DNA from: Geobacteraceae bacterium
GTDB taxonomy: Bacteria; Desulfobacterota; Desulfuromonadia; Geobacterales; Geobacteraceae
Direction of reading: 5' to 3'
Assembly: GCA_025356035.1 (NCBI GenBank)
Contig: JANXYN010000128.1
Coordinates: 1 to 38,951, forward strand
DNA: 38,951 bases
Part shown: piece after piece, positions 1 through 38,951 of the stretch
Layout: the number at the start of each line of letters is the position of its first letter
Numbering within the stretch: position 1 is the stretch's first letter
Translations under genes and position numbers: made by a program
The notes under the pieces: model-generated
Seen by the model: only the letters and a program-made list of their open reading frames with translations
What the model was told of the DNA's origin: nothing
Databases searched by the model: none

Positions 1-971
1 TGTCCTTCAGCCACGCGGATCTGGGCCTGCACCAGGTTGCGGCCGGTGATCATCTCGGTGACGGTATGTTCAACCTGGATGCGCGGGTTCATTTCGATGA
101 AGTAGTGTTTCCCCTCCTGGTCAAGGAGGAACTCAACCGTGCCAGCGTTGCGATAACCAACCTTGCCCGCGATCTTCAATGCAGCCGCGCAGAGCTCCTT
201 CCGCATCTTCGGCGTCAGACAGAGGGCGGGGGCAAATTCTACCACCTTCTGGTGGCGGCGCTGGATGGAACAGTCCCGCTCATAGAAATGGACCAGATTG
301 CCGTGGTTGTCCCCCAGCACCTGCACCTCGATATGCTTAGGGTTCTCAAGATAGCGCTCGAGAAAGACCGCCGGGTTGCCGAAGGAGGCCTTCGCTTCGC
401 TTCTGGCGCTGACCAACCCCTCCACCAATTCCTTGCGATTGGTGGCCACCCGCATGCCGCGCCCCCCACCACCTGCAGCCGCCTTGATGATGATCGGATA
501 ACCGTACTGCTTAGCGAAAATGAGCGCCTCTTCCTCATGCTCGATCGGTTCTTCGGTGCCGGGCACCACGGTGACCCCGGCGGCGACAGCCACCTTCCGG
601 GCTGCCACCTTGTCCCCCAGCTGCCGCTGCATATCAGCCGTCGGCCCGATAAAGACGATCCCCGCCGCCTCGCACTTTTCGGCGAATTCGGCGTTTTCCG
701 AGAGAAAGCCATAGCCGGGGTGGATGGCGTCCACATCCTTTTTCAGGGCGAGGGCGATGATCTCGTCAATTCCCAGATAGGCATCGATAGGGCTTTTCCC
801 CTTGCCGATCAGATAGGCCTCATCCGCTTTATAACGGTGGAGGGAAAGCTTGTCTTCTTCGGAATAGATAGCCAAGGTACTGATGCTGAGCTCGGTGCAG
901 GCACGGAAGATGCGGATGGCGATCTCCCCCCGATTGGCTGCCATAACCTTCCTGAATTTCGTCGTTTTCAT
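1..971 (-). CDS. pyc: pyruvate carboxylase, N-terminal part (runs off left edge)
   Basis: First 323 residues of a biotin-dependent carboxylase, encoded on the minus strand and cut by the window edge. The protein begins [20 protein letters not shown], the usual start of the biotin carboxylase (BC) domain. [10 protein letters not shown] lies near residue 84, the glycine-rich ATP loop GGGGRGMR at 167-174, and the catalytic NPRIQVEH motif at 295-302. The BC domain is shared with acetyl-CoA carboxylase AccC and propionyl-CoA carboxylase. I favour pyruvate carboxylase because the N-terminus closely resembles Geobacter Pyc as I remember it. It would carboxylate pyruvate to oxaloacetate in the cytoplasm, feeding the TCA cycle and biosynthesis. 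The transferase and biotin-carrier domains would lie outside the window, so the subtype is not proven. The start ATG at 971 has an AGGAGA ribosome site, and a sigma70-like promoter lies about 120 bases upstream. Confidence 0.88.
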
Positions 972-1090
972 GGTGGTCTCCTGCGATCCGTTTTTAAGCA
1001 AAATAAAACATCTAAATCCAGAGTAAATTTTAGCCAAACTATAATTTGTTCAGTTGTTTTAAATAGTTACAATCATTACGACTGAATCGG

Positions 1091-1119
1091 ATATAACCAG
1101 ATTCGACGAATAAAGTCAA
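1091..1119 (-). promoter_or_regulatory. sigma70-type promoter for pyc
   Basis: On the minus strand TTGACT (1114-1119) and TTATAT (1091-1096) are separated by exactly 17 bases. The expected start of transcription is near 1085, giving a leader of roughly 115 bases before the pyc ATG at 971. Confidence 0.6.
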
Positions 1120-1179
1120 CTCTGAATGTCTGTTATGGCAGATAAAATATTTTGTATACACCATGCCGATGTTTGCACT

Positions 1180-1207
1180 TTGCTATCGAAGTGAAAAATG
1201 GTATAGT
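1180..1207 (+). promoter_or_regulatory. possible promoter for the prolyl isomerase gene
   Basis: TTGCTA (1180-1185) and TATAGT (1202-1207) are spaced by 16 bases, about 35 bases before the start codon at 1242. A GTATAC palindrome (1154-1159, context TTTTGTATACA) lies just upstream, between this promoter and the divergent pyc promoter. It resembles half of the double GTATAC site in front of citrate synthase. Confidence 0.45.
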
Positions 1208-1241
1208 TCGCAAATTATAAATTTCCTAAAGGAGAAACTTC

Positions 1242-2279
1242 ATGCATCTGTCAAGAAAATCTCTCTTCACCACCCTTTTCTCCCTGATTGTCGGCATGAC
1301 GCTGCTGGGCGGAATCGCCTCCGGCGCCGAAAAGAAAAAGCCGGCAAAGGAAGTCAAAGCTGCGGCAGCGCCTACCGCCGTTGCCAAGGTTAATGGCGTC
1401 GCGATCAAGCGGAGCGACCTGGAACTGGCCATGAAGGTAACGCTAGCCAGAAACCCTGTGAACCAGACCCCCACTCCGGAAATGCTGCAGCAGATCGAAA
1501 CCGCCATCACCCAGCAGCTGATTGCTGCAGAGCTCATTTATCAGGCGGGGCAGAAACTGGAAATTAAGGACCTGGATAAGCAGGTGGACGACATCATCGC
1601 CAAAAACAAGGCAAAATACGCTACCCCGGCAGATTTCGAGAAGGAGCTGAAGAGCAACAACCTTACTGACAAAGAACTGCAGACATTGGCCCGCAAGAAC
1701 ATCGTCATCAACAACTACATCGACAAGGAGATCGTCAGCAAGTTGACGGTCACCGAAGCCGAAGCGAAAAAATTCTATGACGAAAACCCCGATAAGTTCA
1801 AGACGGGCGATAGTGTAAAAGCGAGTCATATCCTGATTGCCGCCGACGAGAAGGCAACCGCCGACGAGAAGAAAAAGGCAAAGGAAAAGGCCGAGGCCCT
1901 GCTAAAGAAGATCAAGGCGGGTGAAGATTTTGCCGAACTGGCGAAAAAGGAATCAAGCGATCCCGGCTCAGCAAAAAATGGTGGTGAACTCGGTTATTTC
2001 GGCAAAGGGCAGATGGTCCCCCCCTTTGAACAGGCCGCCTTTGCCCTCAAGCCTGGAGAAGTCAGCAATGTGGTGGAAAGCCAGTTCGGCTACCATATCA
2101 TCAAAGTGACTGACGTGAAAAAGGCCGGCACCGTTGATTTCAACGAGGCAAAGGGAAGAATCCAAGAGTACCTGAAGGATCAGAAGGCGCAAAAGGCGGT
2201 CAATGACCGGATCGAAGAGCTGAAAGCGAAGGCGAAGATCGAACTGGTGGCTACGACTGCCAAGGACGCCAAGAAATAG
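1242..2279 (+). CDS. secreted parvulin-type peptidyl-prolyl isomerase (PpiC/SurA-like)
   Basis: 345-residue protein. A Sec signal peptide (hydrophobic stretch near 8-27, ending around GIASGA) is followed by a Lys/Ala-rich segment and a SurA-N-like helical chaperone region (about 46-165). One parvulin rotamase domain follows (about 192-290), with the family features KASHILI, LAKKESSDPGSAKNGGELGY and FGYHIIKV. Proteins of this family sit in the periplasm, sometimes as lipoproteins, and assist folding of outer-membrane and secreted proteins. No lipobox cysteine is present here, so it should be soluble or signal-anchored. The ATG at 1242 has an AAAGGAG site at good spacing. It is a single-gene transcript closed by the hairpin at 2299-2338. 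SurA itself has two parvulin domains, so this is better called a PpiC/PrsA-like protein. Confidence 0.9.
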   Translation: MHLSRKSLFTTLFSLIVGMTLLGGIASGAEKKKPAKEVKAAAAPTAVAKVNGVAIKRSDLELAMKVTLARNPVNQTPTPEMLQQIETAITQQLIAAELIYQAGQKLEIKDLDKQVDDIIAKNKAKYATPADFEKELKSNNLTDKELQTLARKNIVINNYIDKEIVSKLTVTEAEAKKFYDENPDKFKTGDSVKASHILIAADEKATADEKKKAKEKAEALLKKIKAGEDFAELAKKESSDPGSAKNGGELGYFGKGQMVPPFEQAAFALKPGEVSNVVESQFGYHIIKVTDVKKAGTVDFNEAKGRIQEYLKDQKAQKAVNDRIEELKAKAKIELVATTAKDAKK

Positions 2280-2298
2280 CTTCTCGTTTACTGACCCA

Positions 2299-2338
2299 CA
2301 CAAAAGGCCTTCCAATTTATTGGGAGGCCTTTTTGTGT
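2299..2338. terminator. Rho-independent terminator, usable from both strands
   Basis: Inverted repeat CACAAAAGGCCT / AGGCCTTTTTGTG around a short AT-rich loop, with T-rich flanks on both strands. It lies between the end of the prolyl isomerase gene (2279) and the end of the convergent small gene at 2402. Confidence 0.85.
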
Positions 2339-2401
2339 ATGAAAACCGTATTCGATTTCTTGAGGTGTCCTGTCCACTGCTGACAGGACACCTCAGGTTG
2401 T

Positions 2402-2689
2402 CTAATCACCGCTCTCCTTTACCCTGTAAACCGTTCCGTGTGCCTCGGTATCCGCCCGGTGCGCGGCGAGATCGGCGGCGACTGCATCGATCTTTGCGCC
2501 CAACCCGTTTTCAACGACATCGATCTTCTCGTTCAAAGTCTTTATCAGGAACGCCGTATGCTCATGTCTGACGTTGGACTCTTCCCGCACTTCGCGAATC
2601 TCTTTACGCAGCACTTCATGACCTTCGAGGACCAGATCGAATTTGCCACGTATGTCCTCCAAAAGAATCTCCAGATGATCCTTCTCCAT
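2402..2689 (-). CDS. small coiled-coil protein of unknown function
   Basis: 95 residues, soluble and highly charged. The pattern of hydrophobic residues every three to four positions (for example HEVLRKEIREVREESN and LIKTLNEKIDVVENGLGAKI) predicts one long helix or coiled coil. No catalytic motif or membrane segment is seen. The start ATG at 2689 has a strong GGGGAGGAG ribosome site, which supports this frame over the overlapping plus-strand ORF at 2438-2695. I recall similar short coiled-coil hypothetical proteins in Geobacter genomes but cannot name a function. It stands alone, convergent with the prolyl isomerase gene and sharing its terminator. Confidence 0.72.
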   Translation of the reverse strand: MEKDHLEILLEDIRGKFDLVLEGHEVLRKEIREVREESNVRHEHTAFLIKTLNEKIDVVENGLGAKIDAVAADLAAHRADTEAHGTVYRVKESGD

Positions 2690-2785
2690 GATTGACTCCT
2701 CCCCTGTCTGCTCTCGGCATCGAGAGCACCATTATACTGAGATCGCTTTAACTTTCAAGCAAAAAGGCCGCCGTGTCATCGCCCC

Positions 2786-2824
2786 AAAAAAATGGCCTCA
2801 CAATAAATTGAAAGGCCATTTTTG
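2786..2824 (-). terminator. terminator of the nfeD-slipin operon
   Basis: On the minus strand AATGGCCT and AGGCCATT pair around a loop of about 15 bases and are followed by a run of seven T. It lies 30-60 bases after the slipin stop at 2852. Confidence 0.82.
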
Positions 2825-2851
2825 CGATGTGGGGGCGCTTTGTGTCGAATT

Positions 2852-3613
2852 TTACCCTTTCTTCTCCAGGAACATCTTGATCAGGTCGATCGGGAACGGG
2901 AAGATTACGGTTGAGTTCTTCTCGGCGCCGATTTCGGTCAGGGTCTGCAAGTACCGCAGTTGCAACGCACTTGGCTCGGTGGCCAGCACATGTGCCGCCT
3001 GGGACAATTTTTCCGAGGCCTGCAGCTCCCCTTCCGCGTGGATTACCTTAGCGCGCCGCTCCCGTTCTGCTTCGGCCTGCTTGGCAATGGCCCGCTGCAT
3101 CTCCTGGGGGAGGTCGATGTTTTTCACCTCCACGTTGGCGACCTTTACCCCCCATGGGCCGGTATGACGGTCGAGAATCTCCTGCAGCTCTTTATTGATC
3201 TTCTCCCGGTTGGCCAACAGCTCATCCAGATCGACCTGGCCGAGCACACTGCGCAGGGTAGTCTGGGAGAGCTGGCTGGTGGCGTACAGGTAGTTTTCCA
3301 CATCAATGATCGCCTTGCCCGGGTCCATTACCCGGAAGTATATGACTGCCGAAACCTTGACTGTAACGTTGTCATGGGTGATAACGTCCTGAGGTGGCAC
3401 ATCCATGACCACAGTACGGAGCGAAATCCGCACCAGCCGGTCAATGCCGGGGATGATAAAAAAGAGCCCAGGACCACGTACCCCGGCAAACCGCCCCAGC
3501 CTGAACAGGACGCCCCTTTCATACTCCGGAAGCACCCGCACCGCACTGGCGGCGAACATGATAAAAATAACCACCACAAAAATTACCGGCACATAGTTGA
3601 AAATATCAAACAT
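2852..3613 (-). CDS. slipin (stomatin/prohibitin-like SPFH membrane protein)
   Basis: 253 residues. One N-terminal membrane segment (about 9-28) is followed by an SPFH/Band-7 domain. Typical slipin features are [53 protein letters not shown] and the [17 protein letters not shown] stretch. A charged helical region near 190-225 ([20 protein letters not shown]) should oligomerise. Slipins form ring-like scaffolds in the inner membrane and are substrates or partners of the NfeD protease. The gene starts 49 bases after the nfeD gene ends, so the two form the classical nfeD-slipin operon. The start ATG at 3613 has an AAGGGGG site. Confidence 0.93.
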
Positions 3614-3662
3614 GTTATTTCCCCCTTAAAATCGGTACCAGCAATGGTAACCGTAATGATCC

Positions 3663-4946
3663 CTATTCCCGAGTCCCGGCCTTCCTCACCTTCAGCCGCA
3701 TCCCTTCCACGGCAATGACCGCGACCCGTTCCCCCTTTGCAATCCGCTCCTCACTCCAGGCGTCCCAGTATTCGCCGCGGACGAACACCTTCCCCCCCGG
3801 CATCAGGTCGGAATCGGCCTCGCCCTCTTCTCCCAGCAAACCTTCCTGGCCGGTGGTCGGCTTTCGCCGGTGGGCCCGGACTGCCATGGTAACGGCGAAC
3901 ACCGCAAACGCGCTGGTTAAGACCACGGTCACCAGGATAACATTCCAGGAAACCCGCAGGTAGGGTTCCGGCGATTCAAACAGCATCAGTGACCCCAATA
4001 CCATGGCTACTACCCCCCCGACCGTCAGCATCCCGTGGGAAACGATCTTGATCTCGGCAATGAACAGGACCAGCGCCAGCAGAATGAGGAGCACCCCCGC
4101 ATAGTTGACCGGCAAGGTCTGAAAGGCGAAGAACGCCAGGATCAGTGAGATCCCGCCGATGACGCCCGGCAGAATAACGCCAGGGTTGGACAGCTCGAAG
4201 AACAGCCCGAGGAAGCCTAGCATCATCAGGACATAGGCAACATTGGGGTTGCTGATGGTGTTGAGGATCCGCTGCCGCACCCCCATTTCATGGATCACCA
4301 CCGCTCCCCCGGCCAGCTGCAGGGTAACCTTTTTGCCATCCCGGTCGAGCTGGCGGCCATCCAGTTTTTGCAACAGCTCGGTCCGGTCAGCGGCGATCAG
4401 ATCGATTAGCCGACCCTCAAGGGCCTTTTCCGCAGCAAACGAGGTACTCTCCCGCACCATTTTTCGCGCCAAAGCCACATTCCGGCCGCGTTTCTGCGCA
4501 ATCCCTTCCAGATAGGCCTCGGCGTCATTCACCACCTTCGCCTCCATCACCTTGTCCATCTTCTCGCCAATGGCCACGGGATGGGCCGCGCCGATATTGG
4601 TACCGGGCGCCATGGCGCAGATATCTGCGGCCAGGCCGATGACTGCTCCGGCAGAAGCAGCCCTGGCACCAGAAGGCGCCACGTAGACCACCACCGGCAC
4701 CTGACTGGCAAAGATCGCTTTGACGATATCACGCATGGCACTATCGAGCCCGCCCGGCGTGTCCATCTCGATCAGCACCAGCCGGTCCCCCAGCTGGCCG
4801 GCCTCCTTGAGGTTTCGGTCAAGATAATCGGCAGTCACCGGATTGATCGGGCCGTTTACCCCGACAACCCTGATTGGTCCTGTCCCGGCAAATGCCGGGA
4901 CTACGTAGAGCATGAACAGGCTGAGCACCAGTATGATTTTAGGCAT
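3663..4946 (-). CDS. NfeD-family membrane-bound serine protease (ClpP-class)
   Basis: 427 residues from the chosen start. The order is a signal peptide (MPKIILVLSLFMLYVVPAFA), a ClpP/crotonase-fold protease domain, several membrane segments, and a C-terminal NfeD OB-fold (GGKVFVRGEYWDAWSEERI). The protease domain has MDTPGGLDSAM and the nucleophile region PSGARAASAGAVI; the expected Ser-Lys dyad is inferred from the archaeal 1510-N family. Such proteases cut slipin and are implicated in membrane quality control. The longest ORF reaches 5039. The ATG at 4946 is preferred because CCGGAG lies six bases before it and it begins directly with the signal peptide. An ATG at 4973 is the alternative. 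It heads the operon with slipin and is divergent from the response regulator. Confidence 0.9.
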   Translation of the reverse strand: MPKIILVLSLFMLYVVPAFAGTGPIRVVGVNGPINPVTADYLDRNLKEAGQLGDRLVLIEMDTPGGLDSAMRDIVKAIFASQVPVVVYVAPSGARAASAGAVIGLAADICAMAPGTNIGAAHPVAIGEKMDKVMEAKVVNDAEAYLEGIAQKRGRNVALARKMVRESTSFAAEKALEGRLIDLIAADRTELLQKLDGRQLDRDGKKVTLQLAGGAVVIHEMGVRQRILNTISNPNVAYVLMMLGFLGLFFELSNPGVILPGVIGGISLILAFFAFQTLPVNYAGVLLILLALVLFIAEIKIVSHGMLTVGGVVAMVLGSLMLFESPEPYLRVSWNVILVTVVLTSAFAVFAVTMAVRAHRRKPTTGQEGLLGEEGEADSDLMPGGKVFVRGEYWDAWSEERIAKGERVAVIAVEGMRLKVRKAGTRE

Positions 4947-5025
4947 GGCCATCTCCGGAGAAAGTTTTTTCATTATACCCGTTTTACCCCGTGAGTCAAT
5001 CAGCCCTTGCCAATTCAGGGCAAAA

Positions 5026-6438
5026 ATGATAATTTTCAACAGTCAGGGGGGTGCCGCCATTAAAGAACAGAGCAAAATCATGTTGGTCGATGACGAGGCC
5101 CCGAGCCGTGAAGCACTGAACATCCTGCTGAAAGCATCCGGCCACCAGGTCAGAGGAGCCGCTTCGGCAGAACAGGCTTTTCAGTATCTGGCAAAGGAGC
5201 AGTTCGATATTATCATCACCGACCTGTTTATGCCAGGGATCAACGGCATCGATCTGCTGAAAAAGGTCAAAGAAAAATCCCCCGCAACCGAAGTTATCGT
5301 CATTACCGGTAACGCCTCGGCGGAAACGGCAGTTCGGGCCATGAAAGAAGGGGCGTTCGATTACATCACTAAACCCTTCAACATTGACGAGCTGCGCATC
5401 ATCATCGCCAAGGCCGCAGAAAAGCAACATCTGCTCAGCGAAAACGTCTACCTGAAACAGCAGCTCCTCAACAGATACGAGTTCAGTAACATCATCGGCC
5501 ATTCACCCGCCATGCAGAAGGTCTTCTCCCGCATGAAAAGGATCATCACCACCGACTCTACCGTGCTGGTGATGGGAGAATCCGGTACCGGCAAGGAGCT
5601 GGTGGCCAAAGCCATCCACTTCAACGGGCTGCGCAAAGACAAACCTTTCATAGCCGTCAACTGCGGGGCCATCCCGGAAAACCTCCTGGAAAGCGAGCTA
5701 TTTGGCCATGAAAAGGGGTCGTTTACCGGCGCCATCCGGGACAAGGTAGGCAAGTTCGAAGCTGCCAATCACGGTACTATTTTTCTCGACGAGATTGGCA
5801 CCATGCCGCTCCATCTGCAGACCAAACTGCTCAGGGTTCTGCAGGAGCAGGAAGTGGAGCGGGTCGGCTCAAGCAAGTCGATAAAACTCGACGTGCGAGT
5901 GATCTCCGCCACCAATATCAGCCTGGAAGATGAAATCAAACGAGGGACCTTCCGGGAAGACCTGTATTATCGGCTCAATGTCATTCCGATCACCATTCCA
6001 CCGCTTCGGGAACGGAATGATGATATTCTGCCACTGGTCAAGTATTTCCTGGAGAAAAACTGCCGGGAGATGAAACGCCCGCTGATGAACCTCAGCAAGG
6101 AGGCACTGGAAGCGCTGGAGCTATATCACTGGCCGGGCAACGTCAGGGAACTGGAGAATGTCATCGAACGTACCGTGGCACTCACCGACGGCAACAACAT
6201 AACACTCTACGACCTCCCCTCCAATATCGGCAAAGCATACAACGAACGGGAAGAGTACTCAACGCGAGTCACCGAACAGGGGGTGGACTTGGGGAAAACC
6301 TTGAATGAGATTGAAAAGAAGATGATCGACGAGGCCCTCAACCTCGCCCATGGCGTGAAAGCCAGGGCTGCGGCGATGCTGAAACTGAACAGGACCACCC
6401 TGGTGGAGAAGATGCGGCGACTGGGGATGACACAATAA
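5026..6438 (+). CDS. NtrC-type sigma54-dependent response regulator
   Basis: About 470 residues from this start. An N-terminal receiver carries the phospho-acceptor Asp near 66 (ITDLFMPG) and the conserved Lys near 116 (TKPF). The AAA+ domain has Walker A GESGTGKE (about 184-191), the sigma54-contact loop GSFTGA (231-236; the commoner form is GAFTGA), Walker B FLDEIG (253-258), and the arginine-finger region. A Fis-type helix-turn-helix is at the C-terminus (GVKARAAAMLKLNRTTLVEK). When phosphorylated it should activate sigma54 promoters. No cognate kinase gene is adjacent. The start is uncertain. ATG 5026 has AGGG five bases upstream. An ATT codon at 5059 sits seven bases after a GGGGGG run, and ATG 5080 would trim the receiver's first strand. 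The longest ORF (from 4912) overlaps nfeD and is unlikely. Confidence 0.9.
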   Translation: MIIFNSQGGAAIKEQSKIMLVDDEAPSREALNILLKASGHQVRGAASAEQAFQYLAKEQFDIIITDLFMPGINGIDLLKKVKEKSPATEVIVITGNASAETAVRAMKEGAFDYITKPFNIDELRIIIAKAAEKQHLLSENVYLKQQLLNRYEFSNIIGHSPAMQKVFSRMKRIITTDSTVLVMGESGTGKELVAKAIHFNGLRKDKPFIAVNCGAIPENLLESELFGHEKGSFTGAIRDKVGKFEAANHGTIFLDEIGTMPLHLQTKLLRVLQEQEVERVGSSKSIKLDVRVISATNISLEDEIKRGTFREDLYYRLNVIPITIPPLRERNDDILPLVKYFLEKNCREMKRPLMNLSKEALEALELYHWPGNVRELENVIERTVALTDGNNITLYDLPSNIGKAYNEREEYSTRVTEQGVDLGKTLNEIEKKMIDEALNLAHGVKARAAAMLKLNRTTLVEKMRRLGMTQ

Positions 6439-6474
6439 CAGCAGTTCAAGGTTGTAAACTTAGAATCTTGAACG

Positions 6475-6927
6475 TTAAACTGCCACTGACCGCTTCACCT
6501 TGAACACCGACTGAAAGCTCGCCACCCGCACCCCCGCCTCGTCAAACGCCTCCGCTTCACCCTTGATGGTCCGCTCGTCACGCTCAACAACTGTGGCAAT
6601 TGCCTTTATCGTCCCGCCACGCACCGGGGCGTGGAATTTAAGACCGATCTCCACCGTGGCGAAATGGCTCCCCTCCGGCAACAGAGTCTTGATGGCGATG
6701 GCCACTGCTGTATCGGCCAAGGCAGTGACCGCGCCGCCATGCATCAGCCCCGCCCCCTGGGCCAGTTTCAACTTAAATGGCATCGTCAGGACGGCCCGCC
6801 CCGCAACCGCCTCCTCGATACGCATCCCCAGAAATTCCTCAAAGGGGGCCAGTGCAATCCAGCGGGGAAGCTGGAATGGCAGCGGCGCTCCATCGACCAT
6901 CGGCTCTTCAAAGACTTTTTCGTACAC
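6475..6927 (-). CDS. PaaI-type hotdog-fold thioesterase
   Basis: About 150 residues with a single hotdog domain. The signature region GAGLMHGGAVTALADTAVAIA (near residues 58-78) contains the HGG motif and the following acidic residue that activates water in PaaI/YbgC-like acyl-CoA thioesterases. The later strands read FATVEIGLKFHAPVRGGTIKA. It probably hydrolyses acyl- or aryl-CoA in the cytoplasm; the substrate cannot be told. The GTG at 6927 is preferred because AAAGGA lies six bases before it. The ATG at 6942 lacks a usable ribosome site. It lies 60 bases after the uracil-DNA glycosylase gene and is probably co-transcribed with it. Its stop codon sits inside a heptanucleotide repeat tract. 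Confidence 0.85.
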   Translation of the reverse strand: MYEKVFEEPMVDGAPLPFQLPRWIALAPFEEFLGMRIEEAVAGRAVLTMPFKLKLAQGAGLMHGGAVTALADTAVAIAIKTLLPEGSHFATVEIGLKFHAPVRGGTIKAIATVVERDERTIKGEAEAFDEAGVRVASFQSVFKVKRSVAV

Positions 6928-6987
6928 GATTATTCCTTTCATTCCCTGGCAGATCTGCCAGGGTTCTAAAACCTGCAGCTCCCGATC

Positions 6988-7725
6988 TCAATCCTTCCGC
7001 TGGATTGCCACCAGCCCGAGCCTTTTCATCACCTGCTGCATATCCGCCCAAACTTCTTTCTTCATGGCAGAATTGCGAAGGAGGAAGGCCGGATGGAAGG
7101 TGGGCATCAGCTGGATGCCGCGGTAGTCATGGAAACGGCCGCGCAGCCTGGAGATCGGTTCTTTCGTTTCGAGGAGAGTCTGGGCGGCAAAGGTGCCGAG
7201 CGCCACGATCACTGCCGGCTTGATGGCCTCGATTTGGCGAAACAGGTAGGGGATACACGTGTCGATTTCCGCAGGGAGGGGATTGCGATTGTGCAGAGGC
7301 CTGCATTTCAGCACATTGCAAATGTAGACATCCTGTCGCGCTAGTCCCATGGCCTGGATGATTTTAGTCAGCAGCTGGCCTGCCTCGCCAACAAAAGGTT
7401 CCCCCTGCAGATCCTCATCGTGACCAGGCGCCTCGCCAACAAAGACCAGCCGGGCCTGGGGATTGCCTACTCCAAACACCAGATTGGTGCGGGTTGTAGC
7501 CAGTGGGCAGCGGTGGCACTGCTCCATTTCAGCCCTGATCCCATCGAGAGTCTCTGCCGTTACCGGGGCCGCTGCATAGGAAAGGTGCGGTTCAGCCACC
7601 ATTGCCAGTTCATCCGCGCCATTCACCTCGCCGAAGGGGAGACCCTCTACACCACTCTCCTGCAACGCTTCCAGATAGGCCCGCAGTGCGGCCAGGGTCT
7701 CCTTGGTTTCGCTGTTGTCTGCCAT
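6988..7725 (-). CDS. family-4 (Fe-S) uracil-DNA glycosylase
   Basis: 245 residues. After a variable N-terminus of about 60 residues comes the type-4 UDG domain. Four cysteines fit the [4Fe-4S] pattern of the family: Cys70 and Cys73 (CHRC), Cys141 (LKCRP) and Cys157. The catalytic/uracil pocket motifs are GEAPG (97-101) and the HPAFLL block (211-216). It removes uracil from DNA in base-excision repair. The N-terminal extension resembles that of proteins formerly annotated as phage SPO1 DNA polymerase-related. The start ATG at 7725 has AGAGGA at good spacing. It is divergent from the phospholipase-like gene, with only 45 bases between them. Confidence 0.93.
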   Translation of the reverse strand: MADNSETKETLAALRAYLEALQESGVEGLPFGEVNGADELAMVAEPHLSYAAAPVTAETLDGIRAEMEQCHRCPLATTRTNLVFGVGNPQARLVFVGEAPGHDEDLQGEPFVGEAGQLLTKIIQAMGLARQDVYICNVLKCRPLHNRNPLPAEIDTCIPYLFRQIEAIKPAVIVALGTFAAQTLLETKEPISRLRGRFHDYRGIQLMPTFHPAFLLRNSAMKKEVWADMQQVMKRLGLVAIQRKD

Positions 7726-7770
7726 CCCGTTCCTCTTTACTTTTCCGCGAATATCGCCTATCTTTGAACA

Positions 7771-8682
7771 ATGAAACTGTTGCTAGCCGCTCTGCTCCTT
7801 ATCCTGCTCATCCCCTGCAACGCCCTAGCCTGGGGGGCGGGCACCCATCTGCAGCTCGGCGCTGCCGTATTGAACAACCTCTCGGCACTGGAACCCGCAC
7901 TGGCGGCCCTTTTGGCCGAATTCCCCCACGATTTTCTCTATGGCTGCATCGCTGCCGACATCACCATCGGCAAGAAGTTCACCCACTATCTTCTCCACTG
8001 CCACCGTTGGCAAATCGGCCTGCAGGTCCTGGAAAATGCCGGGATCAGATCGCAACAGGCATGTGCCTATGGCTATCTTGCCCATCTGGCTGCCGACACC
8101 GTAGCCCACAACTATTTTGTGCCGTTCAAAACCATGCGCAGTTTTTCCTCCCTCACCCTGAAGCACGCCTACTGGGAGATGCGCTTTGAAACCTTCGTCG
8201 ATAAGGAGATCTGGGAAACGGGGAAGAAGATATCACGGGAAAACTACCACTCGAATGACACCCTGCTCCGGAGGGTGGTCTCAGACACCCTCTTCTCCTT
8301 CGGCACCAACAAGCGGATCTTCAACTCGATCCTGCTGGTGAGCCGCCTGGAAAAGTGGCAGCAGGTGTTGAAGACCCTCTCCAATACCTCCCGCTACAAG
8401 CTGGAAGAATCGGACCGGAGCGAATACATGGCCCTGACGGAAGAGGCGGTATTTGATATCCTGAACAACATGGAGACTTCCCGCTTTTTCAAGGCCGACC
8501 CCACCGGCGAGCGGGCCCTGCAGACCGCCGAAGTGGTGCGCAAAAATCTCCGGCTTTTGTACACGACCGGCAAGCTGACCAAGGCACAGGCCATGGCGCA
8601 GCTGGAGGAGATGAAAGGGAAGCTGCGGCAGGCCATCTGCGCGCCTGAACGGCTGCTGGAAATCTTGTCCACCGAATCGTAG
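7771..8682 (+). CDS. secreted zinc-dependent phospholipase C-like protein
   Basis: 303 residues. A signal peptide (MKLLLAALLLILLIPCNALA) would be cut just before Trp21. In Bacillus phospholipase C the mature N-terminal Trp is itself a zinc ligand, and here WGAGTHLQL starts the mature protein. Further candidate ligands are His26, Asp63 (AADIT), His72/His78 (THYLLHCH), and His105, Asp109 and His113 (HLAADTVAHN). This is the arrangement of the zinc-dependent PLC/S1-P1 nuclease-like fold (Pfam Zn_dep_PLPC). The C-terminal 150 residues are helical and less recognisable. It is probably exported; the substrate is unknown and family membership alone does not prove phospholipase activity. No clear Shine-Dalgarno precedes the ATG at 7771, but the signal peptide begins exactly there. 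Confidence 0.8.
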   Translation: MKLLLAALLLILLIPCNALAWGAGTHLQLGAAVLNNLSALEPALAALLAEFPHDFLYGCIAADITIGKKFTHYLLHCHRWQIGLQVLENAGIRSQQACAYGYLAHLAADTVAHNYFVPFKTMRSFSSLTLKHAYWEMRFETFVDKEIWETGKKISRENYHSNDTLLRRVVSDTLFSFGTNKRIFNSILLVSRLEKWQQVLKTLSNTSRYKLEESDRSEYMALTEEAVFDILNNMETSRFFKADPTGERALQTAEVVRKNLRLLYTTGKLTKAQAMAQLEEMKGKLRQAICAPERLLEILSTES

Positions 8683-8701
8683 GGGCGTCACCATCGCCAA
8701 C

Positions 8702-8725
8702 AGGGCAAACACGCGGTTTTGCCCT
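8702..8725. terminator. hairpin at the convergent gene ends (possible terminator)
   Basis: AGGGCAAA (8702-8709) pairs with TTTGCCCT (8718-8725). It lies between the phospholipase-like stop (8682) and the coaBC stop, which it overlaps. There is no T-run, so it may act only as an mRNA end-stabiliser. Confidence 0.4.
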
Positions 8726-9917
8726 ACCCCTTCTTCAACGCCACAATCCGGTCGAGGATCTGCTCGGCTAACTCATCTTTGGTCAGAAGCGGCAGCTCTT
8801 CGACGCTGCCGTCCCGGGCAAGGAGCTTGACGATATTGGTGTCCACGTTGAAGCCAGCCCCCGGCTGGCTCACATCGTTAGCCACCACCAGATCGAGATT
8901 TTTTTCGGTCAGCTTCTTGCGGGCATTCCGCACCAGATCGAATGTCTCCGCGGCAAACCCCACCAGGAACGCTCCCTGTTTCGCCTTCCCCAGCTCTTCC
9001 AGGATGTCCGGGTTTTTCACCAACTCCAGAATGAGTGGCTGGTCTGTTTTCTTCAGTTTTTCCGCTGCCCGGACTTTTGGCCGATAGTCGGCCACCGCCG
9101 CCGCCTTAATGACGATGGTGCTCGCCGCACTCCGAACCAGAACTGCCTGCCGCATCTCCTCTGCGCTTGTCACCTGAATGGTCTCCACCCCCCACGGCTC
9201 CTGCAGACAGGTGGGGCCGGAGATCAGGGTCACCCTGGCACCGCGGCGGCTGGCGGCCCGAGCTAAAGCATACCCCATCTTCCCTGACGAGTAGTTACTG
9301 ATATAGCGGATCGGATCAATCTCCTCCCGTGTGGGGCCGGCGGTCACCAGCAGCCGCTCCCCTGCCAGGTCCTTTCTCGCGAGGAGGGCCAGCGCCGCCT
9401 CGAAGATCAGCTGCGGGTCCTGCAGCTTTCCCTCACCTTCCCAGCCACAGGCAAGCATCCCCTGCACCGGATCAACAAAATGGAAGCCGTGCTGGCGGAG
9501 TCGCGTCTCGTTTTCCCGGTAAAGGGGGTTCTGGTACATATTGACATTCATCGCCGGCGCGATCAAGACCGGCGCCTTAGTGGCCATCACCGTCGTGGTG
9601 AGGAGGTCGTCGGCGAGCCCGTGAGCTAGTTTGCCGATCACATTGGCAGTGGCGGGAGCGATGATGAAGAGCTGCGCCCGATCAGCCAAGGCAATGTGGC
9701 CAATCTCCCGTTCAGCGATGAGGTTAAACAGCTCGCTGTGGACCGGGTTCATGGAGAGAGTCTGGAAGGTGAGCGGTGTTACGAACTCCATGGCCGCCTT
9801 GGTCATCAGCACATGGACGTTGGCGCCAGCCTTGGTGAGCAGGCGCAAAAGCTCCACCGCCTTGTAGGCGGCAATCCCGCCAGTAACGCCGAGGATAATC
9901 TCTTTACCTTTCAGCAT
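8724..9917 (-). CDS. coaBC: bifunctional phosphopantothenoylcysteine synthetase/decarboxylase
   Basis: 397 residues with the two fused enzymes of coenzyme A synthesis. The CoaC flavoprotein decarboxylase half (about 1-180) has GVTGGIAAYKA, catalytic His74 (GHIALAD), the PAMNVNMY substrate motif (121-128), and ACGWEGEG with the conserved Cys157. The CoaB CTP-dependent ligase half has LLVTAGPTREEIDPIRYISN, SSGKMGYALA and KNPDIL. It converts 4'-phosphopantothenate to phosphopantetheine in the cytoplasm. The longest ORF starts at 9980. The ATG at 9917 is chosen for its TGGAGG site and the family-typical MLKGKEIILGVTGG start. It is separated from the upstream hydrolase gene by the inverted-repeat element at 9945-10130. 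Confidence 0.95.
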   Translation of the reverse strand: MLKGKEIILGVTGGIAAYKAVELLRLLTKAGANVHVLMTKAAMEFVTPLTFQTLSMNPVHSELFNLIAEREIGHIALADRAQLFIIAPATANVIGKLAHGLADDLLTTTVMATKAPVLIAPAMNVNMYQNPLYRENETRLRQHGFHFVDPVQGMLACGWEGEGKLQDPQLIFEAALALLARKDLAGERLLVTAGPTREEIDPIRYISNYSSGKMGYALARAASRRGARVTLISGPTCLQEPWGVETIQVTSAEEMRQAVLVRSAASTIVIKAAAVADYRPKVRAAEKLKKTDQPLILELVKNPDILEELGKAKQGAFLVGFAAETFDLVRNARKKLTEKNLDLVVANDVSQPGAGFNVDTNIVKLLARDGSVEELPLLTKDELAEQILDRIVALKKG

Positions 9918-9944
9918 TCCAACCTCCAGAATTAACAATAAGCT

Positions 9945-10130
9945 TACCACGGAGACACGAAGGACACAGAGGAAAAGCAAAAACCACTAAACAAAATATT
10001 CAGGATAGACAGGATAAAAATCAAAATCTTTGTATATTTGGAAACACAACCACTTAATCTTGAATATCCTGAATATCCCTGTTAAATGAATTTGCCTGGC
10101 ATTTCTCGTGGACTCCGTGTCTCCGTGGTA
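9945..10130. repeat. nested inverted-repeat element (MITE- or REP-like)
   Basis: An intergenic element of about 186 bases built of two nested inverted repeats. The outer arms are at 9945-9974 and 10102-10130 and share TACCACGGAGACACG, with partial pairing continuing inward. The inner arms share ATATTCAGGATA (9996-10007 and 10065-10076). AAGCTT occurs just outside each end (9940-9945 and 10146-10151), which could be a target duplication or chance. There is no coding capacity. Similar accacggagacacgg strings recur between genes in Geobacter-like genomes as far as I remember, but copy number cannot be checked here. Confidence 0.7.
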
Positions 10131-10150
10131 TGGTAGTTAAGTAAGAAGCT

Positions 10151-10783
10151 TTAGCTTTCTTCGCCGAGTATATACGGGTTGGTGCGCCGTTCCCGGCCGA
10201 TGGTGGTCGAGGGGCCGTGGCCCGGGTGCACAACCGTCTCGTCCGGAAGGGACATGAGCCTGCTCCTGATCCCCTCCATGAGCGCCTCGTGGGAAGATCC
10301 GGGGAAGTCGGTCCGGCCAACCGAGGCGGCGAACAGGGTGTCACCGGTGATGACCATCCCTTCAGAGTAGAAGCAACAGCCGCCCGGCGTATGACCCGGC
10401 GTGTGAAGCACTTTTAGCGTCTCCGTGCCGAAAGATACCGGCTGCGCCTCATCGAGGAAGCCAGCAGGGGAAGGCGAATTTTCAGCCTTTGCCCCATACA
10501 TGGCAGCGGTATCGGCGGCACGGGAGAGGAAATGGACATCCCCTTCATGGATTAAGAGTTTGGCGTCGGTGGCCTCCAGCACCTCGCGGTTCCCCCCCAC
10601 ATGGTCGAAATGCCCATGGGTGTTCAGCACGTATTTTACCGCAAGCCCCAGTTTTGCAACCACTGCCAGGACTTTCGCCGCATCCGCACCGGGGTCGACC
10701 ACCACCGCATCCAGCGTTTCTTCACAGCCAAGAATATAACAATTGACCCCGAGCGGGCCGACCACCAAGGTTTCAAAGATCAT
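10151..10783 (-). CDS. metallo-beta-lactamase-fold hydrolase (glyoxalase II-like)
   Basis: 210 residues. The MBL signature THGHFDH (55-61) provides the first zinc ligands. GHTPGGCCFY, GDTLF and HPGHGPSTTIGRERRTNP supply the rest, in the order typical of YcbL/glyoxalase II-like hydrolases. It begins MIFETLVVGPLGVNCYILG, as this subgroup does. It may hydrolyse thioesters such as S-lactoylglutathione or another thiol adduct; the true substrate is unknown. The longest ORF begins at 10843. The ATG at 10783 has a GAGGAAAAC site and the family-like start. Upstream lies the YhaM-like gene in the same direction; downstream, across the inverted-repeat element, is coaBC. Confidence 0.9.
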   Translation of the reverse strand: MIFETLVVGPLGVNCYILGCEETLDAVVVDPGADAAKVLAVVAKLGLAVKYVLNTHGHFDHVGGNREVLEATDAKLLIHEGDVHFLSRAADTAAMYGAKAENSPSPAGFLDEAQPVSFGTETLKVLHTPGHTPGGCCFYSEGMVITGDTLFAASVGRTDFPGSSHEALMEGIRSRLMSLPDETVVHPGHGPSTTIGRERRTNPYILGEES

Positions 10784-10805
10784 GTTTTCCTCTTCGGCTA
10801 AATTG

Positions 10806-10858
10806 CATGGGCGAACGGCGTCCGCCCATGAATGAGGGCGCATGCCATGCGCCCCTAC
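10806..10858. repeat. two adjacent palindromes, the second repeated at 23022-23045
   Basis: First palindrome: CATGGGCG (10806-10813) pairs with CGCCCATG (10823-10830). The second, 10835-10858, contains GGGCGCATG-C-CATGCGCCC followed by CCTAC. These 24 bases are identical to 23022-23045. The position between two minus-strand genes and the perfect hairpins suggest a REP-like dispersed element. Confidence 0.72.
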
Positions 10859-10864
10859 AGATAT

Positions 10865-11971
10865 TTAGAACAAATCCAGGTTCTTTTCTTTCAACTCGGC
10901 AAAGGGGTTGTTGTTGAACGCCTTCCGCTCCTTAACCTCTTTTCCCTCCCTGGACGGTGGTGCCGGCGGGGGCGCCGGAGCAGTCTCAGCTGGCGAAGTT
11001 AACGGCTCCGCCTCTTCCCCCAGCCGGTTTTCCTTGTAATAGTAACGGTCATACAGCCTATGATAGGAGGTCCACGGCGAGTCGTTGTCCGGCTCTTTTC
11101 TGATGTGGGTCCTGATACCATTGATCTTTGAATCGAGGTCATCCAGATAGTTGAGGATGGTCGCCTCGACGGTCTTCGGCCGCTTGGGGGAACCGAATTC
11201 ATACTGACCGTGGTGGGAGAGGAGCATGTGCTTGAGGAGCATGGCAAGCTCCGGCGGGAACCCCTTGCACGAAGCAAGCTTTTCCTGCACCATCTCCACG
11301 CCGATGGTAATATGGCCAAGCAGCTTCCCCTCATCGGTATAATCAAAGGAGCGCAAATAGGTCATCTCCCTGACCTTCCCAACATCATGGAGCAGGGCAC
11401 CGGCTATGAGCAGATCACGGTTGAGCCCGGGATAGAGTGGCACGATCTGGTCCACGAGCTTGGCCACCGCCAGTGAGTGCTCCAGCAGCCCCCCCAGATA
11501 GACATGGTGCATCCCCTTGGCGGCCGGCGCAGTCTTGTAAAGTTCCAGCAAAGCCGGATCGTCAAAAAACTCCGCCAACAAGGCCCGCAGATGGGGATTG
11601 GTCAACGAAGCCAGCAAGCTTGACAATTCCGCCACCATTTCGTCGATCGCGCGTTGCGCCTCCGGCAGAAAATCGGCCAGCGCCACCTCCGCTTCCGGCA
11701 CCCGTTTGAGCTCGGTGACGATCAACTGCATCTTCCCCAGGTAGACACTGGCCTTGGAACGGACCGCTATGAAATCGTTTTTGTCGAACAGGGCGCCGAT
11801 CGTATCCACATTGTCCCAGACCTTGGCCTCCACCTCGCCAGTCTTGTCCATCAGACGCAACGTCAGGTAGGACTTGCCGTTCTTGGCCATGGCCGTGATC
11901 TTCTCTTTTACCAGAAACACCGCGTCCACCTGGTCACGGTCCTTGATGGCGCTGACAAACAATTTATCCAT
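10865..11971 (-). CDS. OB-fold/HD-domain nuclease (YhaM-like 3'-5' exoribonuclease)
   Basis: 368 residues. The N-terminal nucleic-acid-binding OB fold (about 15-90) contains YLTLRLMDKTGEVEAKVWDN. An HD phosphohydrolase domain follows, with His165 (LLEHSLAV), the HD pair His195-Asp196 (ALLHDVGKV), and LLSHHGQYEFGSP near 250-262. This domain order matches YhaM/CBF1-type 3'-5' exonucleases acting on RNA or DNA. The C-terminal tail (about 315-368) is Pro/Ala-rich and probably disordered. It ends FAELKEKNLDLF, an addition I do not know in Bacillus YhaM. The start ATG at 11971 has AAGGAG at eight bases. It is followed by the REP-like palindromes and the MBL hydrolase gene, and preceded by a flavoprotein gene 40 bases away. 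Confidence 0.88.
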   Translation of the reverse strand: MDKLFVSAIKDRDQVDAVFLVKEKITAMAKNGKSYLTLRLMDKTGEVEAKVWDNVDTIGALFDKNDFIAVRSKASVYLGKMQLIVTELKRVPEAEVALADFLPEAQRAIDEMVAELSSLLASLTNPHLRALLAEFFDDPALLELYKTAPAAKGMHHVYLGGLLEHSLAVAKLVDQIVPLYPGLNRDLLIAGALLHDVGKVREMTYLRSFDYTDEGKLLGHITIGVEMVQEKLASCKGFPPELAMLLKHMLLSHHGQYEFGSPKRPKTVEATILNYLDDLDSKINGIRTHIRKEPDNDSPWTSYHRLYDRYYYKENRLGEEAEPLTSPAETAPAPPPAPPSREGKEVKERKAFNNNPFAELKEKNLDLF

Positions 11972-12011
11972 GGCCTGCTCCTTTTTTTAAAACAGTAACG
12001 GGTAACCCCCA

Positions 12012-13598
12012 TCACTTGTCACACATCGTTAACGCAATAGCATCCGCCACCCGCACACCATCCAGTGCGGCGCTCATGATCCCCCCTGCATAGCCGGCCC
12101 CCTCGCCGACGGGATAGAGCCCGGTCAGGCTCACTGACTGAAGATCGCTACCACGCAAAATTCTTACCGGCGCCGAGGTTCTGGTCTCGGTCCCGATCAG
12201 AGTCGCCTCTGCGGTAATGAAGCCACGCATGCGCCGCTCAAAAGAGCGGATCCCCTCACGCAAGGTGTCCACCACATACGCCGGCAAGATTGAAGCCAGT
12301 TCTGCCTCACGGACCCCTGGCCGGTAGGTGGAGTTAGCCATGCCGCCCTCTTTACCGCTGAGAAAAGCCAACAGGTTCTGGGCTGGAGCCCGATAATCAC
12401 TTCCACCGGCCAGATAGGCAGTACTTTCCAGCCGCCGTTGAAACTCGATGCCGGCAAGCGGGTGGCTGCCGCCAAAGTCATCGCCACTGACACCCACCAC
12501 CAGGGCGCTATTGGCGTAAGGAGAATTGCGCAGATGATTGCTCATGCCGTTAGTAACCACCCCACCCTCTTCGGAGGCTGCTGCCACTACTACACCACCA
12601 GGACACATGCAGAATGAATAGGCAGATCGATGGGTCGTGGGATTGTTGTAGGTGAGCGCATAATCGGCAGGCGGTAACTGCGGATGAATATTTGTACCAA
12701 ACTGGATCTGACTGATCAGTTGCTGGGGGTGCTCCACACGCAAACCGACCGCAAAGGGCTTCTGCACCATCTGGACCTGCCGCCGCAACAGCATCGCGTA
12801 AGTATCACGGGCACTGTGCCCGGGTGCCAGCACCAGCAAATCACAGGGGCGCTCGTCCCGGTCATTGACCACTAAGCCGGTCAGCCGGTCGCCGCTGCAG
12901 GCAAGGTCACTCAGGCGCTGATTGAAACAGACCGCAAAGCCTTTTTGTTCAAGATGGTGCCGGATGGCAGCCACCACCCCCCGCAGCTGGTCGGTGCCGA
13001 TATGCGGCTTGGCGAGATACCTGATTTCCGCAGGTGCGCCGAACTGCGCCAGCTTCTCCAGAATATAGGTGATGTTAGGGTCCCGCAACCGGGTGGTCAG
13101 CTTGCCGTCGGAAAAGGTCCCTGCCCCCCCTTCGCCAAACTGGACATTGCTTTCAGGATCAAGCCTCCCCCCGCTCCAGAACGCCTGAACATCCCGCAGC
13201 CTCTCATCTACCGGCTTCCCTCGCTCCAGGATCGTGGCGGTAAGCCCATAGTCGGCCAGCCTGATGGCGGCAAACAGCCCAGCCGGGCCGGCTCCAACAA
13301 TGTATATTTTTTTATCACTGCGCAGGGCGGGGAATGACGGGGCTATCTCTGCCGCAACCACTGCCAGGTCAGGCTGGTCGCCATGTTTGGCCAGAAAGGA
13401 ACACTCATCTGCCGGGGCGAACTCGACGGTATAGATCACCTTGAGCTGCGATTTCTTGCGAGCATCGATCCCTTTGCGCACCACACGCCACCAGAGAATA
13501 TCCTCGTCCACTAGGGCAAAGCGCCGGAGCAGCAGCTCCTTGAGGTGCTCCTCACTCTCCCCGGGGGCAAGGGCGATGTTGCGTAACAGCAAAGGCAT
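12012..13598 (-). CDS. FAD-dependent dehydrogenase of the COG2509 type
   Basis: 528 residues. A small N-terminal domain of about 90 residues has the motif WWRVVRKGIDARKK. The FAD/NAD(P)-binding Rossmann motif VGAGPAGLFAA follows (about 101-111). Characteristic family stretches are NVQFGEGGAGTFSDGKL, the middle block AYSFCMCPGGVVVAA, and the C-terminal FAD-contact motif GLYPVGEGAGYAGGI. The family is widespread and thought to be an oxidoreductase, but I know of no established substrate. The ribosome site before ATG 13598 is weak. The gene starts eight bases after the stop of a receiver gene, so the two are probably translated from one mRNA, an unusual pairing. Confidence 0.87.
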   Translation of the reverse strand: MPLLLRNIALAPGESEEHLKELLLRRFALVDEDILWWRVVRKGIDARKKSQLKVIYTVEFAPADECSFLAKHGDQPDLAVVAAEIAPSFPALRSDKKIYIVGAGPAGLFAAIRLADYGLTATILERGKPVDERLRDVQAFWSGGRLDPESNVQFGEGGAGTFSDGKLTTRLRDPNITYILEKLAQFGAPAEIRYLAKPHIGTDQLRGVVAAIRHHLEQKGFAVCFNQRLSDLACSGDRLTGLVVNDRDERPCDLLVLAPGHSARDTYAMLLRRQVQMVQKPFAVGLRVEHPQQLISQIQFGTNIHPQLPPADYALTYNNPTTHRSAYSFCMCPGGVVVAAASEEGGVVTNGMSNHLRNSPYANSALVVGVSGDDFGGSHPLAGIEFQRRLESTAYLAGGSDYRAPAQNLLAFLSGKEGGMANSTYRPGVREAELASILPAYVVDTLREGIRSFERRMRGFITAEATLIGTETRTSAPVRILRGSDLQSVSLTGLYPVGEGAGYAGGIMSAALDGVRVADAIALTMCDK

Positions 13599-13606
13599 GG
13601 CGGAAC

Positions 13607-14002
13607 CTAACGGTTATATACTTTACGGTCCATCAGCTGCTCGACGATAATCACGATATCCAGGGGTTTGGTCGATTTCGGGATATGGAACCTGGCGCCC
13701 ATTTCCGGCTCCGGATGTTCATGGGGAGTTCCTTGAAACATGGAGGTCAACAGGATTATGATGGGGGCACGGTCACCGGCAACACGGGCAATCTCCAGAC
13801 AGGCACTGGTTCCACCCATGTTTGGCATGATCAGATCGGAAATGACCACCTCCGGGAGGTTTTCAGCATAAGCCTTGACCCCCTCCAGGCCATCTCTGGC
13901 GGTAAATACCGTAAAACCGTTATCGCCGAAGGCATCCGACAATACCTTGAGAAAGAAGGGGTCATCATCAATGAGCAGAATGTTTCTTGACAAGGATTTC
14001 AT
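13607..14002 (-). CDS. single-domain response regulator (receiver only)
   Basis: 131 residues forming one CheY-like receiver with no output domain. Acidic pocket IDDDP near 11-15, phospho-acceptor Asp56 (VISDLIMP), and a conserved Lys near the end in the stretch IPKSTKPLD. The beta4-alpha4 region is longer than usual (SMFQGTPHEHPEPEMG). The longest ORF begins at 14047. The ATG at 14002 has GAGG and directly precedes the receiver's first strand (MKSLSRNILLIDDD). It lies 80 bases downstream of the receiver-kinase gene and eight bases upstream of the flavoprotein gene. It is the natural candidate for the phosphate acceptor of that kinase. Confidence 0.88.
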   Translation of the reverse strand: MKSLSRNILLIDDDPFFLKVLSDAFGDNGFTVFTARDGLEGVKAYAENLPEVVISDLIMPNMGGTSACLEIARVAGDRAPIIILLTSMFQGTPHEHPEPEMGARFHIPKSTKPLDIVIIVEQLMDRKVYNR

Positions 14003-14082
14003 GAAAACCTCGAACCGTGAGCACAGATTGGCGCCATCATACCCCAATGCCCCGCAAAAGAAAATGAGAAACGGCTGCTTAT

Positions 14083-15264
14083 CTAACGGCCGACCAGTGG
14101 GAGACTAATGGTAAAGGTAGTCCCCGTCTCACGATCACTGTCCACCGCAATTTTACCATGATAGGTCTTTACAATGCGCAACACCACTGACAGACCGAGA
14201 CCGGTGCCATAGTCTTTGGTGGTAAAAAACGGGTCAAAGATTCTGGTCAGGTTTTCGCGGGGGATCCCCGTACCGTTGTCGGAAACGGTAATAGTGATCT
14301 CCTTTTCGTCATGATCGAGCTGGACCCGTAAAACGCCACCCTTCCGCATCTCCTGAATGGAATTGACAAAAAGATTGGTGAATATCTGCTCGATCTCCGT
14401 GGGGTCCGCCTGAATGGCCACCGGGATCCGCCGATAATCACACTCCACCAGGATCTCGTGCAATTGCAGCTGCGGCTGCAAAATCTCCAGGGTCGCCTCG
14501 ATCACCTGACTGATCAGTACCTCTTTAATTTCAAACCTTGGACGCTTGGAAGCGTCCAGCAGCTTGCGGATGATGCCGTCGATCCGGTCAACCTCCTTCA
14601 GGATCTTTTCAACGAATCCCTGGTGTTCAGGATCGGCCAAGCCACTCCTGATCAATTGAACAAACAGGGTGATAGAATTGAGCGGGTTTCTGATTTCATG
14701 GGCCATGCCTGCGGAGAGGTAACCCAAGGTTGCTAGCTTCTCCGTCTGCACAATCTCGGCCTGGGCTTTCTGCAGCTCATCGGTCTTATTCTGCACTCTG
14801 TTCTCTAACTCACAGTTCCAGGCCTCGATCCCAAGGAGGAGGGTCTCCCGCTCCCGCAGCAGCTCGCGGTTTTTCAGCTCCACGTGGCGGATCTTCAGGA
14901 CATTCTCGATCCGGTCGGCCAGGTTCTGGTTATTGAAAGGCTTCAGGATGTAATCTGAAGCGCCGGCCTTCATCAGTTCGACCGCGATCTCCTCGCTCCC
15001 CTTGCCCGTGAACATTATCACATAGCTGTCGGGGAAGCGCTGCCTGATCTCCTTTAACGCAGTAAGACCATCCATCTTCGGCAGCATGTAGTCAAGCAGT
15101 ACCAATTCCGGCGCCGACTGCTCCATCATGCGCAATCCCTCGATAGCGTCAAGGGCGACCTGGACCGTATAGCCTCGGTTGGTGAGGATTATCGAAGTCA
15201 GGTCAAGGATGACCTTCTCATCGTCGATGACCAGAATGCTTTGCTTCTGCTTGTTTATTGCCAT
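14083..15264 (-). CDS. soluble receiver-histidine kinase
   Basis: 393 residues without membrane segments. An N-terminal receiver carries Asp58 (LLDYMLPKMDG) and Lys108. A coiled-coil linker spans about 120-175. The HisKA domain has the phospho-accepting His189 (MAHEIRNPLNS). The ATPase domain has its N-box (NLFVNSIQEM), G1 (DNGTGIP) and G2 (GTGLGLSVV), and ends at TTFTISLPLVGR. The receiver-first arrangement means the kinase is probably controlled by phosphotransfer from another protein rather than by a membrane sensor. A promoter lies just upstream (15306-15334). The Shine-Dalgarno before the ATG at 15264 is weak. Confidence 0.93.
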   Translation of the reverse strand: MAINKQKQSILVIDDEKVILDLTSIILTNRGYTVQVALDAIEGLRMMEQSAPELVLLDYMLPKMDGLTALKEIRQRFPDSYVIMFTGKGSEEIAVELMKAGASDYILKPFNNQNLADRIENVLKIRHVELKNRELLRERETLLLGIEAWNCELENRVQNKTDELQKAQAEIVQTEKLATLGYLSAGMAHEIRNPLNSITLFVQLIRSGLADPEHQGFVEKILKEVDRIDGIIRKLLDASKRPRFEIKEVLISQVIEATLEILQPQLQLHEILVECDYRRIPVAIQADPTEIEQIFTNLFVNSIQEMRKGGVLRVQLDHDEKEITITVSDNGTGIPRENLTRIFDPFFTTKDYGTGLGLSVVLRIVKTYHGKIAVDSDRETGTTFTISLPLVGR

Positions 15265-15305
15265 TGACTTTGCCCGACAATTCCCAGGATATTAATGAGC
15301 TATTA

Positions 15306-15334
15306 AAGATACAACAACTGCTAACACGCTTCAA
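15306..15334 (-). promoter_or_regulatory. possible promoter for the kinase-receiver-flavoprotein genes
   Basis: On the minus strand TTGAAG (15329-15334) and TATCTT (15306-15311) are 17 bases apart, about 45 bases before the kinase start. It lies directly downstream of the terminator that closes the preceding operon. Confidence 0.45.
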
Positions 15335-15341
15335 GGATAAA

Positions 15342-15377
15342 AACAATAAGGGCAGCTATAGGCTGCCCTTATTGTTG
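15342..15377 (-). terminator. terminator closing the six-gene operon
   Basis: AACAATAAGGGCAGC pairs with GCTGCCCTTATTGTT around a four-base loop, and a T-rich run follows on the minus strand. It begins about 30 bases after the stop of the universal stress protein gene. Confidence 0.88.
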
Positions 15378-15407
15378 AAATATGTATCGCGCTGATCGGC
15401 TGCTTCG

Positions 15408-15863
15408 TTACTTGCCGGACTCAGGCGGCCGCACCGTCATTACCGGGCAGAGGGCTTTTCTAACCACCCGCTCAGCAGTGCTGCCGAACAGCAGATGGTC
15501 AATGCCGCTCCTGCCATGGGTGCCAAGCACCACCATTGCCACCTTCTCCTGATCGGCCTTTTTCAGGACCTCTTCATAGGGAATACCGGCGACGATGCAG
15601 CATTCATAGTTTTCAAACTCTTTGATCTTGGTCCGGCAAAATTTCTGCATCATCTTCTCCGCACCGCTGGCGATCTCCTGCTCAAGTTTCTCAAAAGAAA
15701 TATGCGGAACATAAAAGCCGCGCAAATCAACAGGCTCGTTTATGACATGCAGAACGATAAGTCTTGCATTAAATTTTTTGGCCAGAGTGAATGCATAATC
15801 AAAAGCATGTTCAGAGGTTGCAGAAAAATCAGTGGCAAATAAAATTTTATCAATCGTTTTCAT
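15408..15863 (-). CDS. universal stress protein (UspA family)
   Basis: 151 residues, one Usp domain. It begins MKTIDKILFATDFSATSEHA. The ATP-binding loop GTHGRSGIDHLLFGSTAERV near 120-140 fits the nucleotide-binding Usp subgroup (G-2x-G-9x-G-S/T). These cytoplasmic proteins are dimers induced by stress. The longest ORF starts at 15896. The ATG at 15863 has AAGGGGG and the family start. It is the last gene of the unit and starts 16 bases after the lone receiver gene ends, so the two are very likely co-expressed. Confidence 0.93.
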   Translation of the reverse strand: MKTIDKILFATDFSATSEHAFDYAFTLAKKFNARLIVLHVINEPVDLRGFYVPHISFEKLEQEIASGAEKMMQKFCRTKIKEFENYECCIVAGIPYEEVLKKADQEKVAMVVLGTHGRSGIDHLLFGSTAERVVRKALCPVMTVRPPESGK

Positions 15864-15879
15864 CACAGCCCCCTTGAAT

Positions 15880-16260
15880 TTAATGACTGGATTCATTGAA
15901 TATTTTATGCAGTATCGACTTCAGTTCTTCAATTTTTACCGGCTTGTTGATATATTCAAATGCCCCCAGATTCATCGCTTCAATATACGACTCAACCCCC
16001 CCATAGGCAGTGATCATAATAACATTGCTCTTGGGATAGCTCTTATTCAACTCCTTGAGAAACGTAATGCCATTCATGCCAGGCATGTTGATGTCAGTGA
16101 CAATCAGGTTCACCTCATTCTGGCGCAGATACGTAAGCGCCTCAAAACCGTTGGACACGCTGTCAACCAGGTAACCCTCCTGGGCAAGGAGTTTGGACAG
16201 GCCAATACGGGCGTTTTCCTCATCATCCACAACTAGTATCTTCTTCCCAGAATTTGTCAA
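15880..16260 (-). CDS. single-domain response regulator (receiver only)
   Basis: 126 residues, one receiver and nothing else: acidic pocket VVDDEE, phospho-acceptor Asp56 (VTDINMPGMNG), conserved Thr (MITAYG), and Lys in NKPVKIEEL. The start codon appears to be TTG at 16260 with GGGG six bases upstream; no in-frame ATG lies near. It sits 73 bases after the zinc-ribbon/GAF gene and 16 bases before the stress protein gene. Without an output domain it must act by protein contact or as a phosphate relay. Confidence 0.88.
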   Translation of the reverse strand: MTNSGKKILVVDDEENARIGLSKLLAQEGYLVDSVSNGFEALTYLRQNEVNLIVTDINMPGMNGITFLKELNKSYPKSNVIMITAYGGVESYIEAMNLGAFEYINKPVKIEELKSILHKIFNESSH

Positions 16261-16333
16261 TTTTGACCCCGGCAGCGTAAGATAATATTTTACACTATGA
16301 TTTTAACATGCAGACAATCACTGTCAAGCGGCG

Positions 16334-17062
16334 TCAGCAACTATTTTTGGCGGCGGCAACGATCTTTCTCAGTTTCACTGCAGTAAGAATCAGATTGGCA
16401 ATTATTGAGACAAAATAGATCTCGTCATCGGTGAAGATCTTCATGGAGGTTGAATTGAGATTTATGACCCCATAGACATCATGCTTGTCGGTGATGGGAT
16501 AAGAGAGCATGGAATTGTAGCGCTCCTCATTCAACTCGGGGAAATTCACATACCGCGGGTCCTGGGAGGCCTTGGTGATCGAGATGTGTTGTTTCTCCCT
16601 GGCGGCGGTACCGGTAATCCCCTCGCCAATCTTCAGCCGGATCTTCCCCACGTTCGCCTTGTCGAAACCATAGGTGGCTGCCAGAACAAGCTCATCAGCC
16701 TCCCGCAGATAGATGGAACAGACACTCGCCTTCAACTGACCGGCTACCTTTTCCGCCACCTTTTCCAGAACCTCGGGAAGATCGAAGTCAGACGAAACCA
16801 GCATACTGATCTCTTCCAGGGAAATGATCTCCAGATGCTCGCGATTGGCCTTCTGCATAGTGAGTACCATCTTACCCTTCTCACTTTCCACAAACGGAGT
16901 AAAGCTGGCACGCTGGTAAAATGGATTAACTGTCTTGACTTTTTCCGTGATCGTGCGAAAGTCTGAAAAACCGCAGTGACAGGTCAGCTTCACCCGATAG
17001 TTGTCTATTCGCTCGCTCTTCATGATTCTGCCGCATTTCCGGCAGCGGGCTGCAATCTGCAT
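16334..17062 (-). CDS. zinc-ribbon plus GAF domain protein
   Basis: 242 residues. The N-terminus (about 1-40) has two cysteine pairs, CRKC and CHC spaced 18 residues apart, as in a small zinc ribbon. A linker follows, then one GAF domain (about 75-230) containing SVCSIYLREADELVLAATYG, GEGITGTAAREKQ and YNSMLSYPITDKHDVYGVIN. GAF domains bind small ligands or chromophores and often feed signalling proteins. There is no kinase, cyclase or DNA-binding output in the chain, so output may go through the adjacent receiver or the zinc ribbon. The ATG at 17062 has AAGGAG upstream. It follows the rodZ-like gene by 33 bases. Confidence 0.85.
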   Translation of the reverse strand: MQIAARCRKCGRIMKSERIDNYRVKLTCHCGFSDFRTITEKVKTVNPFYQRASFTPFVESEKGKMVLTMQKANREHLEIISLEEISMLVSSDFDLPEVLEKVAEKVAGQLKASVCSIYLREADELVLAATYGFDKANVGKIRLKIGEGITGTAAREKQHISITKASQDPRYVNFPELNEERYNSMLSYPITDKHDVYGVINLNSTSMKIFTDDEIYFVSIIANLILTAVKLRKIVAAAKNSC

Positions 17063-17095
17063 GTACCGTCTCTCCTTAGCTTAAAGGAATCGCTC

Positions 17096-17944
17096 TCAGG
17101 CACCGTTACCCTTGAGCACAATATGGGCGGTGTCACCTTTGGCGCCAAACGCCTTGAGGGGTCTGCCATTGAACTCGGCCTCGACACCACCCGCGTTGCC
17201 AAGATCAAGGGTGAAGAACCGCTCCCCCTTCCATTCGATCACATCGCCCGTTTTCAGATCGTAACGCTTCGACAGATTGCCGTCAATGGCCATATTCAGC
17301 CAACCATCTTCCTTCACCACGAGCCGCAGCACAATCCCCTGCTGTGGCCGCCGTGGCTCGCTGCGCTGCACCTGCTGGACCCTGGCCGGCGAGGTCTCTG
17401 CAACCGGTTTCGGCACGGCAACAGGCTCTGGCAACGGCATAGCTGGCACCGGTGGCACCGAAGCGGTCGAGCGCTGGGGTTGAAGCGCCGCCATGTTGGT
17501 TGCTGATGGCCCCTGCACGACCGCCGTTCTCTCTTCCCCATCCCGCCCGGCAAGATACACAACCCCGATGACCAGTGCCAGCAACACTGCCGGCATCCAG
17601 ATACCCCGCGGCAAGAGACTTTTTGTTTCTCCGGTATCCAGCAGATTTTTCTGCCCCTCGCTGAGGGGTAGCGCTTCCTGGGCCAAACAGTCGCTATCGA
17701 GGAGGGCAACTACCTCGTCGCCGGAAAGACCGAGCAGACTGGCGTAAACTCGAATAAACCCCTTCACATAAGCCCGATTCGGGAGCCTGGCAAAATCATC
17801 CTCTTCAAGCGCCACCAGGTAAATCTTGCCGATCCGGGTAATCCTGGCAGCTTCGTCAAGCTTCAGGCCCTTTGCCTCGCGCGCCTGCCGCAAGCAGGCA
17901 CCGACCGACTTCCCCTTGATTTCGGATATACCGATATCTGTCAT
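17096..17944 (-). CDS. rodZ: RodZ-like membrane protein with N-terminal helix-turn-helix
   Basis: 282 residues. A cytoplasmic helix-turn-helix of the HTH_25 type (about 14-80; GACLRQAREAKGLKLDEAA and PNRAYVKGFIRVYASLLGL) is followed by one membrane segment (about 117-135, MPAVLLALVIGVVYLAG). Next come a Pro/Ala-rich periplasmic linker and a C-terminal DUF4115 domain (VVKEDGWLNMAIDG to the end). In model bacteria RodZ anchors MreB to the membrane and sets rod shape. The domain order is intact, but no mreB is in the window. The ATG at 17944 with GAGG six bases upstream is preferred. A GTG at 17956 would overlap the stop of the TPR gene. It is third in the unit starting at 20980. Confidence 0.88.
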   Translation of the reverse strand: MTDIGISEIKGKSVGACLRQAREAKGLKLDEAARITRIGKIYLVALEEDDFARLPNRAYVKGFIRVYASLLGLSGDEVVALLDSDCLAQEALPLSEGQKNLLDTGETKSLLPRGIWMPAVLLALVIGVVYLAGRDGEERTAVVQGPSATNMAALQPQRSTASVPPVPAMPLPEPVAVPKPVAETSPARVQQVQRSEPRRPQQGIVLRLVVKEDGWLNMAIDGNLSKRYDLKTGDVIEWKGERFFTLDLGNAGGVEAEFNGRPLKAFGAKGDTAHIVLKGNGA

Positions 17945-17952
17945 TATACCCC

Positions 17953-18702
17953 TCACCGCAACGTATTCAGGTATTCCTTGGCGAGCTGCCCTTTCTCCGA
18001 ATCCGGCGCTACCCGGATTACTTCCCTGAAGGCGGCCTGGGCCGCCGGATGATTATTGAGCTTGAGCCAGGCCAGTGCCAGGTTGTAATCGGCATCGGCG
18101 TAATCATTGGCCAGCTCCAGTGCCGACTTATACTCCTGCACGGCAAGTTCACTCTTGCCCATGGCAAAATAAGTTTTGCCGAGATTGAGCCTCCCTTGGG
18201 GAACCCGCGGATAATTGCTCACCACCGTACGCAAAATGGCCAGGGACTTGGGGTAGTCTCCCTTGCCGTAATAGGCAATACCCTGGTTGATCAGGGCGAA
18301 TTCGGGACTCTGGTAGAAGAGATCCTCGGCAACCTTTTGAAACTGTAGAATGGCATCATCCCAGCGCCGCATCTCCAGATAATTCACGCCAAGATTATTC
18401 CTCGCCTCCGAGTACTCCGGTTTCAGTTGCAGCGCCTTCAGGTATTTCGGCTCCGCCAGCTCGAACTTCTTTTTATAATAGTAAGTTAGCCCGAGATAGT
18501 TGAGAAGTTCCGGGTCGTCAGGGGTGATCTTCTCTGCCTCGCTGAACTCCACCAGAGCCCTCGTCACATTGTTTTCACCAAGAAAGGACAAGCCCATCTG
18601 GTAGTGGTAGGAAGCCTGTTTCCTGGTAGCTTCACTAAGGGCACAGGCAGACAACAGCAAAGAGGTCCCAATAATAATTAACAGTATCTGTTTCACAGTC
18701 AC
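17953..18702 (-). CDS. PilF/PilW-like TPR lipoprotein
   Basis: 249 residues. A lipoprotein signal ends at LSAC, so the mature protein starts with a lipidated Cys. At least five tetratricopeptide repeats follow (for example PELLNYLGLTYYYKKKFELAE and SEARNNLGVNYLEMRRWDDA). In Pseudomonas and Neisseria, PilF/PilW is the outer-membrane pilotin for the type IV pilus secretin. The position next to rodZ and near rlmN and ndk matches the pilF locus of gammaproteobacteria. The pilotin role here is inferred from synteny. The start is GTG 18702 with AAGGA seven bases upstream. It begins 10 bases after the stop of the repeat protein gene and abuts the rodZ-like gene. Confidence 0.85.
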   Translation of the reverse strand: MTVKQILLIIIGTSLLLSACALSEATRKQASYHYQMGLSFLGENNVTRALVEFSEAEKITPDDPELLNYLGLTYYYKKKFELAEPKYLKALQLKPEYSEARNNLGVNYLEMRRWDDAILQFQKVAEDLFYQSPEFALINQGIAYYGKGDYPKSLAILRTVVSNYPRVPQGRLNLGKTYFAMGKSELAVQEYKSALELANDYADADYNLALAWLKLNNHPAAQAAFREVIRVAPDSEKGQLAKEYLNTLR

Positions 18703-18712
18703 AACCTTTTCC

Positions 18713-20980
18713 TTAAAATGAGGCCATTATCCTGCCGAGCTGCTCCGGAATCGAGGGGGCTTCTGCGGAGGACTGCCTGTTATCGTTACGCACTGGTGGT
18801 GGAGGGGGAGCGATCTGAGACGCAGCAATAGGCAACGGATCAGGCTCTTTTGCCAGGGGTGGCGCATCCTTTGGCAATACCTGCCGAACTGGCGAGGGCT
18901 TAACGGCATCGGCCAGGTGCAACGCCCGCAAATCTGCCAATGCTGCCAGGCGTTGAACACTGTTCGCCCCGAGGTCCACCCGCTCCAGCATGAAGCCGAT
19001 CGATTCAAGGAACTCAGTGGCCGCATGGATAGTCTGGGCGTAACCTGCCTGGTCCTGGGGCTGGATCAAAGGGGTATACACCATTGCCTTGTCACTTTCA
19101 GTGAGGAACAGTGCCAGATAAACCAAGGTCTGGCCGCCGCTTGTAACCGCACAGATGCAGGCGTCACAGGGCTCAGAGTTAACACCCTCCGGGGCAATCG
19201 TGGCGGGTGTCAATGAACGGTACGCCTCCTTGATCTCTGCTGCCGTTGCAGCTTCGATAAAAGAGCGAGACTTGTCCAACCCGAACTGCACCCTGGCAAC
19301 TTCCGGTTCCGCAGAGTTAAAACCGATAAAAGACGCTGGCGGCGCTTCCTTGGCAGTTGTCGGTTCAGGTCCATCGTCCGGTATACTGCCGACGCCGGCC
19401 AACCGCAGGACCTTCACCCGGCTCAGCGCTGCTTTCCTGCTCTCCGCCTCGCCACCCAATTCGGCCCGATCCATCATAAAACCAAGCGATTCGAGAAAAA
19501 CCACGGCATCGCCAATGGTTTTCCCATAGCCAGCCTGGTCCTGGGGCTGCTTCTCGGGGAGGTAAACCAACCCCTTGCCAATTATGGTCAGGTAGAGGGC
19601 GACATACACATGAGTAGCCACACCCTCTTTTATGGCAAGGATGTATGCATCACAAGGCTCTGCGTTTGCCCCCTCAGGCGCAATGTGCTTCGACCCCAAG
19701 GAACTATAGAGTTCAACGATCGCGGCTGGTGTAGCGACTTCGATAAAGGGCCGGGATTTATCCAGGCTGAACTGCACAGGAGCCCCTGCCGATGAGGCAG
19801 CGAAAAAATCATTGGACTCCCCCCCCCCTTGTCCCTGGAATGGAGTAATTTCAGCAGCACCGACCAGCTGCGGCTCGGCAAAAAACGGATCTTGCCTGAC
19901 AGCAAACTGCTCTTGTAAAGGGAAAGGCTCAGCTGCCTCGGCGGCTAGAGGCTTGCCAGAAAAAGATCCTTGTCCAGCAGCAGGTGAAGTGACTGCTGGC
20001 GCTGAACTGGGCAGCGGCAGATCGGCTGCAGGTGATTTTGTTGATGGCTGCAGCGGCCGGCTGCCAGGCAGACGCAACACCGGGATACTCCGCAACACCA
20101 CCTGCCGCATCGCTACGTTAGCCCCGAGATTAACCGCTTCCATGCTGAAACCAAAACTCTGCACAAACTTGACGGCTTGCTGGAACAGCTTGCCACCATC
20201 CGCATAGCTCGCGGGCTGTTGCGCAGGGGTATAGACCAGAGCCTTACGGCTCTCCTTGAGGAATAGCGCGACGAAGATTGCGGCACCACCGCCGTTGACC
20301 AGACATATGTAGGCCTCGGCAGGTTGGGCATGAAGGCCGGCAAGAGCCAGTTGGACAACGGCGGTCGACCGGTAGAGCTCGTTGACATCTTCCGCCGCAG
20401 CAATCTCGATCCCTGACAATACCCCATTCAGCTGAAAAAGCGGTGCCGGCTCAGCAGGCTGGGCTGAAGTTTGCGGGAAACCATCGTCCAGCCACGAGGG
20501 CAGTGGTGCTGGCGTAAAGCCGTTGCCCTGCCATGAACCTGAATCGGGGGAAGTCTCAAATTGAGATTGTGCTGCTGGAGCAGGAGCGGTAGGCGGGGAT
20601 ATGGCCAGGCGCAGCACCGGCAAGCCACGCACAAGCTTTTCCCGCTGGGCCGGGTCTGTGCCCAACGCCACTTTCTCCAGGACAAAACCGATCGATTCGG
20701 CAAAGTCGAACGCCTCCTGGAGCGCTTTACTGGAAACGACAGGGTCTGCCGACGGTTTGTCAGAGGCGTAAACCAGTACCTTATTGCTTTCGGTCAGAAA
20801 CAGGGCAACATAGGTGAAAGATATGCCATTCTTGTTAACGGCACAAAGATAGGCCTCGCACGGCTGGCTGCTGAAACCTACCGGCGCAATACGGGCTGGT
20901 GTTGCCGAACGATAGAGCTCAATGACGTCTGCCGGCGAACAGACTTCAACAGCCGTCATGAGTTTGTCGAGTTTGATCAT
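18713..20980 (-). CDS. four-fold repeat protein of unknown function
   Basis: 755 residues that I do not recognise. Four copies of a domain of about 125 residues occur at 1-126, 181-305, 401-528 and 564-690. They are joined by Pro/Ala/Gly-rich linkers of 35-95 residues, and a Pro-rich tail runs to 755. Shared positions per copy: xELYRSxxxxxIAPxG, then EPCxAYICAV (Cys41/46, Cys226, Cys443, Cys605/610), then VALFLTESxKxLVY, then FxESIGFMLExVxLG, ending VLRLA. Copies 3 and 4 also share QPQDQAGY. No signal peptide or membrane segment is seen, so it is probably cytoplasmic. The strands and helices alternate, suggesting a compact alpha/beta module. It is the first gene after a strong promoter and is tightly coupled to the TPR lipoprotein gene. 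The Shine-Dalgarno before ATG 20980 is weak. Confidence 0.85.
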   Translation of the reverse strand: MIKLDKLMTAVEVCSPADVIELYRSATPARIAPVGFSSQPCEAYLCAVNKNGISFTYVALFLTESNKVLVYASDKPSADPVVSSKALQEAFDFAESIGFVLEKVALGTDPAQREKLVRGLPVLRLAISPPTAPAPAAQSQFETSPDSGSWQGNGFTPAPLPSWLDDGFPQTSAQPAEPAPLFQLNGVLSGIEIAAAEDVNELYRSTAVVQLALAGLHAQPAEAYICLVNGGGAAIFVALFLKESRKALVYTPAQQPASYADGGKLFQQAVKFVQSFGFSMEAVNLGANVAMRQVVLRSIPVLRLPGSRPLQPSTKSPAADLPLPSSAPAVTSPAAGQGSFSGKPLAAEAAEPFPLQEQFAVRQDPFFAEPQLVGAAEITPFQGQGGGESNDFFAASSAGAPVQFSLDKSRPFIEVATPAAIVELYSSLGSKHIAPEGANAEPCDAYILAIKEGVATHVYVALYLTIIGKGLVYLPEKQPQDQAGYGKTIGDAVVFLESLGFMMDRAELGGEAESRKAALSRVKVLRLAGVGSIPDDGPEPTTAKEAPPASFIGFNSAEPEVARVQFGLDKSRSFIEAATAAEIKEAYRSLTPATIAPEGVNSEPCDACICAVTSGGQTLVYLALFLTESDKAMVYTPLIQPQDQAGYAQTIHAATEFLESIGFMLERVDLGANSVQRLAALADLRALHLADAVKPSPVRQVLPKDAPPLAKEPDPLPIAASQIAPPPPPVRNDNRQSSAEAPSIPEQLGRIMASF

Positions 20981-21076
20981 TGGTTTACCAGCAAGAGGGG
21001 GCCTCCACAGCCGATCTTAAACCCTACACGCGTTAAAACCTTAAACAGCAGATCTTTGAAAACTTTAGGTTCGACA

Positions 21077-21105
21077 AAGCTAGCAGAATTACTAGCGCTT
21101 GTCAA
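21077..21105 (-). promoter_or_regulatory. sigma70 promoter of the repeat protein-pilF-rodZ unit
   Basis: On the minus strand a perfect TTGACA (21100-21105) and TAGCTT (21077-21082) are exactly 17 bases apart. The predicted start near 21070 gives a leader of about 90 bases before the repeat protein ATG at 20980. It lies directly behind the PfkB gene stop (21122), so the unit can be transcribed independently of the ndk-side genes. Confidence 0.72.
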
Positions 21106-21121
21106 CGTCAGCGGTTATATT

Positions 21122-22048
21122 TCACAGCCCTTCCTGGTGAGGCAGCCCCCGGAAGTGGGTCAGCGCTTTGAAATCCCGGTAACGCTCCTCAATCTCACGG
21201 TAAGCAAGAGTCTTCATCCGGTCGAGACTGAATGCTTCCACGTTGAAAGAGGCCATCACGCTGCCAAACACGATGGCCTGACGGACCCCCTCTTCGGAGG
21301 TGTCACCGGTATTGGCCAGATACCCCATGAAGCCGCCGGCAAAGGTATCGCCGGCACCGGTCGGGTCAAACACAGCCTCCAGCGGGTAGGCGGGAGCAGC
21401 AAACACAGATGTATCGGTGAACATCAGCACACCATACTCGCCACGCTTGATGATCAAGGTTTTTAAACCAAGGGCAAGAATTTGACGCGCCGCCTTTACC
21501 AGGTTTGGCTCACGCGTCAACTGGCGGGCCTCCCCCTCGTTGATTATAAGGATGTCAACCCGCCCGATCACCTCTCTCAATGCATCCGGCTTGGAAGATA
21601 TCCAGAAATTCATGGTATCGCTGGCGATGACCTTCGGTTTTCTGACCTGGCGCAACACCTCCATCTGCAGCTCCGGGTCGATGTTGGCGAGAAACAGGTA
21701 TTCGGAATCGGCGTATGCCGGCGGAATCTGCGGCTTGAAGGTCTCGAACACATTGAGGTGGGTCTCCAGGGTCTGGGCCTCGTTCAGGTCGTAGCCGTAT
21801 TTCCCCTTCCAGTGGAACGTCTTGCCACTGTCCCGGGCGAGACCGCGCAGATCGATCTCCCTGGATTTGAGAAAATCCAGATGTTCCTGAGGAAAATCAT
21901 CCCCCACCACCGCCACCAGATTGACATCGGTAAAGAAGCTGGCTGACGTGGAAAAATAAGTAGCGGAGCCACCCAGCACGTTATCCACCCTGCCAAAGGG
22001 AGTTTCCACCGAATCAAACGCCACCGACCCTACCACAAGGATGCTCAT
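21122..22048 (-). CDS. PfkB-family carbohydrate/nucleoside kinase
   Basis: 308 residues with a ribokinase fold. The N-terminal glycine motif is VDNVLGGSATYFS, and the C-terminal PfkB signature is DPTGAGDTFAGGF (228-240), with the catalytic base Asp234. It should phosphorylate a sugar or nucleoside with ATP. The neighbour is MTA phosphorylase, which releases adenine and methylthioribose-1-phosphate, so a role in nucleoside or methylthioribose salvage is possible but unproven. It begins 75 bases after mtnP ends, with GGAG seven bases before ATG 22048. The order mtnP-pfkB suggests co-transcription. Confidence 0.9.
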   Translation of the reverse strand: MSILVVGSVAFDSVETPFGRVDNVLGGSATYFSTSASFFTDVNLVAVVGDDFPQEHLDFLKSREIDLRGLARDSGKTFHWKGKYGYDLNEAQTLETHLNVFETFKPQIPPAYADSEYLFLANIDPELQMEVLRQVRKPKVIASDTMNFWISSKPDALREVIGRVDILIINEGEARQLTREPNLVKAARQILALGLKTLIIKRGEYGVLMFTDTSVFAAPAYPLEAVFDPTGAGDTFAGGFMGYLANTGDTSEEGVRQAIVFGSVMASFNVEAFSLDRMKTLAYREIEERYRDFKALTHFRGLPHQEGL

Positions 22049-22123
22049 ATTATGTCTCCGACATAAGGTAAAGGTGAGGTAGAGGCAAAAGAAATCTGCT
22101 CTTCTTGACCTCTACCTGGTTTA

Positions 22124-22987
22124 CTATTTCAAATATCTGCCGACAATCAGCGCAAGCCGCTCTTTGGCCTCTTCGGGAATAACTGCCGGGTCGGTAATGA
22201 TGGCATACTGAAGCGCTGTGGAGCAAGAGCATCCGTTTTCACCAAACAGCCGCACGGCATGGGTGATGATGGCCTTGGCGGTGGCCACATTCTGCTTGAT
22301 GATCGCCAGTACCGCCTCCACCGACACGTCCTCATGGGTTTCATGCCAGCAGTCGTAATCGGTAGCAAGCGCGATGACGCCATAGCAGATCTCTGCCTCG
22401 CGGGCCAGCTTTGCCTCTGGGATGTTGGTCATGCCGATCACCGAAACACCGAAGGTGCGATACATGTTCGATTCGGCGCGGGTGGAAAACGCCGGCCCCT
22501 CCATGCAGATATAGGTGCCGCCATAGTGAGCCGTTGCCCCCGCTTTCTTGGCTGCCGTAAAAAGATGGGAGGAAAGCTCCTTGCAAACCGGATCGGCAAA
22601 CTGCACATGCGCCACGACCCCATCGCCAAAAAAGGTGTTGGCCCGACTCCCGTTGGTGCGATCGATGAACTGGTCGGGGATGACGATATGGCCGGGAACG
22701 ATCTCCTCCTTCATGCTCCCCACCGCTGACACCGAGATGAGGCGGGTGACCCCCAGCTTCTTCATCCCGTAGATATTGGCACGGTAGTTGACCTCGGAAG
22801 GAAGCAGGCGATGGCCCCTGCCGTGGCGGGGAAGAAACACCATTTTCATACCGTCGAGGACGCCGGTGATAAATTCATCGGAAGGGGAGCCAAACGGTGT
22901 CTCCACCGCCACGCTCCTTACCTCGGTGAGCTCCTCCAGCTCATACAGGCCGCTGCCGCCGATCACGCCGATGATCTGTTCTGCCAT
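22124..22987 (-). CDS. mtnP: S-methyl-5'-thioadenosine phosphorylase
   Basis: 287 residues, trimeric purine-nucleoside phosphorylase family. GVIGGSGLYELEEL is at the N-terminus. Phosphate- and ribose-binding motifs include LPRHGRGHRLLPSEVNYRAN, CMEGPAFSTRAESNMYR, and the base-recognition segment ATDYDCWHE. These match MTA phosphorylases rather than guanosine/inosine phosphorylases. It splits methylthioadenosine, a by-product of polyamine and S-adenosylmethionine chemistry, into adenine and methylthioribose-1-phosphate. The ATG at 22987 has a perfect AGGAGG. Between it and rlmN lies a repeat cluster (22988-23087). Confidence 0.94.
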   Translation of the reverse strand: MAEQIIGVIGGSGLYELEELTEVRSVAVETPFGSPSDEFITGVLDGMKMVFLPRHGRGHRLLPSEVNYRANIYGMKKLGVTRLISVSAVGSMKEEIVPGHIVIPDQFIDRTNGSRANTFFGDGVVAHVQFADPVCKELSSHLFTAAKKAGATAHYGGTYICMEGPAFSTRAESNMYRTFGVSVIGMTNIPEAKLAREAEICYGVIALATDYDCWHETHEDVSVEAVLAIIKQNVATAKAIITHAVRLFGENGCSCSTALQYAIITDPAVIPEEAKERLALIVGRYLK

Positions 22988-23021
22988 GATGCCTCCTATT
23001 CAAAATTGATGCGATTCCGCC

Positions 23022-23087
23022 AGGGCGCATGCCATGCGCCCCTACTGTTACCTGTTACCTGTTACTTATTACTTGTCACTCGTCACA
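23022..23087. repeat. palindromic repeat plus six heptanucleotide units
   Basis: 23022-23045 is identical to 10835-10858 (palindrome GGGCGCATGCCATGCGCCC plus flank). Directly after it come six seven-base units: TGTTACC, TGTTACC, TGTTACT, TATTACT, TGTCACT and CGTCACA (23046-23087). The tract runs through the rlmN stop codon (23069-23071) into its last five or six codons. Confidence 0.8.
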
Positions 23088-24100
23088 GATTTTTCCAGCT
23101 TTCCCCGCAGCTGGCCACAGGCGGCGGAGATGTCCGCGCCCCTGCTGGAGCGGGTGATGACCGTGATATTCTTATCGAGCAGGAATTTGTGGAATCGGTC
23201 GATCGTGGCCTGGTCGGGACGACGCAAGGAGCACCCCTCATGCTCATTGAAGGCAATCAGATTGACTTTCGAAGGTATGCCATGAATCAGTTTAACCAGG
23301 CGTTTTGCGTCATCCAGGGAGTCATTCACCCCGCTGATCAGCACGTATTCAAAGGTAATCATCCGACCGCCCGGCAGCGGGAACCGCTTACAGGCAGTCA
23401 GCAGTTCCTTGAGCGGGTAGCGGCGGTTGACCGGCATCAACCGGTCGCGTTCCTCATCAGTAGTGGCGTTGAGGGAGACCGCCAGGTTGACGGTAACCTC
23501 CCGGCCAAGCCGTTCGAGTTCCGGCACCAGCCCGGAAGTGGAAACCGTCACCTTGCGCGTAGAGATCTGCATGCCATCCGGAGAGGTAAGGGTCTTAAGC
23601 ACCCGGATGACGTTGTCCAGATTGGCAAGGGGCTCTCCCATCCCCATGAAAACGACGTTGTTGACCGGCACTTCTTGCAGCACGGCACAGACCTGATTGA
23701 TTATCTCAGCGCTGGTCAGGTTGCGGGTCAGCTTGAAGGTCCCGGTCAGGCAGAACGCACACCCCATGGCACAGCCGACCTGGCTGGAGATGCAGAGGGT
23801 GTTGCGCCCCTCTTCGGGGATCAGCACCGACTCGATACAGCTGCCGTCCACAAGCCGAAACAGGTATTTCCTGGTCCCATCGACCGAGAGTTCCACTACC
23901 TCTGGCTGCAGGGAGCTGATCATGGCACGTACTGCAAGGTCCTGGCGGAATTCCTTGGAGAGATTGGTCATCTCGGCAAAGCTGGTTGCCTGTTTCTGAT
24001 ATAACCATTTGAAGATCTGCCGGGCGCGGTACTTCTCCTTCCCCACCCCCAGCAGAAAATTCTCCAACTCTTCCAAACTCAGGTTTTTTACATCAATCAT
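23069..24100 (-). CDS. rlmN: 23S rRNA/tRNA adenine-C2 methyltransferase RlmN
   Basis: 343 residues. The radical-SAM cluster motif is CxxxCxxC at Cys110, 114 and 117 (within [11 protein letters not shown]). Family motifs [32 protein letters not shown] and [11 protein letters not shown] are present, as is the C-terminal catalytic Cys in [13 protein letters not shown]. It methylates A2503 of 23S rRNA and A37 of some tRNAs. The ORF can be extended to a TTG at 24106, but the ATG at 24100 ([12 protein letters not shown]) is more likely. It follows ndk across a terminator and precedes mtnP. The last few codons are made of heptanucleotide repeat. Confidence 0.96.
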
Positions 24101-24115
24101 TCGCAAATGCTCAAT

Positions 24116-24147
24116 TAAAAAAAGCCCTCCTTGGCGAAGGGCTTTTG
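24116..24147 (-). terminator. terminator between ndk and rlmN
   Basis: AAAAGCCCT and AGGGCTTTT pair around a short loop, and seven T follow on the minus strand. It should reduce read-through from ndk into rlmN, or attenuate it. Confidence 0.82.
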
Positions 24148-24168
24148 TTGGGGCCTATATTGGTTCAA

Positions 24169-24582
24169 CTAGACCAGTTCGAGCTGGCTGAAAAAATAGC
24201 TGATCTCGAACGCGGCGGATTCCGCAGAATCAGAACCATGCGCCGAATTTTCCTCGATGCTGAGACCGAAATCCTTTCTGATGGTCCCCGCCTCCGCATT
24301 GGCAGGATTGGTGGCGCCCATCACCTCGCGCCATTTGGCGACAGCATTCTCCCGCTCCAGCACCATCACCACCACCGGGCTTCTCGACATGAAAGCGCAG
24401 AGATCATTGAAGAACGGCCGCTCCTTGTGTACATAGTAAAACCCTTCGGCCTGGGCTTTGCTCAGTTGGATCTTTTTCATGCCAGCAATCTTGAAGCCAG
24501 CGGCCTCAATCTTTGCCAGCACCTTGCCAGTCATATTTCTTTCGACTGCATCGGGTTTGATAATCGCAAACGTTCTTTCCAT
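24169..24582 (-). CDS. ndk: nucleoside diphosphate kinase
   Basis: 137 residues, full length. It starts [16 protein letters not shown], has the phosphohistidine His115 in the motif NSAHGSDS, and includes RPFF and [14 protein letters not shown]. It exchanges the gamma-phosphate between nucleoside triphosphates and diphosphates. The start has a perfect GGAGGAG. A weak promoter (TTGACA at 24646-24651, poor -10) may lie upstream. It is the first gene of the ndk-rlmN-mtnP-pfkB group. Confidence 0.97.
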
Positions 24583-24653
24583 TTCTCCTCCAGGGCTTTC
24601 ATATATCTGTAAACGACTGTTTTAACTACCATTTGTCGCGCCAAATGTCAATG

Positions 24654-24686
24654 AAAAAAGCCTACAGAAACTCTGTAGGCTTTTTT
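24654..24686 (-). terminator. terminator of the small lipoprotein gene
   Basis: GCCTACAGA (24660-24668) pairs with TCTGTAGGC (24672-24680) over a three-base loop, with six T on the minus-strand exit. It lies 29 bases after the lipoprotein stop. Confidence 0.85.
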
Positions 24687-24714
24687 ATCCTGTAACTGGA
24701 CAGGATGTGGTAAA

Positions 24715-24891
24715 TTACTTCTTCTTCTCGACGGGGGCAGCAGCCGGTGCCGGAGCAGCGACAGGAGCCTTGACGGAAGAAACTGCAGCCTGGGCAGGAG
24801 CAACCTGCTCAGCAACTTCCTTTTTCTTGCAGCCGGCGGCGAAAGCCAGAGCAGCAACGAGGCAAAGAGCCAGAACGATCAGTTTTTTCAT
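24715..24891 (-). CDS. small Ala/Pro-rich lipoprotein (58 residues)
   Basis: A short gene. Translation begins MKKLIVLALCLVAALAFAAG and then Cys21 with the lipobox FAAGC. KKKEV and an Ala/Pro/Val-rich tail ending VEKKK follow. It has every sign of a real gene: an extended GAGGTGAT ribosome site before ATG 24891, a near-consensus promoter at 24971-24998, and a terminator at 24654-24686. It should be a lipid-anchored envelope peptide, of the size of Lpp-like or entericidin-like proteins. It has no heptad repeat as in Lpp, so the function is unknown. Confidence 0.82.
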   Translation of the reverse strand: MKKLIVLALCLVAALAFAAGCKKKEVAEQVAPAQAAVSSVKAPVAAPAPAAAPVEKKK

Positions 24892-24970
24892 GGAGATATC
24901 ACCTCTTTTCTTTTATGAATATACTGCTAGGTGCGCACAGCGCAGCTTTTTTACGACACAACAACTGGCG

Positions 24971-24998
24971 AATATACTACCTTTCGAATATTTGTCAA
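24971..24998 (-). promoter_or_regulatory. near-consensus promoter of the small lipoprotein gene
   Basis: On the minus strand TTGACA (24993-24998) and TATATT (24971-24976) are 16 bases apart, about 85 bases before the start codon at 24891. This is one of the strongest promoter matches in the window, consistent with an abundant small envelope protein. Confidence 0.7.
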
Positions 24999-25047
24999 TA
25001 TTTTTTTGCTCATTCAGCTGAAAATTTCAAAAAACCCACCGTGGCCG

Positions 25048-26475
25048 TTATAAATTGATGCAAACCATTTTGATATTGGTCATCTCTTCCATTGCGTAGC
25101 GAAGCCCCTCCCGCCCCAGGCCACTCTGCTTGTTGCCACCATAGGGCATATGATCGACACGGAAGGTGGGAACGTCGTTGATGATGACCCCCCCCACATC
25201 AAGACGTTTCACCGCCAGAAACGCCTTATTGATATCGCTGGTATAGACCCCCGCCTGTAGGCCATAGACTGAATCATTGGCCATCTCCAGCGCCTCGTCA
25301 AAGGTGTCGTAGGGGAGGACGGAAACAATCGGGGCAAAGACCTCCGAGCACATGACCTGCATCTCCCTGGTTCCCCCGGTAAGGATCGTCGGCTGCAAAC
25401 AGTTCCCCAGCACCCCGCCACCGGCGGCAACCTTTGCGCCGAGTTTTTTGGCCTCCTCCAGCCAGGAAACCGCCCGTTCCAGTTCCTTGCGCGAGATCAT
25501 CGGCCCGATATCGCACCCCTTGTCGAGCGGATCACCCACCTGCAGCCGGCCGGTCGCCGCCACGAACTTGTCGACAAATTCGTCATAACGGCCACGCTGG
25601 ACAAAGATCCGCTGCACGGAGATGCAGACCTGCCCGGAATTGGCGAAGCTACCAACGACGCAACGGCCGACCGCGGCATCCACATTGCCGTCCGCCTCAA
25701 TGATGGTTGGCGAGTTGGAACCAAGCTCCAGGGTGACCCGTTTCATGCCGCAGCGGGCCTTGATTTCCTTCCCCACCGGTGGACTGCCGGTGAAGGTGAT
25801 CATCGCCAGCCGCTCATCCTCCACCAGCTGGTTGCCGACCGTGGCGCCGCTGCCAATAACCAGATTAAGCGCGCCGGCCGGCAGCCCAGCCTCCACCATC
25901 AACTCCGCCAGCTTGATGGCAACCAGGGGGGTCTTGGTTGCAGGTTTCAGAATAACCGCATTACCCGCGGCAATGGCCGGGGCCACCTTGTGCGCCACCA
26001 GATTAAGCGGGAAATTGAACGGCGAGATTGCGCCGATGATGCCGATGGGGGTCCGCAGGTAAAACCCGAAACGGCCGGCGGAAACCGGCGAGGCATCCAT
26101 CGGCACGAGTTCGCCATGGGTCGCCTTCGCCTCCTGTGCGGCAAAACTGAACGTTTCAGCGCTTCGCTCCGCTTCTGACAGTGCATAGCGCCATGATTTG
26201 CCCGCCTCCCTGGCGATGATTCCGGCAATTTCCTCCTTATCGCGCCGAATAAACTCTGCGGTCCGTTCCAGGATCTCGGCACGTTGATAGGCCGGGGTCC
26301 CGGATATCGCCAGAAACCCCTGGCCAGCCGCGACGATCGCCCGCTCCACATCCTCCGCAGAGGCCTCCGGGACAATACCGATCACCGTATCATCATACGG
26401 GTTGACCACTTCGATCCCCTTCGCCCCGTCCCCCACCCATTCGCCGCCGATCAGCACACGGTATCGCTTTGCCAT
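25048..26475 (-). CDS. NAD(P)-dependent aldehyde dehydrogenase
   Basis: 475 residues, complete ALDH fold. The cofactor-binding segment is PFNFPLNLVAHKVAPAIAAG with KPATKTP. The FTGS loop is followed by Glu250 (LELGSNSP), and the catalytic thiol is Cys284 (SGQVCISVQRIF). The C-terminal motif is PYGGNKQSGLGREG. The GSNSP/CISVQ pattern resembles lactaldehyde, phosphonoacetaldehyde and non-phosphorylating glyceraldehyde-3-phosphate dehydrogenases more than betaine or succinic semialdehyde enzymes. The substrate is not determinable. The start ATG at 26475 has a GGGGAGG site. It is divergent from the AMMECR1 gene and otherwise isolated. Confidence 0.9.
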   Translation of the reverse strand: MAKRYRVLIGGEWVGDGAKGIEVVNPYDDTVIGIVPEASAEDVERAIVAAGQGFLAISGTPAYQRAEILERTAEFIRRDKEEIAGIIAREAGKSWRYALSEAERSAETFSFAAQEAKATHGELVPMDASPVSAGRFGFYLRTPIGIIGAISPFNFPLNLVAHKVAPAIAAGNAVILKPATKTPLVAIKLAELMVEAGLPAGALNLVIGSGATVGNQLVEDERLAMITFTGSPPVGKEIKARCGMKRVTLELGSNSPTIIEADGNVDAAVGRCVVGSFANSGQVCISVQRIFVQRGRYDEFVDKFVAATGRLQVGDPLDKGCDIGPMISRKELERAVSWLEEAKKLGAKVAAGGGVLGNCLQPTILTGGTREMQVMCSEVFAPIVSVLPYDTFDEALEMANDSVYGLQAGVYTSDINKAFLAVKRLDVGGVIINDVPTFRVDHMPYGGNKQSGLGREGLRYAMEEMTNIKMVCINL

Positions 26476-26577
26476 GACACCTCCCCCTCCCCTAAGACGC
26501 TTTAATCTTGTACACAGCCTCTAAAATATAGTACATTGAAAATGGATAATCAACCGTTACCCGATGAGGAGAAGCGT

Positions 26578-27126
26578 GTGTCCAACCTCTTGTCAGACAA
26601 GGAACAAAAACTCCTGCTGGAAATTGCGCGGGAAAGCATCACCAGCTTCATCACCGACGGGCAGACACCGGAGCGCAAGGTCGCGACGAAAAAGCTGCTC
26701 GCGCCGCAGGGGTGTTTCGTCACCATCAGAAATAACGGCGAACTGCGCGGCTGCATCGGCATTTTTGTCGCGGAGCGGCCGCTTTTCCAAATGATTCAGG
26801 AGATGGCCGTCTCGGCAGCCACCAGAGATCCCCGCTTTTATCCGATGAAACAAGTGGACCTCAACAGCTTCAAGGTGGAGATTTCGGTCCTCTCCCCCCT
26901 GAAAATGATCGAGCGAACCGAGGAAATCAAGGTCGGCATGCACGGCTTGTACCTGGAAAAACGCGCCATGCGTGGGGTACTCCTGCCCCAGGTTGCCGTC
27001 GAAAACCGCTGGGACCGGGAAACCTTTCTCTGCCAGACCTGCCTGAAGGCAGGGCTCCGACACGATGAATGGCGGGAAGGGGCCATCATCTATACTTTCA
27101 AAGCCCAGGTGTTTGGCGAGGCCTGA
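26578..27126 (+). CDS. amrA: AMMECR1-domain protein (AmmeMemoRadiSam system protein A)
   Basis: About 182 residues, a single AMMECR1 domain. Signature stretches are GCFVTIRNNGELRGCIG, AVSAATRDPRFYPM, VEISVLSPL, RGVLLPQVAVEN, and the Cys-containing CQTCLKAGL. The bacterial protein is usually encoded with a MEMO-type dioxygenase and a radical-SAM enzyme; neither is in this window, so here it stands alone. The activity of the family is unsettled. The ORF is open from 26536, but an ATG at 26542 has no ribosome site. GTG 26578 sits exactly six bases after GAGGAG and is the better start. Confidence 0.88.
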   Translation: MSNLLSDKEQKLLLEIARESITSFITDGQTPERKVATKKLLAPQGCFVTIRNNGELRGCIGIFVAERPLFQMIQEMAVSAATRDPRFYPMKQVDLNSFKVEISVLSPLKMIERTEEIKVGMHGLYLEKRAMRGVLLPQVAVENRWDRETFLCQTCLKAGLRHDEWREGAIIYTFKAQVFGEA

Positions 27127-27178
27127 GAGGCTCGCTCTGATAACGGCAAGTGAATTCTGACGGGACGATTGCCCATAG

Positions 27179-27216
27179 AAAAAGGGGGAGATGCCGCAAC
27201 ATCTCCCCCTTTTTAT
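27179..27216. terminator. bidirectional terminator
   Basis: AAAAAGGGGGAGATG pairs perfectly with CATCTCCCCCTTTTT around a six-base loop. It serves the convergent ends of the AMMECR1 gene (27126) and the citrate synthase gene (27250). Confidence 0.92.
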
Positions 27217-27249
27217 TTTACTGCAGGGGCAACGACGCCCCCTTACCAA

Positions 27250-28575
27250 CTAGGAAAGCTTCCGGCCACCTTCGGCAGCCCACTTCTCCAACATGTCGGT
27301 AGTCACGGACTTGGGACGCTCGATGGCGTAACCGAGACCACGATCCCAGGTGATGTTGGCCATACAGCCGAGGGCACGGCCAACGCCGAACAGGACGGTG
27401 TAGAAGTCCCACTCCTTGACGCCGTAGTACCACTGGATGACGCCCGACTGTGCATCGACGTTCGGCCAAGGGTTCTTGGTCTTGCCGTGCTCGGTGAGGA
27501 CGCCCGGGGCGGTTTCGAAGATCATGGCGACCAGCTTGAACAGCGGATCATCTTTGAGGCCCGGGGTGGTGAGGCAGAACTCGCGCTGCGCCATGTAACG
27601 GGGGTCGGTCTTGCGCAGTACCGCGTGGCCGTAGCCAGGAACAACCTGACCGGCGTTGAGGGTATCCCAGAGTGCCTTGGTCACGTTCTCCTTGGTCGGT
27701 GCAGCGCCGTTCAACTTCTTCTGGAACTCCATGATCCAGCCGAGCACTTCCTGGTTGGCCAAGCCATGGAGCGGGCCAGCCAGGCCGTTCAGGCCTGCGG
27801 AGTAGGCATAATAAGGGTCAGACAGGGCGGAGTGCACCAGGTGAGTGGTGTGGGCCGAAACGTTGCCGGACTCGTGGTCGGAGTGAAGGATGAAGTACAT
27901 CCGGGCCACATCCTTGTACTGCTCGCTCTGGCCGATCATGTGGGCAAAGTTGGCGCCCATGTCGAGCTTCGGATCGATGGCGATCTGCTTGTCACCCCTG
28001 TACTTAAGGTTGTAGATGAAGGCGGCGATGATCGGGATCCGGGCGACGATGTCGTAGGCATCTTCATAGACGTATTCCCAGGCGGTCATTTTGTTGAACT
28101 TGCCCGAGTTGTAGAAGCCGGCAAACTTGGAATCCTTCTGCAGGGCCAGGATACCAACCGAGAGCATTACCATCGGGTGACTGTCCCTGGGGAGGGCACG
28201 GATGGCGTCAAACACGTAGGACGGAACACCCTGACGGGTCTTCCACTCTTTCACCACCTCATCAACCTGGGGCTGGGTCGGGACATCGCCGGTGAGCAGG
28301 AAGAACCAGAAAGACTCGACGGTCGGATAGGTAGAACCTGCCGCCTTGGGGAGTGCCGCAAACGTCTCGGGGATAGTCTTGCCGCGGAAGCGGATCCCTT
28401 CCTGGGGGTCGAGATAGGAGATGTCGGTGACGAGACTGCGGATGTCACGAGCACCGCCGATACACTGGTCGATGGATACCTGGTCAATGATGATCTTGCC
28501 CATCTCCTTGGTAAGCTTGGTGATGCGGGGACGGTGTGCCTCAATCTTCTGCTTCAGCGTTTCCTTAAGTGACAT
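27250..28575 (-). CDS. gltA: citrate synthase, eukaryote-like type
   Basis: 441 residues. The sequence follows mitochondrial rather than ordinary bacterial citrate synthase: LHSDHESGNVSAHTTHLVHS, GLNGLAGPLHGLANQEVL and GYGHAVLRKTDPR. By comparison with the pig enzyme the catalytic residues are His270, His317 and Asp374 (NVDAQSG). It condenses acetyl-CoA and oxaloacetate, the entry step of acetate oxidation in Geobacter. Geobacteraceae are known to carry this type (published work on the G. sulfurreducens enzyme). The ATG at 28575 is preceded by AAGGAG. A leader of over 200 bases with promoter and operator-like sites lies upstream. Confidence 0.96.
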   Translation of the reverse strand: MSLKETLKQKIEAHRPRITKLTKEMGKIIIDQVSIDQCIGGARDIRSLVTDISYLDPQEGIRFRGKTIPETFAALPKAAGSTYPTVESFWFFLLTGDVPTQPQVDEVVKEWKTRQGVPSYVFDAIRALPRDSHPMVMLSVGILALQKDSKFAGFYNSGKFNKMTAWEYVYEDAYDIVARIPIIAAFIYNLKYRGDKQIAIDPKLDMGANFAHMIGQSEQYKDVARMYFILHSDHESGNVSAHTTHLVHSALSDPYYAYSAGLNGLAGPLHGLANQEVLGWIMEFQKKLNGAAPTKENVTKALWDTLNAGQVVPGYGHAVLRKTDPRYMAQREFCLTTPGLKDDPLFKLVAMIFETAPGVLTEHGKTKNPWPNVDAQSGVIQWYYGVKEWDFYTVLFGVGRALGCMANITWDRGLGYAIERPKSVTTDMLEKWAAEGGRKLS

Positions 28576-28896
28576 GGTGGTTGCTCTCCTTTTGTCTGTT
28601 GGGGTGGTCGATAAAATTAAATAAGTACATACAAAGAGACCTTGCTAGCCCCTCCTTTCCCGTGCTGATTGTTTAATAAACCGCCAATCCAGAAAGATTC
28701 GCAACAATCCAGTCAGTTTATGAAAATAGAACGTGCCCGGGCCATACAGCAGCCAAAAAACCGTTCAGCAAAGAGCAGAGGAGGGTCAGCAATTTTCAGC
28801 GAGGAGAAAATTATTTTTTAGTATACTGTATACAAAAATCTGGTCACTTATACCATTGCGGCATATTTAATTCAACAGAAATTTTTCGGGGATTTA
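28576..28896 (-). promoter_or_regulatory. citrate synthase upstream region
   Basis: A gene-free stretch of 321 bases. On the minus strand the likely -10 TATACT (28820-28825) has a weak -35 GTGACC (28842-28847) at 16 bases. This -10 is covered by the palindrome GTATAC-T-GTATAC (28821-28833), which is flanked by T5 and A5 runs. TTGTAT (28830-28835) with TAATTT (28808-28813), also 16 apart, is an alternative promoter. Two copies of CAATCCAG lie at 28685-28692 and 28705-28712, two helical turns apart. The predicted leader is about 235 bases. I see no riboswitch fold I recognise. Confidence 0.5.
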
Positions 28897-30087
28897 CTAG
28901 ATAATCACCAGTTCCTGGTCGGAGAAGGTGAGCTGTTTCAGGCCGCTCTCGGTAAGATAGTAAGTGTTTTCGATACCAACCGCCCCTTCCCCGGGGAAGA
29001 CCAGCTTCGGTTCGAAGGCAAACACCATCCCCGGTTCGAGACGGCTATCCATGAAGCCCCTGGCCAAAAAAGGATACTCGTCGATCTCGATGCCGATACC
29101 GTGGCCAATGAAGGAAACCTGTGCCCCCTTAAACCCCATGAAATGGTCGGCATAGCCCATCTGCACCGCCAGCTCCAGACATTCTGCGTAGATCACGGCC
29201 CAGGGAGGCCTGGTTTCGGCAAGGGCGATCATCCGCTCCTGGACCCGCAGCATGTCATCGTAACCTTTTTTAAATTTATCAGATAATTCGCCGATGGCAA
29301 ACATGCGGGTCTGATCCACCATATATCCGTCAAAACAGCCGGCAAAATCGACGATAATCGGCTCGTTTCTGCCGATCGGCTTGTAGCTGGCGCCCTGGCC
29401 GAAGGCTGGGGTGAGACCCAGACCGCCAAGCGGCGTATCCACATAAGCAGGCACCGCCGTGTCTGCCCCGGAGAAGATATGGGCATAGAACAGCTCGGCA
29501 TTGAAAGCGCGCATCCGCAATAGCCCCTGATGTCCGTTTCTCCGGGCGGTCATTTCCAGCTCTGCAGCCAGTTCCAGGTCGGTCATTCCTTCGCGAATGA
29601 TCTCCCGCGCCCGGCGATAGACCTTGTCTACCTGCTGGGCGGCATCCTGGAGGATATGGATCTCATAATGGCTTTTGTTCATCCGCACCGAACGAATCAG
29701 CGGGGTGGCGTCGCTGAAGGTGGCATTGGGGAAGGTTTGCCGGTAACGTTCGAAGAAATTGACCGGTAGCACATCCAGCTCCAGGCCAATCCGTTTCGGC
29801 TCCGGATAGCCGTACCCGGCAAGGATACCGGGGATTTCTTTCATGGAGGAAAACGGCAGCAGCTCCTTCAGCCCCGATTCCATCCGCGCCCGACCCAGCT
29901 CCTTGCGCACCATATAGAGAGGTTGCCCTTGGGCAGGGACATAAAGGTTGCCAGACTGAATGGTGCCGGTAAAGTAGAAGAGATCGGCGTTCTGCAGAAT
30001 GATAACCGCGTCGAGTCCGGCGCTGGCCATCCGGGTCTGGAGCTGCTTGCAGCGATATTCGAGTTCGACTGCCGGGGTGATCCGCAT
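28897..30087 (-). CDS. M24-family metallopeptidase (Xaa-Pro aminopeptidase-like)
   Basis: 396 residues. An N-terminal creatinase-like domain (about 1-140) is followed by a pita-bread M24 catalytic domain. All five metal ligands are present: Asp247 (IIVDFAG), Asp258 (VDQTR), His329 (GHGIGIE), Glu359 (FEPK) and Glu373 (GIENTY). It is probably a cytoplasmic aminopeptidase for X-Pro peptides, although some family members are creatinases or prolidases. The ATG at 30087 has GGAGGAG. Downstream is the citrate synthase regulatory region; upstream, a heptad-repeat dyad separates it from the acyl-CoA synthetase gene, in the same direction. Confidence 0.92.
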   Translation of the reverse strand: MRITPAVELEYRCKQLQTRMASAGLDAVIILQNADLFYFTGTIQSGNLYVPAQGQPLYMVRKELGRARMESGLKELLPFSSMKEIPGILAGYGYPEPKRIGLELDVLPVNFFERYRQTFPNATFSDATPLIRSVRMNKSHYEIHILQDAAQQVDKVYRRAREIIREGMTDLELAAELEMTARRNGHQGLLRMRAFNAELFYAHIFSGADTAVPAYVDTPLGGLGLTPAFGQGASYKPIGRNEPIIVDFAGCFDGYMVDQTRMFAIGELSDKFKKGYDDMLRVQERMIALAETRPPWAVIYAECLELAVQMGYADHFMGFKGAQVSFIGHGIGIEIDEYPFLARGFMDSRLEPGMVFAFEPKLVFPGEGAVGIENTYYLTESGLKQLTFSDQELVII

Positions 30088-30106
30088 GGGGGCTCCTCCT
30101 CAAAAT

Positions 30107-30174
30107 CAGGCTGAAGGCTGAAGGCTAAAAGCAGTTTTGCACGTTTCTCTCTTCAGCCTTCAGTCTTCAACCTG
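30107..30174. repeat. inverted repeat made of heptanucleotide units
   Basis: Left arm 30107-30126 contains GGCTGAA twice in tandem. Right arm 30152-30174 reads TTCAGCC, TTCAGTC, TTCAACC. The two arms are inverted copies with about 25 bases between. The right arm covers the stop codon (30160-30162) of the acyl-CoA synthetase gene. It can form a long hairpin in the mRNA and may serve as a weak terminator or 3'-end stabiliser. Confidence 0.7.
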
Positions 30175-31827
30175 CTTTATGCCCGGCTCCTCCAGCTGCA
30201 GCTCGCGGATCGCCATATCCCGCAGCTTGAATTTCTGAATCTTGCCGGATGCCGTCATCGGGTAAGAGTCGACGAACTTCACATATTTGGGCATCTTGTA
30301 GTTGGCAATCTTGCCGCGACAGAAATCCTTGACCTCATCCTCGGTCATCGTCTCACCCTTCTTGAGGATGACCGCAGCCATGACCTGTTCGCCATATTTG
30401 CGGTCAGGAACGCCGTAGATCTGCACATCGGAGATCTTCGGATGGGTGTAGAGGAACTCCTCGATCTCGCGTGGATAGATGTTCTCGCCGCCACGGATAA
30501 TCATATTCTTGATCCGGCCGGTGATCTTGCAGTAGCCGTTTTCATCCATGATGGCCAGGTCGCCGGTGTGAAGCCAATTTTCTCCATCTATGACCCTTGC
30601 CGTCTCTTCCGGCATCTTGTAGTAACCCTTCATGACGAGGTAGCCACGGGTGCAGAGTTCTCCCTGCTTGCCGGGGGGGAGCGTTGCCCCGGTCTCGATA
30701 TCTACGATCTTTACCTCCACATCGGGGAGAGCCTTGCCAACCGTGGCAACCCGAAGCTCAATGGGATCGTCGGTCCTGGTCTGGGTAATGACCGGCGAAG
30801 ACTCGGTCTGACCGTAGGCGATGGTAATCTCTGAGGCGTGCATATCGCGGATCACCCGTTTCATCACCTCGATGGGGCAGTTGGAGCCGGCCATGATGCC
30901 TGAGCGAAGCGAGGTCAGATCGAACTTCGAGAATTCGGGGTGCTCCAGCTCGGCGATGAACATGGTCGGAACTCCGTGCACCGCGGTACAGCGCTCCTTC
31001 TCGATGGCCTTAAGCACCTTGAGCGGATCGAAGATCTCCACCGGTACCATGGTGGCACCGTGAGTGACGCAGGCCATGACCGCCAGCACACAGCCGAAGC
31101 AATGGAAAAATGGAACAGGGATGCAGAGTCGATCCTGATCGGTGAAGCGCATGCATTCCCCGATATTGAAACCATTATTGACCAGGTTGTGATGGGTAAG
31201 CATCACCCCCTTGGGGAAGCCGGTGGTGCCAGAGGTATATTGCATATTGATGACTTCTTGCGGAGTAAGGGTCTTTTCCACCGCCGCCAACTCGGTGTCA
31301 GCAACCTCGGTGCCCAGCTCCATCAGTCGACTGAAGTTGATCATCCCCGCCGGGGTCGCTTCCCCGATGAATACTACGTTTTTCAGGAACGGAAGCTTGT
31401 CGCTCGCAAGTCCCCCCGGGCGGGCGGATTTTAGCTCCGGCACCACTTCGCAGAGGGTCTCCACGTAATCGGTGTCTTTAAAATCCTTGACCAGGAAGAG
31501 AGTGCTGGTATCCGACTGCTTGAGGATGTACTCCAGTTCCGCACTCTTATAACTGGTGTTTACCGTCACCAGCACCGCTCCGATCTTGGCCGTGGCAAAC
31601 TGCAGAATCACCCACTCCGGCACGTTGTAGGCCCAGATGGAGACATTATCGCCCTTCTTGACCCCGAGTTTCAGGAGTCCTTTCGCCACCTGACGGCAGA
31701 CCTCGTTAAACTCCCGGTAAGTATAGCGAAGCCCACGCTCCACATAGACCAACGCCTCGTTATCCGGATAGCGGCCGGCGATGTTATCCAGAAGCCCTCC
31801 AACGGTAACATCAAGCTGCCTTGCCAT
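30160..31827 (-). CDS. AMP-forming acyl-CoA synthetase
   Basis: 555 residues, ANL superfamily. The P-loop is [18 protein letters not shown] (about 201-218). Further motifs are [24 protein letters not shown] with [21 protein letters not shown], and the C-terminal catalytic Lys region [12 protein letters not shown]. It resembles medium- and long-chain fatty acyl-CoA ligases (FadK/ACSF2 type). It activates a carboxylic acid with ATP and CoA; chain length cannot be read from sequence. The ATG at 31827 has GGAGGGTGAT. An operator-like dyad (31874-31902) lies 50-75 bases upstream. The stop codon falls in a heptanucleotide tract. Confidence 0.93.
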
Positions 31828-31873
31828 AGATCACCCTCCGTAGCACGATATATACAAAAATACTCAAGTTAAC

Positions 31874-31902
31874 ATACTGATTTAAAAGGAGTTTATCAGT
31901 AT
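31874..31902. promoter_or_regulatory. operator-like dyad before the acyl-CoA synthetase gene
   Basis: ATACTGAT (31874-31881) and its exact complement ATCAGTAT (31895-31902) are 21 bases apart centre to centre, two helical turns, which suits a dimeric repressor. A possible -35 TTGACT lies further upstream on the minus strand, but no good -10 is at standard spacing. Confidence 0.5.
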
Positions 31903-32153
31903 CACAGGAGCAGTCACAAGTCAAGATTTTTAAAACGAGGTATTATTTATCTCGAATATATTTGCGTGGTGGGGCACTCCGTAGCGAAATAATCCTTGAC
32001 AGAGTCGTTCCGTTTGCATTCCGCTCAGTTAGCGCAATTATCTGTTTTTGTTAGGTATTTCGACTGTTTGCCGCGTCAAATTCCTATGCCCTTTTTCTGG
32101 GCAATTGGCTAATTACCGTTTCGTTTACTACCCTTTTACCGACCATGGCAGTT

Positions 32154-32188
32154 TTATCCACAAGACTATCCACAGATTTTGTGGAATA
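32154..32188. promoter_or_regulatory. cluster of DnaA-box-like sequences
   Basis: TTATCCACA (32154-32162) is a perfect DnaA box. CTATCCACA (32166-32174) differs at one base. TGTGGAATA (32180-32188) on the other strand is a weaker match. Three sites in 35 bases are unlikely by chance, but no dnaA, dnaN or replication gene is nearby. Confidence 0.5.
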
Positions 32189-32359
32189 CCACCAACTGCA
32201 CGTTTCACGGGTTATTAGCAGGGACTTATACTGTACACCCTGCAACATAGCCAGCAGCGGCAGCAGCGGCAATTATCCCCCGGAGATAACGCCAACCTGA
32301 AAAGATGTTTACGTAATAAAGTCGGTCCCGCCAGCCCGCGCCATTTGCCAAGAGTTCAT

Positions 32360-32389
32360 TTGACAAGCGGCCAGCCGCCGGTGTATTAA
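32360..32389 (+). promoter_or_regulatory. promoter of the small secreted protein gene
   Basis: A perfect TTGACA (32360-32365) and TATTAA (32384-32389) are spaced by 18 bases, about 40 bases before the start codon. Confidence 0.55.
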
Positions 32390-32429
32390 TTGTGTCAATC
32401 TGGTTGAACTGAATACAAGGAGAGATACG

Positions 32430-32669
32430 ATGCGTATGATCATGATCGTGGCTACATTGGCAGCGTTTGTTGTCGGCGCTGCAACAGCATTTGCAGGAAC
32501 CGATGTGAACCTCAATATCGGCATCAATGCCGGCAAGCACGCCCCAGCGCCTCCGACACCTGCTGTGGTAGTGGTGAAGCCCGCGCCGCTGATAGTCAAG
32601 AAGGACAATGGCAAACACCTTGGACACTACAAGGAAAAGGGGAAAAAGCATAAGAAGCATGAAGATTAA
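32430..32669 (+). CDS. small secreted Lys/His-rich protein of unknown function
   Basis: 79 residues. The signal peptide (MRMIMIVATLAAFVVGAATAFA) is probably cleaved after Ala22. The mature protein is about 57 residues: a short beta-like segment (TDVNLNIGINAG), a Pro/Val-rich middle, and a basic tail (GKHLGHYKEKGKKHKKHED) rich in Lys and His. The tail could bind metal, nucleic acid or an acidic surface; this is speculation. Expression signals are good: promoter at 32360-32389, AAGGAG before the ATG, and a perfect hairpin terminator downstream. No family recognised. Confidence 0.8.
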   Translation: MRMIMIVATLAAFVVGAATAFAGTDVNLNIGINAGKHAPAPPTPAVVVVKPAPLIVKKDNGKHLGHYKEKGKKHKKHED

Positions 32670-32691
32670 CCGACAAAACCGGTACGATCCC

Positions 32692-32730
32692 CAATACAAA
32701 AGGCCTGCGTCATGCAGGCCTTTTGTATTG
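32692..32730. terminator. bidirectional terminator with 17-base perfect stem
   Basis: CAATACAAAAGGCCTGC (32692-32708) pairs with GCAGGCCTTTTGTATTG (32714-32730) over a five-base loop. It lies between the small secreted protein gene and the convergent cupin gene. Confidence 0.9.
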
Positions 32731-32745
32731 AATTTCCATTCTCTG

Positions 32746-33078
32746 TCAGGCCCTGATCATCACCAGCAGCATCTTGAACCGGTTGACCGCCCGCAGGGCG
32801 TGTGGCTGGTTGGCTGGCATGATGAGTATCTGTCCAGCCTGCACCGAATGGAGCGACCCCGCGATGGTGACTTCCGCCTCGCCATCGATCACCTGAACAA
32901 AGGCGTCGTATGGCGCCGTATGCTCGCTCAGCCCCTCCCCCGCGTCGAATGCAAACAGGGTGATGGTACCGATCGTTTTGTCGAGAACGGTCTTGCTCAC
33001 GACCGATCCCTCCTGGTAGGCAACCAGGTTGGTCATGGTCAGGACTCGGCCGGTGAAATCCCCTTTTGCATCACTCAT
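32746..33078 (-). CDS. small cupin-fold protein
   Basis: 110 residues, one cupin barrel. Motif 1 is in EGLSEHTAPYDAFVQVIDGEAEV and motif 2 in ILIMPANQPHALRAVNRFK. Metal ligands would be the His of SEH and the His of QPHAL, with fewer ligands than in classical cupin enzymes. Functions in this family range from small-molecule binding to dioxygenase; none can be assigned here. The longest ORF starts at 33123. The ATG at 33078 has GGGGAG and begins MSDAKGDFTG. It is isolated between a terminator and the ABC-F gene. Confidence 0.87.
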   Translation of the reverse strand: MSDAKGDFTGRVLTMTNLVAYQEGSVVSKTVLDKTIGTITLFAFDAGEGLSEHTAPYDAFVQVIDGEAEVTIAGSLHSVQAGQILIMPANQPHALRAVNRFKMLLVMIRA

Positions 33079-33269
33079 AGCTTCTCCCCTTTCTGGATGG
33101 CAGCTTGTGCCAGCACGGCGCACGATAATCGTTGTGGATCTTTACAAGTCTATCGCGATGCCATTCTGCTGCAATTGATGCAGGTCAATTTACGGAAGAT
33201 TATCACACTCGATCAGGGGAAAGTAGAATCTGCTTAAATTTATGGCAAGCGCCAGGGCTTTTTCAACAG

Positions 33270-35159
33270 CTACCCCTTGAACGCCTCCAGTTCTTCCCAG
33301 CGCAGATATGCGGCAGCCAGCTCTTTTTCCAGCTCAGCCAGCCTGCCGTTAATGCGCGCTACCTCCGCTCTGTTGTTTCGATAGAATTCGGGGTCCGCCA
33401 GGGTTAGGTGCAACTGTTCCTGCTCCTGCTCCAGTAGACCAATCCGCGTCGGAAAACCCTCCAGTTCCCGCTCCTCCTTGAAGGACAGCTTACGGGAGCG
33501 ATCCATTGGCTGTTTTGGCTTTTCCTGTCCCACTTTTGCGACGGCCGGCACTGCTGGCGCTGCCGCCGTCGACTGACGCAGCCAGTCGTCATAACCACCC
33601 ACGAACTCACGAACTTCTCCATTGCCGCCAAGCACCAGGGTGCTGGTTACCACGTTGTTGAGGAATTCTCGGTCATGGCTCACCAGCAGGAGCGTTCCCG
33701 CATACTCCTGGAGCAGCTCTTCCAGCAGATCCAGGGTTTCGGCATCCAGATCGTTGGTCGGCTCGTCCATGACCAGCACGTTAGAAGGCCGGGTAAAGAG
33801 TTTCGCCAGCAGTAAGCGATTGCGCTCGCCACCGGAGAGTATCCTGACCGGGCTGCGGCTCCGATCCGGGGTGAAGAGGAAATCCTGCAGATAGCCGATA
33901 ATATGGCGTGGCTTGCCGTTGATGGTAACGGTGTCGTTCCCCTCCCCCACATTCTCCTGGACGGTCTTGTTCATGTCGAGCTGTTCACGGAGCTGATCGA
34001 AGTAGCTCACTTCAAGGCGGCTGCCGACCCGCACCACCCCAGCTTGCGGAGCCAGCTCACCCAGCAAGAGGCGAAGCAAGGTGGTCTTTCCCGAGCCGTT
34101 GGGGCCAATGATCCCCACCCGGTCACCACGCATGATGGTGGTGCTGAGGTTTTTGATCAGCGGCTGGCCGTCGTAGGCAAACTCGACACCCTCCGCCTCT
34201 ACCACCAGCCTGCCGGAACGCTCGGCTTCCTGCAGCTGCATCTTCACTTGTCCTTGCCGTTCTCGCCGCTCCCGCTGTTCTTCCCGCAGCCGTTTCAGAG
34301 CACGGACCCGTCCTTCGTTGCGGGTGCGTCGCGCCTTGATCCCCTGCCTTACCCACACCTCCTCCTGGGCAAGCTTCTTATCAAAGAGGGCCTGCCGGGT
34401 GACTTCCGCTGCCAACAGCTCTTCCCGGCGCTCCACAAAGGAGTCGTAACCACAGTTGAAGGCATAGAGCTTGCCCCGGTCCAGTTCGGCAATCCGGTTA
34501 GATAAGCGCCGGGCGAAGGCCCGGTCGTGGGTGACAAAGAGCAAGGTCTTCACGTGCTTGAGAAGAAACTCCTCCAACCAGACGATGGTGTCGATGTCCA
34601 GGTGGTTGGTCGGCTCGTCGAGGAGCAGGATATCTGGGGCCGCCACCAGAGCACGGGCAAGCAGCACGCGACGCTTGGTGCCGCCGGAGAGGGTGCCAAA
34701 GTCAGCCTCCGGGTCGAGCGAAAGACGTGCCAGGACCCGCTCCACTTCCTGGTGAAGCTGCCAACCCCCTTCATCATCCAGCGCCTTCTGCAGATTTGCC
34801 AGGCGCGTCAACAACTCCTCGCCCCCCTCCGTGGCCAGGCGGTGGCTTATCTGGTGATACTCTGCCAGGAGCCCAGCCGCATTACCCATACCAGAGGCAA
34901 CCACATCGAAGACTTTTCCAGCGAGCCCTTGGGGGATCTCCTGAGAAACCAGCGCCACCTTGAGCCCCTGCTGGCGGGAGAGTTCGCCCGATTCGGCCTG
35001 CAGCTCGCCATTAATGAGCTTCATCAAGGTCGATTTCCCCGAACCGTTCCGGCCCATCAGGCAAAGCCGGTCACCCGGCTCCAGCTGCAGAGTGATGCCA
35101 TCCAGAAGCGGCGGTCCGCCAAAGGCGACGCGGAGATTTGAGATACTGATTAATGCCAC
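33270..35159 (-). CDS. uup: ABC-F family ATPase of the Uup type
   Basis: 629 residues with two ABC cassettes in one chain and no membrane domain. Cassette 1: Walker A GRNGSGKST, signature LSGGTKRR, Walker B LLLDEPTNHLDI. Cassette 2: GPNGSGKTT, signature LSGGERNR, VLVMDEPTNDLDA. A charged inter-cassette linker is followed by a C-terminal coiled coil (about 560-629), which is the mark of Uup. ABC-F proteins act on ribosomes; Uup is linked to transposon excision and DNA- or ribosome-related functions in E. coli. The start is GTG 35159 with AAGGGG five bases upstream. It is divergent from a second ABC-F gene, 195 bases away. Confidence 0.92.
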   Translation of the reverse strand: MALISISNLRVAFGGPPLLDGITLQLEPGDRLCLMGRNGSGKSTLMKLINGELQAESGELSRQQGLKVALVSQEIPQGLAGKVFDVVASGMGNAAGLLAEYHQISHRLATEGGEELLTRLANLQKALDDEGGWQLHQEVERVLARLSLDPEADFGTLSGGTKRRVLLARALVAAPDILLLDEPTNHLDIDTIVWLEEFLLKHVKTLLFVTHDRAFARRLSNRIAELDRGKLYAFNCGYDSFVERREELLAAEVTRQALFDKKLAQEEVWVRQGIKARRTRNEGRVRALKRLREEQRERRERQGQVKMQLQEAERSGRLVVEAEGVEFAYDGQPLIKNLSTTIMRGDRVGIIGPNGSGKTTLLRLLLGELAPQAGVVRVGSRLEVSYFDQLREQLDMNKTVQENVGEGNDTVTINGKPRHIIGYLQDFLFTPDRSRSPVRILSGGERNRLLLAKLFTRPSNVLVMDEPTNDLDAETLDLLEELLQEYAGTLLLVSHDREFLNNVVTSTLVLGGNGEVREFVGGYDDWLRQSTAAAPAVPAVAKVGQEKPKQPMDRSRKLSFKEERELEGFPTRIGLLEQEQEQLHLTLADPEFYRNNRAEVARINGRLAELEKELAAAYLRWEELEAFKG

Positions 35160-35354
35160 AAAAACCCCTTTTATAAATGCCCTGGAACAGAGCTTGAATC
35201 GCGATCAAATTCGCTTGACCATCATCGCTTTTTTCCTGGCGCGCGTCAAGCCGCAACATACAGGGACAGGAACGGCTCTAAAAATAACGCTTGTATCTTC
35301 TTCCCCCACCATGCTAACAAACATAAGTTATTACTTTCTACGGACGGGGTTTTC

Positions 35355-36994
35355 ATGATTCATCTCAGTAACATCACCAAACAGCACGGCTCGCAGCTTC
35401 TGTTCAGCAACGCGAGCTTTCAAATTTTACCCGGTAGCCGCAGCGGACTGGTAGGGGCCAACGGCACCGGCAAGACCTCCATTTTCCGGGTCATCACCGG
35501 CGAAGAAGAAATTGACGGTGGCGATATCACCGTGGCAAAAAAACCGTGATCGGCTATTTTTCCCAGGATGTGGGGGAGATGGCCGGCCGCTCGGCACTGG
35601 AAGAGGTGATGGCCGGAGTGGGTAATGTGGTGCAGCTGGCCGGTGAGTTGAAGGCCATGGAAGAGGCGATGTGTACAGAACTCCCCGACAACGAAATGAC
35701 GGCACTGCTGGAGCGGTACGGCAACGCCGTGGAAGAGTTTGAGCACAAGGGTGGCTATGATCTCGACACCCGTGCCCAAACAGTTCTGACCGGTCTAGGC
35801 ATCGGCCCTGACGCTTTCCATCGGCCGGTGGAGACCTTTAGCGGCGGCTGGAAGATGCGGATCGCCCTGGCCAAGATCCTTACCTTGAGGCCGGATGTGC
35901 TGCTCCTCGACGAGCCGACTAACCACCTGGATGTGGAGTCGATCATCTGGCTGGAGGATTGGCTGACCAGCGAATTCAAGGGCGCCTTGCTGATGACCAG
36001 CCATGACCGGGACTTCATGAACCGGATCGTCAGCCGGATTATCGAGGTGGCCAACAAAACCATCACCACCTACGGCGGCAACTACGAATTTTACGAGCGG
36101 GAGCGGGAGATCCGCCTTGACCAGCTCCTGGCCAGCCACAAGCGCCAGCAGGATATGCTCGCCAAGGAAGAAGAGTTCATCGCCCGCTTCGCCGCCCGCG
36201 CCTCCCACGCGGCCCAGGTCCAGTCAAGGGTAAAGAAGTTGGAAAAGATCGACCGGATCGAGATCCCCGCCGAGGAACGGGCAGTCAAATTTGAATTCGC
36301 TCTACCGCCTCGGAGCGGCGAAGACGTGGTCCGGATCGAAAACCTGAGCAAGAGCTGGGCAGGCCATGACGGCCAGCCGAAATCGGTATTTGGTGGGGTT
36401 TCCGGCATGATCCAGCGGCTCAACAAAATAGCGGTAGTAGGGGTGAATGGCGCGGGTAAATCGACATTCCTCAAGGTGCTGGCCGGCGAGACGCAACCCA
36501 CCAGCGGCAGCGCCACCATCGGCGCCAGTGTCCAGCTCGGCTACTTCAGCCAACACGCCATGGACCTGCTCAATCCGAAAAAAACCGTATTCGAAACACT
36601 CCAGGACACCATCCCCCACGCCTCCATCGGCGTCATTCGCAACCTGTTAGGAGCCTTCCTCTTTCAGGGAGATGCGGTGGAAAAGCGGATTGAGAACCTC
36701 TCCGGCGGCGAGAAAAGCCGGGTAGTGCTGGCGACGCTCTTGGCGCGCCCCTTAAACTTCCTGATCCTCGACGAGCCTACCAACCACCTCGACATCAGGT
36801 CACGGGAGATCCTGCTCGAAGCCCTGCAAAGCTTCACTGGCACCGTAGTGCTGGTAAGCCACGACCGGCACTTTCTCCGCTCCCTGGTGAACCGGGTCTT
36901 CGAGATCGACCATGGCGAGATGCGGATCTATGAAGGAAACTACGAGTATTACCTGGGCAAGACCGAGAAAGCTGCACAGCTCAAATCGGCGTGA
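35355..36994 (+). CDS. ABC-F family ATPase, split by a one-base shift at an A7 run
   Basis: Two reading frames make up one protein of about 546 residues. Frame one (35355-35549) encodes the first 63 residues with Walker A GANGTGKTS, then stops at TGA 35547. The rest (to 36994) is in the -1 frame: signature FSGGWKMR, Walker B LLLDEPTNHLDV, the charged inter-cassette linker, Walker A GVNGAGKST, signature LSGGEKSR and LILDEPTNHLDI. At 35537-35543 lie seven A. Slipping back one base there yields AKKTVIGYFSQ, the expected continuation. Either one A was lost (mutation or sequencing error), or the mRNA is read by -1 frameshifting or slippage. The second part could not start properly by itself and lacks the first Walker A. 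It belongs to the YbiT/EttA-like translation ABC-F group. ATG 35355 has CGGGG upstream. Confidence 0.85.
35537..35543 (+). other. A7 slippery sequence at the frameshift in the ABC-F gene
   Basis: Read in frame as gcA AAA AAA, it is a textbook -1 slippery heptamer (X XXY YYZ), with TGA one codon later. A six-base-pair hairpin (35515-35520 with 35528-35533) ends three bases upstream. No clear downstream stem was found by eye. Confidence 0.6.
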
Positions 36995-37016
36995 AAGATC
37001 AGATGGGAGGAAGGCA

Positions 37017-38870
37017 ATGCTGCGAATCGACGAGATGCTCAAAGCCAGTTGCGCGAAGCACTCCGACCGGACTGCGTTACGCCTGAAGATTTCAGGGGTT
37101 TGGCAGGAATTAAGCTACGGCTCCCTTTGGTCCATTTCGGAGCGGGTGGCAGCCGGCCTTCTCAAGAAAGGGTTGCGGCCGGGGGAGCACGTGGCGATTT
37201 TCGCCCCCTCTTCGCCAAACTGGGTCATTGCCTACCTTGGCATCCTGAAGGCCGGCTGTGTAGCTGTCCCCATCGACAAGGAGCTGAAAACCGCCGAACT
37301 CCGCCACGTCCTCGGTGACTGCGAAGCACGGGCACTGTTTACCGACCGCCCCTATCTCGATACGGTGCTGGAAATCATCCACGACCTGCCACAGCTGGAA
37401 AATATTGTCACCCTTTCCCCGCCGCCGCAGGGTAGCCACCCCCCCCGTACGGTTCAGGCAATCGAGGCACTCCTGGAGGAATGGCACGGGATTGTGCAGA
37501 GTCTGGAGATCCCGATCGAAAGGGTTAACCGGATGGAGAACCTGGCGGGCCAGGTCCACCGTCTCCTGAGCAGCGATACTAAAGGCGAGGAACGTGTCGT
37601 CTACGACCCCTTTTCGCCGATCCAGGCGTCACGCAAGGAGCTTAACCGGCAGGAACGACTGTTTCCCATGGAAAAGCTCCTCCGCGACGGTCCACTTCCC
37701 GACGTCCTTCGCAACAGCCGCGATGCAGCGGTCATACTCTATACTTCCGGCACTACCGGCCGCTCCAAAGGGGCGATGCTCAGTCACACCAACATCGTCT
37801 CCAACATCCGCGGCGCCGCCACCCACTTCGAACTCGACGACACCATGCACACCCTCTCGTTCCTTCCGATTAATCATGTTTTTGAACAGGTCGTCGGGGT
37901 TCTGCTGCCGCTCTCACTCGGCGGCAAGGTTTCCTTCTGCGAGTCGCTAAAAAAACTTGGAGAAAATCTGGCGGAAGTACGGCCGACCTTTTTTCTCGGG
38001 GTGCCGGCAGTCTACCGGATGATCCTCGACCGGATTATGAAAAACATCGACGCCCGCCCCTTTTCCCAGATCCTCTATACTTTTCCCGTCACCCGCCCGC
38101 TGGTGACGAGCAAGATCAGACAGGCCTTCGGCTCCGGCACCATCTTTATTAGCGGCGGCGCTGCCCTGGACCCGGCAGTTGCCGCCGGGCTCAACGGCCT
38201 TGGCCTTTCCATCTACCAGGGGTACGGTATTACCGAAACTGCGCCGATCATCTCGGCAGAACAACCCGGATGGAAAAGGCTTGGTACCGTGGGTAAATTG
38301 CTCGATGGTGTCGAGGTGCGGATAGACAATCCCAACGAGGAAATGGTTGGGGAAATCGTGGTGCGGGGACCGAACGTTATGCTCGGCTATTACAAGAACC
38401 CCCAGGCAACCACTGAGGTGCTTGCTGATGGCTGGTACCGCACCGGCGACCTTGGCAGGCTTGACCAGCATGGGTTCCTCTCCATCTGCGGCCGAGTCAA
38501 GAACCTCATCGTCACCCCCAACGGCAAGAACGTCTACCCGGAGGAGGTGGAGGACGAGCTGCTGAAGAGCCCCTACATCGCCGAAGTGATGGTCTACGGC
38601 CATCGGGTCGGTGCGGCGGAAGAAGTCCACGCAGTCATCTATCCCGATCAGCAGGCCCTTGACGACTTAGCCGGCAATAAAGGGGAGGGCCCGATGACAC
38701 TTAACGACCTGGAGGCGCTGCTGCGGGCGGAGGTGTCAGCGTCCTGCAGCAAGCTGGCCGACTATAAACGGGTAAAGAAATTCACCATCCGCGATGACGA
38801 ATTCCCCAAGACCACCACGCGCAAAATCAAGCGATTCGCGGTGGAAGCGAGCATCTCCACCAGGGATTGA
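37017..38870 (+). CDS. long-chain acyl-CoA synthetase (AMP-forming, COG1022-like)
   Basis: 617 residues. P-loop YTSGTTGRSKGAMLSH, GYGITETAPIISAEQPG, and YRTGDLGRLDQHGFLSICGR with KNLIVTPNGKNVYPEEVE. Near the end is the Lys region TTRKIKRF. An insert of roughly 80 residues before the P-loop (about 150-235) is longer than in the other acyl-CoA synthetase of this window. Long-chain ligases of the FAA1 group accept fatty acids and release AMP. The longest ORF begins at 36912, overlapping the ABC-F gene. The ATG at 37017 with GGGAGG is chosen. It starts 22 bases after the ABC-F stop and is probably co-transcribed with it. Confidence 0.92.
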   Translation: MLRIDEMLKASCAKHSDRTALRLKISGVWQELSYGSLWSISERVAAGLLKKGLRPGEHVAIFAPSSPNWVIAYLGILKAGCVAVPIDKELKTAELRHVLGDCEARALFTDRPYLDTVLEIIHDLPQLENIVTLSPPPQGSHPPRTVQAIEALLEEWHGIVQSLEIPIERVNRMENLAGQVHRLLSSDTKGEERVVYDPFSPIQASRKELNRQERLFPMEKLLRDGPLPDVLRNSRDAAVILYTSGTTGRSKGAMLSHTNIVSNIRGAATHFELDDTMHTLSFLPINHVFEQVVGVLLPLSLGGKVSFCESLKKLGENLAEVRPTFFLGVPAVYRMILDRIMKNIDARPFSQILYTFPVTRPLVTSKIRQAFGSGTIFISGGAALDPAVAAGLNGLGLSIYQGYGITETAPIISAEQPGWKRLGTVGKLLDGVEVRIDNPNEEMVGEIVVRGPNVMLGYYKNPQATTEVLADGWYRTGDLGRLDQHGFLSICGRVKNLIVTPNGKNVYPEEVEDELLKSPYIAEVMVYGHRVGAAEEVHAVIYPDQQALDDLAGNKGEGPMTLNDLEALLRAEVSASCSKLADYKRVKKFTIRDDEFPKTTTRKIKRFAVEASISTRD

Positions 38871-38907
38871 GCAACAGGCAAGTTTGGCGGATCGATCCTT
38901 CTGTAAA

Positions 38908-38944
38908 AAGCGAAAAGGCGCGCCCGAGGCACGCCTTTTCGCTT
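38908..38944 (+). terminator. hairpin terminator after the acyl-CoA synthetase gene
   Basis: AAGCGAAAAGGCG (38908-38920) pairs with CGCCTTTTCGCTT (38932-38944) about 40 bases after the stop. The T-run is within the stem arm rather than after it, and the window ends seven bases later. Confidence 0.72.
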
Positions 38945-38951
38945 GCTGGTG

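Follow-up and report, generated by a model that had tools for sequence, protein, structure and literature searches.

The type IVa pilus is among the best-studied bacterial machines. In Pseudomonas the pilotin-type gene pilF lies in the order ndk-rlmN-pilF-rodZ; a literature search for the pilF-rodZ gene order gave nothing. Tgl, another protein of this type, is the pilotin of PilQ and works in the outer membrane (PMC10653833). In Geobacter sulfurreducens, the regulon of the GEMM-Ib riboswitches covers outer-membrane cytochromes and, besides genes inside the pilMNOP operon, "multiple hypothetical genes", and in Geobacter GEMM-Ib an A-to-G change at nucleotide 20 switches the specificity from cGAMP to c-di-GMP (PMC6456294). 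We have analyzed a stretch of 38,951 nucleotides from a Geobacteraceae bacterium (contig JANXYN010000128.1, hereafter the window) containing a four-module ORF that is the version, in this lineage, of a conserved and undescribed gene of the phylum that ordinarily carries a single module.

The gene (18713..20980, minus strand) codes for 755 amino acids from an ATG start, with no apparent signal peptide, and we infer that the product is cytoplasmic. An HMM profile built from the four copies placed the module, of some 125 residues, at residues 1-127 (copy 1, 20600..20980), 181-306 (copy 2, 20063..20440), 403-529 (copy 3, 19394..19774) and 565-691 (copy 4, 18908..19288), all on the minus strand and numbered from the ATG, with the 12 residues that precede it left out of the count. 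These limits lie no more than 2 residues from those of the original prediction, which had described four copies of this size. The likeness among them is far above chance, with identities of 38-56%. Pairwise BLASTP gave 41% between copies 1 and 2 (E 8e-34), 45% between copies 1 and 4 (E 4e-33) and 38% between copies 2 and 3 (E 1e-24). Copies 3 and 4 had been singled out as the closest and they are, being 56% identical and sisters in the tree (98/96). An assembly artefact as the source of the repeats is ruled out by identities of just 38-56%; the repeats are real and old. The linkers are rich in Pro, Ala and Ser and are mutually dissimilar, in line with the full divergence described for them. 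This is the sole module-bearing gene of its genome, and among the genomes surveyed this is the one in which the copy number reaches four.

The module is an unrecognised domain in Pfam, NCBIfam and PDB. The four-module protein had no meaningful match in Pfam or NCBIfam and none in a PDB sequence search, and no consistent Pfam match appeared among 47 family members either (best E 0.0091, in one member), so that naming the module through these libraries was rejected. The original prediction had proposed to model a single copy, and AlphaFold2 with a 47-row alignment gave a confident model of copy 4 (pLDDT 95.2, pTM 0.88), with a predicted alpha/beta fold that has several strands and two helices, one at 80-96 and the other at 110-118. 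This model was compared by Foldseek with PDB (350,542 chains) and BFVD, taking E<0.001 or, for PDB, TM>0.5 as the criterion. There was no match at E<0.001 in either, the best PDB TM was about 0.3, and naming by structure was rejected as well. The folds of DcrB, EagT6 and SciW were among the weak matches (E about 0.24-0.7, TM about 0.3), but these were not significant, with partial alignments, about 6 A rmsd and no common context. A match of one copy to a characterised family was thus sought and none was significant, in agreement with the original prediction of an unrecognised domain. Within the module, G98 was invariant across 78 sequences and S25, F2, F93 and E95 nearly so; G98 and other near-invariant residues are retained in the four copies of the window. 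A Pfam scan found no known nucleotide-binding signature.

The cysteines of the module had been described as partly lost in two of the copies, and this had been read as a division of labour. The loss itself is there, C41 being gone from copy 2 and C46 from copy 3 in the alignment of the four copies. The division of labour is not supported, as C41 is present in one and absent in 15 of the 16 single-copy orthologues; C46 is present in nine and absent in seven. The two residues belong to the same predicted strand (39-50 in the copy 4 model), five positions from each other, so they make no natural disulphide or metal pair, and a metal or disulphide site was rejected because the pair is not conserved in the orthologues.

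The neighbourhood of the gene, all on the minus strand, resembles that of the Tgl/PilW/PilF pilotins. Starting 7 nt past the module gene there is a Tgl/PilW-like lipoprotein gene (17953..18702, lipobox LSAC) with TPR domains, the best NCBIfam matches of which were Tgl (7.8e-32, with 110.6 bits under a curated cut-off of 225) and PilW (8.3e-27, with 94.2 bits under a cut-off of 154). It is followed by a RodZ-like membrane protein (17096..17956; Pfam HTH_25 3.8e-23, RodZ_C 1.7e-10) and by a GAF-domain protein (16334..17062; Pfam GAF_2 5.5e-17). The latter has a Cys-rich N-terminus, CRKCGR...CHCGF, that resembles a small zinc-binding motif. Upstream, in an order kept in orthologous loci, are found a PfkB-family kinase (21122..22048; Pfam PfkB 2.4e-28), a methylthioadenosine phosphorylase-type enzyme (22124..22987; Pfam PNP_UDP_1 5.4e-48), an RlmN-like radical SAM protein (23069..24106) and a nucleoside diphosphate kinase-like protein (24169..24582), the last two named by sequence motifs.

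Single-copy versions, which it had been suggested to seek with an HMM made from the four copies, do occur, and beside a TPR lipoprotein gene. Counting the window gene together with the single-copy orthologues from seven other families, the module gene lies directly upstream of a same-strand TPR lipoprotein gene in 17 of 17 loci from eight families. The top NCBIfam match of the TPR proteins at these loci was Tgl, PilW or the TPR protein MamA, always below the curated cut-offs. In families f5 to f7 the order is ndk, rlmN, mtnP-type, pfkB-type, module and TPR, and at some of these loci a RodZ-like gene was recognised after the TPR gene as in the window. The gene place is therefore the same as that of the pilotins, with a pilotin-type TPR lipoprotein after the module gene in all 17 loci, but the module protein itself differs from them in having no TPR, no lipobox and no pilotin similarity. 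In the sampled Geobacterales relatives the module gene was absent from the place between pfkB and the TPR gene at 20 of 20 loci, where the PfkB gene is followed directly by the TPR gene, which makes the window genome an exception within its order.

Module matches were found in 67 of 147 related genomes and in 18 of 297 genomes of a phylum-wide sample. A contig search with a closer alignment gave 12 loci, all from Geobacteraceae, Geobacter or deltaproteobacterial records and mostly MAGs. The single-copy proteins (families f5, f6, f7, f18, f20, f37 and f52) have about 180-350 amino acids, with one module at the N-terminus joined by a variable linker to a C-terminal tail. This tail they have in common with the window protein, which ends in ...SIPEQLGRIMASF (18716..18769, minus strand), predicted to be amphipathic and with a hydrophobic moment exceeding that of nearly all shuffles. 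The shared pattern is LGRxLAxF-like, with single-copy endings such as LGRLLAML, LWGRILASF, IIRFLASI, LVKLLISL and similar; in the f52 proteins the C-terminal end is longer and of a variant type. In most single-copy orthologues the tail is strongly amphipathic, and in the one single-copy protein modelled the linker was disordered and the tail helical, at modest confidence. The earlier statement that only the module is under selection was too strong, the tail being conserved as well. The window gene is multi-copy, and both its place and its tail are ancestral.

In one family (f20, two genomes) the module gene is adjacent to the pilMNOPQ cluster, so that in these two genomes its genetic linkage to pilus-type genes is a plain observation. 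The order in genome G196, with domains scanned, is module, TPR lipoprotein, GAF-GAF-GGDEF protein, pilM, pilN, pilO, pilP and pilQ, where PilP was just under the cut-off and PilQ carried AMIN domains. G159 shares this layout; PilM, PilQ and the GGDEF protein were confirmed there. The GAF-GAF-GGDEF genes between the TPR gene and pilM are located at L188:3600-5528 and L187:5058-6983. In the window genome pilM and pilQ are on another contig (C142), not linked to the module gene. PilQ and PilM were above the curated cut-off in 22 of the 22 module-bearing genomes checked, to be read against a PilM base rate of 111/148 (75%) in the phylum sample. Two genomes from the module-bearing families f18 and f20, G194 and G231, had neither the module nor PilM, and both assemblies are incomplete. 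Most pilM-bearing genomes do not have the module, and it cannot therefore be a core part of the pilus. With PilM, PilZ, SgmX and other cytoplasmic accessory proteins of the type IVa pilus it would share a cytoplasmic location, and it shares the linkage to pilMNOPQ (in the one family), but there is no detectable sequence or fold similarity between the module and these in Pfam, NCBIfam and PDB. Besides, proteins of the pilotin type act in the periplasm and outer membrane and the module protein is apparently cytoplasmic, so that adjacency need not mean contact; it may reflect co-regulation of the two genes instead.

Most of the sampled Geobacterales relatives have a paralogue elsewhere than at the TPR locus. 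These proteins (families f1 to f4, about 630-880 amino acids) have a module at each terminus and between these a long charged stretch resembling a coiled coil; the tail is missing, and most end at the second module or within a few residues of it. No neighbour was shared by three or more of their loci, apart from short reverse-strand frames. The tree separated the N-terminal from the C-terminal modules of the two-copy proteins as two clades. Of the window copies, copy 2 grouped with the N-type (97/90), the pair of copies 3 and 4 with the C-type, and copy 1 weakly with the C-type (84/81). We favour the view that the window gene shares the N/C duplication with the two-copy paralogues, as this phylogeny suggests; an AU test did not reject (p 0.188) the grouping of the four window copies in a single clade, as an independent fourfold expansion in this lineage would give, and provides no placement for copy 1.

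At least 36 of the two-copy paralogues are closely preceded by a GEMM-I riboswitch. This number comprises 27 of 40 upstream regions (among L147-L186) and nine longer loci (L037, L038, L039, L040, L041, L044, L047, L048 and L050). By Rfam covariance, L037, L039, L040, L041, L044 and L047 reached or exceeded the gathering score of RF01051, and the remaining ones matched RF03167 with E values of 8e-10 to 1e-3, below that model's own gathering score. All 36 have A20, C21-U22 and G45-G46-A47 by position mapping, with the numbering transferred from the Rfam alignment and the A20 rule taken from PMC6456294, and many have a T-run within the next 30 nt, as expected for transcription attenuation. Given the published specificity switch, the presence of A20 in 36 of 36 leads us to predict that they are cGAMP (GEMM-Ib) riboswitches. 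The same genomes have A20-type GEMM-I sequences in front of further genes, and G20 types as well. The two-copy paralogues are in this respect like the Geobacter GEMM-Ib regulon, with a GEMM-I element that has A at position 20, and the window gene is unlike it, as no riboswitch was found there. None was found at the single-copy loci either, nor upstream of the genus g9 paralogues (four loci). The window genome has 14 GEMM-I matches (on contigs C103, C72, C173 and others), none of them in the window. In another genome, a GEMM-I at G014:C1:2389407-2389483 lies about 0.4 kb upstream of pilM, which fits the published cGAMP control of Geobacter pilMNOP. Group II intron RNA domains were seen near one two-copy locus (L044:1430-1732).

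We consider it an even call that the four-module protein serves the type IVa pilus machine as a cytoplasmic accessory or adaptor, the module of which was multiplied in the lineage of the window. The pairing with the TPR gene at 17 of 17 loci, the pilMNOPQ linkage in f20, the co-occurrence with pilM and pilQ, the tail and the GEMM-I elements before the paralogues all point in this direction. What weighs against a pilus role is that the TPR proteins do not reach the cut-offs of Tgl and PilW, that adjacency to pilMNOPQ is seen in one family, and that Geobacterales keep the TPR gene with no adjoining module gene (20/20). In its ordinary form the protein would have one alpha/beta module at the N-terminus and, beyond a disordered linker, a short amphipathic helix at the C-terminus. 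The tail might dock on the membrane or on a component of the machine (the PilM ring, the inner-membrane platform or the RodZ-like bitopic protein), and the module tethered in this way would grip a second partner. The valency would then rise with four modules strung on flexible linkers, and the avidity probably with the number of copies. The alternative that the fourfold repetition is functionless, the outcome of neutral duplication, in frame, of a domain that tolerates it and of which one copy is enough, finds some backing in the seven families where single copies suffice and in the restriction of four copies to the window genome. We think it improbable, as G98 and other near-invariant residues have been kept over a long divergence in all four copies, 38-56% identical as they are, and all four thus appear constrained.

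If the RodZ-like gene two places downstream were the partner, the module protein would be part of a RodZ-type cell-shape or envelope apparatus, which agrees with the gene order of the window and of many single-copy loci, where a RodZ-like gene comes after the TPR gene. However, a GAF-GGDEF protein and not a RodZ-like one comes after the TPR gene at the pilMNOPQ-linked loci, and Geobacterales retain the RodZ-like and TPR genes with no module gene adjoining them, so that this possibility looks unlikely. The diguanylate cyclase-domain protein between the TPR gene and pilM in G196 and G159, the GAF protein nearby in the window and the riboswitches before at least 36 two-copy paralogues would all suit a component of cyclic-dinucleotide signalling (an effector or target of c-di-GMP or cGAMP) with an output not particularly directed to the pilus. 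This is improbable in our opinion, considering that the window gene, the single-copy loci and the genus g9 paralogues are devoid of the riboswitch, and that the module has no known nucleotide-binding signature.

Under the preferred reading, that of a pilus accessory, a gene paired with a pilotin-type gene in eight families of the phylum has so far been nameless in the libraries tested. The window protein, with its ancestral place and with several modules besides the tail, helps to bridge the single-copy and two-copy forms. The paralogues in Geobacterales are predicted to belong to the regulon, under cyclic-dinucleotide riboswitches, that controls extracellular electron transfer, and they are concrete candidates for follow-up. 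A more far-reaching proposal, which we put forward as unlikely, is that the domain defines a class of cytoplasmic adaptors of the type IV pilus that has not been described before, with the module tethered and the tail for docking, and of which one lineage has a two-headed coiled-coil form under a cGAMP-type riboswitch. If true, an adaptor class under second-messenger control would couple surface sensing to pilus activity.
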